A stretch of DNA of 64,000 nucleotides, from assembly GCF_009796745.1 (NCBI RefSeq), contig NZ_CP047024.1:310001-374000 (forward strand). The letters run 5' to 3'. This DNA is from Paraglaciecola sp. L1A13 (GTDB lineage Bacteria; Pseudomonadota; Gammaproteobacteria; Enterobacterales; Alteromonadaceae). Within the stretch, counting starts at the first letter, position 1; every line of letters begins with the position of its first letter. The notes below the pieces were generated by a model that did not search any database, was not told the DNA's origin, and saw only the letters and a list, made by a program, of their open reading frames with translations. The translations under genes were made by a program, and so were the position numbers. Shown one piece after another: positions 1 to 64,000 of this stretch.

Positions 1-207
1 GATAGGTTGAATACGGTACAAAGGATCTGGCGAGTTAACGGTGCCTGTGCCGTAGGCGGTTTGCACCCATGGAGTGAATGTTAATAGCAGCACTGCGGCG
101 ATCACTAGTGTTATCACAAGCCAGATAATTGTTTTGTGGGTTTTTGGCACCTCTAAATGTTGTAAGGTTTTCATTTCTCCCATGAAATCGTTATGAGCGT
201 TACTCAT
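1..207 (-). CDS. HlyD-family membrane fusion protein, N-terminal part (cut by window edge)
   Basis: Only the first 69 codons lie in the window. The start is the ATG at 205-207, and its ATGA overlaps the stop of the upstream ABC gene, so the two are translationally coupled. A short cytoplasmic N-terminus of about 24 residues precedes one hydrophobic helix (roughly residues 25-43, rich in I, V, A and L). Then comes the start of a periplasmic segment (TAYGTGTVNSPDP), the usual beginning of an HlyD/EmrA-type adaptor. Such proteins link an inner-membrane transporter to an outer-membrane channel. The family call rests on this topology and on the ABC partner; the barrel-sandwich domain is outside the window. 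Confidence 0.7.
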   Translation of the reverse strand, partial: MSNAHNDFMGEMKTLQHLEVPKTHKTIIWLVITLVIAAVLLLTFTPWVQTAYGTGTVNSPDPLYRIQPI

Positions 208-1880
208 GGTTTATCTCCTGCGCTGCTGTGGCCACTATTTATGGGCTCTTTTTTACTTTCTAGCGCAATAACTCCATTTAAAAAACCGGTAGTTGGCGCA
301 TTTGAAAAATACAATACAGTCAGGTTAGTTGCTTCAATTACCTTTAATATTCTTTCACGTCTTGAAGTAGGAATAGCATCAAAGTGCTGGTTAATTATCA
401 ACACTTTTGGCTTAGAAAGCATGACGACCACTAATTTCAGCAGTATGAATTCAAGGGGTTGTAACGGCGTACCCACCGCGGATATCGAGGTTTTTAGTTT
501 AAGCGGCAGGGAATTAATGATATCCGTAAGGCCTACTTTTTCAAGGGTGACGTTTATCTCATTGGTTGATACATCCGGAGCACACATTTTAATGTATTCT
601 TCGATGGTGCATTCAATAATTAGCGAGCGGTCTAACACAAACACGGCTTGGCGCAGATCGTAGGTGTCGTAATCAGACAGGTCGTTGTTATCAAGGTTAA
701 TCCAACCGGATGCGGGGGTTTCGTAGCGCTTGAGTAAGTTAACTATGGTGCGCTGGGTCCAATTAGATTGGGTCGTTACAAAGTACTTATCGCCCTGAGC
801 GATATTTTTGTCGATAAGGCATGATTCATCTTTACGCTTGATAATTACATTATTGAAATTTAGCGCACCGCCAGCAGGCGCTGGCTTAGATGTTTGCTCA
901 TATGCTTCTTGGGGCATGCTAATAACACCACCAATTTTATCTGCTGTGCCATACAACTCGTAATACAATTTTAGGTAATTACTGAAGTTAGAAAGCCCTA
1001 AAAATACTGCAGCCATAATCAATTCTGCCGCGACAAGTTGCCCGATGGACAATTGCCCGTCTATGACTAACCAGCCACCTAAGCCAAGTAAAGCAGAGCT
1101 TGCCAAGGCATACAGCACCAAAAACATAACGACTTGTTTAAAGGTGAACGAAAAATGGCGAGAATGGTTATCTACATACTCTGACACGTAGCGCTCGGTT
1201 TTTTTGCCTGCATAATCGAACTGAGAAGAGGATTTTAAGAAGTCGTTGGCCGATGCCAAGTTACTTAGCCATTTCGCGGTGGAGTACTTTGATTCAGATA
1301 AGCGCACCGCTGAAATCTTGGCTTGGGTCGACCAGAGTCGCCAAATGATATACATAATCAAAATTACGCATAGATTGAACGCGAGTAAAAACGGGTGATA
1401 AAAAGAGACGAGGGTGAAACCGACAATCATCTGTAATATCAAAGCAATACCATCAACCATCAAACTAGGTACATTCTTTTGCAATGTCATGATGTCAAAA
1501 TAACGATGAGTGATCGAGGTGTTTTGACTACCTTCAAAATAGCTATGGGGCGCCAATATAGTACGCAGACTCAGATCAGCCACTAAACGCGCATAGACAC
1601 GCCGTTCGTAATATTCCATGACACGCATGCGCAGGGCTGCGAAGCAACCTGACAGAAGTAAGGTACTGAACAAAACAATAGCAAGGGTGATCACCGCGCG
1701 CGTTGAAGCAATATTGGCGATTGTGTTTATTAAGGTTTGTACTGCAATAGGCACGGCTAACGTTAGCAGGCCGATAACAACGCTATAAGCGATGACAACA
1801 GCGAAAAATGAACGTTCTGGCTTTAACAAAGCAAATAACGTTTGGCGCAAGTTAACTAGGTCAATATTTTTGGAGGACAT
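204..1880 (-). CDS. ABC-type half transporter with a degenerate ATPase domain
   Basis: 558 residues. Residues about 25-310 form a six-helix ABC exporter membrane domain. Residues about 335-540 align by position with a nucleotide-binding domain but the key motifs are lost: where Walker A should be there is VTTQSNWTQRTIVNLL, without GxxGxGK[ST]; no LSGGQ signature is seen (SISAVGTPLQPLEF instead); and Walker B reads VLIINQHFDAI, with N and Q where D and E belong. The frame is intact, so this is not a recent pseudogene. With the HlyD-type adaptor it probably forms an export-like assembly, either paired with another ATPase or with a non-transport role. Substrate unknown. Confidence 0.7.
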   Translation of the reverse strand: MSSKNIDLVNLRQTLFALLKPERSFFAVVIAYSVVIGLLTLAVPIAVQTLINTIANIASTRAVITLAIVLFSTLLLSGCFAALRMRVMEYYERRVYARLVADLSLRTILAPHSYFEGSQNTSITHRYFDIMTLQKNVPSLMVDGIALILQMIVGFTLVSFYHPFLLAFNLCVILIMYIIWRLWSTQAKISAVRLSESKYSTAKWLSNLASANDFLKSSSQFDYAGKKTERYVSEYVDNHSRHFSFTFKQVVMFLVLYALASSALLGLGGWLVIDGQLSIGQLVAAELIMAAVFLGLSNFSNYLKLYYELYGTADKIGGVISMPQEAYEQTSKPAPAGGALNFNNVIIKRKDESCLIDKNIAQGDKYFVTTQSNWTQRTIVNLLKRYETPASGWINLDNNDLSDYDTYDLRQAVFVLDRSLIIECTIEEYIKMCAPDVSTNEINVTLEKVGLTDIINSLPLKLKTSISAVGTPLQPLEFILLKLVVVMLSKPKVLIINQHFDAIPTSRRERILKVIEATNLTVLYFSNAPTTGFLNGVIALESKKEPINSGHSSAGDKP

Positions 1881-2123
1881 TTCGGGCTCGTCTTTTAATA
1901 TGTCAATACACGGTCAATTTCAATGTTGTTAACGTTATAAAAACTGAGCTATCACAAGCACACTATTAAAGTGACTACAGGTTAAAACTAAAACCAGCTT
2001 CACTTTAATTAGCTTACTGATTTATTTCAGATATTTAAATGGTTGTATCGCTATTGAGCAACTAAATCAATTATTTAGGTGCAAAATTTTACGTAAAAGG
2101 TGATCTTTTCGTTCATTCATTAT

Positions 2124-2150
2124 ATAAAAAAATCGCCCATATAGGGCGAT
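2124..2150 (-). terminator. Rho-independent terminator after the AztD-like gene
   Basis: Perfect 7-bp stem, ATCGCCC (2132-2138) and GGGCGAT (2144-2150), with a 5-nt loop. Read on the minus strand it is followed by a run of T (complement of 2125-2132), 28 bp after the stop codon of the gene at 2178. The rest of 1881-2177 shows no gene; it is AT-rich and should hold the promoter of the minus-strand ABC/HlyD pair. Confidence 0.8.
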
Positions 2151-2177
2151 CTTTATTATTTACTTTTTATGCGACAT

Positions 2178-3566
2178 TTAGTCGTGATCATGGTCCGATT
2201 CAGCAATACCTAACCAAGTGATATTGTCTGGGGCAAAGTCCAGTTCAATGTCGCCTGTTATTGTTAGCGACTCAAGGTCGATTTGCAGTACATGCTGAGC
2301 AATGGGGTCTGATACATAAACGTAATCGCTATTTTGCGCCACAGTCATACTAAATGACATGCCTTCGGGCATAGTGGATACGTCTTGCTCTGAGATATCT
2401 ACACTTTCTCGCAGCTCCCAGCGCACTATGCCATCTTCTTCATAAGCACTAAGTACATTTAAAAAACCTAGGCTGTCGAGTATCAAAAACTCACTACCTT
2501 CATGAGAAAAAGCATAAGAAACGGGCGTCACGTCGCTATCAGGTTGCCATGACAATGCTTCCATCATGCTTTGTTCAGGGTTAACGTTGATAAGAATAAC
2601 CTCACCCGCATCGTGACCAGAGGCAATACCAATCAAAGAATCACTTTCTTCGTGACCGTACAATGTGCCTATACGCAAGCCGTCTAACAAATCAATATTA
2701 GCAATTTTTTCTGCTTCATATTCATCATCATGTTCATGAGCTGAAAGCACGCCATCGGTACAACCGAATACAACGTAATCCTCGTTTTGAGCCGCACCGT
2801 GTAGATCAGGGCACAGCACATCCAATACTTGTTCTTGTTCATAAACATCGTCATGTAAGTGATACACACCGACTTGGTCAGGCAATACCTTCGCAACTGA
2901 GGTATTTTCAGCGTCGTCCCGACGAACGGTGGCAAGTAGATATTCACCTCGAGGCTCAGCTACACCGTGCATATTAATGGTGTAATCTAAAGTGGGTAGC
3001 GGATCGGCTTCGCTGCTTATTTGCGTGTCGGTGACGACCTTCACTGAGGCTGGCGTGCCTGCATCTGCATTGCCATCAAAGAATACGGCTAATTGACCAT
3101 CATGACTTAAAATATGAGTAGGGCTGCTGCCTGTGACTTCAAAGTCACTCATGGCAGGGCTTTGCTCGTAATCATGTAAATGTGCAGTGTGATCTTCGCG
3201 CCACATGCCGCCATCAATAAAGCCCACATAGTCTTGCGCTCGGCTCGCTATAACTGCAAAACGATAATCTGCTGACGATGTTAAAGTGTTAGATGTGTGA
3301 ATTAAGGTGAAGGTGTCTAGTAGGTCACCATCGTCTAAATCGAATATAGTGGTAACGTTACTTTCAGCGGATAACACAGCTAGTCGGCCCATTGAATCAA
3401 TCGTATATTCATCATCTGCGTGGTCATGCTCATCATCATCATGGTCCTCGTCAGGTATTTCTATTGGATCTTTTTCGATTAGGGTGGTTTCAGCGTCGCC
3501 ACAACCTGTTAGCAATACTGCGCCAATAACCGCAGCAAGAAGATTAAATTTATGTGTGTTAGTCAT
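2178..3566 (-). CDS. AztD-like zinc-binding beta-propeller lipoprotein
   Basis: 462 residues. The N-terminus is a lipoprotein signal peptide with lipobox LLTGC (Cys about residue 22), so the protein is probably lipid-anchored. The mature start has an acidic/His stretch (DEDHDDDEHDHADDEY, about residues 39-54) and more His occur through the chain (HLHDD, HEHDDEYE, C-terminal DHDHD). The remainder looks like repeated WD/YVTN-type blades (LAVLSAESNVTTIFDLDDGDL, DYVYVSDPIAQHVLQIDL). This combination resembles AztD, a periplasmic zinc chaperone with a His-rich N-terminus on a beta-propeller. The gene lies 33 bp after the TonB receptor gene on the same strand, so it is probably co-transcribed from the Zur-controlled promoter near 6010-6056. 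Likely role: receive or buffer zinc taken in by that receptor. AztD is recalled by architecture; no alignment was run. Confidence 0.65.
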   Translation of the reverse strand: MTNTHKFNLLAAVIGAVLLTGCGDAETTLIEKDPIEIPDEDHDDDEHDHADDEYTIDSMGRLAVLSAESNVTTIFDLDDGDLLDTFTLIHTSNTLTSSADYRFAVIASRAQDYVGFIDGGMWREDHTAHLHDYEQSPAMSDFEVTGSSPTHILSHDGQLAVFFDGNADAGTPASVKVVTDTQISSEADPLPTLDYTINMHGVAEPRGEYLLATVRRDDAENTSVAKVLPDQVGVYHLHDDVYEQEQVLDVLCPDLHGAAQNEDYVVFGCTDGVLSAHEHDDEYEAEKIANIDLLDGLRIGTLYGHEESDSLIGIASGHDAGEVILINVNPEQSMMEALSWQPDSDVTPVSYAFSHEGSEFLILDSLGFLNVLSAYEEDGIVRWELRESVDISEQDVSTMPEGMSFSMTVAQNSDYVYVSDPIAQHVLQIDLESLTITGDIELDFAPDNITWLGIAESDHDHD

Positions 3567-3599
3567 TGTATATTCCTTGTTATGTAAATGAATTTTGAG

Positions 3600-5993
3600 C
3601 TAAAAATTGCCTCTGACGCCAACTGAAATGCTGCGTCCCGGGCGTGGTGCAATGTCTTTTAAAAATGAGGTGTGTACTCTGGCTTCTGTGTCAGTCAGAT
3701 TGCTGCCTTTTAGGAAAACAACAATATCCTGACTTGAAACCGGCAGATCATAAGACACACTTGCATCAACCAAGGTGTAGCCACCGGTAGTGGTTTCGTC
3801 TGAAGAAACACGATCTTGCTCTTGGTAGCGAGTGATATCGAGATGTGCGCTCAAACGCGCAGTTTCATAGCTAAACTGAGAGCCGAAGCGCAGTGGTGGA
3901 GTGCGGGGTAAGTCGCCGCCATCTTTTAAGCGAGCGCGAACATAGTCAGAGAATAAGGTCGCTTTGAATGTGTCGGTGGCTTGCCATGCAATTTGTGCTT
4001 CGAAACCGTGTAATATGACGTCGTCAGTCTGAAAAAGATAAACGGGTAACTCATCTGTGTGCTCATCTTCCTCTACGTCACTTTCTTCATGTTCATGATC
4101 GTGATCGTGGCCACTTTCAGCAAATAATCCGGTGGCTATTTGGTAGTAGTAATTATCGACTTGGTTGTAGAATGCGTTGAATACAAAACCAATATCACCT
4201 TGAGTTTTACGTAAGGTTAAATCGATATTATTAGCGGTTTCTAAGTCGATATTTTCTCCGGTCAGACCTATGCTCGAGCCGTCGTCATCCAATGCGAATA
4301 ACGCGCCTACTTCGTAAGTACCTGTGCCAATATGTGCACCAAACGATAGTAGTTCTGACGCAGACGGGGCTCTTTCTGAACGGGAAATAGACAACCCTAA
4401 GTTATACCCTGGGGTGAAGTCCCAGACTAAACCCGCAGATACACTGACTGGTGTAAATTCGTGGGCTAAATCAAAAACACGGGTCACTGTAGATTCTTCT
4501 TCATGATCGTGGTCATGATCATCCTCCTCTTCTGCTTCGTCATCGTGGTCGTGCGCATCAAGCGTGGGTAGCAATACGTTGTTGGCATCAATCGTTACGC
4601 GCTCAATACGCCCACCAAATTGCAGTAACACGTCACCAAAGTGTTTTTCTTCCATAATGGCTAATGCAATAGTTTGCGCCTTAGACGGCGGCGTGAATGC
4701 CTCTTCGCCTTGGGCCGCGACATCACTGTTTTTGTAGTGGAAACTGATACCACCGTTCCAATCTGCGATGGGGTTGTGGATGAAGTCGAGCTTGATTTCA
4801 TGAGTTTCGTTTTTAAACACGGTGCCAACTGCGTCTTCTTCTATTTCAGCGTGCTCATAGTCGGTGAAGCCACCGCGTAAATTGATTTTACTGATCCACT
4901 TACTATCAACGTTCAACTCACCTAAAAGCTGTACGCGGGTTTGCTCTAGATCTGCATAAACATTTTCGTCTTCACTGTCACCGTGAGAGTGCCCAGGAAT
5001 ACCGTATTCGCGATTGAACTGCTCAACGGCTACACCGACGTAACCTTGATCGAATAAGTAGCTTGCACCTAACGTGACGCCATCAGATTTTTCAGCACTG
5101 TTCTTAACCACATGATCTTGCGGCTCATCAGAGTCGGAATCTGGTGCGACAGGCACGTCATAGTCATTCGATTCGCGCCAATATCCATCAGCGTAGAATC
5201 CGAATGATTCATAGCCTGTAGTGAGGTTGAATGAGCCCAGTTTTTTGTCATCTACTGAGTTTGTTTCGAGCAGCCATTCGCCACGCGTTGTGTTGTCGGT
5301 AGGCACGCGGCCATCTACTACATTGACTACCCCTCCCACTGCGCCACTGCCATAGAATAATGTAGCGGGGCCACGCAGTACTTCAATTTGCTGAGCGGTT
5401 GACGCTTCGGTGGCAACCGAATGGTCTGGTCCGACTCGAGACACATCGCTGACGTCTAAACCATTTTGTGAGATCAACACTCGAGGGCCGCTTAGTCCAC
5501 GAATTATCGGAGTGCTCGCAACCGCACCATGAAAATTTGATTGCACACCAGGCAGTTTTTCTAAGCTGTCACCCAAGGTTGATGCTTGTTGGCGGCGCAG
5601 TGTTTCCCCAGAAAGTACACTAACAGGTGACGCAGATTCCATTACTGACATATGAATTGGCGTCGCGTACACATCGATAACTTCGATAGGAGAGCGCTGC
5701 AAAGTAAAGGTAATTTCTTTTATGCCTTGTGTTGGCATCGAAATGTCCTGATGCAAATGGGCATATCCAGATGAGGAAATATGTAGTTCTGTTTTACCTT
5801 CGTTCAAATCAGTAAAAACAAAGCGCCCAGCTTTGTCGGTGACCGTTTCAGCGCCTATTCCTTCCACTTTTACTTTCGCCCCCGCGACGGTACGACCAGC
5901 GTTATTGACTACCGTCCCCTCTATGGTTTGCGCTAAAAGACTGGCAGGTAAGAGCACGCTAATCAGCGCTGCTAGTGAAGATATCCTATTCAT
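3600..5993 (-). CDS. TonB-dependent zinc receptor (ZnuD-like) with His-rich loops
   Basis: 797 residues with signal peptide (SLAALISVLLPASLLAQ). Domain order: carboxypeptidase-regulatory-like beta domain (about 22-110), plug (about 115-235, with LRGPATLFYGSGAVGGVVNV), then a 22-strand barrel ending in the outer-membrane C-terminus VGVRGNF. Three predicted extracellular loops carry His/Asp/Glu clusters: GHSHGDSEDE (about 333), a run beginning DAHDHDDEAEEE (about 478-500) and one beginning GHDHDHEHEESD (about 627). Such loops are characteristic of ZnuD-type zinc receptors, which take free or heme-bound zinc across the outer membrane using TonB energy. It is first in a two-gene minus-strand operon with the AztD-like lipoprotein, and Zur-box-like palindromes lie 17-63 bp upstream of its ATG. 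Confidence 0.85.
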   Translation of the reverse strand: MNRISSLAALISVLLPASLLAQTIEGTVVNNAGRTVAGAKVKVEGIGAETVTDKAGRFVFTDLNEGKTELHISSSGYAHLHQDISMPTQGIKEITFTLQRSPIEVIDVYATPIHMSVMESASPVSVLSGETLRRQQASTLGDSLEKLPGVQSNFHGAVASTPIIRGLSGPRVLISQNGLDVSDVSRVGPDHSVATEASTAQQIEVLRGPATLFYGSGAVGGVVNVVDGRVPTDNTTRGEWLLETNSVDDKKLGSFNLTTGYESFGFYADGYWRESNDYDVPVAPDSDSDEPQDHVVKNSAEKSDGVTLGASYLFDQGYVGVAVEQFNREYGIPGHSHGDSEDENVYADLEQTRVQLLGELNVDSKWISKINLRGGFTDYEHAEIEEDAVGTVFKNETHEIKLDFIHNPIADWNGGISFHYKNSDVAAQGEEAFTPPSKAQTIALAIMEEKHFGDVLLQFGGRIERVTIDANNVLLPTLDAHDHDDEAEEEDDHDHDHEEESTVTRVFDLAHEFTPVSVSAGLVWDFTPGYNLGLSISRSERAPSASELLSFGAHIGTGTYEVGALFALDDDGSSIGLTGENIDLETANNIDLTLRKTQGDIGFVFNAFYNQVDNYYYQIATGLFAESGHDHDHEHEESDVEEDEHTDELPVYLFQTDDVILHGFEAQIAWQATDTFKATLFSDYVRARLKDGGDLPRTPPLRFGSQFSYETARLSAHLDITRYQEQDRVSSDETTTGGYTLVDASVSYDLPVSSQDIVVFLKGSNLTDTEARVHTSFLKDIAPRPGRSISVGVRGNF

Positions 5994-6009
5994 TTTTATT
6001 TTCCCGTGT

Positions 6010-6028
6010 GATGTTATAATGTATCATT
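6010..6028. promoter_or_regulatory. Candidate Zur box 1
   Basis: GATGTTATAATGTATCATT. The left half TGTTATA matches the gammaproteobacterial Zur pattern TGTTATA-N-TATAACA exactly and the right half matches at 5 of 7 positions. It begins 17 bp before the TonB receptor start, where repressor would block transcription of that gene. Confidence 0.6.
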
Positions 6029-6040
6029 AATTAAATGTTA

Positions 6041-6056
6041 TGTTATATTATAATCA
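6041..6056. promoter_or_regulatory. Candidate Zur box 2
   Basis: TGTTATATTATAATCA: left half-site TGTTATA is exact, right half TATAATC matches at 5 of 7. It lies 31 bp (three helical turns) from box 1, suggesting cooperative binding. It also lies about 200 bp before zrgA, so it could control both directions. 6057-6258 shows no further gene. Confidence 0.6.
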
Positions 6057-6258
6057 AATGGAAGAGCCTTATTAATCTTAAAATGGATTAATGAAGGACC
6101 TTTCGCATAAATAGCATTGCTTAGCACATAGGCTTGTTGCTTGGATGAAAGTAACCCTTAGATAAAGGATGCTGCCGAGCAAAGAAAACGAGATAAATCA
6201 GCACAAAAGCGCGAGTTATTAGGGTTAGCCGTATTGCTGCAAATAAGAGGGTAAATGA

Positions 6259-6807
6259 ATGATGAAAAATGTATTGCTGTTGAGCGCGCTAGTGAGCTGT
6301 TGCTTTACAGTTGCTGCACAAGAGCATGTTCATGGTCAGGGGCAAATGTTCATTTCGCAAGAAGATAACAATTGGCATGTGCAGCTTATTTTGCCCGCAG
6401 CAGATGTGCTTGGCTTTGAGCATGCGCCAGAAAACGAGGCACAGCAAAAGACCATTCAGCTTTTCGCAAAAAGGCTAGAGGACAATAACTCGATAATCGA
6501 ATTAAACCCTAATTGCTCCTTGAATGAAGTAACACATTCTTTGAACTTAGCTTATTTGAATAACATTGAGACTGTGCATGCACAAAAGCATGATGAGAAA
6601 CATCACGAGCATGGCGATCATAATGAGTTTTTGCACGAGGACGTGAACGTTGAATACCGGTTTGCTTGCCCCGCTAAGGTCAAGAAACTGACAGTTACGC
6701 TGTTCAAGGGCCTTGTGTCGTTAACCAGTATTCGGGCGCAATGGATAACGAATATTAGCCAAGGTTTGGCGCAGCTAACGCCAGCTGAACCAGATATAGC
6801 GTGGTGA
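6259..6807 (+). CDS. zrgA: ZrgA-like periplasmic zinc-binding protein (DUF2796)
   Basis: 182 residues with a signal peptide (VLLLSALVSCCFTVAAQ). The mature N-terminus begins EHVHGQGQMFISQEDNNWHV, typical of DUF2796 proteins, followed by a conserved LPAADVLGFEH segment. A His-rich stretch (HAQKHDEKHHEHGDH, about residues 112-126) is a likely metal site. In Vibrio cholerae the DUF2796 protein ZrgA belongs to a zinc-repressed uptake system (ZrgABCDE). The stop codon is 2 bp before the likely zur ATG, so zrgA and zur form an operon. The candidate Zur boxes are about 200 bp upstream, so this promoter may also be zinc-regulated. Confidence 0.75.
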   Translation: MMKNVLLLSALVSCCFTVAAQEHVHGQGQMFISQEDNNWHVQLILPAADVLGFEHAPENEAQQKTIQLFAKRLEDNNSIIELNPNCSLNEVTHSLNLAYLNNIETVHAQKHDEKHHEHGDHNEFLHEDVNVEYRFACPAKVKKLTVTLFKGLVSLTSIRAQWITNISQGLAQLTPAEPDIAW

Positions 6808-6809
6808 TT

Positions 6810-7289
6810 ATGTGTCCTGTAAACACCGATGATTTTATCGAAATAGCCAGAGATATGTGCGAAAAAGCAGGTAGCAGGCTGACCGAAACGCGTCTGCATA
6901 TGTTAGAGGTGCTACTTGACGTTAAAACACCTATGTCTGCTTATGAATTGACGGATCATTACAACACGCTAATTGCATCAGACATCAAGACGATGTCGGT
7001 ATATCGCGTGTTAGATTTCTTGGAATCGATACGCCTTGTACATCGCCTGCAATCCATCAACAAATATATTATTTGCAATCATACATTTGGCGCTTGTGAA
7101 GAACATCCGCCCCTTTTTATGATTTGTAAGTCGTGTCAGCACATCGAAGAAGTGGAGATTGCCCAAGAAGTTATTGAGGCACTCACTCACCATGCCAAAA
7201 GTGCTGACTTTTCGTCTGTCGGTTCACAAATAGAGCTTTATAGCCTGTGCAAAAGCTGCCAATCGACTTTTCATAAAAAACTTTCTTGA
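6810..7289 (+). CDS. zur: Zinc uptake regulator Zur (Fur family)
   Basis: 159 residues from the ATG at 6810; GTG codons at 6801 and 6804 would add three. The first half is a winged helix (SRLTETRLHMLEVLLDVKTPMSAYEL, MSVYRVLDFLESIRLVHRL). The second half is the dimerisation/metal domain with ICKSCQHIEEV and a C-terminal LCKSCQ, the two CxxC pairs of the Fur/Zur structural zinc site. CNHTFGACEEHPPLFMICKSC is closer to Zur than to Fur. With zinc bound it would repress at TGTTATA-N-TATAACA palindromes, three of which occur in this island. It lies between zrgA and a MerC-type gene in one operon. Confidence 0.88.
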   Translation: MCPVNTDDFIEIARDMCEKAGSRLTETRLHMLEVLLDVKTPMSAYELTDHYNTLIASDIKTMSVYRVLDFLESIRLVHRLQSINKYIICNHTFGACEEHPPLFMICKSCQHIEEVEIAQEVIEALTHHAKSADFSSVGSQIELYSLCKSCQSTFHKKLS

Positions 7290-7296
7290 GACATCC

Positions 7297-7707
7297 ATGA
7301 CCAAGTTACAGCTAATGAGTGATAAAGCGGCAGTGGGCCTATCGCTATTATGTGTTATTCACTGCCTTTTCCTTCCTATTATATTGATTTTAATGCCGGC
7401 TCTTACGGGATTGCTGGCGTTTAATGATGAGCTATTTCATCGGATGTTGCTAGTAGCTGTTGTGCCTATTAGCGCAATCGCTCTAGTGATTGGTTACTTG
7501 CATCATCGCAGCCATCGCGTATTGCTTATTGGTTTAGTGGGGTTAGCGATTCTAATTGCTACCTCTGCTTTAGGGCACGCGATAGTGGGTAAATACGGTG
7601 AAATTGCCCTAACGGTACTAGGGACAAGCATCATCGCTTACGGGCACTTTCTTAACTATCGTTTGCGTCGCCATGACGACAATATAGAAATACACGACCA
7701 GGACTAA
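7297..7707 (+). CDS. MerC-domain inner-membrane protein
   Basis: 136 residues with four predicted membrane helices (about 13-32, 44-65, 72-92, 97-118). The first helix contains [11 protein letters not shown], with C19, H22 and C23 in the CxxHCxxxP arrangement of MerC-family metal-handling proteins. MerC proper carries mercury, but chromosomal homologues often sit beside Zur and COG0523 genes with no mercury operon, as here. It starts 7 bp after zur and ends 5 bp before the GTPase, so it is in the middle of a tight operon. A role in zinc transfer across the inner membrane is inferred from context. The C-terminus ([13 protein letters not shown]) is charged and cytoplasmic. Confidence 0.8.
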
Positions 7708-7712
7708 TATTA

Positions 7713-8930
7713 ATGCTAAATCCAATGCCAAAGAACAGACTACCCGTTACCGTGCTTTCCGGGTTCCTAGGAGCAGGTAAAACCACAGTGTTAAGCCATA
7801 TTCTTAATAATCGCCAAGGCAAAAAAGTAGCGGTTATTGTCAACGATATGAGTGAAATCAATATCGACGGCTCGTTACTAAAAAATGAGATTTCACTCAA
7901 TCATAAGGATGAAAAGCTAGTAGAGATGAGTAACGGTTGTATTTGTTGCACGCTCAGAGAAGACCTACTTATCGAAGTTGGTAAACTAGCCAGCACAGGT
8001 CAGTTTGATTACCTAGTGATTGAATCAACTGGGATTTCTGAGCCTCTGCCAGTAGCTGAAACCTTTACTTTTACTGATGAAGACGGCATTTCGTTATCAG
8101 ATATAGCGACCCTAGACACTATGGTAACTGTGGTCGACGGTGTTAATTTTCTCAAAGATTACGACGAAGCTAAGTATTTAACCGAGACCGATGAAAGCCT
8201 GGGTGAAGATGATGAACGCAGTGTTGCTGACTTACTTATTGAGCAAGTTGAATTCGCTGATGTGCTGCTTATTTCAAAAGCGGATTTAGTGGATAGCGTT
8301 GAAATAGAGCGGTTAAAGGCAATTTTAAAAAACCTTAATACTCATGCGCGTATCGTTCCAATCAATAATGGGCAGGTAAAGATAGAAGAAATTATCGGCA
8401 CTGGGCTTTTTGATTTCGAACAAGCTCAACAAGCACCTGGCTGGTTGAAAGAAATGCGCGGTGAGCATAATCCAGAAACAGAAGAATACGGCATTCAAAG
8501 CTTTAGCTACTCAGCGAGACGGCCATTTCACCCAGAGAAGTTTTACAACTTTGTTCACAATACAAAAGGTTTTGGTAAGTTACTGCGCTCTAAAGGTTAC
8601 TTTTGGCTAGCAACACGCCCTCAGTTTGCAGGCCTTTGGAATCAAGCTGGTGGTATTGCACGCTATGGTTTTGGTGGTTTGTTCTGGCAAGCCGTGCCGA
8701 AAGAGCAATGGCCAACAGACGAAGAATATCTGCAATCAATTAATGCCTTATGGCAAGAACCCTTTGGAGATATGCGCCAAGAGTTGGTGTTTATTGGTCA
8801 GAATTTACAAGAAGCTGCAATTAGAAAAGCCCTAGATGAATGCCTGCTGGACGATGAAGTCTTATTACAAGGAAAGGCTCACTGGAAAACCTTGCCTGAT
8901 CCGTTCCCAGTATGGGAGGAAGATGCATGA
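7713..8930 (+). CDS. COG0523 GTP-dependent metallochaperone (CobW/ZigA/ZagA type)
   Basis: 405 residues. G1/Walker A is GFLGAGKTT (residues 17-25). The CxCC zinc site NGCICC (C76, C78, C79) defines the COG0523 family. G3-like ESTGISEP and G4-like SKADLVD follow. The C-terminal CobW_C domain starts near residue 255 ([19 protein letters not shown]). Zur-regulated members deliver zinc to essential enzymes during starvation. An acidic loop ([14 protein letters not shown]) sits between the G motifs. The neighbours Zur, MerC, DUF1826 and FolE2 all fit the zinc-limitation class. A second possible ATG four codons in (7725) cannot be excluded. Confidence 0.9.
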
Positions 8931-9625
8931 GCTTAGCAGCAGTGGTGCAAACTCCAGAGCACATCATTTATCACGGTGCTAACGGCTCAGCAGACCGTGT
9001 TAATTACGCCTTAGGTGATAGTTGCAGTGTATTACCTGATATTTACCAAGAACAGAACAACATTGTTGTATGGCAGCGCACGCTTTCAAAAGATTTACTT
9101 GAGCACATAGCGCAGTGTGTAGAACAAAATCCGCGTCTCAACTTTGAAAAAACGATTGCTGCTAGCTCCATTATCGATGACTTAAGCATGGCCTTGACTC
9201 CCCTTGGATTTAATGACGAACTGACCGAAATCATCGCGTCACTTGTTGATATGTTTTGTTGTTTGTTTGACTTGAAACGTGCTGGTCTGCGTCTAAAAGT
9301 GCTAGAGCAAGCTATGTGCCCGCGATTTCATGTGGATTGGATTCCGTGTCGTTTGGTCACCTCTTTTTGTGGTCCTGGCACACAATGGCTTACGAATGAA
9401 ACAGTTGATCGTACTAAGTTGGGTGCTGGTAATAACGGCTTAAGCGATGACCAATCCGGTATTTATGTTGATAAAAGGTCTATTCAAGCTATGACCAGTG
9501 GCGACGTGGCACTGCTTAAAGGCGAAGGCTGGTTTGACAATGAGGGAGCTGGTCTGGTGCATCGTTCACCCCCAAATAGCAGCAACGAGCAACGCCTATT
9601 ATTGACCTTGGACTTTGTATTTTGA
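8927..9625 (+). CDS. DUF1826 domain protein
   Basis: 232 residues from the ATG at 8927, chosen because GGGAGGAAG lies 5 bp before it and its ATGA overlaps the GTPase stop; an in-frame ATG at 8912 lacks a ribosome site. There is no signal peptide or membrane helix, so it is cytoplasmic. Conserved-looking segments are [22 protein letters not shown] and a C-terminal VHRSPPN, with several Cys and His (CPRFHVDW, H near the end) that could bind metal. DUF1826 genes commonly accompany COG0523 GTPases in zinc-regulated clusters, but no biochemical role is known to me. A partner or client of the GTPase is a reasonable inference. Translational coupling suggests matched amounts. Confidence 0.75.
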
Positions 9626-9719
9626 GTGAATATTCAACCACAAGGTTTGAGCAAATAGCTTGTCAGTTCAACGTCACACTATCATTAATCATTTATCCAA
9701 AACGGGACCATTTTAGTTT

Positions 9720-10640
9720 ATGAGCATAAATTTACCGGATGTTACGTCCAGCGAAAGCGTTTTGTCTGCCACTGCGCTCAAGTGGGTGGGTATGGAGCGT
9801 ATCGCTGTACCGATTCAAGTGCCGTTGGCAAGCCAAGTTACAGCATATGTTAACGCCAAAACTGATGTGTATGTCAGCTTAGACAAAAGCGATGCAAAAG
9901 GTATTCATATGTCACGCTTATTTCTAAAGTTGAACGACATACTGGGTACTGAGTTATTAAGCGCTACTGCGCTCAAAGCGCTATTAACCGAGCTGGTTGC
10001 CTCTCAACAGGGACTTAGCCAAGGCGCGAAAGTGAATTTAGATTTTGAGCTAACTCTTCGAAAGAAAGCACTGCTAAGTGACGAATTTGGCTACCAGAGT
10101 TATCCTATTGGAATATCCACTGAGCTAGTAAATGGCCAAGTACGTACCGTGTTGTCTTTGACTATTGCGTATTCGAGCACTTGCCCATGCTCGTCTGCGT
10201 TATCACAACAAGCGTTGAGCGATGCCATTTCTGAGCGTTTTACTGATGATATGATTGCAAAAAGTGAGATAACCCAATGGGTCACATCTAAAAATGGTGT
10301 CGTTGCTACACCCCATAGTCAGCGCTCTTATGCGTATATTAAACTGACCCTTGATGGTAATACGTTGCCCAATTTTCCCGATCTAATAACACAACTTGAA
10401 GAAGTGATTGGCACGCCAGTACAAACTGCTGTCAAACGTCAAGACGAGCAAGCGTTCGCCAAGTTAAATGCTGAAAATTTAATGTTTTGTGAAGATGCGG
10501 CAAGGCGCTTAAAGCATGCACTTGAACTTAAAAAAGATGTGCTCGATTATTGGTTTAAAGTTGAGCATCAAGAAAGCTTACATGCCCACAACGCAGTCGC
10601 GATTGATTTCAAAAATACAACCATTAGTAGTGAATCATAG
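9720..10640 (+). CDS. folE2: GTP cyclohydrolase FolE2 (type IB)
   Basis: 306 residues, the usual FolE2 length. It catalyses GTP to 7,8-dihydroneopterin triphosphate, the first step of folate (and queuosine) synthesis. The active-site motif STCPCSSALSQQ (near residue 150) and TPHSQRSYAYI (near 200) are FolE2 hallmarks. FolE2 accepts several divalent metals, whereas FolE needs zinc; it is therefore typically induced by zinc starvation as a stand-in. Its place 94 bp after the COG0523/DUF1826 pair fits this. No separate Zur box was found in 9626-9719, so it may be read through from the upstream operon. Confidence 0.92.
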   Translation: MSINLPDVTSSESVLSATALKWVGMERIAVPIQVPLASQVTAYVNAKTDVYVSLDKSDAKGIHMSRLFLKLNDILGTELLSATALKALLTELVASQQGLSQGAKVNLDFELTLRKKALLSDEFGYQSYPIGISTELVNGQVRTVLSLTIAYSSTCPCSSALSQQALSDAISERFTDDMIAKSEITQWVTSKNGVVATPHSQRSYAYIKLTLDGNTLPNFPDLITQLEEVIGTPVQTAVKRQDEQAFAKLNAENLMFCEDAARRLKHALELKKDVLDYWFKVEHQESLHAHNAVAIDFKNTTISSES

Positions 10641-10705
10641 AGAATCGCGGTTGGTGCTTGTTTGCGCAGGCACACAGTCGTTTAACTAACTTCGCGGCAG
10701 ATTAG

Positions 10706-11368
10706 TTAGTGGTTGCGGTATTCATCTGGTTGTTCGTGGAACTCTTTGATTTCAGACAGGTTTAGTTTGTATGCCGAAGTGCCTTGATGATCTTCAAATA
10801 GGCCCTTCTCCAATACACCGGTCAGAGTGAACGCTTGGCTCATCATTATTTTTGAAAAACCATCGATAAGGTCTACGTAAATCATTTGATTTGGCGGTGG
10901 TGGTGGGTAATGAATACATGCGCCGTAATAGGGCACCAAGAAAAAACGTTTAACGCTTCTATCTTCGTTTAGGTCGATAGGCACAATATAGCCTGAAATA
11001 CTAACATGTTGGCCAATAATCTGCTCAACCACATCAGTGGAATACAACGCGGATTGATAAGCTTGGTCAGTGGAGGATTTTATGGAAAGGGCCACCTGTT
11101 CACTCAGGGATTTTTCGTTATTTGATTGATATTTTGCTAGCACCGATTGGTCTGAATTAGGTAACAGGTTACGCCAGCCTATCTGTATTCTTTCGCTTTT
11201 ATTCAGGCGGTCACGTAAATCGATATCAGGGGTAACATACAGCACTGAACTGGAAAATAGCTTGTGTATTTGCAGTGACCAATTGTAATCCAATAATTGA
11301 GTGAGCGCGGCGCCAGCGCCAAAGAAAATTAATAATGTGGCAGCAATCTTAAGCGTGTTGTTTAACAT
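10706..11368 (-). CDS. DUF3299 protein, membrane-anchored paralogue A
   Basis: 220 residues with one N-terminal helix (IAATLLIFFGAGAALTQLL) and a periplasmic body. The hallmark region is YIVPIDLNEDRSVKRFFLVPYYGACIH followed by YPPPPPNQMIYVD, nearly the same as in the paralogue at 11907-12488. The invariant Cys and His of GACxHxPPPPPNQ could be metal ligands or part of a binding pocket. It is the last gene of a three-gene minus-strand unit whose promoter region (12489-12592) carries a Zur-like box. DUF3299 has no assigned activity that I can name; membership in a zinc import system is inferred from context. Confidence 0.75.
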   Translation of the reverse strand: MLNNTLKIAATLLIFFGAGAALTQLLDYNWSLQIHKLFSSSVLYVTPDIDLRDRLNKSERIQIGWRNLLPNSDQSVLAKYQSNNEKSLSEQVALSIKSSTDQAYQSALYSTDVVEQIIGQHVSISGYIVPIDLNEDRSVKRFFLVPYYGACIHYPPPPPNQMIYVDLIDGFSKIMMSQAFTLTGVLEKGLFEDHQGTSAYKLNLSEIKEFHEQPDEYRNH

Positions 11369-11453
11369 AGACTCTTCACTTCAAACACACTAATTCCGCC
11401 TGCTATATACCATATATATCTGTACTCAAACTGATAAGCAGCAAGCGTTACCA

Positions 11454-11906
11454 TCATGTAGCGTTTACAGTAATAGATTGTGTAAAGTCTACTGGAACGT
11501 CATGGTTTAAGGCGTTGATATGTAATGAAATTTTATGGCTACCAGGTTTGGTGACATGATATTTGAGTGGGTAGCTGCCCGACGCACCCTGAGCTGATAA
11601 CGCTACGCCATCTAAAAACGTGACATTATCGCTACCAGAAAAACGAATGACGACATTTTTATAGGTATCAGGAATACCGTAATCAATTTTGACCACTGTC
11701 GGTGTATTTGTCTCGGCTTTAACGCTGCTTGGATGAGTGACGTGCAGCGGTTGGGTAAACGTTTGCTGGTAGTGCATTTGCTCCAGAGGATGAAAAGACG
11801 AAAATATGCCAAACCCTCGTCCACTATGTAGTTCGCATGACTGCGCTACTAACGGTATCAACAACGGTAATGTCAATATGCAACCGATTGATTTTAGCGT
11901 TCTCAT
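11454..11906 (-). CDS. Small periplasmic protein between the DUF3299 genes
   Basis: 150 residues. A signal peptide (LKSIGCILTLPLLIPLVAQS) precedes a mature N-terminus rich in His and with one Cys (CELHSGRGFG, FHPLEQMHYQ). The rest is a beta-rich, immunoglobulin-like stretch (VVIRFSGSDNVTFLDGVAL, GSHKISLHINALNHDV). No membrane helix after the signal. Its start abuts the stop of the upstream DUF3299 gene (11907), so it is in the same operon. I do not recognise a named family. The periplasmic location and N-terminal His/Cys suggest a zinc-binding or substrate-presenting component of the neighbouring ABC system. Confidence 0.65.
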   Translation of the reverse strand: MRTLKSIGCILTLPLLIPLVAQSCELHSGRGFGIFSSFHPLEQMHYQQTFTQPLHVTHPSSVKAETNTPTVVKIDYGIPDTYKNVVIRFSGSDNVTFLDGVALSAQGASGSYPLKYHVTKPGSHKISLHINALNHDVPVDFTQSITVNAT

Positions 11907-12488
11907 TTATTCTTCCTCAAATGGGTAGGTTTTATCTAGCTTAAGGCGATATGCAGAGGTTCCAAGGGCATTTTCTTTGGTATCAATAACCAGTGTGCCT
12001 TCAAACCAAAAAGGGTCATAAAGACTGTCTAGTTTTATCCCTTGTTGGGTTTGACTATGAATAATTTGGTTAGGCGGTGGTGGTGGCATATGTAAGCATG
12101 CGCCAAAATACGGCACGATAAAAAACTCAGTAATACGCTGAGATGCATCCGATTCTAATGGCACAATAAAACCAGGGATTCGTATGCGTTTATTCGCATA
12201 TGATTCAATCACACGTGTGGAGATCAACGCCTTTTGAAAGCGCTTTGTATTTGCATCATCCGCTTCTTTATTGTTAAAAGCGGCAACCGAATCTTGTTCT
12301 GATCCGTCGGCGATATCTGATAAATATTCAGGTGGGTTCATTAATGCATCAAGATCGTCCTTCGGCATTAATGCTATCCACTCTATTTCTTGATAATTGT
12401 CACTGGCTTGTACCGCGGTTGCCGAATAAAGCAAACCAGTGGTGAATATGAGGGCGATGACGCGCGAACTAAAAATGCGTAATTTCAT
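11907..12488 (-). CDS. DUF3299 protein, secreted paralogue B
   Basis: 193 residues with a Sec signal peptide (VIALIFTTGLLYSATAVQA). It shares the family core with its neighbour: IPGFIVPLESDASQRITEFF, then VPYFGACLHMPPPPPNQIIH, and the C-terminal GTSAYRLKLD (paralogue A has GTSAYKLNLS). The first half differs, with an acidic stretch. It is first in a three-gene unit divergent from the ABC ATPase, 46 bp from a Zur-like palindrome. Two DUF3299 paralogues in one operon suggests a heteromer or sequential handling. Function unknown; zinc-linked by context. Confidence 0.75.
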   Translation of the reverse strand: MKLRIFSSRVIALIFTTGLLYSATAVQASDNYQEIEWIALMPKDDLDALMNPPEYLSDIADGSEQDSVAAFNNKEADDANTKRFQKALISTRVIESYANKRIRIPGFIVPLESDASQRITEFFIVPYFGACLHMPPPPPNQIIHSQTQQGIKLDSLYDPFWFEGTLVIDTKENALGTSAYRLKLDKTYPFEEE

Positions 12489-12533
12489 TAGCTGTATCTG
12501 TGATTAAAATATTACTTAGTCTTAGGATGAAGT

Positions 12534-12554
12534 AAATGTTATAACATATCAATT
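12534..12554. promoter_or_regulatory. Candidate Zur box 3, shared by divergent operons
   Basis: AAATGTTATAACATATCAATT. The left half TGTTATA is exact to the Zur pattern, and ATGTTATAACAT inside it is a perfect 12-bp palindrome. It lies 46 bp before the DUF3299 gene and 39 bp before the ABC ATPase gene, so one site could repress both directions. Confidence 0.65.
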
Positions 12555-12592
12555 GTTAAGTTTATATCGTAACGTATTTTAAAGAATTATCC

Positions 12593-13318
12593 ATGAAAGC
12601 AGTTAAACCAGCTAACCGTAATATTAAAAGAAATCTAGCGATAAACGTACAAAATGTGCGCCATCGTTATCCTAAATCGAGTACAGAGTCAGTGCTTTGT
12701 ATCCCGCAGTGGCAGCTTGAAAGAGGAGAGCGAGTGTTCCTGCACGGAGATTCTGGCTCAGGCAAAACGACACTGCTTAATTTACTCTCAGGCGTGTTAA
12801 ACCCGACCGATGGGACGGTCGAGCTATTAGAGCAACCTTTCTCAGCGTTGTCTGGTAGGCGCCGAGATGCCTTCAGAGCGCAGCATATCGGTGTGGTGTT
12901 TCAGCAATTCAACTTAGTCCCCTATTTGAGCGTGCTGAAGAATATTCAGTTAGCCAACTACTTTGCTGCTAAACGGAATAAACATCTTGAAGAAGCTGTC
13001 AGCACCTTACTTTCAAGGTTAAAGCTGCCAGTAAATGTCATACACAAGCCGGCAAATTCATTGAGTGTGGGCCAGCAACAGCGTGTGGCGATTGCTCGGG
13101 CACTTATCAACGAACCAGAGTTATTACTGGTGGACGAACCAACCTCTGCTTTAGATGCATCAGCAAGGGATGCTTTTATGGATACCTTGCTAGAAATGTG
13201 TGAGACCGCTGATGCGACGCTGGTATTCGTGAGTCATGATATGTCCCTGCAACGCTTTTTCAAAAAAAGCATCGATATGCCAAGCTTGTGTGAGTCTGCA
13301 GAGGCTACAGCATGTTAA
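12593..13318 (+). CDS. ABC transporter ATP-binding protein, LolD/MacB class
   Basis: 241 residues with all motifs: Walker A HGDSGSGKTT (51-60), Q-loop VFQQFNLVPYL, signature LSVGQQQR, Walker B LLLVDEPTSALD and H-loop VFVSHD. This subclass powers MacB/LolCDE/FtsX-like permeases that act on the periplasmic side and do not form a classic channel. It overlaps the permease gene by 7 bp. The divergent gene set encodes periplasmic DUF3299 proteins, and the shared intergenic region has a Zur-like box. It resembles the ABC part of the Vibrio ZrgABCDE zinc system; which Zrg letter applies is not assigned here. Confidence 0.85.
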   Translation: MKAVKPANRNIKRNLAINVQNVRHRYPKSSTESVLCIPQWQLERGERVFLHGDSGSGKTTLLNLLSGVLNPTDGTVELLEQPFSALSGRRRDAFRAQHIGVVFQQFNLVPYLSVLKNIQLANYFAAKRNKHLEEAVSTLLSRLKLPVNVIHKPANSLSVGQQQRVAIARALINEPELLLVDEPTSALDASARDAFMDTLLEMCETADATLVFVSHDMSLQRFFKKSIDMPSLCESAEATAC

Positions 13319-14550
13319 TTTCCCTCGCTTGGAGCAGCCTGTGCAGCCGTAAAAAATCAGTTATTCTGACATTTCTGTCACTGCTGATTAGTATCAGCGT
13401 ATTAATCAGTGTTGAGCATATTCGTCAGGAGGCGAAAAACAGTTTTAACCGAACTATTTCGGGCGCTGATCTCATCGTCGGTGCGCCGACTGGACAATTA
13501 AACTTGCTTTTATATTCGGTCTTTCGTATGGGGAATGCCACTAGTAATATCGATTATAAAAGCTATGAAATGCTAACAGAAAACAGCCAAGTAGCTTGGG
13601 CAATTCCTATTTCATTAGGGGATTCCCATCGTGGTTTTCGCGTACTAGGTACCAATAGTGATTACTTCATCCACTACAAGTACGGCAATGATAAGGCTCT
13701 TAATTTTGCATCAGGTAAAGCCTTTTCAGGTCTGTTTGAAACTGTTATTGGGGCAGACGTCGCCAAGCAGTTAAACTACCATGTGGGCGATAAAATTATT
13801 ATTGCTCACGGCATTGGTGCGACAAGCTTTACCCATCACGATCATAGTCCTTTTGTCATCAGCGGTATTCTTAACGCGACGGGTACGCCCGTTGATAAAA
13901 CGGTGCACGTAACGTTGCCCGCCATCGAGGCGATTCATTTGCCGCCATCCCAGTTAGCAAAAATCCTTCAAGGCGGATCACTAGAAAATATTCAGCCCGA
14001 AAGTGTGACAGCAGTAATACTTGGATTAAAAACCAAATTCGCTACCTTCAAACTGCAACGAGATTTGAATAATTACCAAGACGACCGTTTAATGGCAATT
14101 TTGCCAGGGGTTGCGCTGGCAGAGTTATGGCAAATGATGGCATCTGTTGAGAATGTACTTAGGGTTATCAGCATTTTGGTCTTAATCTCGTCACTGTTTG
14201 GGTTATCCACCATGTTGCTTGCATCCATGAATGAGCGAAAAGGCGAGATTGCGGTACTGCGAACATTAGGGGCTGGCCCAATTGTAATTTTTGCATTGGT
14301 GTTATTAGAGGCGCTTATTTTGGTGCTACTTAGTATTGTAAGTTCTATTACGCTCGTTAGTTTAACCTTGGCGCTGTTCACTGACGGGCTCGCATCTCAT
14401 TATGGTCTGTTTTTAAGTGCAAACTTGTTGTCGTGGAAGACGCTGAAAATCACTGTCATCATTACCATTGCATCTGTCATCACCTCGGCTATCCCTGCAT
14501 TTGAAGCGTATAAAAATGCACTGCAATCGAGTCTTTCTGGCAAAGGCTAA
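13312..14550 (+). CDS. MacB/FtsX-type ABC permease
   Basis: 412 residues with the MacB topology: one N-terminal helix (about 14-32), a large periplasmic domain (about 35-280), then three C-terminal helices (about 285-305, 325-352, 378-398) including the FtsX-type segment ERKGEIAVLRTLGAGP. The periplasmic domain carries THHDHSPF (about residues 175-182), a possible metal-contact loop. It is coupled to the ATPase by a 7-bp overlap and followed by a strong hairpin. Substrate not shown by sequence; zinc or zinc-protein handling is inferred from the island. Confidence 0.82.
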   Translation: MLISLAWSSLCSRKKSVILTFLSLLISISVLISVEHIRQEAKNSFNRTISGADLIVGAPTGQLNLLLYSVFRMGNATSNIDYKSYEMLTENSQVAWAIPISLGDSHRGFRVLGTNSDYFIHYKYGNDKALNFASGKAFSGLFETVIGADVAKQLNYHVGDKIIIAHGIGATSFTHHDHSPFVISGILNATGTPVDKTVHVTLPAIEAIHLPPSQLAKILQGGSLENIQPESVTAVILGLKTKFATFKLQRDLNNYQDDRLMAILPGVALAELWQMMASVENVLRVISILVLISSLFGLSTMLLASMNERKGEIAVLRTLGAGPIVIFALVLLEALILVLLSIVSSITLVSLTLALFTDGLASHYGLFLSANLLSWKTLKITVIITIASVITSAIPAFEAYKNALQSSLSGKG

Positions 14551-14585
14551 AGGGTGGTGATAACTAGGTAAAATGCGCTTACCAA

Positions 14586-14610
14586 AAAGGGCCGCAGTGT
14601 GCGGCCCTTT
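14586..14610. terminator. Bidirectional hairpin after the ABC permease
   Basis: AAAGGGCCGC (14586-14595), loop AGTGT, GCGGCCCTTT (14601-14610): a 10-bp perfect stem. The T-run is better on the minus strand (complement of AAAAA at 14584-14588), but it can end both the plus-strand permease and minus-strand transcripts. Confidence 0.75.
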
Positions 14611-14631
14611 GGTGTTTATATACGCCTAGCT

Positions 14632-14754
14632 TTATTGGCTATCAGGCAACAGTGGTACGTTACGGATAAAACCAGCGCCTTTTTCAACGAGTAGACGCCC
14701 TTCGCTCACTTGTTCTTGGGCTTTGGTCTGCAGCTTCTTCGACTTGGCCACCAT
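14632..14754 (-). CDS. Small 40-residue ORF, hypothetical or gene remnant
   Basis: Reads MVAKSKKLQTKAQEQVSEGR through to LLPDSQ and stops at 14632. The open frame continues about 17 codons upstream of the ATG (including FISIYCDPFLGNA), but no start codon is found before a TGA. The sequence is polar, helix-prone and Lys/Gln-rich, and has protein-like composition. It lies downstream of slyD on the same strand and ends just before a terminator hairpin. It may be a real small protein or the 3' end of a decayed gene; I do not recognise the family. Confidence 0.35.
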   Translation of the reverse strand: MVAKSKKLQTKAQEQVSEGRLLVEKGAGFIRNVPLLPDSQ

Positions 14755-14826
14755 GGCATTGCCTAAAAAAGGGTCACAGTAAATAGAGATAAAATTTACT
14801 GCTCACCTCATTGCTAGATTGAATGC

Positions 14827-15306
14827 CTAGTGTTGGTGTCCGCCTTCGCCATGAACGTGGCCATGGGCAAGTTCTTCTTCAGTGGCTTCTCTAACATCTA
14901 TCACTGAGCCAGAAAACGTCAGCGTTTTACCTGCCAATGGATGATTAGGGTCAACGGTAATATCATCGCCTTCAATGTTAGCGACCCTTAACTGAACTGG
15001 GCCATTCGGGCTTTCAGCACTAAAAACCATACCTTTTTCGATTTCTTCTACGCCTTTAAAAGCTTCACGAGGCACAACTTGTAGAATATCTGCGTTGTAT
15101 TCACCGTAACCGTTTTCTGGTTCAACGGTAACATCAAATTCATCACCTGGCGCTTTACCTACCAGTGCGGTTTCCAAACCGGGAATAATATTGTGCTGGC
15201 CATGTAGGTAAACTAATGGTTTGGCATTTTCTGAGCTATCGATGAGCTCGCCTTCTGCGTCTTTTACTGTGTAGTTTAGCGATACCACTTTTTGATCTGC
15301 AATCAT
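14827..15306 (-). CDS. slyD: FKBP-type peptidyl-prolyl isomerase, SlyD class
   Basis: 159 residues. FKBP domain split by an IF (insert-in-flap) chaperone domain: VSLNYTVKDAEGELIDSS and YLHGQHNIIPGLETALVGK at the front, the IF domain about 70-120, then ITVDPNHPLAGKTLTFSGSVI. The C-terminus is His-rich (AHGHVHGEGGHQH), a shorter version of the SlyD nickel-binding tail. It catalyses prolyl isomerisation in the cytosol and can supply nickel to hydrogenase in enterobacteria. The distance to the zinc island is short, but a terminator hairpin separates them, so co-regulation is not implied. Confidence 0.9.
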   Translation of the reverse strand: MIADQKVVSLNYTVKDAEGELIDSSENAKPLVYLHGQHNIIPGLETALVGKAPGDEFDVTVEPENGYGEYNADILQVVPREAFKGVEEIEKGMVFSAESPNGPVQLRVANIEGDDITVDPNHPLAGKTLTFSGSVIDVREATEEELAHGHVHGEGGHQH

Positions 15307-15555
15307 TTATTTGTCCTTTCATATTTAGTCGGTTAATTATGTTGTGACGTGAATGCCACCGAAACTTACGTCGCATAAACATCATCACATTATTAATGTT
15401 CTATCATCAGACTTGGAGACCTTTTTAATCAAATCAAGGGCAAATAGTCGAACTTGATAATTGATTTTATACGTAGACCATTGGTCTTGAGAATCACTTA
15501 CTTGATAACAATTCTGATAAGCTAAGTGTTCTTACTCGATTTTTAAGGACTGTGC

Positions 15556-16647
15556 TTGCTATCTAATGCTGACTACAAGGGCTTGTTTCTAAACGACATT
15601 CCGATGATGGATGTTAGAGCACCAGTTGAATTCAATAAAGGTGCTTTTCCTTATTCTGTAAACCATCCATTGATGAGTGATAAAGAACGCGAAGCCGTAG
15701 GTACGTGTTACAAAGAAGAAGGCCATGAGGCGGCTTTGGCTTTAGGCCACAGTTTGGTAAAGGGCGCAGTTAAAGAGGAGCGAATTCGCGCGTGGCAGTT
15801 ATTTCACCGGCATAATCCGAACGGGCTTTTATATTGTTTTCGTGGTGGGCTGCGGTCTCATCTGACGCAACAATGGTTAGCTGAAGCAGGCATCAATATG
15901 CCGCTGGTCGTGGGTGGCTACAAGGCGATGAGGCAGTTTTTGTTGACGCAATTGCATGACCGAATTGCTCAAGGGAATATTCAAGTTCTCTCAGGCGCAA
16001 CGGGGTCAGGCAAAACTGAAGTTATTCAAGATTGGCCTCAATCAATTGATTTTGAAGGGTTAGCCAATCATAGAGGCAGTGCATTTGGTAGTACTGGTAG
16101 TAAACAGCCAAGCCAAATTGATTTTGAAAATGCATGGTCGATAAAATGGTTAAAACTGAGCAATCAAACTGATGCCCCTGTGTTATTTGAAGATGAATCG
16201 CGCATGATTGGCCGCATTGCCTTGTTACCAGAGTATATAGGACTGAGTAAGCAAGCGCCTACCGTATTACTCAATACGCAGTTGAACGAGCGTATCGAGC
16301 GAATTCGTAAAGATTACTTTGTGCATGCTTACCAGTCACAGCTCAGTCAGGGTGAAGAGGCTGCCATAACGTACCTTGATGAATTTATCCGCAGTGCACT
16401 GACCCGTATAAAAACTCGCCTCGGTGGTGATCGTTATAAAAACCTCATTCTTTTACTTGATAGCGCGGTATTGCAGCTAATCAATCAAGGGAGTTGGTCC
16501 AAATTTGACGATATAATCGACGTGTTGCTGAGTGATTATTACGACCCTATGTATGAGTATCAATTGGCCGCAAAAGCGCAACAAACAATATTTGAAGGTA
16601 ATCATAAAGAGATACTCGAATGGTTAGCAGATAAGAAAAAATTGTAG
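15556..16647 (+). CDS. mnmH: tRNA 2-selenouridine synthase
   Basis: 363 residues (E. coli MnmH/YbbB 364). The start is TTG at 15556, with AAGGA 6 bp upstream. An N-terminal rhodanese domain carries the catalytic loop LLYCFRGGLRS (C94). A C-terminal P-loop GATGSGKT (147-154) precedes FEGLANHRGSAFG, typical of the family. It replaces sulfur by selenium at wobble 2-thiouridine of tRNAs for Lys, Glu and Gln, using selenophosphate. The selD fusion gene lies 226 bp downstream on the same strand and makes the selenophosphate. The 249-bp region upstream is divergent with slyD. Confidence 0.93.
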   Translation: MLSNADYKGLFLNDIPMMDVRAPVEFNKGAFPYSVNHPLMSDKEREAVGTCYKEEGHEAALALGHSLVKGAVKEERIRAWQLFHRHNPNGLLYCFRGGLRSHLTQQWLAEAGINMPLVVGGYKAMRQFLLTQLHDRIAQGNIQVLSGATGSGKTEVIQDWPQSIDFEGLANHRGSAFGSTGSKQPSQIDFENAWSIKWLKLSNQTDAPVLFEDESRMIGRIALLPEYIGLSKQAPTVLLNTQLNERIERIRKDYFVHAYQSQLSQGEEAAITYLDEFIRSALTRIKTRLGGDRYKNLILLLDSAVLQLINQGSWSKFDDIIDVLLSDYYDPMYEYQLAAKAQQTIFEGNHKEILEWLADKKKL

Positions 16648-16873
16648 GCTAATCAGGTCAGTATTTTTTGTGTTGCTGTTGGACTATCGCTGGCGCTTTT
16701 ATAGGCAATGGCGTCGTTATATTAAATTCTACGTTTTTTACTGAATATGGAAGCTAGTTTGCTCGGTCTGTTAGCTTAATTGGCAATTTTTATTTAAAGA
16801 AGATGTTCGTGCCCATTGGCATCCTCTGGTTTAGTTACAACATCGGCCCTCACACTTTAATAAGGTAAGTTTC

Positions 16874-19018
16874 TTGAACGAAAGCGATCTGGTATTTATT
16901 GGCGGCGGTCATACTCATGTATTGGTGCTCAGAATGTTGGCGATGAAACCGATCCCTAATGTACGACTCACACTTATTTCAGACACTCGTCTGACACCTT
17001 ACTCAGGCATGCTGCCAGGTTTTATCAGCGGACATTATTCTAAAGAGCAAACGCATATTGATCTGAATAAACTGGCTCAAGCCGCTAACGTACGTTTTAT
17101 TCATGGACGTGTTACGGGACTTGATGTTGATCTTAAGCGCATTCACATACATAACCACCCTGATATTGAATACGACAAGGTGTCGATCAATGTGGGCTCA
17201 ACGCCAAACCTGACTGTGCCCGGTGCCAAAGAATTTGCCGTTGGGGTGAAACCAGTTAGTCAGTTAACGGCTACATGGGCCCATTTACTGGCCCATGATT
17301 ATCAAGGTAAGACTCCTCACTGGGCGGTTGTTGGTGCGGGTGCCGCGGGTGTTGAAATTGCACTGGCGATTGCTCACCGTTTTGCGCAGCAGCAAAAACC
17401 GATTCAATTGTCTTTGGTTCAGTCAGGCTCAGACTTACTGTCAAATTATCAAAGGGGTGTGCAAAAGGCTGTCCGCAAAGCGCTAAAACGTAACAATGTG
17501 ACTTTAGTTAATCATTTTCGTGTCACCAAGGTCGAGCAACAACAGTTAGTTGCAGACGATAATCAGGTGCTTGCTATCGATAAATCGATTTGGTGCACCC
17601 CAGCAACGGCACCCATTTGGCCCAAAAAAGCAGGGTTAGCAACGGACGAACAAGGTTTTATTGAAGTAAATGAATACCTGCAAAGTACCTCGCATCCTGA
17701 TGTTTTTGCCGCTGGCGATGTGGCAAGCATGACTTACTCACCGCGCCCTAAAGCGGGGGTCTATGCGGTCCGGTCAGCGCCTTTTTTGGAAAAAAACTTA
17801 CGTGCGGCTTTGCAACATACAACATTCACCAAAACTAAACTGCAGACAAGTTTCTTATCACTCATTTCACTTGGAAACCGAACAGCGGCTGGGCAAAAAA
17901 TGGGTTTTAGTTTTTCTGGTGGCTGGGTGTGGAAGTGGAAAGATCACATCGACTTAACTTTTATGGATTTGTTTCAAAAGCACTTACCCAGTATGCACAG
18001 CGACATGGACGAACCCATGCATTGCGCTGGTTGTGGCAGTAAGCTTGGCCCACAGATGTTACAAGAGTCACTAAAAGATTTACCTATTTATGAGCAAGCG
18101 AATTTTCCCCATCATTTGACTAAGACCGAAGACGCTGCGATTGCCATCGTTAACAAAGAACAAAGCGTATACCAAAGCATTGATGGCTTTCGCGCCTTTA
18201 CCGATGATCTTTACCGCCTCGGTATTGTGACCACTCATCATGCGGTTAATGACTTATACGCCATGGGCATTCAGCCGACCAGCGCACAAGTGTGGGCCAA
18301 TATCTGCTTTGCCAATCCTCGTTTGAGCAAGCGTGATTTTCAACAACTTATGAATGGTATTACCGAAGCACTTATTCATCACGAAACCACCCTAGTGGGT
18401 GGTCACAGCACCCAAGGCAAAGAAACCCACCTCGCCATTGTAGTCAACGGACAACAGCATCACGTATGGCCAAAGAACAACCTCAAAGCGGGTGATTTTT
18501 TATTACTAAACAGACCTTTAGGCTCTGGGGTTATTCTTGCTGCCGATATGCAGCTAAAAGCCGAAGCGGGGACAGTGGATGATCTTTGGGCGCATTTGCT
18601 GACGTCTAACCGCACTTTTTTTAAGGCTCTGCAAAACCATGAAGTGCATAGTGCAACCGATGTCAGCGGGTTTGGTTTACTAGGTCATTGTTTGGAAATG
18701 GTTGAAGGCTCTGATTTACAAATTAATATCGATAGTCGAAACGTGCCTTTGTTACCCGGGGCGTTAGATTTGTCGCAGCTGGGCGTAGCCTCCAGTTTAC
18801 TCCCTCAGTTATTACCTTTGAAAAACCGTTGCATGGTCAGTGAAAATGCACAAAACCAGATTATTGATTTGCTCTTTGATCCACAAACGAACGGCGGCCT
18901 ACTAGTATCGGTTTCACCGGAGGTGGCCTCGAAGTTATTAATTATTGACGGTGTCGTCAAGGTTGGTCACGTTACATCCCGTCTGCAAACGGGAGATAAG
19001 GAGATTTCCATTTATTAA
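16874..19018 (+). CDS. selD: Fusion of FAD/NAD(P)-linked oxidoreductase and selenide, water dikinase
   Basis: 714 residues, about twice the length of SelD alone. The start is TTG at 16874, after TAAGG. Residues 1-365 are a pyridine-nucleotide-disulfide oxidoreductase of NDH-2 type: GGGHTHVLVLRML at the N-terminus, NAD motif VVGAGAAGVEIALA, FAD motif VFAAGDVASM. Residues about 380-714 are SelD: CAGCGSK with catalytic C387 and K390 (Cys, not selenocysteine), FTDDLYRLG, LVGGHSTQ and ATDVSGFGLLGH. SelD makes selenophosphate from selenide and ATP. The flavoprotein half may reduce a selenium carrier or channel selenide. With mnmH it forms a selenouridine set; no selA or selB is in the window. Confidence 0.9.
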   Translation: MNESDLVFIGGGHTHVLVLRMLAMKPIPNVRLTLISDTRLTPYSGMLPGFISGHYSKEQTHIDLNKLAQAANVRFIHGRVTGLDVDLKRIHIHNHPDIEYDKVSINVGSTPNLTVPGAKEFAVGVKPVSQLTATWAHLLAHDYQGKTPHWAVVGAGAAGVEIALAIAHRFAQQQKPIQLSLVQSGSDLLSNYQRGVQKAVRKALKRNNVTLVNHFRVTKVEQQQLVADDNQVLAIDKSIWCTPATAPIWPKKAGLATDEQGFIEVNEYLQSTSHPDVFAAGDVASMTYSPRPKAGVYAVRSAPFLEKNLRAALQHTTFTKTKLQTSFLSLISLGNRTAAGQKMGFSFSGGWVWKWKDHIDLTFMDLFQKHLPSMHSDMDEPMHCAGCGSKLGPQMLQESLKDLPIYEQANFPHHLTKTEDAAIAIVNKEQSVYQSIDGFRAFTDDLYRLGIVTTHHAVNDLYAMGIQPTSAQVWANICFANPRLSKRDFQQLMNGITEALIHHETTLVGGHSTQGKETHLAIVVNGQQHHVWPKNNLKAGDFLLLNRPLGSGVILAADMQLKAEAGTVDDLWAHLLTSNRTFFKALQNHEVHSATDVSGFGLLGHCLEMVEGSDLQINIDSRNVPLLPGALDLSQLGVASSLLPQLLPLKNRCMVSENAQNQIIDLLFDPQTNGGLLVSVSPEVASKLLIIDGVVKVGHVTSRLQTGDKEISIY

Positions 19019-19127
19019 GCATAAATAAATGGACCAACCTTGGGCAGGATAGGCAGGCGAGAAAGACAGGATATTGGCCATGAATGAGTCAGCAACTTTG
19101 TGTCTTATGCCCGTTTCATCCCCTAGG

Positions 19128-20387
19128 TTAACGGAATTCAAAAAATTCGTAACGGATGTTTTTTACAGGAATATTATTTGCTTTCATCAATTCTTCAACG
19201 TGCTTCAATAACCCTTTTGGACCACAGAAACTGATTTGAACCTGTTGTGGACTGACTTCAGTGGCCACGCGGCGGATCGTCTCTGCTAACGCGTCGCCAT
19301 CACTTGGATTCGGTACGAACCGTACGCCCGAATCGGCGGCCATCTCTTTAATACGTTCAACGCTAGGGAAAGCCCGAGACGGCTCAAAGCAATACACTAA
19401 GGTCTCGGACTCAAAGTGCCCGATGCTTTTATCCTCCAACCATGAAATAAAAGGTGATATGCCAATTCCTGCACCAATCCAGATCTCTGTTTGTGCATCA
19501 GGCATGCGCTTAAAGTGGCCGTGGGGAGCATAGACATCGGCCACCATGCCGACTTTAACTTGTTCGCTTAATCTGTGCGTGTAGTCACCCAATGCTCGGA
19601 TGACAAAATGAATATTGCCCGTGTTAGTCGGCGCACTGGCGATAGTAAATGGATGGGGCTCTCGTAAGCCGGCTTCTTTGAGGGCTAGAAACCCGAACTG
19701 ACCGGCCTCAAATGCAAAACTACGATTAACGGGCGCAAGTTCTAAGTGTACCGCTTTATTGCCATGTGACACGGCGACCACCTTATATTCGCCACCCGAG
19801 GCGAGAAGAGGGTATAACACCAGCTTGTAAAACGCCGCCATTACGCCAATCGCACAGATCAGCGCTAGCCAGATACCAGCTGAGCTATCGAGGGTGATGG
19901 GGGATTTAAAGCTCAGCCAATGTAATATAACAATGAGAAAAAACGGACCTGAGAGCTTATGCCACCAACGCCAGACGTGATAAGGGATATTACGGTTTAA
20001 CGCTAGCAGCACAATAAAACCTAATGCCACGATACTGAGTTGACGTGCTAGCCGCGCCCAGTATTTGGGAAGCTCTAGAATTGGCGACGCATCCCAAGAA
20101 TCCAGATTAGCTTTAAAAACGAAATGATAAACAGCGAAGACAAGGGCCCATATGCCGAGCCATTTATGGGTTTGGTAGAGCTGATCCAAGCCGCCAAATA
20201 ATTTTTCAACAAAACTCCAGCGGCTAGATAGAGTGCAAGACGTCGCCATGCATGCTAAAGCTGACGCACCTAATACAAGACTGGCCGTTGCTGCTGTACC
20301 CCAAGTTTCATTAGGGATCTGTAGCAAAACACTGATGGTAGTAATAAGCACTATGCTGCTGATAACCTGCCAAGTTTTTACTATCAT
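19128..20387 (-). CDS. Ferric-reductase-like transmembrane FAD/NAD(P) oxidoreductase
   Basis: 419 residues. The first ~200 residues have six predicted membrane helices with heme-ligand-type His (VYHFVFKAN, HVWRWWHKLSG, VILHWLSF). A ferredoxin-reductase-like module follows: FAD motif EPHPFTIASAP (about 238), then NAD(P) motif IGAGIGISPFI (about 312) and a C-terminal EFFEFR. It moves electrons from cytosolic NAD(P)H across the inner membrane, possibly to iron or another acceptor. It stands alone; a CTGATCCACATCAA site about 180 bp upstream could bind FNR. Similar proteins are often called ferric reductases without proof of substrate. Confidence 0.85.
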   Translation of the reverse strand: MIVKTWQVISSIVLITTISVLLQIPNETWGTAATASLVLGASALACMATSCTLSSRWSFVEKLFGGLDQLYQTHKWLGIWALVFAVYHFVFKANLDSWDASPILELPKYWARLARQLSIVALGFIVLLALNRNIPYHVWRWWHKLSGPFFLIVILHWLSFKSPITLDSSAGIWLALICAIGVMAAFYKLVLYPLLASGGEYKVVAVSHGNKAVHLELAPVNRSFAFEAGQFGFLALKEAGLREPHPFTIASAPTNTGNIHFVIRALGDYTHRLSEQVKVGMVADVYAPHGHFKRMPDAQTEIWIGAGIGISPFISWLEDKSIGHFESETLVYCFEPSRAFPSVERIKEMAADSGVRFVPNPSDGDALAETIRRVATEVSPQQVQISFCGPKGLLKHVEELMKANNIPVKNIRYEFFEFR

Positions 20388-20563
20388 GCTGTGCCCTATG
20401 GTAAAAGTGTTACGTCGCCTCGCTAGCTCGTTCTATGGAGCACGGGCGGCATGCGTAGAGAACCCAGCCATAATGACCTGTCATTTGATGACGTTTCGCA
20501 TTAAACCAAGGTACCAATTGCGTTTATTTCAACGCCACTATGGCATAGCGTAGTATTGCCGGC

Positions 20564-20577
20564 CTGATCCACATCAA
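20564..20577. promoter_or_regulatory. FNR-like half-matched palindrome
   Basis: CTGATCCACATCAA matches the FNR pattern TTGAT-N4-ATCAA at 9 of 10 defined positions. It lies in the 278-bp gap between recQ and the ferric-reductase-like gene, about 180 bp before the latter. This is far for direct activation. No gene is seen in this gap. Confidence 0.3.
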
Positions 20578-20665
20578 GGAAAATTAATTGTGCTAACAAG
20601 GGATGGTTCACTGTTCCCTACAATGGATTGCTCATTGTATCGGGATGATTAGGGAATAAACTGAT

Positions 20666-22864
20666 TCAAGCGCCTTTATGTTGCACAAAATACACCCTTA
20701 ATAAGTGTAATTGCTGGTAATTTATTTGTGTATTAAGCGCATCGAACACGGGCTTTAAACGCTCTGCTCCGTGTTGCTTAAACGCGTTGAGGGCTTGGTC
20801 GATTTCAGTTTTACTTAGCTTGGTTGCCAAAAGCAGTCGCTCGGGTTCATTAAGACATTCACCTGCTTGCACATAGTCATACAAGTGCTTATTGATGGTG
20901 TTAGCTTTAACCTTGTGCAAAGTGGCAAGCGCTTCGATATCGTTACCGTCTTGAAAGGCGTTGATAATTTCAAGGGTTTTGGCACTGGTTTTTTGTGAGC
21001 TTTGGCTGCTTGATTTGGTGGCTTTACTGGGGGCTTTACTGGGGGCTTGGTCGTTACTAACTTCTTGTAAATTATTTTGCTGGCAATAATCACTGATAAG
21101 CTGCAAAAATATCTCACCGTATTTGTCTAATTTAGCCTGACCGACTCCGTGAATTTTCAATAAACTCTGTGATGAGCGAGGAAAGTAGTAAGCCATTTCG
21201 CTTAACGTGCGATCAGCGAACACAGCATAAGGTGGAATATTGTCGGCATCAGCTAAGCGTTTTCGCTCTGTTTTAAGTATTTGTACTAGCGCTGCGTCGC
21301 CTGGTTGCGCCGAGGTGGTACTGGTTTTACTGCTAACGGTTGCTTGTTGTAGCAGGGCGAAGAAGGGGGCATTGCCTTTGAGTACGTCAGCTGCTTGTTT
21401 GGTCAGGCGCAGCCCGCCGAATTGTTCATCTTGACTCAATAACCCCTTTTGCAATAGCTGGCGCGATAGCACCATCCACTGCTTTTTGCTGTACTCGTTG
21501 CCAATGTTGTAAGTTGAAAGCAAGTTGTGCTGGTTTTGCAGTATTTTTTCAGCGTTTGAGCCTCGTAATACATCAATAATATGGCTGGCACCAAAGCGCT
21601 CACCGGTACGATACACACAAGAAAGAAATTTTTGTGCTGCAACCGTTAAATCACTTTTTTGCTTGCTCTCATTACAGCAATTATCGCACTTTGCACAATT
21701 TTCACTTTGCGGTGTTTCGGCAAAATACTGCAGTAATGGCAATCTACGGCAAGTGTCTGTTTCAGCCAGTGCCAGCATTTGATTTAGGTGCCCGGTGGCA
21801 ATCCGTCTTTCCTGTTCGTCGGAAATCTGGTCGATAAAATAGCGTATTTTCCCGGTATCTCCATAACCAAAGAGCAAAAGACAATCGGCAGATAAGCCAT
21901 CGCGACCGGCTCGGCCAATTTGTTGATAATAACCTTCAATATTTTTTGGTAAATCGTAATGCAAAACATAGCGCACATCAGGTTTGTTAATACCCATACC
22001 AAAAGCAATGGTGGCCACTACAATATGCACATCATCGCGAATAAAGCGTTCTTGCGCATCATTTCGCCTAGCACTGCTAAGCCCTGCATGATAGGCCGCC
22101 ACTGAGTAACCATCGGCGCTGAGTTTGCCGCTCAGCTCATCAACCTGCTTACGTGACAGGCAGTAAATAATGCCGGATTGATCTGGATGCAGCTTGATAA
22201 AACTGGTGCATTGCTGGTAGGGATTGTCTTTAGGTAATACCTCTAAATATAGATTTGGCCTGTCAAAACTGGCAATGAATTCGCTGTTATCAGGAATATG
22301 AAGCTGTCGCTTAATGTCGGCTCGCACCCGCGGGGTAGCCGTGGCAGTCAGGGCAACGCACACCGCACTGGGGAACTGCTCAAGTAACAGATTCAGTTGG
22401 CGATATTCAGGACGAAAATCATGCCCCCATTCTGAAATACAATGGGCCTCATCAATGGCAATACAGGCCAGTGGGACGCTTTTTAATAGCGCAATAACAT
22501 TGGTTTGCAAAGCCGTTTCTGGTGCTAAAAATACCAATTTACAACGTTGCTCGCCAATAGCCTGCAGGTTGTCTTGATATTCCTGTTTTGAAAGGGAGCT
22601 ATTTAATACACAAGCTGGAATATTGAGTGCTTGGAGTTGGCGCACTTGATCTTGCATCAGTGAAATGAGGGGGGAAATAACCACTGTCAGGCCATCAAAC
22701 AATAAAGCCGGAATTTGATAACACAACGATTTACCGCCGCCGGTAGGCATGATCGCCAGAGTATTTTGCTTGTTGAGTACGTTGCCGATAATCGCTTTTT
22801 GCGACTGGCGAAACTCGTTAAAACCAAACACTTCTTTAAGGATTTTACTGGCTTGGTCGATCAC
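20666..22864 (-). CDS. recQ: ATP-dependent DNA helicase RecQ
   Basis: 732 residues, longer than E. coli RecQ (609). Motif I is MPTGGGKSLCYQ, motif II IDEAHCISEWGHDFRPEY, and motif VI QQIGRAGRDG. The RecQ-Ct zinc site is C..C..C in CRRLPLLQYF then NCAKCDNCC. The HRDC domain is about 520-600 (LKTERKRLADADNIPPYAVF). A low-complexity linker rich in Ser, Lys and Pro (about 610-640) leads to an extra C-terminal helix-turn-helix (LEIINAFQDGNDIEALATLH), as in longer RecQ proteins of other bacteria. It unwinds DNA 3' to 5' in recombination and fork repair. Confidence 0.95.
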   Translation of the reverse strand: MIDQASKILKEVFGFNEFRQSQKAIIGNVLNKQNTLAIMPTGGGKSLCYQIPALLFDGLTVVISPLISLMQDQVRQLQALNIPACVLNSSLSKQEYQDNLQAIGEQRCKLVFLAPETALQTNVIALLKSVPLACIAIDEAHCISEWGHDFRPEYRQLNLLLEQFPSAVCVALTATATPRVRADIKRQLHIPDNSEFIASFDRPNLYLEVLPKDNPYQQCTSFIKLHPDQSGIIYCLSRKQVDELSGKLSADGYSVAAYHAGLSSARRNDAQERFIRDDVHIVVATIAFGMGINKPDVRYVLHYDLPKNIEGYYQQIGRAGRDGLSADCLLLFGYGDTGKIRYFIDQISDEQERRIATGHLNQMLALAETDTCRRLPLLQYFAETPQSENCAKCDNCCNESKQKSDLTVAAQKFLSCVYRTGERFGASHIIDVLRGSNAEKILQNQHNLLSTYNIGNEYSKKQWMVLSRQLLQKGLLSQDEQFGGLRLTKQAADVLKGNAPFFALLQQATVSSKTSTTSAQPGDAALVQILKTERKRLADADNIPPYAVFADRTLSEMAYYFPRSSQSLLKIHGVGQAKLDKYGEIFLQLISDYCQQNNLQEVSNDQAPSKAPSKATKSSSQSSQKTSAKTLEIINAFQDGNDIEALATLHKVKANTINKHLYDYVQAGECLNEPERLLLATKLSKTEIDQALNAFKQHGAERLKPVFDALNTQINYQQLHLLRVYFVQHKGA

Positions 22865-23171
22865 GCATTATGTCCTTCTTAAGTGGTTATTATTTGCTCA
22901 TACAATGCTATAACGGTAACAATATTTTTTTAAAAATTCGTTGTCTACGTTAAGATCGGATTTAATGGAAGGTATGTAAAAAATCCATTTAGCGTTACTG
23001 TGGCCAAGTGTGTTTGCATAAAAATGCCACTGTAACAAACTCTGCAAAAAGCTTAGATATACAGTTATTAGCGAGGTTGAAAATGCATACCTATTCATCG
23101 TACATAAGATGCATTATGAAGCGCACCGAGGTGTTGCCTATCTCAAATATGCTTACGGCTTAATGTGATCC
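22865..23171. other. Intergenic region, no convincing gene
   Basis: 307 bp between recQ and the gene of the 1404-residue protein. The only item is a 26-codon plus-strand ORF (23083-23163, MHTYSSYIRCIMKRTEVL...) with GAGG 6 bp before its ATG. It is too short to support alone. The recQ promoter must lie here. Confidence 0.5.
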
Positions 23172-26100
23172 TCATTTTTGCAGATTACTGCGGATCAAAT
23201 TAGCGCTATTGGTTAAGCTGCCTATAGTACCCAAAACACCCATTGCTGATGCCACGATCATATACAAAGAGTTACCCGATGTCAGAGCAATTGTGCCAAT
23301 AACCATCACAATCAGTAACGTCACGGGTAGTCTATAACTCTGCCACCGGCCCAGGTTACCCTCCGCGACCAGTTGGTGAAGGGTTTCTCTGTCTTCGGCA
23401 TACTGAACAAAATAAGCAAAACTTTTATTGACGATATGTACCCTGCCTCGTTTAACTTTTATGAGCCCATTCAAAGCCAAATGTTCTAACATTTGCAGAT
23501 TAGCGGGATTTACTCGTTTGTTTTGGGCCAAATAGAATAGTGCTAGCTTCTCTGCTGCTGAACAGGATTCCCACTTGAAACGATAAAGAGCTTCAGACTT
23601 AAGTAAAATAAAGTTAATTGATGCCCATTCTTTGTGGGTTTTTTGCCAATCTTTGAGGTATATCCAACGCAATAAATTAAACGACTTATACCATGTGTTA
23701 GCGATGGGTAAGTTTAATTCAGAACGAAGAAATTCCAACATTGGAAATGCATCCACTTCATGTTGAATAAATTTTAAATCTAGATTTTCTTTAAGGTCCG
23801 AGGGGACTAAAACCGAGAAATCCATGAGACATTCAGCCCACGAGAAATATTCCCCGTGTTCAAGTTGTTGGGCGCTTTGTCCTTGAGAATTTAGCAGCGT
23901 ATCTTTTAAACACAAACGTTGCAGGCTATGGAATTCACTGATAATAGTGACGCTGGCAAGGTGCCCTGCAATTTCTAGCGATTTTAAATGATTAATAAAA
24001 CGTAGCAGTAGTTTTCTTTGTATGGGCAGCTCTAAAGTCATTTCTATATCCCATAGCGTTAATGCTATTCCTTCTTTGCTTCTTTCTAAGGATATTTTCA
24101 TATTGGGAAAAGGATTATCTTGTCCGGCAATCTCCACTAACGACGGACAAAGAGTGAAAAAATTACCAAATAATACGGGTAAATGTTTTGCCTTGTTTTG
24201 CCATTGCTGTAATAACAGAGCAATGTTGTAACCGGCAGTCGGAACAGTATTCAAGTCGAGCACTAATGCCTTATTCGGATAATAGTCATCTATTTTATAG
24301 GGGCGGTTAACAATTTGATTGAGATGGCGCAAAAACTCCGGTGGCCCGAATAAGCGCACGGCCAAAATGAGTTTATTAAAACGTACCCAGATAAAACAAA
24401 GTATTAAAAAACTGACAACCATAATAAATAAATACCCGTTCAGATCTGCAGTGCGCGCAAGTTTCAATTCTTCGGTTTCTTCGGTTTCTTCGGTTTCTTC
24501 ATTCTCTCCTGTTTGCTTTTTATCTTCTTTAAAACCTAAATAACGGATTACCCAGCTTTTCATATCTGATGTATTAACAAGCTTGCCAAAGTGGCGAACG
24601 TCTTTAGGTTGCAAATACGGGGTGTCAGTTGCCTTTGACGTTAAGGTTTCTTCCCACTCATCAGAGATGGGCATAAGACTCAAGGGGGCCACATGAAATC
24701 GGCTGATCGAATTAGGATACCGGTTAAGTGCACTGGTATGTAATTCCTGACGTTCTTGATTTAATCTAGCGGGATATAACTTCTGGGTGTAGTACCAATT
24801 CAAACTTAACGACGAAGACATGCCGACCTGTTGCAGGTAAAAAGTGCATAAAGCGCCCGTAAAAATATAACAAATGGTTAATACGAATGCGCCCCTTTTG
24901 CTGTTTATTGGCTGACGCTGCGCCTGGCGTGACTTGCGATAGTATTTCTGATATTCGAAATATCCCCAAGCCAAACATGCGACGGCAGCCAGTACTGTAA
25001 GCCAATACACATAAGGTGGTTCTATTCCATTTGAGCGGTTAAGAGCATTGTCGAGCCAAAAACCAAGATAGATGCTGGCAATATAAATTGAACTAAACAA
25101 CATGATTTTGCGCCGTTCAATAACCAATGGAATTGACCATTTTAATTTGATTAAACCAGTATCAAAAAAGTGTCGCATTATGACTATGCACAGCGAAATA
25201 AATAATAATATTACGGCCATGGTGATGCTGTTTAGCAGAAATAGATTGGTCATAAAAATATCAAGACTGTCACTTGGCATAAATATCACCAATGCCCATT
25301 GCTCGATGGGCATTTTTTGATAACTAAAAGTACCGGCTACTCCATGATAAAACCCTTCGACCCAATCTCCTTTTTTTCCCAAACCCGCGCGTATACGGTG
25401 CGTGATTTTCTCGCTTCCTTGACCAAAACTAAATAAATTTTCCACTAAGGTGCGATCTTCGTCTAAATGAAATAAAACCTGACCAGAGTCTCGATCGACG
25501 ACCATATATGTCATGTCTAATAATTTATTAGGCTGATTAAATTCAGTCATCGTTAGGGATGGAAGGGTGATGTCGGCCACCATGACATAGCCTTCGCCGT
25601 TTTCTTGAGGGTCGTCGTAAAGGGGCATACCTATTGTGCTGCCACGTGTTCCGTTATTAAGATTCAGCAGGCGCTGTATATAGAAGTTTTTTATATCCGG
25701 TGGACTTTGCTTACCTGCCGACTTAGATAGGTCACCGAACTTCGCTTGCCAGCCTTTTAGGTCACGGACATTTCTAAAATATTGCCTCTGTGCAAGTTGG
25801 AAGCTGGTCGGTTTTTTATTATTTTCGTTGAAAAAAAACATCGGCATAGTATCGCTACCGTCTTTATCCAAAAGCACAATATTCAAAATTTTAGTCTGTT
25901 GGGTGATCCCTTTTTCAGCGTTAAACCACTGGGCATATTTTTCATCATCTTTTTCGCTAGGAATAAACTGCAGGCCGGGGGCAAAAAAGTTTATCTGATT
26001 CAATCGTTTTTTGTTTGTAATAACCGATTCGAGATCACAGTCAGTGGGCCTATCCACAGTTTGATAGACATCTGTTAGCGTGCTGTAACTCCACTTTGTT

Positions 26101-27386
26101 TTTTCTTTAATTGCATCGGGCGTTTGATAATTGTCACAGTGTAATAGAAGTGAAGCGAGTGCTGTACGTTCTGCTGTTTCTGTTTGCTGAACAGTGTTTC
26201 CAGGTAAGTTTTCTGGCAGAGCTTCAAGCAAATTGCGATAAAATCTACGGTATTTTTTGAGCTCATCAACTATCTCACTCATTTCTCGATTAAATCCAGA
26301 ATTGATACTTGTCAGTAGTTGCTTTGCTTGCGTTTTTTTATAGCTCTGTTCGGTGGTTTTTTCCCCATAAGCGAACAACAGTGAAATAACCATTACAAAA
26401 AGAAGATAACTGCAGACCATTGTTAAGTAATAAAAGATATCTCCCACAGCTTGATTGTTGGATAACATAAACAGACGTGACATGACCCAAGCAAAGATCA
26501 AGAGCAGCAAAGTGATAGATAGCAAACTCAAATTCCAGCGCTGGCTTTGCTCTGCTTTAAGCATGGGTTTGGGCAGTACACCCAATACGTAAAGAGGTTT
26601 TGATATATCACCGATGAGTTTGTCTGTATTGCTCAGTTTGTAGGGATAAATGAAGATGCGGTACTCACCTGCTGTGAGTTGCAAATCTAAAAAATGATTG
26701 AAACCAGGTAGTTTTTGCCCTTCAACGGTGGAAGATTGCTGGTTGTCGGATGCAAGATCTTTCCAACTGAGATTTTGTTTTTCGGCAATAAGTCGACTTA
26801 TATGGTTAACGTTAATGATTGAAAGAGCCGATTGTTCGCCGCGACTCGCGATAACTTTATTAGATTGATTAACGAATAAATAGAGACTAAAGCCCGCTTT
26901 GGGGACGGGCAGAATGTCATTGCTGGCAACACTTGCGCAGGCGATGTACTTATTTACCTTCTTTTCTATTTCCGGTTCTTTGACATCGTCAATTCCTTTT
27001 GGCTTAACTAAAAAATTTTGCCCGTCGAATTGGTAATAAAACAGATTGGTTTGTGCGCCAGTTTCATCCGTTGGTTTACAGCTTTTGCTTTGCTGGCTTG
27101 TCAGCTTTGCACTTTTATAACTGGGCAGAATGGCCCGTATATTGGCTTCGCTTTCGCCCCATTCATACAAGCTAATTAATTGGGCGAGGTTATTATCTAG
27201 TTGTGAGGCGGCTTCAGACAACACTCGAAAATAATTGGTATTAGCAAAATTTTCTTGCTGCAGCCTGTATTGATAATAACCGAAGGCGACAATCGAAAAA
27301 ATGCCAATCAAAGCAAGTAACCAAATACGTAAAAATTTTGGTTTACGGGGGAGGGTAGAATTGTTTTCCATTTGATTTTTGGCCAT
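23172..27386 (-). CDS. Very large polytopic membrane protein with Cache-like sensor region, unknown function
   Basis: 1404 residues. One N-terminal helix (about 21-40) is followed by a periplasmic region (about 41-282) and two helices (about 283-338). A second large external region (about 340-705) resembles Cache sensors: RDSGQVLFHLDEDRTLVENL and FYHGVAGTFSYQKMPIEQWALVIF. Four more helices (about 712-843), another external stretch with EETEETEE, and a helix (about 975-994) follow. A cytoplasmic domain (about 1000-1340) ends in a winged-helix-like segment (EKLALFYLAQNKRVNPANLQ), then two final helices. The winged-helix part is reminiscent of proteins with a STAND or AAA core, but no Walker A is visible. 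It lacks kinase, GGDEF, EAL and MCP motifs. It stands alone, divergent from the MBL gene. I do not recognise the family. Confidence 0.7.
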   Translation of the reverse strand: MAKNQMENNSTLPRKPKFLRIWLLALIGIFSIVAFGYYQYRLQQENFANTNYFRVLSEAASQLDNNLAQLISLYEWGESEANIRAILPSYKSAKLTSQQSKSCKPTDETGAQTNLFYYQFDGQNFLVKPKGIDDVKEPEIEKKVNKYIACASVASNDILPVPKAGFSLYLFVNQSNKVIASRGEQSALSIINVNHISRLIAEKQNLSWKDLASDNQQSSTVEGQKLPGFNHFLDLQLTAGEYRIFIYPYKLSNTDKLIGDISKPLYVLGVLPKPMLKAEQSQRWNLSLLSITLLLLIFAWVMSRLFMLSNNQAVGDIFYYLTMVCSYLLFVMVISLLFAYGEKTTEQSYKKTQAKQLLTSINSGFNREMSEIVDELKKYRRFYRNLLEALPENLPGNTVQQTETAERTALASLLLHCDNYQTPDAIKEKTKWSYSTLTDVYQTVDRPTDCDLESVITNKKRLNQINFFAPGLQFIPSEKDDEKYAQWFNAEKGITQQTKILNIVLLDKDGSDTMPMFFFNENNKKPTSFQLAQRQYFRNVRDLKGWQAKFGDLSKSAGKQSPPDIKNFYIQRLLNLNNGTRGSTIGMPLYDDPQENGEGYVMVADITLPSLTMTEFNQPNKLLDMTYMVVDRDSGQVLFHLDEDRTLVENLFSFGQGSEKITHRIRAGLGKKGDWVEGFYHGVAGTFSYQKMPIEQWALVIFMPSDSLDIFMTNLFLLNSITMAVILLFISLCIVIMRHFFDTGLIKLKWSIPLVIERRKIMLFSSIYIASIYLGFWLDNALNRSNGIEPPYVYWLTVLAAVACLAWGYFEYQKYYRKSRQAQRQPINSKRGAFVLTICYIFTGALCTFYLQQVGMSSSLSLNWYYTQKLYPARLNQERQELHTSALNRYPNSISRFHVAPLSLMPISDEWEETLTSKATDTPYLQPKDVRHFGKLVNTSDMKSWVIRYLGFKEDKKQTGENEETEETEETEELKLARTADLNGYLFIMVVSFLILCFIWVRFNKLILAVRLFGPPEFLRHLNQIVNRPYKIDDYYPNKALVLDLNTVPTAGYNIALLLQQWQNKAKHLPVLFGNFFTLCPSLVEIAGQDNPFPNMKISLERSKEGIALTLWDIEMTLELPIQRKLLLRFINHLKSLEIAGHLASVTIISEFHSLQRLCLKDTLLNSQGQSAQQLEHGEYFSWAECLMDFSVLVPSDLKENLDLKFIQHEVDAFPMLEFLRSELNLPIANTWYKSFNLLRWIYLKDWQKTHKEWASINFILLKSEALYRFKWESCSAAEKLALFYLAQNKRVNPANLQMLEHLALNGLIKVKRGRVHIVNKSFAYFVQYAEDRETLHQLVAEGNLGRWQSYRLPVTLLIVMVIGTIALTSGNSLYMIVASAMGVLGTIGSLTNSANLIRSNLQK
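24468..24500. repeat. 9-bp tandem repeat inside the large membrane protein gene
   Basis: TTCTTCGGT repeats three full times plus TTCTTC (3.7 copies, exact). On the minus strand it encodes the EETEETEETEE linker. Since the unit is a multiple of three, copy-number change would alter linker length without shifting the frame. Confidence 0.85.
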
Positions 27387-27639
27387 ATCCCTAGCCTAAA
27401 TGTTCACACTTGTATGATTATTGACCAATATCATGAGAGTGCAAATAGAAGTGGTTGATTATTTTCCCGTAATTAAGTTGAGCGGCTAGATTAGGTTAAT
27501 AGTTACGGCTCTGGGGCGGCGTGTAGAAGTCACGATTTTTGCTATTCAAGGTTTTGATAGTTAATGATTCATCGTTGTGCGTGGTGGTTTAGATCAAAGT
27601 TGATTGTAATAGAGCGCTATAAAACGTGGAGTTCACCCA

Positions 27640-28689
27640 ATGACAATTGATTTTATTGATGTGCAAGCACCTGAAGCTGGTCAATGGCAGCAAGTATCAC
27701 CGGGTATTCTGTGGATACGCATGCCGTTGCCGTTTGAGCTGGATCATATCAACTTATATTTGATTGAAGATAATGACCCTGTCACCAATGAAAAAGGTTA
27801 CGCGCTTATCGATACCGGATTTGGGGTAAACAAAACGCAAGAGTTATGGGATAGCCTACTAAATCAATTAGATGTGCCTTTAACCAAAATAATCGTCACC
27901 CACATGCATCCTGATCACATAGGTATGGCTGGTTATTTAGTCGATAAATATCGTGCGCCATTGTATATGAGTCATTCTGAATACTTTGTTGGCAGAGCTA
28001 TGAGTGCAGGCAGCAGAGGTGCATCAGACTGGCAAGACGATGAATACCTTGTGCGCTGTGGTATGTCATCAGAGTACGTGGCAACCGCCAGTGAAAACCG
28101 CAAAACGAATAAAGGGGTAGGGCAAGTTATTCGGCCAATTCCTTTGCATCATGAACGTTTGCAAGAAGGCGATAATCTGACCATTGGTGGCCATCAGTGG
28201 CAGGTGTTGATTGGCAGAGGACACTCGCCAGAACATGTTTGCTTGTTTAACCCCACAACAAACGTATTGATATCAGGGGATCATGTGTTACCCATCATCA
28301 CCCCGAATATAGGGGTGTACAGTACCGAGCCAAATGCTAACTCTCTGAAAATGTACTTAGACACTTTACCGCAGTTTAAAAACCTTCCACAGAACGCGCT
28401 GGTATTACCCTCTCATAAACAACCATTTGTTGGGTTACATAAGCGGGTTGATGAATTGATTGAGCATCATCATGAGCATCTTGCCAACCTAAAATCGTTT
28501 TGCGCACAAGGTAAAACTATCAAAGAATGCTTACCTGTATTGTTTAAACGGGAGTTAAACGAACACAATATGTTCTTCGCCATTGCCGAAGCGCTTGCGC
28601 ACCTGAACTATCTGTATTTTGAGGATGAAGTAAGCCGAGATATCAACGAAGACGGGCACTATGTTTTTACTCTAGCCTGTGAGCATTGA
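27640..28689 (+). CDS. Metallo-beta-lactamase-fold hydrolase
   Basis: 349 residues without signal peptide. The MBL metal motif is THMHPDHIGMAG (about 86-97), followed by RGHSPEHVCLF and SGDHVLPIITPNIGV, which supply the third His, the bridging Asp and a further His. A C-terminal helical region (about 270-330, DELIEHHHEHLANLKSF) resembles the LACTB2/glyoxalase-II-like group. It is likely a cytosolic thioester or phosphoester hydrolase; the substrate cannot be read from sequence. It is divergent from the 1404-residue protein and convergent with the ZIP gene. Confidence 0.85.
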   Translation: MTIDFIDVQAPEAGQWQQVSPGILWIRMPLPFELDHINLYLIEDNDPVTNEKGYALIDTGFGVNKTQELWDSLLNQLDVPLTKIIVTHMHPDHIGMAGYLVDKYRAPLYMSHSEYFVGRAMSAGSRGASDWQDDEYLVRCGMSSEYVATASENRKTNKGVGQVIRPIPLHHERLQEGDNLTIGGHQWQVLIGRGHSPEHVCLFNPTTNVLISGDHVLPIITPNIGVYSTEPNANSLKMYLDTLPQFKNLPQNALVLPSHKQPFVGLHKRVDELIEHHHEHLANLKSFCAQGKTIKECLPVLFKRELNEHNMFFAIAEALAHLNYLYFEDEVSRDINEDGHYVFTLACEH

Positions 28690-28814
28690 CGGGATGAGTA
28701 AAAATGATAGCAAAAGGATAAGCGACTTTTATTTTTCGTTTCAATAGGCATGAATCTCACTATTTTTAGCGACGCCTTGTTCAACACTATCGCGGAATTT
28801 TGATAAAAATATCG

Positions 28815-29561
28815 TTAGGGTATCGCCAAGTACAAGAGAACGATACCGGATACAAACGCCGCTAAGGTCACCGCTCTATCTTTTACATTGTGAGTTGTAT
28901 CATTGTTTACTTTGGGGATTAAATCTGACGCACCGATGTAAATAAAATTACCTGCGGCAAAGGGAATAAGCCAAGAAACATCTATTTTAAAAGATAAAAA
29001 ATAAGCGATTAATCCACCCAGTAAAAACGTCAGCCCAGATAGAAAATTGAAAAACAATGCTGAACGATTGGACCAGCCACCATCAGCAAGTACAGCGAAA
29101 TCTCCTAACTCTTGTGGCACTTCATGTGCTGCGGCTGCGAGCCAACTGGCAATACCTAAACGGATATCGATTAAAAAGGTACCGGCTATTGCCATGCCAC
29201 CCAAAAAATTATGCAGCCCATCGCCAAATAAAATTAAGTAGGTCAAAGGTTCTTTGTGTCCATCTTGCTGACTGGGTATTTGATGGGTGTGACGCCAATG
29301 CAAAAATTGCTCAAGAATGAAAAAAGCAGTAAACCCACTGATAATTAATAATCCAATCTTCCCTATACTCAGATTAGCTTTAAGCGCAGCAGGGATCATA
29401 TGCAAAAATGCCCCTCCTAGAAGCGAACCCGCAGCGAAGGCAACCAAAGGTAATAGCAATTTTTTAAGGGTCGATGGCTTCAATAGCAGTGTTACACTAC
29501 CCACCAGTGCTATTGAGCTCATCAATAAACTGCTGACAATTATCCAAGCCAATGTCGTCAT
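28815..29561 (-). CDS. ZIP-family divalent metal transporter
   Basis: 248 residues with about eight membrane helices. Helix IV has GDGLHNFLGGMAIAG and helix V has AAHEVPQELGDFAVL, the paired ZIP metal-binding motifs (HN..., HExPxExGD). Helix II has GGAFLHMIPAA. ZIP proteins bring zinc, iron or manganese into the cytosol. A short loop (HTHQIPSQQDGHKE) is the usual His-containing segment between helices III and IV. It lies far from the zinc island and is divergent from the ferritin-like gene; a Fur-like site in the shared region hints at iron rather than zinc, but this is weak. Confidence 0.9.
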   Translation of the reverse strand: MTTLAWIIVSSLLMSSIALVGSVTLLLKPSTLKKLLLPLVAFAAGSLLGGAFLHMIPAALKANLSIGKIGLLIISGFTAFFILEQFLHWRHTHQIPSQQDGHKEPLTYLILFGDGLHNFLGGMAIAGTFLIDIRLGIASWLAAAAHEVPQELGDFAVLADGGWSNRSALFFNFLSGLTFLLGGLIAYFLSFKIDVSWLIPFAAGNFIYIGASDLIPKVNNDTTHNVKDRAVTLAAFVSGIVLLYLAIP

Positions 29562-29755
29562 TAAGCATGTCCCTTTTTATGTATCGCGCAATGCCATAAC
29601 TAAGTATGTCGACGGTATATTACGTCAGGTTGAAACGACATTATTTTGGTTTGTACGATGGCTTTTTTAGCGAGTTACCACCAATTAGCGTGGTATATTT
29701 TACTGATATCACCAGTCTAAGATATATTTTTTGGCAGACTTACTGTTTGTTGTAA

Positions 29756-29775
29756 AAAATTGATTATCATCAACA
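29756..29775. promoter_or_regulatory. Fur-box-like sequence between ZIP and ferritin-like genes
   Basis: AAAAATTGATTATCATCAAC. It contains TGATTATCATCA, which resembles the Fur half-sites GATAAT/ATTATC. It is 65-84 bp before the ferritin-like ORF and about 195 bp before ZIP. No second clear repeat. A weak match only. Confidence 0.35.
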
Positions 29776-29839
29776 TAATTTTTATCACTTAACTGATAAT
29801 TAGCGTTAATTACTATGCATATTTAATAAAGAGAACAAA

Positions 29840-30295
29840 ATGCGGTTTGAAAAAACACGAGATGCCATTAAACATGCAAAATCATTTCATATTCGGTTAG
29901 CTAAACTATATGAGTTTCTGGCAACTAACGAAAATCCACAAAAAGTAGAATTATTATTAAATTACCTCATTAAGCACGAAAATGACGCTGCCCAAGCATT
30001 AGGAAATTATGAGAAAGACTCGTCTACCGGCATTCTAGATACTTATCTTCAATTCGCTAATGACCAAAATATACTTAAGATCCCAGAGTTTGAAACGTTG
30101 CAAACCGATAAATCCATGGAATATATTGCTGAATTGGCAACGAGATTTAGCGATGAACTTATTGAGTTATATAGCCAAGTAGAGCAAGAAGTGGATGAAA
30201 TGCAGTTGAAAGAAATATTCACTAATTTAGTTGAGATGCAAAAACAAGAAAAACGAATATTATCAATGAATATTGACCGAATGATGGATATTTAA
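29840..30295 (+). CDS. Small four-helix (ferritin-like?) protein
   Basis: 151 residues, with no signal peptide and no Cys. Four amphipathic helices are predicted: about 6-28 (DAIKHAKSFHIRLAKLYEFL), 36-56 (LNYLIKHENDAAQAL), 88-116 (MEYIAELATRFSDELIELYS) and 119-146 (EMQLKEIFTNLVEMQKQEKRI). The layout and the E/H residues (YEFL, KHEND, VEMQKQE) suggest a ferritin-like or rubrerythrin-like bundle, but the canonical ExxH pairs are not clear, so the metal site may be absent. AAAGAGA lies just before the ATG. A possible Fur-like site upstream and the divergent ZIP transporter suggest a metal or stress role. Family not recognised with certainty. Confidence 0.55.
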   Translation: MRFEKTRDAIKHAKSFHIRLAKLYEFLATNENPQKVELLLNYLIKHENDAAQALGNYEKDSSTGILDTYLQFANDQNILKIPEFETLQTDKSMEYIAELATRFSDELIELYSQVEQEVDEMQLKEIFTNLVEMQKQEKRILSMNIDRMMDI

Positions 30296-30349
30296 GCCTT
30301 CAAGCGCGATGTGTAATCAATGAGGCCAATAATCATGTTAGTGCAGAAT

Positions 30350-31024
30350 TTAATCATTCATTTCTTGAATGGTTTTTATGATCAGGCTACCCAACTGCCG
30401 TGTGTTAAATAGGTTTCCGTTACTGTTTAGTAAACTGACATTCAGAATTTTAGCTAAGTTTCGTAATTTGGGTTTAACAGGGCTTATCTGTTCGCCGTTT
30501 AAGTCAATTTCAATTGTGCCTGTCTCAAGTTCACGGATAAGATAGCCCTGAAATGTAACTTCTTTAACAGACTTTATCTCAACTCTATTTTTAGGTCTGC
30601 CGCTTAATTTACTTAATGACAGCATTCGCTTAGTGTTTCTTTCATTGCCCAAAAGTTCAATCATCTCAGCGGTAGAGGTGTCTAATAACGTCTCTACCTG
30701 CATCTCGTCTGTATTAACACGAAGAATGATTACCCGGTCAACGAATTCAAGGGTGTTTGCATTAAACGTAACATGCCCCTTGTTTCCCATCATGGCCGTG
30801 GTCTTTACTGATATACGCTCGCCCTCAGCGCTAACTACGTCATAACCCCTTTGATTTACCTCGGTAGCCATTTGCCCGTTGGAAATTAGCGCCGCATATA
30901 ATTCCCCAATACGGCCGCAAAGGTGACGTAATTCAGTCGGTGGCACACCCCAACTTAATTCTCGCTCAAACCAGTTCATCGCTTCGCCAAGCGATTGGAT
31001 AATTTGCATTTGTGTTAAGGCCAT
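30350..31024 (-). CDS. DUF6998-like protein with PD-(D/E)XK nuclease features
   Basis: 224 residues, cytoplasmic. The N-terminal half contains GRIGELYAAL (E41), GYDVVSAEGERISVKTT (D62 and K74), spaced as E...D...xK of the PD-(D/E)XK nuclease fold. A basic stretch (RNTKRMLSLSKLSGRPKNR) follows. The C-terminal half (about 175-224, RNLAKILNVSLLNSNG, FNTRQLGSLIIKTIQ) looks like a small DNA-binding domain. Relatives are found in mobile or defence contexts. The gene is preceded by a 200-bp array of short repeats and decayed DNA leading to a tRNA gene, which suggests arrival on an integrated element. Family name recalled from memory; function not shown. Confidence 0.55.
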   Translation of the reverse strand: MALTQMQIIQSLGEAMNWFERELSWGVPPTELRHLCGRIGELYAALISNGQMATEVNQRGYDVVSAEGERISVKTTAMMGNKGHVTFNANTLEFVDRVIILRVNTDEMQVETLLDTSTAEMIELLGNERNTKRMLSLSKLSGRPKNRVEIKSVKEVTFQGYLIRELETGTIEIDLNGEQISPVKPKLRNLAKILNVSLLNSNGNLFNTRQLGSLIIKTIQEMND

Positions 31025-31041
31025 AACGCCAAGCTACAAAT

Positions 31042-31250
31042 GATGATTTACCATGAAAAACGATTATCACCCATGAAAAATGATTATATAAAGCATAATT
31101 TCGTGAATAATGATTACAAACTATATTATGACGGAAAATTTAAATCAATTGCGTGAAAAACCATTACAAGGCATTAAATATGATTATATTTACTGGCTCA
31201 GCGTGAATTTTGATTATTTATTAGTAAGCATTATGGTAGTCCATTACAAA
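31042..31250. repeat. Helically phased short repeats upstream of the DUF6998-like gene
   Basis: Units of the form (A/C)RTGAAAAATGATTAYA recur. GATTA cores are at 31062, 31082, 31112, 31182 and 31212, and CATTA variants at 31162 and 31242; a weaker GATGA at 31042. Spacings are 20, 20, 30, 50, 20, 30 and 30 bp, all multiples of 10. TGAA-type leaders sit 8 bp before most cores (31054, 31074, 31104, 31154, 31204). The array lies within 20-220 bp of the gene's ATG, where a cooperative DNA-binding regulator could act. Confidence 0.6.
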
Positions 31251-31802
31251 AAAAGGGTAATACAACGAATTACCTTGAGTGGGCTAAAAGATACTGTCAT
31301 CACTTAAAGCAGACGGATGAGATGTACCATAAATCTCAGCCAACTTGGGGCGAGATACATGGGTGATTATGGACGGCTACTGTGAATTCAAACTGACATA
31401 TTGATCTTCCCCTAACTCTGTAGACACTTTTTACTTAGTAACAGGCGGAGTGGAAATCACATATCCCTAGATTACCGGACGCACTTACGATTGGCCGAAT
31501 GAAACACTAACTAATTTGCCACCAAAAGAATATGAGCTGCTAAATTAGAAAAGCTTTATATAAAACTTATAGATAAAAGCGCTGGTTACAGTAGAGCAAC
31601 ACTTTATCGTGGCGGTACGATCGGGGGCAATCTTATCGTAGTGGATAAAGAAAGTGTTTATTACTCGCACTTTATTAATCTTTGCAGGATTTACTTATAG
31701 TCAAATGAGCACGTGTAAATTACGGTTCAGAGTGCATGTGGTCACAATCTGGTCACAGAGAATGAAGAGTTAGTGATTGATAACTTGATAGGCTTTTAGA
31801 AA
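31251..31802. other. Gene-free DNA flanking tRNA-Arg, with decayed coding traces
   Basis: 552 bp without an intact gene. Protein-like fragments occur in two plus-strand frames (see 31471-31700). GTGGTCACAATCTGGTCACAGAG at 31737-31760 holds a direct GGTCACA repeat. This side faces the tRNA 3' end, where integrases usually insert, so it may be an island scar. Confidence 0.5.
31471..31700 (+). pseudogene. Decayed coding remnant next to tRNA-Arg
   Basis: In one frame 31471-31547 reads ITGRTYDWPNETLTNLPPKE... to a TAG. In another frame 31536-31700 reads EKLYIKLIDKSAGYSRATLY and then RGGTIGGNLIVVDKESVYY to a TAG. The AGYSRATLYR stretch resembles a helix-turn-helix of resolvase or transposase type. 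No start codon or ribosome site fits either. Probably a frameshifted relic; the family cannot be named. Confidence 0.4.
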
Positions 31803-31879
31803 TGGTGCACCCGACGAGATTCGAACTCATGACCTTTGCCTCCGGAGGGCAACGCTCTATCCAGCTGAGCTACGGGTGC
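31803..31879 (-). tRNA. tRNA-Arg (anticodon CCG)
   Basis: 77 nt including an encoded CCA. Minus-strand sequence starts GCACCCGTAGCTCAGCTGGA and ends with TGCACCA; acceptor stem GCACCCG pairs with CGGGTGC. The anticodon stem-loop TTGCC-CTCCGGA-GGCAA gives CCG, reading CGG. The T-loop GTTCGAATC is canonical. Confidence 0.97.
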
Positions 31880-32265
31880 AATAATATATTTTACTTTCTT
31901 CGTTTTCATCCATGAAGCTTGGTTCCAACCAAATCATCGCGGTTTGTCGTTCTTCTTTCTCGACGTGACGTTCAACTACCTCTCGTCACTTCGCGACTAA
32001 TCATTAGCCAGCTAAGCTAAAAGCGCTTCATTTTGTGAGCGCTGATTCTAATGAAATACAGCGTTTTTTCCACTTTTATTTAGTTTTATTTTTGTCGATA
32101 TATGTTTAATGTCGAGTTTTCTGGTTTATCGAACCTAGGTTACAAAATGAAGTTGTCATATTGGCGTGATATTCCCTTCTAATCATAAATTAACAGAATA
32201 AATTGGTTATGTGATAACATAACGCTTTTAATGTGGGGCTTTATTTTAACTTTTTGGGCGAGATT
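31880..32265. other. Intergenic region between tRNA-Arg and phoX-like gene
   Basis: 386 bp. GCCAGCTAAGCTAAAAGCGC near 32010-32029 resembles the D-arm of a minus-strand tRNA, but no full cloverleaf can be drawn. An in-frame ATG at 32233 exists but lacks a ribosome site. Otherwise AT-rich promoter-like DNA. Confidence 0.5.
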
Positions 32266-33633
32266 ATGATTTCTAGAAGACAGTTTACTTTGGGCGCAAG
32301 TGCGTTAGCGTTTGGTGGTCTTACGGCGAGTTATTTTGGCAAAGTAAATGCAGCTTCTTTAGCTAAAAATACTCATGGGTTTGGTCCTCTTGTCGCCGAT
32401 CCTCAGAATATTTTGGATTTGCCCGATGGGTTTGATTATCAGGTTATTTCACAATTGGGTGATGAAATGGCGGATGGTCTTACCGTACCAGATAGAGCTG
32501 ATGGCATGGGTTGTTTCGCGTTAGACGAGGAGCGTGTTGTGCTTATTCGTAATCATGAGTTGCACCCAAGGGACTTAATCAAGGCTGAGTCGAGTATTAA
32601 ACAACATAAGAGTCAGTTAGCTTACGACCAAAACAGTGATGGTGTGGCCTTACCTGGGGGAACCAGTAAGATGGTTTACAACCTGAAAACCCAAACGTTG
32701 GAAGAGCAGTTTTTGACCTTAGTTGGCACAGTGCGAAATTGTGCCGGTGGCGTGACGCCGTGGAATAGTTGGTTGACCTGTGAAGAGTCGGTACTTAAAG
32801 CGGGTACTGGTGTATCGAAATCCCATGGTTATATTTTTGAAGTGCCAGCCTCTGCTCAAGGGTTAATCAAACCACAACCCTTAACCGCCATGGGGCGCTT
32901 TAATCATGAAGCGGCAGCGGTAGACCCACGAACGGGGATTGTGTACTTAACGGAAGACCGTGGCGACAGCTTGTTTTATCGCTTCATTCCTCATCAACCA
33001 GGGAAATTAGCCCTAGGCGGTCAACTACAGGCCTTAGTGATTAAAGGCACTAAAGGTTATGACACACGTAATTGGGTAGCGGATCACATGCCGGTACAAG
33101 AGTGGGTGGATGCCCAGTGGATAAACCTAGATAGCCCTGAAAGCCCTGAAGATGACCTGCGTGATCGCGGTTTTAAAGACGGGGCAGCATTATTCGCTCG
33201 GGGTGAGGGGATCCATTGGGGTGACAATGAATTGTATTTTTGTTGTACCAATGGCGGTGCAAAGCAACTCGGGCAAATTATGCGCTATAAGCCGTCTTCT
33301 TTTGAAGGGCAACCAGAAGAAGCGAGTTCATCTGGAAAGCTACAATTGTTTTTACAAAGTGAAGATGAATCCCTGTACAACTTTGGTGATAACTTAACGG
33401 TTACGCCTTACGGTCATCTTTTAGTGTGTGAAGACCAGTACACCGACGTGGTTAATAATCATTTGCGCGGAGTTACCCCGCAAGGTGAAGCTTATAATTT
33501 TGCGCGTTTGAATATGCAAACGGAATTGGCTGGTGCATGTTTCTCACCAGATGGCTCAGTCTTATTCGTGAACCTCTATTCACCGACTAGAACCCTAGCC
33601 ATAAGGGGACCATGGGATACGTTTGCTGGTTAA
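32266..33633 (+). CDS. PhoX-family (DUF839) alkaline phosphatase-like protein, Tat-exported
   Basis: 455 residues from the ATG at 32266. This start places the Tat motif SRRQFTLGA right at the N-terminus, followed by a hydrophobic stretch (ALAFGGLTASYFG). An upstream in-frame ATG (32233) would add 11 unlikely residues. The body shows PhoX-type segments: VLIRNHELHPRD, CAGGVTPWNSWLTCEE, GRFNHEAAAVDPRTGIVYLTEDR, and CEDQYTDV. PhoX enzymes are periplasmic calcium/iron phosphomonoesterases induced by phosphate starvation. It stands alone; no clear Pho box was identified. The subfamily with this size may have other substrates. Confidence 0.85.
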   Translation: MISRRQFTLGASALAFGGLTASYFGKVNAASLAKNTHGFGPLVADPQNILDLPDGFDYQVISQLGDEMADGLTVPDRADGMGCFALDEERVVLIRNHELHPRDLIKAESSIKQHKSQLAYDQNSDGVALPGGTSKMVYNLKTQTLEEQFLTLVGTVRNCAGGVTPWNSWLTCEESVLKAGTGVSKSHGYIFEVPASAQGLIKPQPLTAMGRFNHEAAAVDPRTGIVYLTEDRGDSLFYRFIPHQPGKLALGGQLQALVIKGTKGYDTRNWVADHMPVQEWVDAQWINLDSPESPEDDLRDRGFKDGAALFARGEGIHWGDNELYFCCTNGGAKQLGQIMRYKPSSFEGQPEEASSSGKLQLFLQSEDESLYNFGDNLTVTPYGHLLVCEDQYTDVVNNHLRGVTPQGEAYNFARLNMQTELAGACFSPDGSVLFVNLYSPTRTLAIRGPWDTFAG

Positions 33634-33678
33634 TGTTATGTAAAGACTGGTAATTCAGCTAATAAACAAACAATAAAA

Positions 33679-33721
33679 AGCCTGCATGAAACCAAAGGGG
33701 ACACAGTGTTTCATGCAGGCT
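33679..33721 (-). terminator. Long hairpin terminator after the AGE epimerase gene
   Basis: AGCCTGCATGAAAC (33679-33692) pairs perfectly with GTTTCATGCAGGCT (33708-33721). On the minus strand a T-run (complement of 33674-33679) follows. It lies 73 bp past the AGE gene stop and may also stop phoX transcripts from the other side. Confidence 0.75.
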
Positions 33722-33793
33722 AGTACTACCCGTTTACAGCGTTTGCTTTACTGATAGCGTTTACAAGGGATTACAGCAAGCGCTTGGGCTAAC

Positions 33794-35008
33794 TTACGTC
33801 ATAGGATGGCGGCGTACTAATTCGAGTACGTCAAAACAAGCGCCCATGGTGTGATAGTCGGTTTTGCCAATGGGGCTTTTGAGCTGGTCAATTTTTTGGT
33901 TGTCGTGGGTCAGTATTCTAAACCAGGCGCCGTATTGATGATCGACCATATGCTGCCAAGAGTACTGCCAAATTTTGTCGTACCATTGCTGATAAACAGC
34001 GTCACCGGTGTGGTGATGTAAGTAGGCTGCACAGCACATAGATTCCGCTTGAACCCAGAAGTATTTTTCATTGTCGCAAATGCTCATGTCTGGGGCGAAA
34101 CCATAGAATATACCACCGTGTTCTTTGTCCCATGCGACTGCTAATGATTGGTCAAATAGGGCTTTGGCGCGCTGAATTAACCACGGGCGTTGGTCGTGCT
34201 TGGCAATGAATAATAGTAACTTGGCCCATTCTGTTTGGTGACCAGGTTGAAATCCCCAAGGACGAAACAGATTTTTCGGGTCGTCTTTGTTGTACTCAAG
34301 GTCGACTTGCCAATTGAGATCGTAATGTTCCCAAATTAAACCGCCCATTAGCGCCGCTTGTTGATTGGTCATCTTGTCTGCTAAGGCGATAGCGCGATCA
34401 AGAAAGCGACGTTCGTTACTGGCTTCATAGGCCGCTATTAACGCTTCACAGGTGTGCATATTGGCATTTTGACCGCGATAGTTATCACATACACTGAAAT
34501 CGGCATTGCATTGGTCTTTGTAAAGGCCTGCGCTTGCATCCCAGAAGTGGGTTTCCATGGTGTCGAACGTGTCACTTAGGTATTCGCGCGCTTCTTCTAA
34601 GCCTGCGCGCAACGCCCAGCTGTAAGCGAGGATCACGAACGCAAAGCCATAACAGTGATTGGTTTGATCTTTTACGCTGACAACGCCCTCTTGCACGTCT
34701 ATTAGCCAGTTATAACCGCCCGTTTCGGGTATGTAATGAGCGCTGCGAATAAATGCAATACCAGACTTTACCCGTGCTAGATATTTGGCTTCGCCGAATT
34801 CTTGATAGGCACGGGCATAGTTAAAGACAAAACGGGTTGAGCTCACTAGGTGGCGGGTGCCCTTGTCGTACACATCGCCGTTGTCTAGGAAGTTTTGATA
34901 GAAGCCGCCATGGGGGTCATCTACGTTGGCTTCGTAAAACTTGAGCGTGTCGCTTATATGGTCAAGCAGAAACGTAGGGCTGCTAAAATGTGGTGTGCTG
35001 TTTGTCAT
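33794..35008 (-). CDS. AGE-family mannose isomerase / 2-epimerase
   Basis: 404 residues, the normal length for the N-acylglucosamine 2-epimerase (alpha6/alpha6 barrel) family. Conserved active-site segments: RHLVSSTRFVFNYARAYQ, GFQPGHQTEWAKLLL with its catalytic His, KYFWVQAESMCC, and DYHTMGACFDVLELVRR with the second His. The family includes D-mannose isomerase, mannose 2-epimerase and cellobiose 2-epimerase. It lies 19 bp after the GH63 gene in a two-gene operon. If GH63 releases mannose, this enzyme would turn it into fructose or glucose. Exact specificity cannot be read; a free-hexose role is favoured by the context. Confidence 0.82.
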   Translation of the reverse strand: MTNSTPHFSSPTFLLDHISDTLKFYEANVDDPHGGFYQNFLDNGDVYDKGTRHLVSSTRFVFNYARAYQEFGEAKYLARVKSGIAFIRSAHYIPETGGYNWLIDVQEGVVSVKDQTNHCYGFAFVILAYSWALRAGLEEAREYLSDTFDTMETHFWDASAGLYKDQCNADFSVCDNYRGQNANMHTCEALIAAYEASNERRFLDRAIALADKMTNQQAALMGGLIWEHYDLNWQVDLEYNKDDPKNLFRPWGFQPGHQTEWAKLLLFIAKHDQRPWLIQRAKALFDQSLAVAWDKEHGGIFYGFAPDMSICDNEKYFWVQAESMCCAAYLHHHTGDAVYQQWYDKIWQYSWQHMVDHQYGAWFRILTHDNQKIDQLKSPIGKTDYHTMGACFDVLELVRRHPMT

Positions 35009-35027
35009 CTTAATCTCCTGACGTTAC

Positions 35028-36326
35028 TTAAAGTAACCAATGCAACGCAATAGCTGCGGTCCACGAGAAGTCTTTACCACCACAACCTGCACCCGTTTCA
35101 GGGTTGAAGTATTCGTAGTAACCAGACAAATCGACTAATGCGCGACAGTCGCTCCGTAGTTTATCAGCGGTGTCTTGAAAGCCTTCACTTTCAAAGCCTA
35201 GGGCTATCATCCAGTTGATGTGTAACCAGATAGGCCCACGCCAGTAACGTTGTGGCTCGTAACGACTTTCTTCTGGGTGAGTAGAGGCGATGCAGTATTG
35301 ACTCGCAGCGTTCCACTGTTTGGCCTTGGTGTTTAAGATTTCTTTTTGCTGCGCGTCAGCTAAGCCTGCAAATAAAGTCAGCATACCGGCTGACGTACGC
35401 ACTTTACATAAGGTGTCTGTTAGTACGTTGCGGCAATAGAAGTATTGAGACTCAGGGCACCATAATGTTGAAATCGCGCTTTGCGTAAGCTCAATACGCT
35501 GAGCTAATACATCTAAGCGTTTGTCTTTAATGCCTAATGTTTCACCCAAAGCGAGTATATCTTTACTGCCTTTGTGCAATATAGCGATGATGGCAATGTC
35601 GTTTACCTTGTAAGGGCACTCATTGAAGATGACTTCGCTGTCGAATTTATGCTTCTTAAAGAAGTCGACCAAAAACAGAAAACGGTCGTATTCACTTTTA
35701 TGCGGACGTTGCGATGAATCAACATGGCCAAGGTCACGACGTTCATATTCCCAATCTACACAAGGTACCGCTGCTAGAGCTTCATCCCACGCTGGGCTGT
35801 TGTCCATGCCGGATTCCCAAGGGTGGTAACTAACGACTAAACCCGTATTGAGTGGATCCCGCTCTTTATACCACCAAAGGTGGTAGTCAACTAAGTTAGA
35901 AAATAATGATTCGGCTTTACTGCGCGCTAAGGCTTTATCGTCAGCTGTGTCGAGCATATCTTTGATGACACTTGCCACCACGGGAGGCTGTGAAATAGAC
36001 GTACTTTTTACCCGTTTATCTGAGCCCCAAATATCTGGACCCGGGAAATAAGTCGTGGAGTCTTGATGAAACAAGATGTGCGGCACCATGCCGTTATCCC
36101 ACTGACCGTCAAACAATACTTCCAATTCTTGCCATGCACGGGGTTCGTCGAAGTGTTTCCAACCTAAGGCGGTAATAGCAGAGTCCCAGTTCCACTGGAA
36201 TGGATACAAGCCATGGGTAGGCACAGTGTACCCACCAAGATCATTCGCAATCAGTGTCTCTTTGGCTTTTTCTATTAATGCAGCAGTATTTTCTGAAACA
36301 TCTTTTCTATTAACATCATAAGTCAT
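35028..36326 (-). CDS. GH63-family glycosidase, predicted mannosyl/glucosylglycerate hydrolase
   Basis: 432 residues from the ATG at 36326; an in-frame ATG at 36431 would add a basic, non-homologous 35 residues. No signal peptide, so cytosolic. It is an (alpha/alpha)6 enzyme with PFQWNWDSAITALGW near the N-terminus, YHPWESGMDNSPAWD, RYWRGPIWLHINW and GKDFSWTAAIAL, which are motifs of the small GH63 proteins that hydrolyse mannosylglycerate or glucosylglycerate (Thermus MgH, Mycolicibacterium GgH). The acidic residues in WNWDSA and the E/D in WESGMDNS are likely catalytic or substrate-binding. The glycerate 2-kinase in the divergent operon strongly supports a glycerate-releasing substrate. Hexose identity is open. 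Confidence 0.8.
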   Translation of the reverse strand: MTYDVNRKDVSENTAALIEKAKETLIANDLGGYTVPTHGLYPFQWNWDSAITALGWKHFDEPRAWQELEVLFDGQWDNGMVPHILFHQDSTTYFPGPDIWGSDKRVKSTSISQPPVVASVIKDMLDTADDKALARSKAESLFSNLVDYHLWWYKERDPLNTGLVVSYHPWESGMDNSPAWDEALAAVPCVDWEYERRDLGHVDSSQRPHKSEYDRFLFLVDFFKKHKFDSEVIFNECPYKVNDIAIIAILHKGSKDILALGETLGIKDKRLDVLAQRIELTQSAISTLWCPESQYFYCRNVLTDTLCKVRTSAGMLTLFAGLADAQQKEILNTKAKQWNAASQYCIASTHPEESRYEPQRYWRGPIWLHINWMIALGFESEGFQDTADKLRSDCRALVDLSGYYEYFNPETGAGCGGKDFSWTAAIALHWLL

Positions 36327-36442
36327 AATGGGTGCTCTTTTTGGTTTATTAGCCGACAAATGAATCTTAAAGCACTCATAATGGGTTGTAAATGTTTTTT
36401 TTGTGTGTTTAAATTTGATTTGTAGTAACAAATAAATAACAT

Positions 36443-36455
36443 AACGTTAAACGTT
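36443..36455. promoter_or_regulatory. Candidate operator in the divergent GH63/TonB-receptor promoter
   Basis: AACGTTAAACGTT: two palindromic AACGTT words around one base, giving overall dyad symmetry. It lies 55 bp before the receptor ATG (36511) and 117 bp before the GH63 ATG. A ROK regulator gene closes the locus, so this is the best candidate for its site, though no second copy was found. Confidence 0.4.
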
Positions 36456-36510
36456 CGCATCATTTATGACGAACACACTATTGACCATCTTTAAGAGATT
36501 GGAGAACACC

Positions 36511-38958
36511 ATGAAAATGACACCTATTGCCTGTGCAGTATCGATACTTTTTGCTGCACCGTTATTTGCCCAAGAAGAAAAGACTGAGAAACCAAAGGCT
36601 GATGAATATGAAAACATCATTGTTACCGGTTCAAGCGTTGCGCGTACAGAAGCAGATACACCTGCTAAAACAACGCTGATTGGGAAAGACCAAATTGCGA
36701 ACACAGGTTTTTCAAGTCAGGCAGACATATTGATGAGTGTTCCCGGTATTAAAGTGGAAGGTGGTGGTGGCGAAGTGGCAACCAACGCATTTGTAAGGGG
36801 TTTACCTTCAGGAGGCCAGTTCCAGTTTACGCCCCTTAATTACGATGGCATGCCTGCATTTCAGTCTGGGTTAACCTCTTCTGCACAGGATGTTTATTAC
36901 CGCCCTGATATAGGTATAGAAAGAGTGGAATATGTTGGTGGTGGTGTATCTAACTTGTTCGGCCCTGGTTCAGTGGCAGGCATAATCAACTATATTTCTC
37001 GTAAAGGAAGTGACGACCCAGAAAGTACCGTTCAAGTAGAACTTGCCGAAGACGGTCGCATTAGAACAGATTTTTTCAATAGTGGTGCGTTATCAAGCGA
37101 TGACAATATTTACTATGCTATCTCTGGTTTCTACCGTTACGACGAGGGCCCTCTAGATACTGGCCTACCCACTAAAGGTTACCAACTTAGAGGTAATATA
37201 CGCAAAGAATTTGATGATGGTCATATCGCATTCCATGGTCAAATGATTAACGACAAAGTGCAATTCTTCTTACCATTGCCTTTAGAGGGCGCATCGCGTG
37301 ACCGATTAACCGGTAATGACGGTGAAACCGTTTATGTTGCCCAGACGGTAGCTGCCGCTGACCTAAGTTACCCCACTGCGGATGGTACCTACGAGTCGCC
37401 TATTCGTGACGGTGTATCTACAGAAGGTGGTTCATTTGGTGTTGATTTTGAAAAAGAATTAACAGACACATGGCGCTTAAGCGGTAAAGCGAAAGCCGCA
37501 AGTTATGATCATCAATTCAATCTATTCCTTGACGGAGACGGTATCGCCAATACGCCTGAGCCTCAAAGTGGTTATGTTACCAACGCAGGCAGAACGGTAA
37601 ATGGTGATTTGCTCAGTTCATTGGGCACGGCCAATTACACGTGGTCTGAAACAGGTAACGCCTTACCTGACGATTATTTAGTCTTCGGTAACCGTTTATT
37701 GGATCGCCAAAGAGACGGTGACTTTTTCAGCACTGAGTTTAACGTAACAGGTGAACTAGAAGCAGGCGGCTTTGACCATACTGTGAATATTGGTACGTTT
37801 TTCATTAACGCCTCGCAAATGGACTACAACATTATATCCAGTTACTTAGCTGATTTTAGTAACGGTAAGAATGCACGTTTAGTTGACCTGTCTTTTACTA
37901 ACGAAGCAGGTGAAACGGTTCAGTATTCTAAAAATGGGGTTGTAGGGCCAGGTACGAGTTATACCAACAAAGACCTAACCAGTAAACGGATCGCATTTTA
38001 TGTCACAGACCAAATGGAAAACGACAATTGGGCGTTTGATGTGGGTATGCGTGTAGAGCGCGCTGAAGGCACCACTAAGTCAGAAGGCAGTGAAGTGGTT
38101 GTAGTATCTGATGACCCGTCATTAGCATCTAACCTGCAAGTGAATACTACAGGTAACGGTCGTTTCACTTATGGTGAAGTCGGTACCACAGAAGCTGCTT
38201 TCTCTGGTGCGCTGTTATACAAAATGGATGACAGCGACATGAACTTGTACGCTAACGCATCAAAGGGTTATTTCTTCCCACAAATCAGAAGTATCACCTT
38301 TAACGACAACGGTGAGCCGCAAAGCTATGAAGGCGAAGATATTACCCTTGGCGCAATAGGTGTGAAGTACTTCCCGAAAGACTTATATATAGATGCATCA
38401 CTGTTTATTGCTAATCTAGATAATCGTCGCTCTGTTGATTTCGAAAATGATGGTTCAGGCGGTTTACTTGAAGTGGTTAAGCAGCAATCTACTGAAACCA
38501 CCGGTGCTGAAATTATTTCACGCTGGAATGTATCTGACGAAATCACGCTAGAAGGTAATATTACTTATCAAGATGCTGAATTTAGCGAAGGGGCTAATGT
38601 GGGTAAACAACCCAGAAGACAGCCTGAATTTACCGGCAACGCAGCGGTTTCTTATAACAACGGCTTTGTTGATGCACGTTTAGGCGTGAGTTACTTCGGT
38701 GATTCTTACGCCAATGACGACAACTCGGTTGAATTAGATAGCCACACTATTGCCACCTTTAATGCGGGTTATTCTTGGGAGCTTAATAACGACCAAGAAA
38801 TAAGACTGGGCATTAGCGTATGGAATCTATTTGACAGTGAAGGAATTACGGAAGGTTCTCCACGTCAAGGAAATAGCCAAGTTTCTGGTGGTGAGTTCTT
38901 TATCGGACGTCCCGTATTGCCTCGTCGTGTGAGCCTAACCGCTCGGTATGATTTTTAA
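36511..38958 (+). CDS. TonB-dependent receptor, predicted sugar-glycerate uptake
   Basis: 815 residues from the ATG at 36511, chosen for GGAG 7 bp upstream and for the signal peptide it creates (MKMTPIACAVSILFAAPLFA). The ORF also has an ATG at 36466 without a ribosome site. A TonB-box-like YENIIVTGSS follows, then the plug (ADILMSVPGIKVEGGGGEVA, RVEYVGGGVSNLFGPGSVAG) and a barrel ending LTARYDF. Of the Fe-siderophore-like receptor group by length, but gene context (symporter, kinase, ROK, GH63) indicates a carbohydrate ligand. It would bring the glycoside across the outer membrane; TonB-ExbBD is supplied from elsewhere. Confidence 0.85.
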   Translation: MKMTPIACAVSILFAAPLFAQEEKTEKPKADEYENIIVTGSSVARTEADTPAKTTLIGKDQIANTGFSSQADILMSVPGIKVEGGGGEVATNAFVRGLPSGGQFQFTPLNYDGMPAFQSGLTSSAQDVYYRPDIGIERVEYVGGGVSNLFGPGSVAGIINYISRKGSDDPESTVQVELAEDGRIRTDFFNSGALSSDDNIYYAISGFYRYDEGPLDTGLPTKGYQLRGNIRKEFDDGHIAFHGQMINDKVQFFLPLPLEGASRDRLTGNDGETVYVAQTVAAADLSYPTADGTYESPIRDGVSTEGGSFGVDFEKELTDTWRLSGKAKAASYDHQFNLFLDGDGIANTPEPQSGYVTNAGRTVNGDLLSSLGTANYTWSETGNALPDDYLVFGNRLLDRQRDGDFFSTEFNVTGELEAGGFDHTVNIGTFFINASQMDYNIISSYLADFSNGKNARLVDLSFTNEAGETVQYSKNGVVGPGTSYTNKDLTSKRIAFYVTDQMENDNWAFDVGMRVERAEGTTKSEGSEVVVVSDDPSLASNLQVNTTGNGRFTYGEVGTTEAAFSGALLYKMDDSDMNLYANASKGYFFPQIRSITFNDNGEPQSYEGEDITLGAIGVKYFPKDLYIDASLFIANLDNRRSVDFENDGSGGLLEVVKQQSTETTGAEIISRWNVSDEITLEGNITYQDAEFSEGANVGKQPRRQPEFTGNAAVSYNNGFVDARLGVSYFGDSYANDDNSVELDSHTIATFNAGYSWELNNDQEIRLGISVWNLFDSEGITEGSPRQGNSQVSGGEFFIGRPVLPRRVSLTARYDF

Positions 38959-39001
38959 GTGAGTGTATTGGTGTCTGCTTGCGCCAATTAGGTTGAGTAG
39001 C

Positions 39002-39031
39002 TTACCCATTGGAAAAGATCCCAGTGGGTAA
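39002..39031 (+). terminator. Stem-loop between receptor and symporter genes
   Basis: TTACCCATTGG (39002-39012) pairs with CCAGTGGGTAA (39021-39031), 11 bp with one G-T pair, 8-nt loop. No strong T-run follows on the plus strand, so it may act as a partial terminator or as an mRNA-stability element that sets higher receptor than symporter levels. Confidence 0.45.
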
Positions 39032-39103
39032 CTATTCACCGTTCTTTTAATTTAGTAGCTTGAACGGTATGGTTTTAGCTCGTGCAGATATGTGAAGAGA
39101 ATT

Positions 39104-40684
39104 ATGAATACACTAGATTTTTTAATTGTTGCATTGTATTTGGTGGCGCTTTTAGTCATGGGATTTATGCTGCGTGAACAGACAAATAAAAGTGACTATT
39201 TTTTGGGTGGGAAAAGTCTAGGATGGAAGCCCTTGGCGTTGTCGGTCATGGCTACTCAGCTTTCTGCTATTAGTTTTATTTCTGCCCCCGCTTTTGTAGG
39301 GTTGCGTGAAGGTGGTGGCTTGCAGTGGCTTTCCTACGAATTAGGGGTGCCGTTAGCTATGCTGCTGGTGTTATCTACTATTTTACCTAAGTTATACCGC
39401 GCAGGGATCGTCAGTATTTATGATTACCTTGAAACCCGTTTTGGCCGTTCTACGCGGGTATTGATCAGTATTGTTTTTCAATTTAGTCGGGCGTTTGCGA
39501 CCGGCATTATGATTTATGCGGTATCCCTTATTCTGCAAGGCACCATGGGTATCGAAGCATGGCAAGCTATCTTGTTAACCGGTGTGATAACCGTACTTTA
39601 TTCACTGCAAGGCGGCATGAAGGCGGTCGTCTATGGCGATGCCATTCAGATGATTATCATTGTATTAGGTACAATCGCCTGTATTGGGTACGGTCTTTAC
39701 TACCTAGGTGGCGTTGACACATTCCTAGCTAATGTAGATCCGAACCGCTTGCAAGCGATTAAGTTTGACTCATACGGCTTTAGCGGTGACGGCTTTGGCT
39801 TTTGGCCAATGATTTTTGGTGGCGTAGTATTGTATGCGTCATATTATGGTTGCGACCAAACTCAGGCGCAACGAGCACTATCTGCAAAAGATCCAAAAAA
39901 CCTACGGTATATGATTTTAGCTAACGGAGTTATTCGTTTCCCCATTACTATTTTGTACTGCTTATCCGGTTTAATTGTAGGCACGCTAGCCATGTCAGAG
40001 CCAAGCTTTATGGCAAAAATCCCAGCAGATAATCCTGATTGGATGATGCCCATGTTCATCCTTGACTACTTACCTCATGGCTTAATTGGCTTATTGGTTG
40101 TGGCTATTTTGGCTGCTGCTATGTCGTCATTAAGCTCTGCAATCAACTCTCTGTCTGCGGTGACCATCGAAGACTACTGCCGCATTACCAACAAAGAAGT
40201 GAGCCAAGAAAGTTATTTGAAATTGGCAAAATATATGGGCCTGGGCTGGGGGGCTGTCACTCTAATATTGTCGCTGTATGCAGGCAATATTGCGCCAACC
40301 ATTATTGAAGCTATCAATAAAGTCGGCTCATTGTTTTATGGACCAATCCTAGCGGTCTTCTTGCTTGCAGTGCTAACGAAAAGCACATCAAGCCTGCACG
40401 TCAATATTGGGTTAGTCAGCGGTGTTTTGTTTAACTTATTAATATCGTTTATCGCTCCCGAGATCTTCTGGTTTTGGTGGAACTTCATTGGTTTTGTTGT
40501 GACGGTTATGATGGCAGTGCTAATGAGTAAAATTAAGCCCTTCACTTATCAACCTAACGATGAGGAATTGGCCGCGGCGCCTGTCTCTTTGTCCATTCTT
40601 ACCGTTAAGGATGTGGTGATATTGCTTAGCATGTTCGGTGCGATGATTGCTTTCTGTTTGTATATTCCAACGGCGTTTGTTTAA
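39104..40684 (+). CDS. Sodium/solute symporter (SSS family, SGLT-like)
   Basis: 526 residues from the ATG at 39104 (GAAGAGA just upstream); a GTG at 39092 is in frame. About 13-14 membrane helices. SSS features: SDYFLGGKSLGW after helix 1, ATQLSAISFISAPAFVG, GGMKAVVYGDAIQM and YYGCDQTQAQRALSAKDPKNLRY. The Q/D-rich CDQTQAQR motif is typical of the sugar and sialate branch. It would carry the intact glycoside or its hexose across the inner membrane with Na+, a common arrangement in marine bacteria. It is second in the plus-strand operon, 8 bp before glycerate kinase. Confidence 0.88.
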   Translation: MNTLDFLIVALYLVALLVMGFMLREQTNKSDYFLGGKSLGWKPLALSVMATQLSAISFISAPAFVGLREGGGLQWLSYELGVPLAMLLVLSTILPKLYRAGIVSIYDYLETRFGRSTRVLISIVFQFSRAFATGIMIYAVSLILQGTMGIEAWQAILLTGVITVLYSLQGGMKAVVYGDAIQMIIIVLGTIACIGYGLYYLGGVDTFLANVDPNRLQAIKFDSYGFSGDGFGFWPMIFGGVVLYASYYGCDQTQAQRALSAKDPKNLRYMILANGVIRFPITILYCLSGLIVGTLAMSEPSFMAKIPADNPDWMMPMFILDYLPHGLIGLLVVAILAAAMSSLSSAINSLSAVTIEDYCRITNKEVSQESYLKLAKYMGLGWGAVTLILSLYAGNIAPTIIEAINKVGSLFYGPILAVFLLAVLTKSTSSLHVNIGLVSGVLFNLLISFIAPEIFWFWWNFIGFVVTVMMAVLMSKIKPFTYQPNDEELAAAPVSLSILTVKDVVILLSMFGAMIAFCLYIPTAFV

Positions 40685-40692
40685 GGTTTTTT

Positions 40693-41931
40693 ATGAAATA
40701 TCAGGCTTTTTTACGTGATTTATTTGATATCGCTGTGGCTGCTTGTCAGCCTAGTGCTTGTATGGCCCAGCAGTTAAGTAAGCTAGATACCAGCAATGGC
40801 ATATGTGTGGTCGGGGCGGGTAAAGCGGCTGCTGAAATGGCTGCTGAGGTACATAAAACCTTGGGTGATAAATGCTACGGCGCTGTCGTAACCCGCTACG
40901 GGTACGAAAGCGCAGGGGATACCGGCAAAATAGAGGTGCTGACGGCGAACCACCCTACGCCAGATGACAACAGTTTACTCGCCGGTACAAAACTACTGGA
41001 GTTGGTGAAAAATACGCCAGCAACGACACCTATTTTATTTTTAATTTCAGGTGGTGGCTCATCACTTATGTGCTTACCCGATGACGATGTGCCGTTTGCT
41101 GACAAGCAGCAGCTCAATCAGTTTCTACTCAGAAGCGGCGCCAGTATCGATGAAATTAATACCGTGCGTAAACAGTTGTCGAAGGTGAAAGGCGGCAGAT
41201 TGGCTGAGGCCGCTAAATCAAGGCACGTGACCTTGATGATTTCTGATGTGGTGGGGGACAACGCCGCTGATATCGCCTCTGGACCAACCATTGCTGATCC
41301 CTCAACCAAGGCTCAGGCGTTGGCTATTTTGCAAAAGTACAATTGGTCTCCTGTGGGCAGTATTGCTAATTACTTGGCAAAGCCTGAAGCTGCGCCAAAG
41401 CACACTGCCCCAAGTGAATATCATATTGTGGCGAACGCACAGCATGCGATTGATGCCGCCATTAGCGTTGCCCAGCAGCAAGGGTGGCAAACCCAAGTAT
41501 TAGGTTATGACATTCAAGGTGAAGCCAGAGATGTTGCTAAGATACACGCTAAACAAGCCTTGGCGTGCAAGGCCAACGGTCAGCGCATGATGTTGTTCTC
41601 AGGGGGCGAGCTAACGGTAACGGTGGGCAAAGAATACGGTGACGGTGGGCCTAATCAAGAATATTTAATGGCATTAGCCCTTGAGCTAGATGGCGCGAAA
41701 GGGATCTCTGCGCTGGCTTGTGATACCGATGGCGTGGATGGTAGCAAAGATGTCGCGGGAGCTTATATTGATGAAACCACATTGCCTCGAGCGTTATCAG
41801 CAGGTGTGAGCGCAAGCGAACTATTGGCTACTCACAATAGTCATAAGTTCTTTGGCGCTATAAATGACTTAGTTATCACTGGCCCAACGAATACTAATGT
41901 TAATGATTTCAGAGCAATTATTATTGAATAG
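40693..41931 (+). CDS. Glycerate 2-kinase (MOFRL family)
   Basis: 412 residues. ATP-dependent glycerate to 2-phosphoglycerate. The N-terminal domain has GICVVGAGKAAAEMA, LTANHPTPDDNSL, FLISGGGSSLMCLP and INTVRKQLSKVKGGRLA. The C-terminal MOFRL domain has LFSGGELTVTV then GDGGPNQEYLMALAL, and ACDTDGVDGS, all diagnostic of GckA/TtuD-type kinases. It is placed 8 bp after the symporter, making it part of the sugar-glycerate operon. Its product enters lower glycolysis directly. A lone glycerate kinase could serve glyoxylate or tartrate routes, but none of those genes is nearby. Confidence 0.92.
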   Translation: MKYQAFLRDLFDIAVAACQPSACMAQQLSKLDTSNGICVVGAGKAAAEMAAEVHKTLGDKCYGAVVTRYGYESAGDTGKIEVLTANHPTPDDNSLLAGTKLLELVKNTPATTPILFLISGGGSSLMCLPDDDVPFADKQQLNQFLLRSGASIDEINTVRKQLSKVKGGRLAEAAKSRHVTLMISDVVGDNAADIASGPTIADPSTKAQALAILQKYNWSPVGSIANYLAKPEAAPKHTAPSEYHIVANAQHAIDAAISVAQQQGWQTQVLGYDIQGEARDVAKIHAKQALACKANGQRMMLFSGGELTVTVGKEYGDGGPNQEYLMALALELDGAKGISALACDTDGVDGSKDVAGAYIDETTLPRALSAGVSASELLATHNSHKFFGAINDLVITGPTNTNVNDFRAIIIE

Positions 41932-42003
41932 CCTTTAGCTGACGACAAATAGCAGCTTGCTTCGGGCTGGTGGTTAAGCTTATATTCGCCAGCTTACTAT
42001 TAG

Positions 42004-42032
42004 CCTTAAGCCAGCAAACGCCAGACTTAAGG
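42004..42032 (+). terminator. Hairpin with T-rich tail after glycerate kinase
   Basis: CCTTAAG (42004-42010) pairs with CTTAAGG (42026-42032), followed by TTTTGTTTCTTGTTCT. Stem of 7 AT-rich pairs and a 15-nt loop make it modest. It would separate the catabolic genes from the regulator gene. Confidence 0.45.
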
Positions 42033-42098
42033 TTTTGTTTCTTGTTCTATTTTCACGATTCAAATAGGCTATAGCGTTTTAAGGTAGATGTATTACAG

Positions 42099-43256
42099 AT
42101 GTTTTCAATCGACAACAGTCAATATTTACGTTCAGGGTTTACGTTAGGGAAAGGCAATAAGCTTTTTCAAGATATTGAGCGTGATATTATCAAGATTGTT
42201 TTCTGGGAACGACGCGTTACCCAAAGTCAGCTCGTATCTGCTACCAAAATTCCCCAGCAAACGGTGTCTCGCTTATTAAAAGGCCTCACCCAGTCTAAGG
42301 TGCTGCGTCAAACCGAAGATATGATCCCTAATCCTAAAGGCAAACCGGGTTTTGCTATCGAGTTGAATCCAGACTATGCCTATACCTTTGGCGTGTCGAT
42401 ATTGCTCGATGCTGTCGGTGTAGCGGTAATGGACTTTGCTGGTAATGTTATTGCCACGAATATGTGTGAAATGGACGACATGAGTATTGCTCATGTACTT
42501 GAAGCGATTGACACTTTGATAACTGAGCTGTGTGAAACGGCTAAATTAGACGAAACTCGAGTGCTGGGTATTGGCGTGGGTATTTCCGGTTTCTTTAGTT
42601 CAATGGATGGCAAGATGAACACCCACCATATGTTAGAGGAGTGGGCGCAAGTCGATATAGTCGAAATAATATCTAGCCATTTCACACTTCCGACTTGGGT
42701 GGTAAATGATGGTACCGCTGGCGCAGCGGGTGAGGGTGTTGCTGGGGTCGGTCGCCAGTATAAGAACTTTGTATATTTATTTGTTTCATCGGCATTTGGT
42801 GGCGGGATCGTTACCAATTCTGAGGTATTACGGGGTACTTATGGTAATGCTGGTGAGTTGGGCGATATGTTACCCACTAAAATATACGCTCATCCAAATT
42901 TAGAACTGCTAAAACGTATCTTGAAGAAAAACGGTGTGAATTTCAGCTCTATTTATAATTTGAACGAGGAGTTTGATCCCAACTGGCCTGGCGTCGAAGA
43001 ATGGATATTCAAAGTGCAGGATTCTTTCGACTTGGTTGCCACCTGTTGCTCTGCCTTACTTGATGCCGAGGCAATTATACTTGGGGGGCATATTCCTAAA
43101 GAATTAGCCGAGATGGTGATACCGCGGATTGACGTATACGCTCAATTCAGGCGCGGGGCTAAGCGTCCTATGCCAAAAATAGTGGTGTCAGGCGTCGAGA
43201 AGTTTCCGGTTGCCATTGGTGCGGCCACGATACCACTGCGAGAACTTTGCTTGTAA
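42099..43256 (+). CDS. ROK-family transcriptional regulator
   Basis: 385 residues. An N-terminal winged helix (about 20-75, VFWERRVTQSQLVSATKIPQ, QTVSRLLKGLTQSKVLRQ) precedes a ROK sugar-kinase fold (ILGIGVGISGFF, VVNDGTAGAAGEGVAGVG, FGGGIVTNSEVLRGTYGNAGELG). The usual ROK zinc motif CxCGxxGCxE after GNAGELG is absent; the sequence goes to MLPTKIYAHPNLELLKR instead. This points to a regulator with an altered site, not an active kinase. It would sense the sugar or a derivative and control the divergent promoters at 36327-36510. It is followed by a strong terminator. Confidence 0.88.
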   Translation: MFSIDNSQYLRSGFTLGKGNKLFQDIERDIIKIVFWERRVTQSQLVSATKIPQQTVSRLLKGLTQSKVLRQTEDMIPNPKGKPGFAIELNPDYAYTFGVSILLDAVGVAVMDFAGNVIATNMCEMDDMSIAHVLEAIDTLITELCETAKLDETRVLGIGVGISGFFSSMDGKMNTHHMLEEWAQVDIVEIISSHFTLPTWVVNDGTAGAAGEGVAGVGRQYKNFVYLFVSSAFGGGIVTNSEVLRGTYGNAGELGDMLPTKIYAHPNLELLKRILKKNGVNFSSIYNLNEEFDPNWPGVEEWIFKVQDSFDLVATCCSALLDAEAIILGGHIPKELAEMVIPRIDVYAQFRRGAKRPMPKIVVSGVEKFPVAIGAATIPLRELCL

Positions 43257-43283
43257 AGATTTACATGAATAACGGCTAATATA

Positions 43284-43321
43284 AAAAAACGCGTATTGAT
43301 TCATTCAATACGCGTTTTTTT
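43284..43321. terminator. Bidirectional terminator between ROK and PDE genes
   Basis: ACGCGTATTGA (43289-43299) pairs with TCAATACGCGT (43305-43315) around TTCAT, with a run of A before and of T after. It is well shaped for both converging transcripts. Confidence 0.9.
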
Positions 43322-43347
43322 ACATTTATCGTTAACCCAAAAGAAGA

Positions 43348-44397
43348 TTAAAACAGCAGTTTTTGCCCTTGTTTAGGAATAATAATCGTTAGTCCTAGGT
43401 CATTGGCTTCATTGGCTTCATTGAGCTGTTGCTCGATTATCGCTCTTGGGTCGGTATCTTTAGCGAGGGTATATTTGATATGACTGATAACGACCTTTAA
43501 ATCTTTAAGGGGGGCATTGCCGCCGATTTTTCGTCCTAAATTACCGAGCTCTTGCATCAGAAGTTCAGGGGTCAAATGACCGAATAGTAAGTTGTGGGGT
43601 CGCTCATTTTCAAATGAAGTCTCAATGATGATGCCACGTAGGGTTTTATGTTTAACCTGCTTGGCCAAATACGTCCAAATTTTTGCTAATTTGCCTTGTT
43701 GTTCGACTACATCAGCTCCGGTGTCACCAAAGTACACAAACATATCGTTGTTATGCTCAATCACAAATGCGCTGGATTCAACTGGATGGCTAAGGCTAAA
43801 TGCACTGACACTAAGTTGCGTGTTAGCAATAGGCGTTGTTTTGCTCGGAAGTAAATCTACCATATGATATTTATTCAGTGTGGGCTCAATACCGCGGTCA
43901 CTAAAATTGGCCCACGCTTTGCCATTAAAGTAGGTCTCGCCAATCATGTTATTAACGGAAGCCAATGCGTAGATATTTTTTGCGCTATCTTCAGGTGACG
44001 AAACCAACATGCCATTGACGTGGTCGAGATGGGCATGGCTGAGTAAATATGCTTTTACATGGCGTCGTAATATTGTTCCTGCCTTGCCCCATTTTTTATC
44101 ATCCACTAAAGCTAAATCAGTGAATGCCCCACGCTTAATGCTTTGATTTATACCGTTAACCAAGGTACCAGCATCTAATGCTACATAGTTTGCTTCGCTT
44201 ACGGCGCGCAGCAAGAAGGCACTTAAATTACCATCCTGTATACCGCCGCTATCACCCAGTACGATGACTTCAAATGCGGGGGCTATGGTTACTAATTCAG
44301 AGATTTGGTGAGTTTTAGGGCTTTGGGCAAAAACTTGAGTCGCCGTAAAAAGCGAAATGGTTAACAGCCATTTCGCTAATGATAAAGAAGTGTGCAT
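43348..44397 (-). CDS. Class II 3',5'-cyclic-nucleotide phosphodiesterase, periplasmic
   Basis: 349 residues with a signal peptide (WLLTISLFTATQVFAQ). MBL-fold core of PDEase_II: FEVIVLGDSGG at the first strand, LLSHAHLDHVNGML as the metal motif, SHPVESSAF, VYFGDTGAD, IIIETSFENERPHNLLFGHL. The exported class II enzymes (Vibrio CpdP type) hydrolyse extracellular cAMP to AMP for use as nucleotide or phosphate. Its ATG is one base after the hemY stop, so it is read with the heme genes, an uncommon arrangement. Ends at a strong terminator. Confidence 0.85.
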   Translation of the reverse strand: MHTSLSLAKWLLTISLFTATQVFAQSPKTHQISELVTIAPAFEVIVLGDSGGIQDGNLSAFLLRAVSEANYVALDAGTLVNGINQSIKRGAFTDLALVDDKKWGKAGTILRRHVKAYLLSHAHLDHVNGMLVSSPEDSAKNIYALASVNNMIGETYFNGKAWANFSDRGIEPTLNKYHMVDLLPSKTTPIANTQLSVSAFSLSHPVESSAFVIEHNNDMFVYFGDTGADVVEQQGKLAKIWTYLAKQVKHKTLRGIIIETSFENERPHNLLFGHLTPELLMQELGNLGRKIGGNAPLKDLKVVISHIKYTLAKDTDPRAIIEQQLNEANEANDLGLTIIIPKQGQKLLF

Positions 44398-44398
44398 A

Positions 44399-45580
44399 TT
44401 AGTTTGCTTTTTTCAGTTCGTTTGGCTCAGCCAAGCTTTGTTTGTATAAGGCCAGGGCTTGCTGACTGTCTTGTTGGGACTCTTTGATTCTAGCCAACAG
44501 TAAAATATCTTGCTGACGACTGCCCAGCTTAATCGCTTTGCTTAACGCTTTCTCGGCTAGACTTAAATCATTAGCATTATAGGCGAGTGCACCCAAGGTC
44601 GATAGTAGTTCTATGTTCATATCGTCTTGCTTGATCCACTGCTCCAGCTGTTTTAAGGCCGTAGTAGGGTGAGACAATTTAAGCTCTCTATAAAGAGGTA
44701 GTAACATAGGATGGGGTTTGTTTCTATTATACTCACCCAATGCCGCTTCGGCATCAATATGCATTCCTTGATCGATTAACTGCTTAACATAGGCGGCTTG
44801 CAGGGCTGGATCTCGGCGGGTTGATTTAGGCAATGAATGCCAATTCTCTTTTAACTGATTTGCGCCTTCTTTGCTGGCAATTTCAGCGAAATTACCTTGA
44901 GAAGCGAGTTGCATATAATGTTCGTATTGTTCCCCTAAGGCTTTTTTCCAAGAGGGCAGGCGGTCTTTTAACTCATGCCATTTTCCCGCTTGAACCAAAG
45001 CTTGTGCGTGCAGGATTAATACTGACTTCTGGCGCTTTTGCTTGTCTTCAAGCTCCCCTAATATTTCTAGGGCTTTACCAGGTTGTTGGTTTTGTAAATG
45101 GTCGCGCACTAAGCATAACTTGGCGGCAAACGCCGACTTAGGGTAAGACGTCGCCAAGCGCCAGTTTTCACGCGCTCCTGTGGGATTTTGTAGCTGTAAT
45201 TCAGCCTCAGCTGCGGCCAATAAATTTAAACCGTCGAAGTCTTCTTGCTCAATGCTGGCAAGTTGCTTACGTGCTTCAAGATAGTTTTGCTCGGCGAGGG
45301 CAATTAAGCCTCCTGTGAAGGCGCGTTTCTTCTTACGTGAGCCCCAGTTACCTAACCAGTTTTTTGAGCCTGAGATGATCATAATTAATTTTTTGATCAC
45401 CCACGAGAACAACAATAAACCGACAATCAGTAAGATGGTCATGATTGCCATGGAAAACACGTTCATTTCCATTACATAACCAGCGAAATCAATAAATACG
45501 TAGCCCTTATCATCGAATATTAATGAGCCAATAAGCACTGCAATAAGTAAGGCCACAAAGACCATTAGTATTCTTATCAT
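44399..45580 (-). CDS. hemY: HemY-like TPR membrane protein
   Basis: 393 residues. Two N-terminal helices (about 3-22 and 38-62) precede a cytoplasmic/periplasmic TPR region (EQNYLEARKQLASIEQ, SLAEKALSKAIKLGSRQQDI, ALALYKQSLAEP). The SWVIKKLIMIISGSKNWLGNW segment and KKKRAFTGGLIALAEQ are HemY hallmarks. Its exact role in porphyrin metabolism is unproven; it is not protoporphyrinogen oxidase of the Bacillus HemY type. It overlaps hemX by 4 bp (ATGA). Confidence 0.9.
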   Translation of the reverse strand: MIRILMVFVALLIAVLIGSLIFDDKGYVFIDFAGYVMEMNVFSMAIMTILLIVGLLLFSWVIKKLIMIISGSKNWLGNWGSRKKKRAFTGGLIALAEQNYLEARKQLASIEQEDFDGLNLLAAAEAELQLQNPTGARENWRLATSYPKSAFAAKLCLVRDHLQNQQPGKALEILGELEDKQKRQKSVLILHAQALVQAGKWHELKDRLPSWKKALGEQYEHYMQLASQGNFAEIASKEGANQLKENWHSLPKSTRRDPALQAAYVKQLIDQGMHIDAEAALGEYNRNKPHPMLLPLYRELKLSHPTTALKQLEQWIKQDDMNIELLSTLGALAYNANDLSLAEKALSKAIKLGSRQQDILLLARIKESQQDSQQALALYKQSLAEPNELKKAN

Positions 45581-46899
45581 GGTTGGCTAACTCCATTAAC
45601 GAACACATTGTCGATACGTTGCTGAATGACATCTTGAAGTGCCGGCGCTGAATTGAATTGGCTTGGATAAACACGTTCAATATCAGTCTCTGTCAGTTCA
45701 TTTAAGCGCTGGGAGAACTGTTTAACAGACATGTCATCCGCCGCAAAATTTTCTGTCAGTGCACGTTGTGCGTTTTTAAGCGATTGCTGGAACAGCTCAA
45801 TATTTTCTTTTAAAACGGCACTTTGAGCTTGCAACAACGACAGCTTAAGTTGCTCTTTGGCTAACCATTGTTGTTGCTCGGACATATAAGGTTGCACGTC
45901 AGCTTCTTTCTTTTTAAAGCTAAAGAAATCTTCGGTGAATGCACGCCAGTTTCGCGCTAAGTTACTGCGCCAGTCGTCAACTGAAGCAGAGACGTTATCA
46001 GGGTTAGCAGCGATATCAGGGCGTTCAAATGTATTCAGGGTTAGCTCGTCTACTTGAGGCAGTAAAGCACTCACCTCAAGGGCGATAGACGATAAAGATA
46101 CCGGATTGACTTGAGCCAATGCTTGAATGTCGTTGGCTAAACGCTCACGCACTGGCAACAAGCTTGGGTCGTCTAAATCTTGTAAGCGACTGTCAGCCGA
46201 TTGCAGCATCGCGATGGCGGTTTTAACATCATGCTCTAACCATAACTTTCGGCCAGCCATACGCACTAAAAAGTCAGCTTCGGCCAGTAACCAGTCTGCT
46301 GGGCGTCGTCCGGCTATTGTGCTCAACATTTGCTTGTTGGCTTGAGATAGCGCTTTCGCCGCCTGAGCGTCGCTTAAGGCGCTTTCTAATTCTTGGCCTA
46401 AAGTACGTAATTGAGTTTCTAAAGTGCGATTTTGTTGTCGAACTTCATCGGTAATCGTTAGATTTTGCTGAGCTTGGCGATTAAGCATATCTTGCTGTTC
46501 ACTTTGACTCGTTTCTTGATTGAGCTTTTGCTCATCCCATTGGGTCCACCCCCAATAAGCCGCAGCTACAATTAATAGTAAAATCAACAGGTTGATAATG
46601 GTCACAAACCACAGAAAGCCTGTTTTTGCAGGTTTGCTGTTATTTTCATTTTTAGCTTTGGGCGCGGAATTCACGCTAGCATTATCGCTTGAACTGGAAG
46701 TTTTTTTCACGTTGTTGTCGCTTTTCAAAGGAGCTGCAGGATTCTTTTTATCTGTATCGGGTTTTGATTCGATTTTAGGCGGCGCAGGCGTGATGACTGC
46801 ACTTGAGTCTATCGTCTTCGGCTTGTCTTGCGCCTTGTTTGACGTCTCGTTCTTTGGCTTATTGCCTGAGGTATTGTTTGTATCTGATTGGTCTGCCAT
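45577..46899 (-). CDS. hemX: HemX-like membrane protein of the hemCD operon
   Basis: 440 residues. The first ~95 residues are low-complexity, rich in Asn, Lys, Ser and Pro, longer than in E. coli HemX (393 residues). One membrane helix follows (about 97-118, FLWFVTIINLLILLLIVAAAYW), then a coiled coil (QDMLNRQAQQNLTITDEVRQ onward) and a conserved domain with AGRRPADWLLAEADFLVRMAGRKLWLE. The role is unproven; it has been annotated as uroporphyrin methyltransferase without support. It abuts hemD and overlaps hemY. Confidence 0.9.
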   Translation of the reverse strand: MADQSDTNNTSGNKPKNETSNKAQDKPKTIDSSAVITPAPPKIESKPDTDKKNPAAPLKSDNNVKKTSSSSDNASVNSAPKAKNENNSKPAKTGFLWFVTIINLLILLLIVAAAYWGWTQWDEQKLNQETSQSEQQDMLNRQAQQNLTITDEVRQQNRTLETQLRTLGQELESALSDAQAAKALSQANKQMLSTIAGRRPADWLLAEADFLVRMAGRKLWLEHDVKTAIAMLQSADSRLQDLDDPSLLPVRERLANDIQALAQVNPVSLSSIALEVSALLPQVDELTLNTFERPDIAANPDNVSASVDDWRSNLARNWRAFTEDFFSFKKKEADVQPYMSEQQQWLAKEQLKLSLLQAQSAVLKENIELFQQSLKNAQRALTENFAADDMSVKQFSQRLNELTETDIERVYPSQFNSAPALQDVIQQRIDNVFVNGVSQP

Positions 46900-47622
46900 T
46901 TAATGCTCCAAAAATTCCTTGGCACGGCGAATAAGTGCCTGGTCGCTAGCGTCATCGCTTACAAATATTGTGTTTATACCGAGTTTAGCTGCAATTTGTT
47001 CAGTTCGGGGGCTCACTACAATCCAAGGTAAGGACTGTAACCACTTGGGTTCAAACTGTTCAAACGCGCTTTCAATCATTTCACCACTGGTAGCAATGAT
47101 GCATCTAATCTGCTCAGCTTGCCACTGTTGTGTTGCTTTAGGAGTGGCAATTTTTATCCGCCGATAAATATCAGCCAAATAAACATTAGCGTCTCGCTGA
47201 GTCAGTTGTTGGGCTAAATCTTGGCGACCGCCTTCGCCCTTGATGATCACCACGTTGCGCCCGCTCAGTTGGACTAATTGTTTCAACGACAATAAACCTT
47301 CAGTGGTTGGACTTTGCGGCACCACCACTTCATACCCTTGGGCCCTTAAATTATTAGCGGTGCTGGCGCCTACAGCAAAAATATTGATGTTAGCTGGTAT
47401 GCGTATATTACGAAGGTTAAGTAAATCGCCTGCTACTGTGCTGGTAACGATAATACAGTCGTTTTGCTTAAGTGCAGCAAGAGCTGCGGGCAGTTGTTCA
47501 AGGGCATGCTCACAAACTTGGGTGTCAATCAGGCCAATACCAATCGCAGGCAAGCCCGCTTCAGCGAAGCTCGCCGCGCTATTGACGCATTTTTGCTCGG
47601 GGCGAAAAATTAACACTGACAT
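46900..47622 (-). CDS. hemD: Uroporphyrinogen III synthase
   Basis: 240 residues from the ATG at 47622; a TTG two triplets... one codon earlier (47625) is in frame but unneeded. It closes hydroxymethylbilane to uroporphyrinogen III. HemD is poorly conserved; the two-domain alternating fold is suggested by VLIFRPEQK, IIVTSTVAGDLL, FAVGASTANNLRAQGYEVVVP, GLLSLKQL, VVIIKGEGGRQDLAQQL and IIATSGEMIESAFEQ. It starts 3 bp after the hemC stop, in the standard order hemC-hemD-hemX-hemY. Confidence 0.92.
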   Translation of the reverse strand: MSVLIFRPEQKCVNSAASFAEAGLPAIGIGLIDTQVCEHALEQLPAALAALKQNDCIIVTSTVAGDLLNLRNIRIPANINIFAVGASTANNLRAQGYEVVVPQSPTTEGLLSLKQLVQLSGRNVVIIKGEGGRQDLAQQLTQRDANVYLADIYRRIKIATPKATQQWQAEQIRCIIATSGEMIESAFEQFEPKWLQSLPWIVVSPRTEQIAAKLGINTIFVSDDASDQALIRRAKEFLEH

Positions 47623-47625
47623 CAA

Positions 47626-48555
47626 TTAGTCTTTATACAAAGCCTGAAGAATTTCACCGGCACCTTGGGTGAGTAACTGTTCAGCTACATCCACTCCGAT
47701 GCTTATGGCGTCGTCTTTATGGCCACGTTTTTCTGCATGTAATAAGACCGCGCCATCGGGTGAGCCCACTAAGCCTCTTAGATAAAGTTCATCCCCTGTT
47801 AGCTCTGCGTAACTGCCGATTGGAACTTGGCAACCTCCATTTAATTTTGCGTTCATGGCGCGCTCTGCTGTTACGCGATATTCAGTTGCTTGGTGATTTA
47901 ATGGCTTAAGTAATTCAATTAACCCAGCGTCGTCATTACGACACTCAATACCCACGGCCCCTTGGCCAACAGCGGGTAAGGATACGGTTGGTTGAATATA
48001 AGTCTTAATGCGCCCATGCATATTTAAACGAATTAACCCTGCGGCAGCCAGAATAATAGCGTCGTACTGACCATCGTCTAACTTAGCTAAACGCGTATTC
48101 ACGTTACCACGTAAGTCGCGAATGGTTAGGTCTGGTCGCGCGCTGCGAATTTGACACTGACGACGTAAACTCGACGTGCCAACAATCGCCCCTTGAGGTA
48201 ATTCCTCGATGTTCGAATAGGTATTTGATACAAATGCGTCGTAAGGGTTTTCACGCTCACATATGCAGTGCAAGCCGAAGCCGTCAGGGAAATCTACCGG
48301 TACGTCTTTTAAAGAGTGCACCGCAATATCGGCACGGCCCTCGTTCATGGCCACTTCCAACTCTTTGATGAATAAACCTTTGCCGCCAATTTTAGCCAGT
48401 GGCGTGTCTAATATACGATCACCCTGGGTCGACATAGGCACTAGCTCCACACTGATATGTGGGTGTGCTGCAAGAAGTTTGGCTTGCACATATTCTGCTT
48501 GCCACATGGCTAAAGCACTTTTGCGTGTGGCGATTCGAATGACGCGTTCTGACAT
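47626..48555 (-). CDS. hemC: Hydroxymethylbilane synthase (porphobilinogen deaminase)
   Basis: 309 residues (E. coli 313). It joins four porphobilinogen molecules into hydroxymethylbilane. Seen: [18 protein letters not shown] at the start, [59 protein letters not shown], and [15 protein letters not shown], whose Cys (about 240) anchors the dipyrromethane cofactor. It is first of the hem operon; its promoter must lie in 48556-48716. Confidence 0.97.
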
Positions 48556-48716
48556 GAAAATTTCACTATTAACTAACGAGTTTATAAGGGGATATTATCA
48601 GAATTTGCCAAGGTTTTGAGTAGACAAAGGCCTAGTTTTAGTGAAAAAAGCGTAATACGAGTAATAAGGTAGATAAATACACACGCAGATTGCTCTGCTA
48701 AAACCTAGAGCGCAAA

Positions 48717-49199
48717 TTAAAAGGCGAGTTCGTAAACGGGTAATTCGCGCCCTGGGATACTGCCTGACGGCTGACTTCCTATTCGCGTTGCGCCGTTTTT
48801 GGCATAAAACTCTGCGGCATGTGGGTCACTATAAATAACTATTGAGGTGAATCGTTTTGCTTTTGCAAATTTTAAGGCGTGGTGTAATAACATGCTTCCC
48901 ACGCCTAAACCTATTTTGGTGGGGCAAACGAACAAGGCAAGCAATTCAAATTGCTTGGCAGATAAACGCTCAAGCGCATAAAACCCTATCGGTGATTGAA
49001 TATCAGAAGTACCTGGCGACCAAGCCCCAACAAAATGAAAATCCTCGTGGTTTATTTGTTCAGGTGAATAGCTAAGTTCAGCTCGGCATAGCTGCATAAA
49101 TGCGGCTGAATAACCCCAATGTGCTTTAGCGCGCATTGCCAGTGCAGAAATATCTGCACTGTGCTGGCTGATTAATGGTGCTATTTTAATATCAGCCAA
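48717..49199 (-). CDS. GNAT-family N-acetyltransferase
   Basis: 160 residues. N-terminal LAMRAKAHWGYSAAFMQLC is typical of a GNAT group with unknown substrate. Motif A is LLALFVCPTKIGLGVGSMLLHHAL, where KIGLGVG is the acetyl-CoA pyrophosphate loop. Motif B ends YSDPHAAEFYAKNGATRIG. It acetylates a small molecule or protein amine; the substrate is not indicated. It shares its strand with hemC but is separated by 161 bp. Confidence 0.85.
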   Translation of the reverse strand: MADIKIAPLISQHSADISALAMRAKAHWGYSAAFMQLCRAELSYSPEQINHEDFHFVGAWSPGTSDIQSPIGFYALERLSAKQFELLALFVCPTKIGLGVGSMLLHHALKFAKAKRFTSIVIYSDPHAAEFYAKNGATRIGSQPSGSIPGRELPVYELAF

Positions 49200-49233
49200 T
49201 TTATACGCTTCACGGTTAATTAAGCTCAGTTGC

Positions 49234-49695
49234 TTAATAAGGATATTGAGCGTCAGCCTGCTGAATATACTGAGCCTTGTTGGCTAACCACTTCTGTTGC
49301 ACGCTGGCACTGTAGTTTAAGTATAACTTGCCGTTATCTATCACAAATGCGTCTTCATCTATACCAACAAAATCACCAGTGGCCATTGCATAAGCGCAGT
49401 ATCCACCGTATTGAGGGGCGTATTTTTCTGGATCCGCTTTAAATAAATCAAGGTGAGTCTGTGAGCTGAAAAACCAATCAGCACCGCGCCAAGTGGTAGT
49501 AAATGTTTTGCTGCCTTTTACTGCTTTATCTTGGGTGAAGTAGGCGACTGTATCGTAGCCGTATATGGCCTTGTTATTAAATAAGCCTGTTTCGATAGGG
49601 TCTTGTGCTAAGGCTGTTTGGCTAAAACTAAGAATAACAAATAAAAGTGCAGTTTTTGCGACGTGTGATAAATGAGCTAGTGCATTAATCGACAT
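49234..49695 (-). CDS. YHS-domain periplasmic protein
   Basis: 153 residues from the ATG at 49695, chosen for CAGGAAAT directly upstream; an in-frame ATG eight codons earlier (49719) lacks one. A signal peptide (LLFVILSFSQTALAQ) precedes the YHS region: KAIYGYDTVAYFTQ, TWRGADWFFSSQTHLDLFKADPEKYAPQYGGYCAYA. YHS proteins of this type are often linked to metal binding, but the family function is open. C-terminal LNYSASVQQKWLANK is conserved in relatives. 34 bp before the GNAT gene, probably one transcript. Confidence 0.85.
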   Translation of the reverse strand: MSINALAHLSHVAKTALLFVILSFSQTALAQDPIETGLFNNKAIYGYDTVAYFTQDKAVKGSKTFTTTWRGADWFFSSQTHLDLFKADPEKYAPQYGGYCAYAMATGDFVGIDEDAFVIDNGKLYLNYSASVQQKWLANKAQYIQQADAQYPY

Positions 49696-49790
49696 AATAT
49701 TTCCTGTATTGATTGACATTACCAGTGCGGTAATAAGGGTTCTACTTAATAAAACCGCTAATACAGGAAATTAATTTCATCACATTTTTG

Positions 49791-49816
49791 TCCCAAAGCA
49801 CGAAAGTGCTTTGGGA
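49791..49816. other. Strong perfect hairpin with GAAA loop
   Basis: TCCCAAAGCAC (49791-49801), GAAA, GTGCTTTGGGA (49806-49816). Perfect 11-bp stem. There is no T-run downstream on either strand, so it is not a standard terminator. It lies between the esterase stop (49862) and the YHS gene start. Confidence 0.6.
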
Positions 49817-49861
49817 TCATGGCAAACATTAATTTAAATAGATTTGGTTATTTAAAAAGTG

Positions 49862-50533
49862 CTAACTAAAACGGGCTTGCAACCAGGCCGAGATATGATT
49901 GATCTCTTCTAAACATACGCTGTGTTGCATAGGGTAATCTTGCCAAGTAACCGCATAACCGTTGTCTTGTAATACTTTAAAAGCGGCGTTACCCATAAAC
50001 ACAGGTACCACATTATCTTGTTGACCATGAGCCATTAAGATAGGCGTACTCTTATTTACGTCACTCGCTTCACTGGCCAATGTCTCTGGATCACACATAT
50101 AAGTAGATAACGCCATAATGCCGGCTAGCTTTTTGTTAATACGGGTACCCAAATGCAATGCAATAACCCCACCTTGGGAAAAACCAGCTAGCACGATGCG
50201 TTCGGCTGGAGTGCCGTTGGCGATTTCAGCATCAATTAATTGCGCTACTTGTTTTGCTGATTCTTCAACACCGGTGCGATCTGCCCGATGATTGAAATCC
50301 ATGCTGGTAATGTCGTACCACGCGCGCATTTCCATGTTGTTATTCACGGTAATGGGGCGAATCGGAGCATGGGGGAAAACAAAGCGAATGGGTAATGAAT
50401 CAGGCATTTTTAACTCGGGAACGATGGGCGCAAAACCATTACCTGAATCACCTAATCCGTGCAGCCAAATAACAACCGCGGTATGTGGTTGACTAGGGTT
50501 TACTTCAACAAATGATAAATTACTGTCACTCAT
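49862..50533 (-). CDS. Alpha/beta hydrolase, carboxylesterase/phospholipase type
   Basis: 223 residues, typical of the acyl-protein thioesterase/carboxylesterase II family (abhydrolase_2). Catalytic triad visible: Ser in GFSQGGVIALHLG (about 119), Asp in MAHGQQDNVVP (about 172), His in YPMQHSVCLEEI (about 204). The oxyanion segment is VIWLHGLGDSGNGF. No signal peptide. It hydrolyses short-chain esters; the physiological substrate is unknown. It lies 22 bp after cyaY on the same strand, probably one operon. Confidence 0.9.
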   Translation of the reverse strand: MSDSNLSFVEVNPSQPHTAVVIWLHGLGDSGNGFAPIVPELKMPDSLPIRFVFPHAPIRPITVNNNMEMRAWYDITSMDFNHRADRTGVEESAKQVAQLIDAEIANGTPAERIVLAGFSQGGVIALHLGTRINKKLAGIMALSTYMCDPETLASEASDVNKSTPILMAHGQQDNVVPVFMGNAAFKVLQDNGYAVTWQDYPMQHSVCLEEINHISAWLQARFS

Positions 50534-50555
50534 AGTGTGATAACTCTCTTAATAT

Positions 50556-50882
50556 TTATGCTTTTGGACGGGGGAACGAGACCGGTTCGCCAGCCTGCTT
50601 GCTGGCGGCATCGTTCATAAATTGCCAGAACTCAACGCCTGTGCGTTCGTCAATCCACAAGCCGTCCTGATAATTAAAGTGATGACCATTAAACTTTGTC
50701 GCTACCCATAACTGATGTAAAGGGGGTTGCTTGTTAATGATGATTTTAGTGCCGTTAATGAAAATAAGGGTAAGAATGCTGCTAGCTGATTCATAGTCGA
50801 TATCGGTTTCTATGTCATCGAGCATTTCTTCTAGGTTTATCAACAGGTCATCGACCATTTGATGGTATTGGCTGTCATTCAT
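50556..50882 (-). CDS. cyaY: CyaY (bacterial frataxin)
   Basis: 108 residues (E. coli 106). An acidic first helix (LLINLEEMLDDIETDIDYE) provides the iron-binding face, then beta strands with GTKIIINKQPPLHQLWVATK and FNGHHFNYQDGLWIDERTGVEFWQFM. It modulates iron-sulfur cluster assembly by IscS/IscU. It is divergent from gmk across a 120-bp region that must hold both promoters. Confidence 0.95.
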   Translation of the reverse strand: MNDSQYHQMVDDLLINLEEMLDDIETDIDYESASSILTLIFINGTKIIINKQPPLHQLWVATKFNGHHFNYQDGLWIDERTGVEFWQFMNDAASKQAGEPVSFPRPKA

Positions 50883-51002
50883 TGTAACTTCACCTTGTGT
50901 GGATCGTTTTTGTGCATTAGCACCATTGCATAAAGGAATATGCTAACATTGCATAGATGTCTCAACACTCACTTTATCTACTTACTTGACTGAAAATCTT
51001 CT

Positions 51003-51650
51003 ATGCCACAATCACTCGGAAATTTATTTATACTTGCAGCGCCTTCAGGGGCGGGTAAATCTAGCCTAATCAAAGCGTTACTGCAAAATCATCATTCTAC
51101 TGAAATTCACAATAATGAAATGCAAGTATCGGTTTCGCATACCACACGGGCCCCGCGGCCTGGGGAAGTGGACGGAGAGCATTATCATTTTGTTAGCCGA
51201 GAAGTATTTCAGGAACTCATCAGTAAAGATGAATTTTTTGAATGGGCAGAGGTGTTTGGTAATTACTATGGCACGTCTAAAGTGGTTATTGAGCAAACTT
51301 TGCGTCAAGGAATCGATGTGTTTTTAGACATTGATTGGCAGGGCGCACGGCAAGTTAAAGCGCAAATTCCGGATACGGCGACTATTTTTGTCGCACCGCC
51401 TTCTCGTGAAGAATTAATGCGCCGCTTGACCGAGCGGGGCCAAGACACGCCAGAGGTTATCCAAGACCGCATGAATAAAGCGGTATCTGAAATATCGCAT
51501 TATCATGAGTTTGATTTTATCGTGGTAAATGACGATTTTAAGGCCGCCCTAGCGGAACTTGACGCTATTGTATCAAGTCGTCGTTTGCGTAAAGAAAAAC
51601 AAGTGATGCGCCATCAAAGCCTGTTTGAAAACTTATTAGCCAATGATTAG
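51003..51650 (+). CDS. gmk: Guanylate kinase
   Basis: 215 residues. It phosphorylates GMP to GDP. P-loop [15 protein letters not shown] (about 13-21). The GMP-binding domain has [23 protein letters not shown], and [25 protein letters not shown] follow. It is first in the gmk-rpoZ-spoT set conserved in gammaproteobacteria, which ties purine nucleotide supply to (p)ppGpp. Confidence 0.97.
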
Positions 51651-51755
51651 CACAAATATTCAGCGTTAAGATCATTAAAGATCTTTTCTAATTTGAGGTT
51701 TGCAAGTACACTATGCGACCTTTTTTGAAAACATAGCTACCCGACGGAGATCAAA

Positions 51756-52028
51756 ATGGCTCGCGTAACAGTTGAAGATGCCGTAAATAAAATTGGCAAT
51801 CGGTTTGATTTGGTTTTAGTCGCAGCACGTCGTGCCCGACAACTTGCCATTGAAGGTAAGGTTGCACATGTAACGGTAGGTAACGATAAGCCTACAGTTG
51901 TAGCACTACGTGAAATCGAAGAAGGTTTTGTAAATGCTTCGACTCTTGATGCTGAAAACTTGCGTGATCAACATGCACAGGATCAAGCTCAGTTTGAGTC
52001 TGCTGCAAACATCCTTCAAGACCAGTAA
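51756..52028 (+). CDS. rpoZ: RNA polymerase omega subunit
   Basis: 90 residues (E. coli 91). [20 protein letters not shown] and [11 protein letters not shown] are the family signature, and [17 protein letters not shown] follows. Omega helps assemble RNA polymerase and forms part of ppGpp site 1. A good GGAG site (CCCGACGGAGATC) precedes the ATG. 114 bp before spoT. Confidence 0.97.
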
Positions 52029-52142
52029 ATCAAGAAAAAAGCCTGATTCCAGCGGCAGTGCATCAAACAGATGTTTTAGCCGTTGGCTTAGCGCCTATTT
52101 CACCGTATCCTTAAACTTTCCACCGTTTGAGATAAACAACAC

Positions 52143-54272
52143 TTGTATCTTTTTGAGGGTTTAAAACAAAAGCTTGAGGCCTACCTCCCCCCGGACAAGG
52201 TAGCGGAAACTCAGCGTGCGTTTGTTGTAGCCCGAGACGCCCATGATGGACAAATGCGTTCCAGTGGCGATCCCTATATAACTCATCCTGTTGCGGTTGC
52301 CGGTATTCTAGCCGATATGCGTCTTGACCATGAAACGATCATGGCGGCATTGCTACACGATGTGATTGAAGATACCCACCATAGTAAAGATGATCTCAGT
52401 GCGCAATTTGGTGAAGCGGTAGGTGAGCTAGTCGAGGGTGTTAGCAAACTCGAAAAAATTCATTTTAGTAACAAGCAAGAAGCCCAAGTCGAAAATTTTC
52501 GCAAGATGTTGATGGCGATGGTGCAAGATATTCGGGTGATTTTGATCAAACTTGCCGATCGGACCCACAACATGCGTACCTTAGGTTCACTGCGACCTGA
52601 TAAAAGACGCCGCATTGCCCGTGAAACTCTGGAAATTTATTCTCCTATTGCCCATCGTTTGGGTATTCACGATATTAAAAATGAGCTGGAAGATTTAGGT
52701 TTTCAAGCCATGTACCCTATGCGTCACCGTGCGCTCAAAGCTGCTGTAAAGCAGGCGCGGGGCAATCGTAAAGAAATTATTGAAAATATCCGCAAAGAAG
52801 TAGAAAGCCGATTAGCGGCTTTTGGCATTGACGCCCAAACCATTGGCCGTGAAAAACATCTTTATTCCATTTATCGCAAGATGAAAAATAAAGAATTGAT
52901 GTTTAACGAAGTCATGGACATCTACGCGTTTCGCGTGGTGGTCGACAGTGTGGATAATTGTTATCGCGCTCTCGGGGCGATGCATGGTTTATATAAACCA
53001 ATCGAAGGGCGCTTTAAAGATTATGTGGCTATTCCTCGTACTAACGGTTATCAGTCGTTGCATACGTCTTTAATTGGTCCTCATGGTATTCCCGTCGAGA
53101 TACAAATACGTACCGGCGAAATGGATAAGATGGCTGATATTGGCGTCGCCGCGCATTGGATGTACAAAGACGACGAAGAATCTAGCGACACCACTGCACA
53201 AGTGCGTGCCCGCAAGTGGATGCAATCATTAATTGAGTTACAACAAAGTGCCAGTTCATCATTTGAATTTATTGAAAATGTAAAAACGGATCTCTTCCCA
53301 GATGAGATTTACGGATTTACGCCCGATGGACGCATTGTCGAGTTACCACTTGGCGCAACAGCAGTCGATTTCGCATATGCGGTGCATACCGGAGTGGGGA
53401 ATACCTGTGTGGGCGTGAAAGTTGAACGGCGTACTTTTTCGCTTAGTAAGCCATTAGAAAACGGTCAAACCGTTGAAATTATTACTTCACCCAGAGCTAA
53501 GCCTAACGCAAGTTGGTTAAACTTTGTGGTCAGTGCTCGTGCGCGTTCACATATTCGTCATTACCTTAAGAACCAGCGTTCAGAAGAAGCTTTCAGCATG
53601 GGAAATCGTTTATTGCGCCATGCATTGGGCAAAATTAAGTTAGATGAAATCCCGCAAGCTGATATCGCACGTGTTTTGGAAGAAACTAAGCATTCTGATT
53701 TTGAATCCCTAGTAGCAGACATTGGTTTAGGTAACGAACTCAGTGCCATTGTCGCGCGACGCTTGTTAGGTGAAGCGGCTGAAATACCAGAAAGCGGACG
53801 TAAAGTGGCCATTCGAGGCACGGAAGGTCTGTTAGTATCTTATTCTCGCTGTTGTCATCCTATTCCAGGGGATGAAATTGTTGCTGTGCTTAGTCCCGGT
53901 CGCGGCATGATGATTCACCAGGCTGGATGTAGCAATATTCGCAAGCTAAGCAAAGAAGAGCCCCAACGTGTATTAGTCATGAAATGGGATGTAGAGCCTT
54001 TTGGCGAGTTCAAGGCTGCTCTGAGAATCGAGTTAATTAACCACCAAGGGACGCTGGCCCATTTAACCAATAATGTGGCGTCATGTGGCTCTAATATTGT
54101 CGGTTTACAAACCGAAGAAAAAGAAAGCGGTATCTATTATATTGATATAGAACTGACCATCAAAGATCGTATTCAGCTAGCGGATGTGATGCGTAAAATT
54201 CGCATTATGCCCGAAGTACAGCGGGTATCCCGACATAGTCAATCTAAGCAGAATAAATCTCCTAACGTATAA
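52143..54272 (+). CDS. spoT: Bifunctional (p)ppGpp synthase/hydrolase SpoT
   Basis: 709 residues (E. coli 702). The start is TTG at 52143, giving MYLFEGLK; E. coli spoT also uses TTG and starts MYLFE. The HD hydrolase domain has HPVAVAGILADM and ALLHDVIEDT with the conserved His-Asp. The synthase domain has RTNGYQSLHTSLIG. TGS (about 390-450, DEIYGFTPDGRIVELP), a helical domain with SRCCHPIPGDEIV, and a C-terminal ACT domain follow. It controls the stringent response. ridA follows 21 bp later and is probably co-transcribed. Confidence 0.97.
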   Translation: MYLFEGLKQKLEAYLPPDKVAETQRAFVVARDAHDGQMRSSGDPYITHPVAVAGILADMRLDHETIMAALLHDVIEDTHHSKDDLSAQFGEAVGELVEGVSKLEKIHFSNKQEAQVENFRKMLMAMVQDIRVILIKLADRTHNMRTLGSLRPDKRRRIARETLEIYSPIAHRLGIHDIKNELEDLGFQAMYPMRHRALKAAVKQARGNRKEIIENIRKEVESRLAAFGIDAQTIGREKHLYSIYRKMKNKELMFNEVMDIYAFRVVVDSVDNCYRALGAMHGLYKPIEGRFKDYVAIPRTNGYQSLHTSLIGPHGIPVEIQIRTGEMDKMADIGVAAHWMYKDDEESSDTTAQVRARKWMQSLIELQQSASSSFEFIENVKTDLFPDEIYGFTPDGRIVELPLGATAVDFAYAVHTGVGNTCVGVKVERRTFSLSKPLENGQTVEIITSPRAKPNASWLNFVVSARARSHIRHYLKNQRSEEAFSMGNRLLRHALGKIKLDEIPQADIARVLEETKHSDFESLVADIGLGNELSAIVARRLLGEAAEIPESGRKVAIRGTEGLLVSYSRCCHPIPGDEIVAVLSPGRGMMIHQAGCSNIRKLSKEEPQRVLVMKWDVEPFGEFKAALRIELINHQGTLAHLTNNVASCGSNIVGLQTEEKESGIYYIDIELTIKDRIQLADVMRKIRIMPEVQRVSRHSQSKQNKSPNV

Positions 54273-54293
54273 ACTTTAAAAGGTAAGCATATT

Positions 54294-54680
54294 ATGTCTA
54301 AGTCCGTTATTCATACTGACAAGGCTCCACAAGCTATTGGTACATACAGCCAAGCGGTTAAATCTGGCACGACTGTCTACTTATCAGGGCAAATTCCACT
54401 TGTAGCTGAAACCATGGAAATGGTCTCTGACGATTTCGCAGCACAAGCCGAACAAGTTTTTAAAAACGTACAAGCTGTATGTGAAGCTGCTGGTGGAACA
54501 ACTAACGATTTAGCGAAAGTTAATATTTTCTTAACGGATTTATCTAACTTTGCCACCGTTAATGAAATTATGAGCAAGTACTTCAAGCAGCCTTACCCAG
54601 CGCGTGCAGCGATTGGTGTAAAAGAATTACCTCGAGGCGCTCAAATTGAAATTGACGGTGTGATGGAGTTACCTGAGTAA
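54294..54680 (+). CDS. ridA: Enamine/imine deaminase RidA
   Basis: 128 residues. It hydrolyses reactive 2-aminoacrylate-type imines formed by PLP enzymes. [23 protein letters not shown], and the C-terminal [22 protein letters not shown] with its catalytic Arg and a Glu are the Rid signature. Its position after spoT is common in gammaproteobacteria. Confidence 0.96.
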
Positions 54681-54824
54681 CACCCCGTTTATTTCTGATT
54701 TAACGCTATAATATTGGCGGCGCCTTTGCGCTGTGTTGCGCACGCGTATAGCCCTATACCGTGCGCTGATTAAAAGATGCGGACTTTTGCTCTAGATGCA
54801 TCATAAGAATAAGAACATAAGACT

Positions 54825-55592
54825 ATGACTGCTTTAGCTTCCATGACTGCAGAGCGTTATCAGCGCATCCGTAAATTACTTGCTACTCGCCAGCCCTCCC
54901 TAACGATATGTTTAGAACAAGTGCATAAACCACACAATGTGTCGGCGCTTATTCGCAGTTGCGACGCCGTGGGCATTAATCGAATTCATGCCGTATGGGA
55001 TAGCAACGCAAGATTGCGTAAAAAAACCTCGATGGGTGCTGAAAACTGGGTTTACACAGATATGCATGCCAATATAAGTGACGCAGTGCGTCATTTAAAA
55101 CAGCAAGATATGCAAATTTTGGTCACGCATTTATCTGATGATTCCGTAGACTTTCGTGAGATAGATTATACCAAACCCACTGCCATTATTTTGGGGCAGG
55201 AAAAGAGCGGCGCCACCGAGGAAGCGATTACGTTAGCAGACAAAAACATCGTGATACCCATGGTCGGAATGGTGCAGTCATTAAATGTATCGGTTGCTGC
55301 AGCTGTCGTATTATACGAAGCTCAGCGCCAGCGCGAACTTGCAGGCATGTATAACACTATTAATTTAAGTGAAGAAGAGTGTCAGCGAGTGTTGTTTGAA
55401 GGTGGCTTTCCAGTATTGTCTAGAGTCTGTAAAAACAAATCTATCGGCTACCCTCATATAGATGAAAACGGCAATATAGTAGCGGATGCTAGCTGGTGGC
55501 AAAAAATGCAAATGACTGCCAAAGGTATGCGCAAATTAGAACAAGAAACACTGCGCGATAACGAGCGTATTTATACAAATAAGCGTCCTTAG
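54825..55592 (+). CDS. trmH: tRNA (guanosine-18-2'-O)-methyltransferase
   Basis: 255 residues (E. coli 229). SPOUT-type knotted methyltransferase. Motif 1 HNVSALIRSCDAVG, motif 2 IILGQEKSGATEEA, motif 3 IPMVGMVQSLNVSVAAAVVLYEAQRQR. An N-terminal helical segment MTAERYQRIRKLLATRQPSL and C-terminal extension bind tRNA. It methylates G18 in the D-loop from S-adenosylmethionine. Part of the spoT-ridA-trmH-recG neighbourhood. Confidence 0.95.
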   Translation: MTALASMTAERYQRIRKLLATRQPSLTICLEQVHKPHNVSALIRSCDAVGINRIHAVWDSNARLRKKTSMGAENWVYTDMHANISDAVRHLKQQDMQILVTHLSDDSVDFREIDYTKPTAIILGQEKSGATEEAITLADKNIVIPMVGMVQSLNVSVAAAVVLYEAQRQRELAGMYNTINLSEEECQRVLFEGGFPVLSRVCKNKSIGYPHIDENGNIVADASWWQKMQMTAKGMRKLEQETLRDNERIYTNKRP

Positions 55593-55699
55593 GCTGCTTG
55601 ATTAACTGCAATGAATGCGGCAGTGCTTTTTGGACTGTTTTCGCACAGCCAAAGCAATGCTATCTTGTGTTGCAATTGATCACTGATTAAGGAAATCAA

Positions 55700-56347
55700 A
55701 TGCTTTACCACCTAAAAATCAGACTTGGCGGTTTATTGTTGTTGCTTGCTGCGCTTGTTTCAATGCCTAGCTTTGCTCTGGATCGCACGTTAATAGCCAA
55801 TGATGCCAACAATGTGATGCCCCTATTAGTTGGCCACAGTGCACCGAATACCACATTACAAACTGCAGACGGTGCGCCCGTCAGTTTAAAAGCCTTGACC
55901 ATGCAAAAGCCCACCGTGTTGATATTTTATCGTGGGGGATGGTGCCCTTATTGCAACCGCCAGCTCGCAGGATTGAAAGACATAGAAAGCTCTCTTGATG
56001 AACTTGGCTATCAAATTTTAGCCATCTCTCCAGAAACGCCAGCCCAATTACAAGCGCAAAAATTGCAAAGCAAGTTTACTGTGCAATTATTGTCTGACAG
56101 CAAACTCAACACCATTCGAGGGTTTGGTATTGGGTATTATGTAGCAGATGAAACTACGGCTAAGTACAAAACAAAAAAGGGCGTCGAGCTAAACGCGTCG
56201 GATAGTAGCGGGCATGCCGTTTTGCCTGCGCCCGCGGTGTTTATATTAGACGAGCAAGGCATAATCAAATTTAGTTATGTGAACCCTAATTATAAACAGC
56301 GCTTAGCTCCTGAGTTGTTGTATCAAGCCGCTAAGTATTCTTTATAA
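55700..56347 (+). CDS. Exported AhpC/TSA-family peroxiredoxin-like protein
   Basis: 215 residues with a signal peptide (GGLLLLLAALVSMPSFA). Thioredoxin fold with FYRGGWCPYCNRQLAGL, whose CxxC replaces the single peroxidatic Cys with a following Cys three residues on; this is the peroxiredoxin-like group with GGWCPYCN. LAISPETPAQLQ and SDSKLNTIRGFGIGY follow. It is likely a periplasmic thiol peroxidase or reductase. An insertion between trmH and recG compared with the usual order. Confidence 0.85.
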   Translation: MLYHLKIRLGGLLLLLAALVSMPSFALDRTLIANDANNVMPLLVGHSAPNTTLQTADGAPVSLKALTMQKPTVLIFYRGGWCPYCNRQLAGLKDIESSLDELGYQILAISPETPAQLQAQKLQSKFTVQLLSDSKLNTIRGFGIGYYVADETTAKYKTKKGVELNASDSSGHAVLPAPAVFILDEQGIIKFSYVNPNYKQRLAPELLYQAAKYSL

Positions 56348-56557
56348 CCTTGTTTGCTTGTATTTCTAGCAAGGATCTAACAAATCGGTGTTAAGTTCTT
56401 GCTCCACTTGAGTAAATCGTGAAGTATAATGCACCCGCGCGGCGTTATTCAGACAGAAGGTAGGCGGCTATTTCTTTTTCACAGCATTATTCTAATGAGC
56501 ATACGATCGCTTATCCAACATTGAGGCTTTATGTTGGCGTTAGTCCTATAGGTGCTC

Positions 56558-56617
56558 GATGCTCGGACATTCGATGCGCGGACATGCGATGCTCGGACAT
56601 GCGATGCTCGGACTAGC
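56558..56617 (+). repeat. 15-bp tandem repeat covering the recG start
   Basis: Four units of GATGCTCGGACATGC: 56558-56572 and 56573-56587 (each with small changes), 56588-56602 (exact), 56603-56617 (last bases differ). Each unit contains an ATG in the recG frame (56559, 56574, 56589, 56604). Encodes MLGHS-MRGHA-MLGHA-MLGLA. Confidence 0.9.
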
Positions 56618-58679
56618 CCAAACTCCTGTTACTCAGCTGAAGGGGGTGGGTAGTAAGGTCGCCGAAAAGCTGGAAAAGCTCGGTTTGCATACCGTGCAAG
56701 ACCTGTTGTTTCACTTACCCCATCGTTATGAAGATCGCACTCGAATTTATCCCATCGCTGAATTAATGCCTCATTTACACACCAGTGTAGAAGGAGAGGT
56801 AACATCCTGTGATGTGCAATTTGGCCGTAAGCGCATGCTGATGGTACGTATCAGTGACGGCACGGGGACGATCACACTGCGTTTTTTTCATTTCTCAGCT
56901 GCTCAAAAGAACAGCCTTGAAGAAGGCACGCGTATTCGCTGTTTTGGCGAGGTGCGTCCAGGCAAGTTTGGTCTTGAAATCATGCATCCTGAATATAAAA
57001 CCATCAGTGCTGAATCGCCGACGAATTTAGCCGAGTCACTCACACCAGTTTATCCCTCCACGGAGGGGATAAAGCAGATTACGTTGCGTAATTTAACGGA
57101 GCAAGCCCTCGCATTGCTTGATAAAGGCGGTTTAGCCGAATTGCTACCCGATGGTATGTATCAACATCAAGTGGGCTTAGTGGAGGCATTGCACCTAGTG
57201 CACAGGCCGCCGCCCGATGTGACGCTGACCTTACTAGAAGAGGGCAAACACCCTGCGCAGCAGCGCTTGGCCTTAGAAGAATTACTCGCTCATCATCTAA
57301 GCGTGTTAAAAGTACGCCATCAAAGTCAGCAGCAAAAAGGTTTTGCCATTACACCTAGCAAGCCTTTATTAAAGCAACTACTGGACAGTCTGCCGTTTGA
57401 GTTAACCGGCGCACAAAAGCGCGTTATACGCGATATTCAGCAGGATATGCAACGCCCAACACCTATGATGCGTCTGGTGCAAGGAGACGTGGGCTCCGGT
57501 AAGACTCTAGTCGCCGCTATGGCCGCTTTGTCGGCTATCAGTGCAGGTTACCAAGTGGTTATGATGGCGCCTACGGAGTTATTAGCCGAACAGCATATGA
57601 ATAATTTTCAAGGCTGGTTTGGTCCCCTTGGAATCGAAGTAGGCTGGTTAGCCGGTAAGTTAAAAGGTAAAGCCCGTACTGAAACGCTTGAGAACTTAGC
57701 CAGTGGCCAATTACAGTTATTGGTGGGCACTCATGCTGTGTTTCAAGAAGCTGTTCAATACCAATCTCTCGCATTGGTTATTGTTGATGAGCAACATAGA
57801 TTTGGGGTGCATCAGCGGCTAGCACTGCGTGAAAAAGGCGTGCAACAGGGGGTATTTCCCCACCAGTTAATTATGACTGCCACACCCATTCCGCGCACAC
57901 TCGCCATGACCGCTTATGCAGACCTTGATACCTCAGTTATTGATGAGTTGCCTCCAGGGCGCAAACCTATCACCACCGTAGTCTTGCCCGACACACGCCG
58001 AATTGATGTGGTTGAACGGGTCCGCCTGGCGACCGTTGAAGATGGACGGCAAACATATTGGGTATGCACCCTAATTGAAGAATCGGAAGTGTTGCAGTCA
58101 CAAGCGGCTGAAGAGACCGCGATTGCTCTTGCGTCAGCTTTACCTGAGTTAAAAGTTGGCCTGGTGCATGGCCGTTTAAAAGCTGATGAAAAACAGCGTC
58201 TAATGCAACAATTTAAAGATGGCGAAATGGATTTATTGGTCGCCACCACTGTCATTGAAGTGGGCGTAGATGTGCCCAATGCCAGTTTGATGATCATCGA
58301 AAATCCGGAACGTTTAGGTTTAGCCCAGCTACACCAATTGCGCGGCCGGGTAGGGCGAGGCTCAGTGGAAAGTCACTGTGTGTTGATGTATCAGAGTCCG
58401 CTATCGAAAACTGCCAGCAAGCGTTTAGCCGTGTTGCGTGAGTCACACGATGGCTTTTACATCGCCCAACAAGATTTAGAAATACGGGGCCCAGGTGAAC
58501 TACTCGGCACGAAACAAACTGGTTTAGCCGATTTACGTATTGCTGATTTGGTACGCGACGCCGAGCTTATTCCCCAAGTACAAACCCTGTCTCAGCAATT
58601 ATGGGAACAATACCCAGCTAACGCTCAAGCCATTATTAATCGTTGGCTCGGCCATAAAGAGCAATACGGTCATGCCTGA
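56559..58679 (+). CDS. recG: ATP-dependent DNA helicase RecG
   Basis: 706 residues (E. coli 693) from the first of four in-frame ATGs; AGGTG lies 6 bp before it. The homologous part begins around QTPVTQLKGVGSKVAEKL, so the first ~18 residues come from the repeat. Wedge/OB domain: VEGEVTSCDVQFGRKRMLMV. Helicase motifs: QGDVGSGKTLVAA, MMAPTELLAEQH, VDEQHRFGVHQR, MTATPIPRTLAMT, ATTVIEVGVDVPNA, QLRGRVGRG. It reverses stalled forks. The last 8 bp overlap rsmJ. Confidence 0.95.
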   Translation: MLGHSMRGHAMLGHAMLGLAQTPVTQLKGVGSKVAEKLEKLGLHTVQDLLFHLPHRYEDRTRIYPIAELMPHLHTSVEGEVTSCDVQFGRKRMLMVRISDGTGTITLRFFHFSAAQKNSLEEGTRIRCFGEVRPGKFGLEIMHPEYKTISAESPTNLAESLTPVYPSTEGIKQITLRNLTEQALALLDKGGLAELLPDGMYQHQVGLVEALHLVHRPPPDVTLTLLEEGKHPAQQRLALEELLAHHLSVLKVRHQSQQQKGFAITPSKPLLKQLLDSLPFELTGAQKRVIRDIQQDMQRPTPMMRLVQGDVGSGKTLVAAMAALSAISAGYQVVMMAPTELLAEQHMNNFQGWFGPLGIEVGWLAGKLKGKARTETLENLASGQLQLLVGTHAVFQEAVQYQSLALVIVDEQHRFGVHQRLALREKGVQQGVFPHQLIMTATPIPRTLAMTAYADLDTSVIDELPPGRKPITTVVLPDTRRIDVVERVRLATVEDGRQTYWVCTLIEESEVLQSQAAEETAIALASALPELKVGLVHGRLKADEKQRLMQQFKDGEMDLLVATTVIEVGVDVPNASLMIIENPERLGLAQLHQLRGRVGRGSVESHCVLMYQSPLSKTASKRLAVLRESHDGFYIAQQDLEIRGPGELLGTKQTGLADLRIADLVRDAELIPQVQTLSQQLWEQYPANAQAIINRWLGHKEQYGHA

Positions 58680-59460
58680 TAATCATCCCGTTAAATGTAT
58701 CCCTGTGATCACAGTGCCTAAAGACGCAAGTCAGGGGCTTATTGATAGAGCCAGGAATACGGCACAACAGTGGCGTTTAGTGTTTGCTGAAAATGTCAGC
58801 CAGGGATTAGTGTTAATGCAAAGCGAGGCGCATTTAGCACTTAAGCAGCTCAATGAACCGAAAGTCGGTGAAGTGTTAGTCGATTTTGCCTCTGATGCGC
58901 TAACGTTTAGGCGCCTACACGGCGGTGGTAAAAAAGAAGCCATAGCCAAAGCTGTTGGGTTAAAAGGGCAAACTGAGTTAAGCGTGCTAGATGCAACGGC
59001 TGGCTTAGGCCGTGACGCGTTTGTACTCGCAAGTTTAGGATGTTGCGTTGATATGATAGAGCGCTCACCTGTTGTGTCGGCTTTGTTGGCCGACGGTTTG
59101 ATGCGTGCCCAGCATAGCGATTCGCTGGCGTCTTGGTTACCCAATAGAATGGTATTGCATCATGGTATTGCGGTTGACTTGATGGGTAATTGGTCACACA
59201 GCGTCCCCGATGTAGTGTACCTTGACCCTATGTTCCCTCATCGTAAAAAAAGTGCCGCAGTCAAAAAAGAAATGCGCTTATTTCAGCAGTTATTAGGTCC
59301 TGATGAAGATGCCGATGTCTTGCTAGCGCCGGCATTGGCGTTAGCTAAAAAACGTGTTGTGGTTAAACGTCCTGCTGGGGCGCCATTTTTAGCTGGGCAA
59401 AAACCGCAGATTGAAATGCAGGGCAAAGCAAATCGTTTTGATGTGTATTTGATTAACTAA
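58672..59460 (+). CDS. rsmJ: 16S rRNA m2G1516 methyltransferase RsmJ
   Basis: 262 residues from the ATG at 58672, which overlaps the end of recG by 8 bp; a longer in-frame ORF from 58540 lies inside recG and is not needed. Class I SAM fold: LSVLDATAGLGRDAFVLASLG (motif I), VDMIERSPVVSALL, and DVVYLDPMFPHRKKSAAVKKEM, where DPMFP is the catalytic motif of the YhiQ/RsmJ family. It methylates N2 of G1516 in 16S rRNA. Confidence 0.95.
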   Translation: MPDNHPVKCIPVITVPKDASQGLIDRARNTAQQWRLVFAENVSQGLVLMQSEAHLALKQLNEPKVGEVLVDFASDALTFRRLHGGGKKEAIAKAVGLKGQTELSVLDATAGLGRDAFVLASLGCCVDMIERSPVVSALLADGLMRAQHSDSLASWLPNRMVLHHGIAVDLMGNWSHSVPDVVYLDPMFPHRKKSAAVKKEMRLFQQLLGPDEDADVLLAPALALAKKRVVVKRPAGAPFLAGQKPQIEMQGKANRFDVYLIN

Positions 59461-59509
59461 GGTGTTTTTTTAAACAACAAAATAACGCGCAATAATAGTA
59501 AGGAATTTC

Positions 59510-59905
59510 ATGCAACAAAGCGTATGTAACGTCACTCTGCTGGTGGATGATTACGATAAAGGCATCGAGTTTTATACCCATTCTTTGAGTTTCATCCTGC
59601 TTGACGACATCAAAAATGGCCCAAATTCCCGTTGGGTACGGGTCGCACCAAGTCATAAACTTGGTCAGGCGGGCGCTGCGCTGGTGTTAATGAAAGCTGA
59701 GATAAATCAACATCAGTGGATAGGAAACCAAACAGCTGGTAGCGTGGCTTTCTTTTTACAAACTGATAATTTTCAACGTGATTATGAGAATATGCTGCAA
59801 AAAGGTGTGACCTTTTTAGAGCTGCCCAGAGATGAGCCCTACGCCACAGTCGTAATATTTCAAGACTGTTTTGGTAACAAATGGGACTTGCTGCAGGCAA
59901 AATAA
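59510..59905 (+). CDS. VOC-superfamily (glyoxalase-like) protein
   Basis: 131 residues with two betaalphabetabetabeta modules: VTLLVDDYDKGIEFYTHSL and GSVAFFLQTDNFQRDYENM, ending VVIFQDCFGNKWDLLQ. The E in the last strand and early His of true glyoxalase I are not clearly both present, so the activity is open (lyase, dioxygenase or binding protein). It lies 37 bp before the peroxiredoxin gene on the same strand. Confidence 0.88.
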   Translation: MQQSVCNVTLLVDDYDKGIEFYTHSLSFILLDDIKNGPNSRWVRVAPSHKLGQAGAALVLMKAEINQHQWIGNQTAGSVAFFLQTDNFQRDYENMLQKGVTFLELPRDEPYATVVIFQDCFGNKWDLLQAK

Positions 59906-59942
59906 CGCAATATCAACCACTCACTTTTAAAAAGGACATACA

Positions 59943-60416
59943 ATGATCAAAGTCGGCGATACCTTACCTGAAGTTACCTTTAGCCTGCGTGAAAATGACG
60001 AAGGCAGTAACCCTACTACCGCAGCATTATTTGCGAATAAGAAAGTCGTGCTGTTTGCCGTACCTGGCGCATTTACCCCTACCTGTTCAAACACCCATTT
60101 ACCTGGTTATATCACGTTGGCTGATAAACTTGCCGCAAAAGGCGTTGATAGCATTATTTGCTTATCGGTTAACGATGCTTTTGTGATGGAAGCATGGGGC
60201 AAGTCGCAAAATGCTGAGCATATTACTATGTTAGCCGATGGCGACGCTGCATTTAGCCAAGCGATAGGGTTAGCCAAAGATACGGGGACATTTGGTGGGC
60301 TGCGCTCTGGTCGTTACTCTATGCTGGTTGAAAATGGCGTGGTAAAAGCATTGAACATTGAAGCACCAAGCAAGTTCGAAGTCAGCGATGCCCAAACGAT
60401 GTTAGACAGCCTGTAG
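59943..60416 (+). CDS. Peroxiredoxin, Prx5 type
   Basis: 157 residues. It reduces peroxides with a thiol donor. The peroxidatic motif is PGAFTPTCSNTHLPGY (Cys about 49), then CLSVNDAFVMEAWGK and GGLRSGRYSMLVENG, characteristic of Prx5/AhpE-like single-domain proteins. No glutaredoxin domain is fused. AAAAGGACA precedes the ATG. Confidence 0.93.
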   Translation: MIKVGDTLPEVTFSLRENDEGSNPTTAALFANKKVVLFAVPGAFTPTCSNTHLPGYITLADKLAAKGVDSIICLSVNDAFVMEAWGKSQNAEHITMLADGDAAFSQAIGLAKDTGTFGGLRSGRYSMLVENGVVKALNIEAPSKFEVSDAQTMLDSL

Positions 60417-60462
60417 GGTTTCCCTTCGTTTCACCCGAGCATTCATAGTCAATTGTATAATG

Positions 60463-60497
60463 TGACAATTGTCATCTGCTATTGATGACAGTTGTCT
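60463..60497. promoter_or_regulatory. Paired palindrome before the ABC/two-component operon
   Basis: TGACAATTGTCA (60463-60474) is a perfect 12-bp palindrome; TGACAGTTGTCT (60486-60497) is a near copy 23 bp downstream (about two helical turns). A TATAAT (60456-60461) directly precedes the first. Start codon at 60563. It fits dimer binding by the NarL-type regulator encoded at the end of the operon. Confidence 0.6.
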
Positions 60498-60562
60498 GTG
60501 ATGTCAGCCCCTTTCCTTGTTCATACTCTTTCTACGCTCACAAAACGAAGAAAGGTATCACC

Positions 60563-61534
60563 ATGCAATACTCCACCAGAGCAGTATCCAGTCACTCAAG
60601 CGAGGCGTCATCTAAGGTGATTGCGAGTTTGCGCGGCGTACATAAGCGCTTTAACAATAAAATTGCCCTTAATAATATCGATTTGGATATTCATTCAGCT
60701 CAGGTACTGGCTATCTTGGGCGCCAATGGCGCAGGTAAAACCACGTTAATCAATATCTTACTTGGCAGGTTGAACGCCGATGCGGGCGAGGTGAGTGTAT
60801 TTGGCTATCCCGCGGGCTCGTTACCTGCAAGACGCCAAGCGGGCGCTTTACTACAGATAGCATCGTTACCTGAAACGTTAAAAATTAAAGAGCATATCGC
60901 GCTTTTTCGAAGCTATTACCCGCAACCTATGGCTTATGAAAACGTTATTGAGTACGCAGGATTACAGGGCATGGAAAATCGCTACTCTAAGAAGTTATCT
61001 GGGGGCGAAAAGCAAAGATTACTGTTTGCGTTGAGTATATGCGGCAATCCTAAGCTGCTGTTTTTGGATGAGCCAAGCGTCGGCATGGACGTCGAGGCCA
61101 GAAAAGGCTTATGGCAAGCTATTTTAGACCTTAAAGCCGCTGGAACCGGTATTGTTTTGACGACCCATTATTTAGAAGAAGCCGACAGTTTAGCTGACGA
61201 GATTGTCTTGCTTAACCAAGGTGACATTATTCAGCGGGGTACAACCTGCCAAATAAAGGCCAGTGCTGCCCACACGACTATTCGTTTCAGTGCTGGTAAC
61301 ACTGTTGATGACTTCAATACCGATATAGCTAAACGCTATCGAAATATTGCTGGCGTAGAGCAAGTGCGCATCAGTGGCAAGTTTATCGAGTTGTCTAGCC
61401 AAAATGTGAATCAAACCTTAGCAGCGTTATTAACGCTTTACGCTGATATACAAGATCTAACCGTTTCAAGTGTTGGCTTAGAAGACGCTTTTATACAACT
61501 TAATGAAAATGTTAATAATCAAGGGGAACAATAA
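60563..61534 (+). CDS. ABC-2 transporter ATP-binding protein
   Basis: 323 residues from the ATG at 60563 (GAAAGG upstream); an ORF from 60482 runs through the promoter palindromes and is unlikely. Walker A GANGAGKTT (53-61), signature KLSGGEKQRL, Walker B LLFLDEPSVGMD, H-loop LTTHYLEEAD. A DrrA/CcmA-like C-terminal extension (about 225-323) follows. It drives the permease, with which it overlaps by 1 bp. Exports an unknown compound, perhaps lipid- or antibiotic-related, as the DesK-type sensor suggests. Confidence 0.92.
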   Translation: MQYSTRAVSSHSSEASSKVIASLRGVHKRFNNKIALNNIDLDIHSAQVLAILGANGAGKTTLINILLGRLNADAGEVSVFGYPAGSLPARRQAGALLQIASLPETLKIKEHIALFRSYYPQPMAYENVIEYAGLQGMENRYSKKLSGGEKQRLLFALSICGNPKLLFLDEPSVGMDVEARKGLWQAILDLKAAGTGIVLTTHYLEEADSLADEIVLLNQGDIIQRGTTCQIKASAAHTTIRFSAGNTVDDFNTDIAKRYRNIAGVEQVRISGKFIELSSQNVNQTLAALLTLYADIQDLTVSSVGLEDAFIQLNENVNNQGEQ

Positions 61535-62352
61535 TGAATAATTCAAACACGATTGACGTTTCATCCAATGCGCATTTATCCAATCACAGCGCTGCACATC
61601 GAATGACGGCGAAAAAAATAGCTAAGTTGTTCTATCTTGAAACCAAATTTGAGTGGCTAAAGAGTATTCGTAATCCGGCGTTTGCGTTACCCGCGACGTT
61701 ATTTCCTGCCATATTTTATTTGTTTTTTGGGGTGTTAATGAATCAACACAACCCGCAAGCAGCCACTTTTTTGTTATGCACCTATGGCACATTTGGCGTA
61801 ATTGGCCCTGCACTATTTTCATTTGGAGCAGGGTTAGCCGTCGAACGCGGTCAAGGTTGGTTAGATATAAAAGACGCATCGCCTATGCCTGCATCGGCAC
61901 AAGTTGTGAGTCGTCTTTTTGTGTCCATGGGGTTCTCTATCATTGTGCTGGTGACGTTAAGTTTAGTTGCATTTGGTTTGGCGGGCGTGAGCTTATCGCT
62001 GGGGCAAGTGTTGCTATTGTCGGGGATTTTGATCATAGGCGGGTTGCCTTTTTGCTTGCTGGGCCTAACGCTTGGCTTGTTGCTTAAAGCTGAAAGCGCC
62101 CCTGCGGTAGTGAATGTCATATATTTGCCTTTGTCGTTCCTTTCAGGTTTGTGGGTACCACTAAGCCTCTTGCCGAGTTACCTACAGTCCTTTGCCCAGT
62201 TCTTACCCCCCTACCATTTGTCACAGTTAGCACTAAAAGTGGTGGGACAAGACGCTGGTGGTTCTGTCGTACAACATCTGCTTATACTCGTGATATTCTC
62301 AATATTATTTTTCGCATCGGCTATATTAGCGATGAAGAAAAAAACAGCATAA
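61534..62352 (+). CDS. ABC-2 type permease
   Basis: 272 residues, six helices. The first is preceded by FEWLKSIRNPAFALPATLFPA, typical of ABC-2 permeases; later LLSGILIIGGLPFCLLGLTLGLLL and LSFLSGLWVPLSLLPSYLQS. TAATG overlap couples it to the ATPase gene. Paired with the sensor kinase and regulator downstream, 49 bp further. Confidence 0.9.
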   Translation: MNNSNTIDVSSNAHLSNHSAAHRMTAKKIAKLFYLETKFEWLKSIRNPAFALPATLFPAIFYLFFGVLMNQHNPQAATFLLCTYGTFGVIGPALFSFGAGLAVERGQGWLDIKDASPMPASAQVVSRLFVSMGFSIIVLVTLSLVAFGLAGVSLSLGQVLLLSGILIIGGLPFCLLGLTLGLLLKAESAPAVVNVIYLPLSFLSGLWVPLSLLPSYLQSFAQFLPPYHLSQLALKVVGQDAGGSVVQHLLILVIFSILFFASAILAMKKKTA

Positions 62353-62401
62353 ATAGAATAAAAATAAACGGATTGAGCGAACATACAAGGAAATAGCACG
62401 G

Positions 62402-63550
62402 GTGAATAAAGTACTGCGAAAATTAGATAATTGGTTATTGCCCAGAAACTTAAGCGAACCAATGACGCCTTATTTACTGTTAATTTACTTGCCGTTCTTT
62501 TTTGTGCCAGTTGCCATGACTTATCAACAGCCCTTAGAGCTATTATGGTCTGCACTGGCTACTTTGGCATTCTTATTGGTGTACTTTCGTTGCTACTGGG
62601 CACCCAACCACCAGCTTATTCACCATATTATCGCCATTCTGGTAATCGGCAGCGTAGCGGCTTTGCTTAGCCCAACCGCCAACACATTTTTCATCTATGC
62701 CGGGGCAATGTGTAGTCGATTAAAATCAGTCAAATTTGCTGTTACCATTATATTTGGCATATTGCTTTGGATGGTGGCGATAAGCTTTGTATTCAAATTA
62801 AGTGTGTATTTTTATGTTCCAGGCTTGACCTTTACCGCCATCATCGGGCTGATGAATACCTACCAATATGCGCTGCAACAAAACAAGCAAGCATTGATAT
62901 TATCGCGCAAAGAAACCCAGCGCCTTGCTAAGGTAGCAGAGCGTGAGCGTATCGCTCGAGACCTGCATGACTTAATCGGCCACACGTTTTCGGTTATCAC
63001 CATAAAGGCGGATTTAGCTGGTCGTTTGTTAGATAAAGACCTTGCTAAAGCCCGGGTTGAAATAAAGCAACTGGAAGATATTGCAAGAGATGCCCTTAGC
63101 CAAGTTCGTGAGGTGGTATCGGGTTACCGCACCAGTGATCTACTCAGTGAATTGGCTAATGCGAAAAACGTTTTTGCGGGTGTCGATATTGATTTTACCT
63201 ACCATTTTGACAATCTAGATGAGCAGCACATCGATTTAGTCTCATCTGCTAATAAAGAATTAGCCATCGTATTACGCGAGCTCGTGACCAATATACTTCG
63301 CCATGCTAAGGCCAGCAACGTATCGGTGACGCTAAAGAAGGTCAATGAACAGATAGTATTGACTGTTCATGATGATGGCCAAGGTTTTGAACAAACATCC
63401 CGCAGTGGATTTGGCATTCAAGGCATTGAAGAACGTATACGTCAGCTTGGCGGTTCGGTGCAGATAAAAAGTGGCGGTGGATTCAAGGGCACGCTAACTG
63501 AAATAGTGCTACCCATAAGCGAAAGAGAACCCCTTTATGCAACAAATTAA
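62402..63550 (+). CDS. Sensor histidine kinase, DesK/NarX type
   Basis: 382 residues from the GTG at 62402 (AAGGAAA upstream). Five helices in the first ~160 residues (LLLIYLPFFFVPVAMTY, LLWSALATLAFLLVYF and others) without a large external domain, so it senses within the membrane. HisKA_3 with RERIARDLHDLIGHTFSVI (H189 phosphoacceptor). The HATPase domain has LRELVTNILRHAKASNVSV, VHDDGQGF and GFGIQGIEERI. DesK-type kinases of this form sense membrane state or the ABC substrate. It overlaps the regulator gene by 14 bp. Confidence 0.92.
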   Translation: MNKVLRKLDNWLLPRNLSEPMTPYLLLIYLPFFFVPVAMTYQQPLELLWSALATLAFLLVYFRCYWAPNHQLIHHIIAILVIGSVAALLSPTANTFFIYAGAMCSRLKSVKFAVTIIFGILLWMVAISFVFKLSVYFYVPGLTFTAIIGLMNTYQYALQQNKQALILSRKETQRLAKVAERERIARDLHDLIGHTFSVITIKADLAGRLLDKDLAKARVEIKQLEDIARDALSQVREVVSGYRTSDLLSELANAKNVFAGVDIDFTYHFDNLDEQHIDLVSSANKELAIVLRELVTNILRHAKASNVSVTLKKVNEQIVLTVHDDGQGFEQTSRSGFGIQGIEERIRQLGGSVQIKSGGGFKGTLTEIVLPISEREPLYATN

Positions 63551-64000
63551 TATCTTACTGGCAGAAGACCAAACCATGTTGCGTAACGCCCTAGCGACTA
63601 TTTTGGATTTGGAAGATAACTTACAGGTAGTGCATAGCTGCGCGACAGGCAAACTGGCCTTTGATTACATGCAATCCCTCAGCGGCCAAAAAGTGGATAT
63701 TGTGCTTAGCGATATTGAAATGCCAGATATGACAGGGTTAGAGCTCGCCCAGCATCTTTATGAATCAAAAGCCCAATGCAAAGTCATTATTTTAACGACG
63801 TTCGCCAGAAGTGGGTATTTGCGCCGGGCAATGGACTCAGGGGTGAAAGGCTATTTATTAAAAGATTCACCGTCAGATGAACTCATAAAGGCAATTCACA
63901 AAGTGCAGCAAGGGGGTAGCGCCATTGCACCAGAGCTGATGGTCGAGTCATGGATGGAAAAAGATCCGCTGTCAGACAAAGAGCGGCACGCCCTACGCCT
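63537..64000 (+). CDS. NarL/DesR-type response regulator (cut by window end)
   Basis: The first 154 codons are in the window, ATG at 63537. Receiver domain: acidic pair E10-D11, phospho-acceptor D59 in VLSDIEMPDM, T87/T88 in ILTTFARSG, K109 in GYLLKDSP. The segment PLSDKERHALRL at the end is the beginning of the LuxR/NarL helix-turn-helix. Expected to be phosphorylated by the adjacent kinase and to bind the paired palindrome at 60463-60497. The DNA-binding half lies outside. Confidence 0.92.
   Translation, partial: MQQINILLAEDQTMLRNALATILDLEDNLQVVHSCATGKLAFDYMQSLSGQKVDIVLSDIEMPDMTGLELAQHLYESKAQCKVIILTTFARSGYLRRAMDSGVKGYLLKDSPSDELIKAIHKVQQGGSAIAPELMVESWMEKDPLSDKERHALR

Follow-up and report, generated by a model that had tools for sequence, protein, structure and literature searches.

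What do six adjacent genes in the genome of Paraglaciecola sp. L1A13 accomplish together, and which solute do they serve? Mannosylglycerate (digeneaside) is an osmolyte of red algae. Hexosylglycerates are common as solutes in red algae and microbes, and little is known about the bacteria that consume them. The genes lie at positions 33794-43256 of the window, i.e. the whole stretch of 64,000 nucleotides which was analysed, where the first-pass annotation had placed them, and all six reading frames were confirmed to be open there. That annotation had read them as a locus for the uptake and catabolism of mannosylglycerate/glucosylglycerate. This reading is well supported in our study, with the glycerate-contact test in its favour: the locus is probably a self-contained scavenging locus for exogenous hexosylglycerate, mainly mannosylglycerate, with the whole proposed route.

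The six genes are held in two divergent transcription units and do not form a single operon (Table 1). The hydrolase is taken to start with the ATG at 36326, which gives its 432 aa; the mechanical reading frame begins upstream with a TTG at 36431. The alternative start of the TonB receptor is preceded by GGAG. The symporter also scores 224 bits with TIGR00813, above the cut-off of 184. The ROK regulator is the sole ROK match in an own-genome search at E 0.001, and its MarR_2 match (24 bits) is under that profile's cut-off of 27. Terminator-like sites number 13 in the window against 10.0 expected from shuffled sequence; the hairpin 3' of the ROK gene has the longest stem of the 13, the next having 8 pairs.

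Table 1. Features of the predicted hexosylglycerate locus, in window coordinates.
Feature	Position	Strand	Remarks
AGE-superfamily D-mannose isomerase-like protein, 404 aa	33794..35008	-	PF07221 (GlcNAc_2-epim) 349 bits; predicted mannose to fructose
MGH1-type GH63 hydrolase, 432 aa	35028..36326	-	PF22422 324 bits; predicted mannosylglycerate (possibly glucosylglycerate) hydrolase
Candidate operator site 2, CACCCATTATGACTT	36320..36334	-	overlaps start codon of hydrolase
Candidate operator site 1, AACCCATTATGAGTG (AACCCAnnnTGGGTT in relatives)	36373..36387	-	53 bp from site 2
TonB-dependent outer-membrane receptor	36466..38958	+	TonB Plug PF07715 53 bits; likely start 36511
SSF sodium/solute symporter, predicted inner-membrane importer	39092..40684	+	PF00474 145 bits
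MOFRL-type glycerate 2-kinase	40693..41931	+	DUF4147 (PF13660) 247 bits; MOFRL (PF05161) 115 bits
ROK-family transcriptional regulator	42099..43256	+	PF00480 79 bits
Terminator-like hairpin, 18 pairs + T tail, 3' of ROK gene	43282..43322	+	

The hydrolase clears the curated cut-off (27 bits) of the GH63 MgH/GgH profile PF22422, and against solved structures it gives 411 bits with PDB 2z07/4wva and ~205 bits with the M. hassiacum enzyme of the same family, GgH (MhGgH). Its nearest solved relative, at 45% identity, is TTHA0978 (PDB 2z07, 4wva-c), the MgH of Thermus thermophilus HB8 (PMC6608630), whereas MhGgH is 32% identical. In MhGgH, D182 and E419 are catalytic and Y36, W40, Y88, R216 and Y375 contact the glycerate (PMC6608630). 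All of these are identical in the window hydrolase and in 80/80 related loci, and the glycerate contacts are the same in loci with and without the AGE gene. The window protein agrees with MhGgH at 18 of 19 ligand positions and with Thermus MgH at every one of the 19 checked; the sole differing contact is Q434 of MhGgH, where the window protein, Thermus MgH and 80/80 loci all have F. The first-pass annotation had called for comparison of the glycerate contacts with characterised GH63 MgH/GgH, and they are kept here, whereas the control, E. coli YgjK, is without Y36, Y88 and R216 (three of the five) and has E in place of D182, in an approximate alignment at 24% identity. Reading the sugar from the hydrolase residues was also attempted and rejected, as no discriminating position was found; Thermus and Selaginella MgH show about the same activity on either hexosylglycerate (PMC6608630), and the sugar therefore cannot be told from the residues. 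The protein is under the cut-off of its best NCBIfam equivalog, glucosylglycerate hydrolase (342 vs 550 bits), gives weak trehalase and GH63 C-terminal matches in Pfam, and has no export signal visible by eye. Caution is needed with names, since some sources call such hydrolases glycogen debranching enzyme or trehalase.

The AGE protein is matched by PDB 3gt5 (524 bits) and 5x32 (467 bits) over residues 4-397, nearly its full length, and 5x32 is the D-mannose isomerase of Marinomonas mediterranea (PMC7762179). It stays under the cut-off of the NCBIfam D-mannose isomerase NF051846 (225 vs 600 bits); thus, from the earlier designation 'mannose isomerase/epimerase', the kinship with a mannose isomerase stands and the name is to be weakened to 'mannose isomerase-like'. 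In hydrolase-free loci (L101-L104), the AGE relative is accompanied by one to three GH92 alpha-mannosidase genes in all four examined; a check scan identified the reading frames of 770-800 aa in L102-L104 as GH92 proteins and not TonB receptors, and one is also present in L101. The glycerate kinase matches PDB 2b8n ('glycerate kinase, putative') with 248 bits and is under the NCBIfam NF041176 cut-off (226 vs 550 bits). A PfkB gene, fructokinase-like as judged on a representative (L013), lies between the hydrolase and AGE genes in 8/80 loci, and a hydrolase-PfkB fusion protein exists (P0056). This gene is absent from the window's own locus, and the best fructokinase candidate of the genome (L083) reaches 198 of 450 bits and is only 30-35% identical to the locus-type PfkB.

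These activities would join in one route. The solute would enter the cytoplasm through the TonB receptor and the sodium symporter, and mannosylglycerate would there be cleaved by the GH63 hydrolase into D-glycerate and mannose. Mannose may be converted by the AGE enzyme to fructose, from which a PfkB fructokinase, encoded in the locus in the eight relatives and probably elsewhere in the window genome, would form fructose-6-phosphate, and the MOFRL kinase would turn glycerate into 2-phosphoglycerate. Both divergent units are predicted to be repressed by the ROK protein through binding to two palindromes 53 bp apart.

This palindrome pair lies inside the divergent promoter region. The motif AACCCAnnnTGGGTT came from a palindrome count, its exact words being common to a few loci only, and was then checked in the remaining loci. 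Site 1 carries it with two mismatches or fewer in 18/18 loci compared, the window included (exact in 5), the motif being derived from the same loci in which it was scored. In the upstream regions compared of six Pseudohongiella-type loci, L018 and L069, no site with two mismatches or fewer was found. A genome-wide pattern search gave 7 rows at 6 places against 3 in the control; among these matches the 53-bp pairing is seen only for the two locus sites, and the palindromic match (L113) sits, by eye, within an AraC-type gene.

Related loci, 80 in number, were retrieved with the hydrolase alone as query. All six genes are found together in 17 of them, and since the flanking genes vary by genus this co-occurrence is more than chance. 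The TonB receptor orthologue cluster is present in 35/80 loci and that of the symporter in 28/80. In the family survey, the hydrolase is present in 15/196 genomes, and the kinase in 13 of these 15 as compared to 4 of the 181 hydrolase-negative genomes (Fisher p 3.6e-15, uncorrected for kinship; overlaps counted by eye from listed rows); it lies within ~5 kb of the hydrolase in each of the 13. The AGE gene is missing from the six Pseudohongiella-type loci, where the genes for receptor, symporter, ROK and hydrolase are all present. AGE is scattered over the hydrolase tree with 7 changes, at least 6 of them forced, and forms no single clade; in this tree the MhGgH branch is very long, YgjK was left out, and L054, whose AGE relative is ~5 kb away from the hydrolase, is unlabelled for AGE. 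Two members placed in the window's group, L062 and G251, are without this AGE, G251 carrying a hexokinase together with a distantly related AGE protein in its place. Several reading frames that recur in G+C-rich loci, and are probably antisense, had no Pfam match.

The window genome has a separate predicted glucosylglycerate operon with GpgS-like, GpgP, GH13 sucrose-phosphorylase-like and kinase-like genes. In two loci without the MOFRL kinase (L018 and L100), relatives of the GH13 protein and of its operon's kinase stand beside hydrolase, AGE, receptor, symporter and ROK genes, a content which links the importers with hexosylglycerates whatever name the hydrolase is given. It is unlikely that glucosylglycerate from picocyanobacteria or other bacteria is the main substrate, with mannosylglycerate secondary and the AGE protein isomerising glucose or being a passenger. 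Prochlorococcus NATL2A has sucrose and glucosylglycerate as its main compatible solutes (PMC11631117), MhGgH prefers glucosylglycerate (PMC6608630), the best NCBIfam equivalog bears that name, and the Pseudohongiella-type loci keep the importers, ROK and hydrolase with AGE missing. On the other hand, the AGE type and the GH92 neighbours point to mannose, glucosylglycerate is served by an operon of its own that includes a phosphorylase-like gene, and the occurrence of this gene together with the hydrolase in two loci suggests different substrates for them. Hence the balance leans to mannosylglycerate.

It is quite improbable that the hydrolase serves, as in mycobacteria, to recycle glucosylglycerate made by the cell itself, the transporters regaining leaked solute. 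(The M. hassiacum enzyme is linked to use of its own glucosylglycerate following nitrogen starvation; PMC6608630.) A GpgS-like gene is found in 14/15 hydrolase-positive genomes and 107/196 overall (Fisher p 0.002, uncorrected for kinship). However, no match to the hydrolase is present in 93 of these 107, so the own solute can be turned over without it, and the GpgS operon has its own phosphorylase-like and kinase-like genes. Recycling of self-made mannosylglycerate was rejected, as the window genome has no match to PF09488, the mannosyl-3-phosphoglycerate synthase. Action on a different alpha-mannoside or alpha-glucoside with a carboxylate aglycone is very improbable: transporter specificity is unreadable from sequence and the weak trehalase and GH63 C-terminal matches reflect a broad superfamily, but the conserved glycerate contacts, the glycerate kinase linkage and the loci with glucosylglycerate-operon relatives speak against it.

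The first-pass proposal that such a locus would be a new catabolic system is not supported. Barbeyron et al. (2016) reportedly described digeneaside degradation genes of Zobellia galactanivorans. The E. coli mannosylglycerate system has MngB and MngR beside the PTS importer MngA, and a GH38 enzyme, whereas the window locus has a TonB receptor and Na+ symporter, a GH63 enzyme predicted to act on the free solute, AGE and ROK; neither a PTS importer nor a GH38 enzyme was found with Pfam in the six genes and two neighbours. Growth of E. coli on mannosylglycerate, taken up through MngA, is already on record (PMC8490865). A 2021 paper counts digeneaside degradation among the characterised traits of Z. 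galactanivorans and reports homologues in Maribacter (PMC8072126), and elsewhere flavobacterial PULs are listed with digeneaside as a possible substrate (PMC6298971). For Zobellia and Maribacter, marine bacteria as well, consumption of this red-algal solute is predicted, but they are Flavobacteria. SusD is absent beside the TonB receptor among the eight genes scanned with Pfam, so the locus is not a SusC/SusD PUL of Bacteroidota type. The Shewanella mannoside pathway (manI, manK, manP, omp-Man, manR) is alike in having an outer-membrane receptor, permeases, manI, manK and regulators for mannosides, whereas hexosylglycerate hydrolase and glycerate kinase are not among the parts named in the accessible text (PMC2996990). 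No paper on the six-gene set was found in the open literature, most subscription papers and supplementary files being outside the scope.

In P. hydrolytica, GH29 and GH63 belong to the agarolytic part of a cluster, and a GH63 within this red-algal cluster was left without explanation by the authors (PMC5943477). In the P. hydrolytica locus of our set (L009), GH29 and GH2 genes adjoin the hydrolase locus, which appears to include that GH63; the red-algal source proposed at first pass is thereby indirectly supported. There is about an even chance that marine gammaproteobacteria make and recycle their own glucosylglycerate by the phosphorylase operon and scavenge algal mannosylglycerate via a dedicated locus with a two-site ROK switch, the two being merged in L018 and L100, which would eat both by phosphorolysis of the glucoside and hydrolysis of the mannoside. 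Our study offers a concrete gene set, present in several genera of marine gammaproteobacteria and open to testing, along with a combination of genes that can serve as a marker in metagenomes, and it gives a likely function to the P. hydrolytica GH63 which its authors left as an open case.

The six genes that a first-pass annotation had read as a route for uptake and catabolism of mannosylglycerate or glucosylglycerate were recovered by ORF check and Pfam at the positions and in the families proposed. The surrounding genome is a single contig of 4.97 Mb with one PF22422 match in the profile search. The hydrolase and AGE genes form a leftward unit with 19 bp between them, and the receptor, symporter, kinase and ROK genes form a rightward unit closed by a long terminator-like hairpin 3' of the ROK gene. 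Among the matches listed, the closest named relative at the locus is Paraglaciecola sp. 20A4, with a hydrolase 99% identical.

The nearest solved relative of the hydrolase is TTHA0978 (411 bits), followed by the glucosylglycerate hydrolase of M. hassiacum (MhGgH, about 205 bits); the match of the E. coli control YgjK is limited to a short C-terminal stretch. PDB entry 4wva is identified in the accessible text of PMC6608630 as the mannosylglycerate hydrolase (MgH) of T. thermophilus HB8. Nineteen active-site positions of MhGgH (PMC6608630, sections 3.5 and 4) were mapped onto the relatives, and the window hydrolase is identical to MhGgH at 18 and to Thermus MgH at all 19. Across all 80 related loci compared (the best 80 of at least 580 relatives), neither the two catalytic residues nor the five residues in direct contact with glycerate change; the active-site positions that vary among 83 aligned rows are H78, F89 and Q434. 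The glycerate-binding residues expected of such an enzyme are present, and YgjK lacks three of the five (Y36, Y88 and R216; W40 and Y375 are kept) in an approximate alignment at 24% identity. The hydrolase alone cannot decide the sugar, because the Thermus and Selaginella MgH handle both hexosylglycerates about equally (PMC6608630). A fusion of an MGH1-type hydrolase to a PfkB sugar kinase was also seen in the 752-aa database protein P0056.

With the hydrolase as sole query, at least 580 relatives were confirmed, the best 80 of which were kept for locus comparison. The annotation proposed to look for the gene set elsewhere, and it recurs in 17 of these 80 loci, which carry all six genes and belong to Paraglaciecola, Pseudoalteromonas, Rheinheimera, Alteromonas, Pseudocolwellia, one Kangiellaceae and one Pseudomonadales genome. 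Since the gene order varies (it differs in L014 and L016) and the flanks differ between genera, it is the block that is conserved and not the whole region. Six further loci (L019, L023-L027) have the receptor, symporter and ROK genes without AGE and MOFRL kinase, and in five of them a tartronate-semialdehyde reductase-like dehydrogenase adjoins the hydrolase set. Sphingomonad- and Caulobacterales-type loci combine receptor and MOFRL kinase, and some of them also have an MFS or ROK-kinase gene. In ten loci a LacI protein, a solute-binding protein, two permeases and an ATPase accompany the hydrolase (families read from representatives); their ABC genes are candidate hexosylglycerate importers. 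In 75 of the 80 loci the stretch compared contains one or more clusters of importer type (receptor, symporter, MFS or ABC part), and none was found in that stretch in L028, L029, L034, L039 and L047, among the same best 80 of at least 580.

At the level of the order, 2 of 148 genomes have the hydrolase and 14 have AGE (E 1e-60), both hydrolase-positive genomes having AGE within about 1 kb. At the level of the family, 15 of 196 genomes have the hydrolase, 45 have AGE (E 1e-60 for both) and 17 have the kinase (E 1e-40). The overlaps between these family sets were counted by eye from the listed rows. AGE is present in 14 of the 15 hydrolase-positive genomes, within about 1 kb in 12; it lies about 10 kb off in G327 and on another contig in G251, and is missing from G221. 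The kinase is present in 13 of the 15 (not in G221 and G327), always within about 5 kb. Of the 181 genomes that lack the hydrolase, 4 have the kinase (Fisher p 3.6e-15, a rough guide only, because kinship makes the genomes non-independent) and 31 have AGE, which is thus not peculiar to this locus.

The D-mannose isomerase of Marinomonas mediterranea (5x32), reportedly studied by Saburi et al., is not known to act on glucose. The AGE protein of the window matched PDB 3gt5 with 524 bits and 5x32, so identified in the available part of PMC7762179, with 467 bits, against 154 bits at best for YihS and 84 bits or less for epimerases. Four hydrolase-free loci with AGE relatives (L101-L104), picked from the AGE places listed in family genomes, all contain GH92 alpha-mannosidase genes, one in L101 and three in each of the others; PfkB and MFS genes are also found in L101 and L104, and a LacI-like match in L102-L104. 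These four are candidate alpha-mannoside loci within the family of the window's genome. Moreover, a PfkB gene sits between hydrolase and AGE in 8 of the 17 six-gene loci; the best NCBIfam match of a representative is fructokinase (216 of 450 bits), and the kinase half of P0056 is closest to these PfkB proteins. The AGE likeness, the GH92 company and the PfkB genes all fit a path from mannose through fructose to fructose-6-phosphate.

A mixed or glucosylglycerate diet is also possible. The hydrolase tree (L054 left unlabelled) requires six or more changes in the presence of AGE. In locus L062 the 10 kb compared contain no AGE, and an unrelated MgtE gene adjoins; in G251 the mannose isomerase is replaced by a hexokinase (PF00349/PF03727) together with a distant AGE protein. 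The window's locus is without a fructokinase, and L083, the candidate for this role in the genome, shares only 30-35% identity with the locus-type PfkB. On the other side stands a separate operon of the same genome. It encodes a synthase resembling GpgS (370 of 700 bits); GpgP, an enzyme of the mannosyl-3-phosphoglycerate phosphatase type (398 bits, cut-off 362); a putative glucosylglycerate phosphorylase, which is a GH13 protein from the group of sucrose/glucosylglycerol phosphorylases; and a kinase-like protein whose P-loop kinase matches are weak. Judged from these gene families, glucosylglycerate probably already has a route here. Of the 196 genomes of the family, 107 have the GpgS-like gene, and in 93 of these the hydrolase gave no match. 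Loci L018 and L100 hold hydrolase, AGE, receptor, symporter and ROK genes in one stretch with relatives of the operon's GH13 protein (40% and 65% identity, respectively) and kinase (39% and 48%); neither has the MOFRL kinase. A second enzyme for the same substrate would be superfluous, whereas a mannoside hydrolase next to a glucoside phosphorylase would not be, which suggests that the two enzymes have different substrates. They are possible two-branch hexosylglycerate loci.

Coordinates of features at the locus and in related loci
Feature	Position	Remark
PhoX-type alkaline phosphatase gene	32233-33633	convergent with AGE gene; bounds locus on left
Glucosylglycerate synthesis/phosphorylase-like operon	G000:C1 about 2451945-2456728 (L117:2945-7728)	outside window, 2.1 Mb away
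Combined locus L018	544-11248	
Combined locus L100	3063-16071	
Hexokinase and distant AGE protein, G251	L098:10505-12839	
Candidate operator, exact copy	L074:7031-7045	Kordiimonas marina
LacI/ABC-type loci		L020, L021, L022, L030, L033, L035, L037, L040, L061, L079

The divergent promoter region contains TCATAATGGGT twice, 53 bp apart, and relatives carry AACCCAnnnTGGGTT palindromes at these two sites. Eighteen loci of this type were compared, the window's among them; in every one the best site has no more than 2 mismatches, and in 5 it is exact. The partner site, 52 or 53 bp off, has 3 mismatches or fewer in 12 loci, 4 in L004, L005, L007 and L008, 5 in L006 and 6 in L003. Outside this set, the differently arranged L014 carries a site with 2 mismatches 5' of its ROK gene. 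When the window region was resampled 3000 times (first-order), a pair like the window's (2 + 4 mismatches) never arose. Over 28 loci, 70 sites with at most 2 mismatches were found vs 17.8 in resamplings (five per locus), an excess to which a repeated site inside the hydrolase gene contributes. The alphaproteobacterium Kordiimonas (L074) has an exact copy in the interval from ROK to receptor, and no such site was found in the upstream regions compared of Emcibacter (L069), L018 and Pseudohongiella-type loci. Apart from the ROK protein of the locus, no ROK match was found in the genome, and we infer from sequence that this protein may bind the two candidate sites.

As to a red-algal source, digeneaside is described in the accessible part of PMC8523428 as formed by most Ceramiales, with a minor osmotic role. 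Locus L009, from Paraglaciecola hydrolytica, continues after the six-gene set with a GH29 and a GH2 gene. The portion of PMC5943477 available reports a red-algal cluster of about 167 kb in this species, with GH29 and GH63 in its agarolytic part, having no obvious part in polysaccharide hydrolysis, and an agarolytic GH2 named near upstream. The L009 genes appear to be these GH29, GH63 and GH2 genes.

Every enzyme family of the locus is already known. Digeneaside degradation has reportedly been attributed to Zobellia in an earlier study. Growth of E. coli on mannosylglycerate is recorded in the accessible text of PMC8490865, although with an importer different from that of the window's locus, and the suggestion of a new catabolic system was therefore too broad. 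What does seem new to the literature searched is the six-gene assembly in gammaproteobacteria, the putative two-site operator, and the separation of the locus from, or its fusion with, the glucosylglycerate operon.
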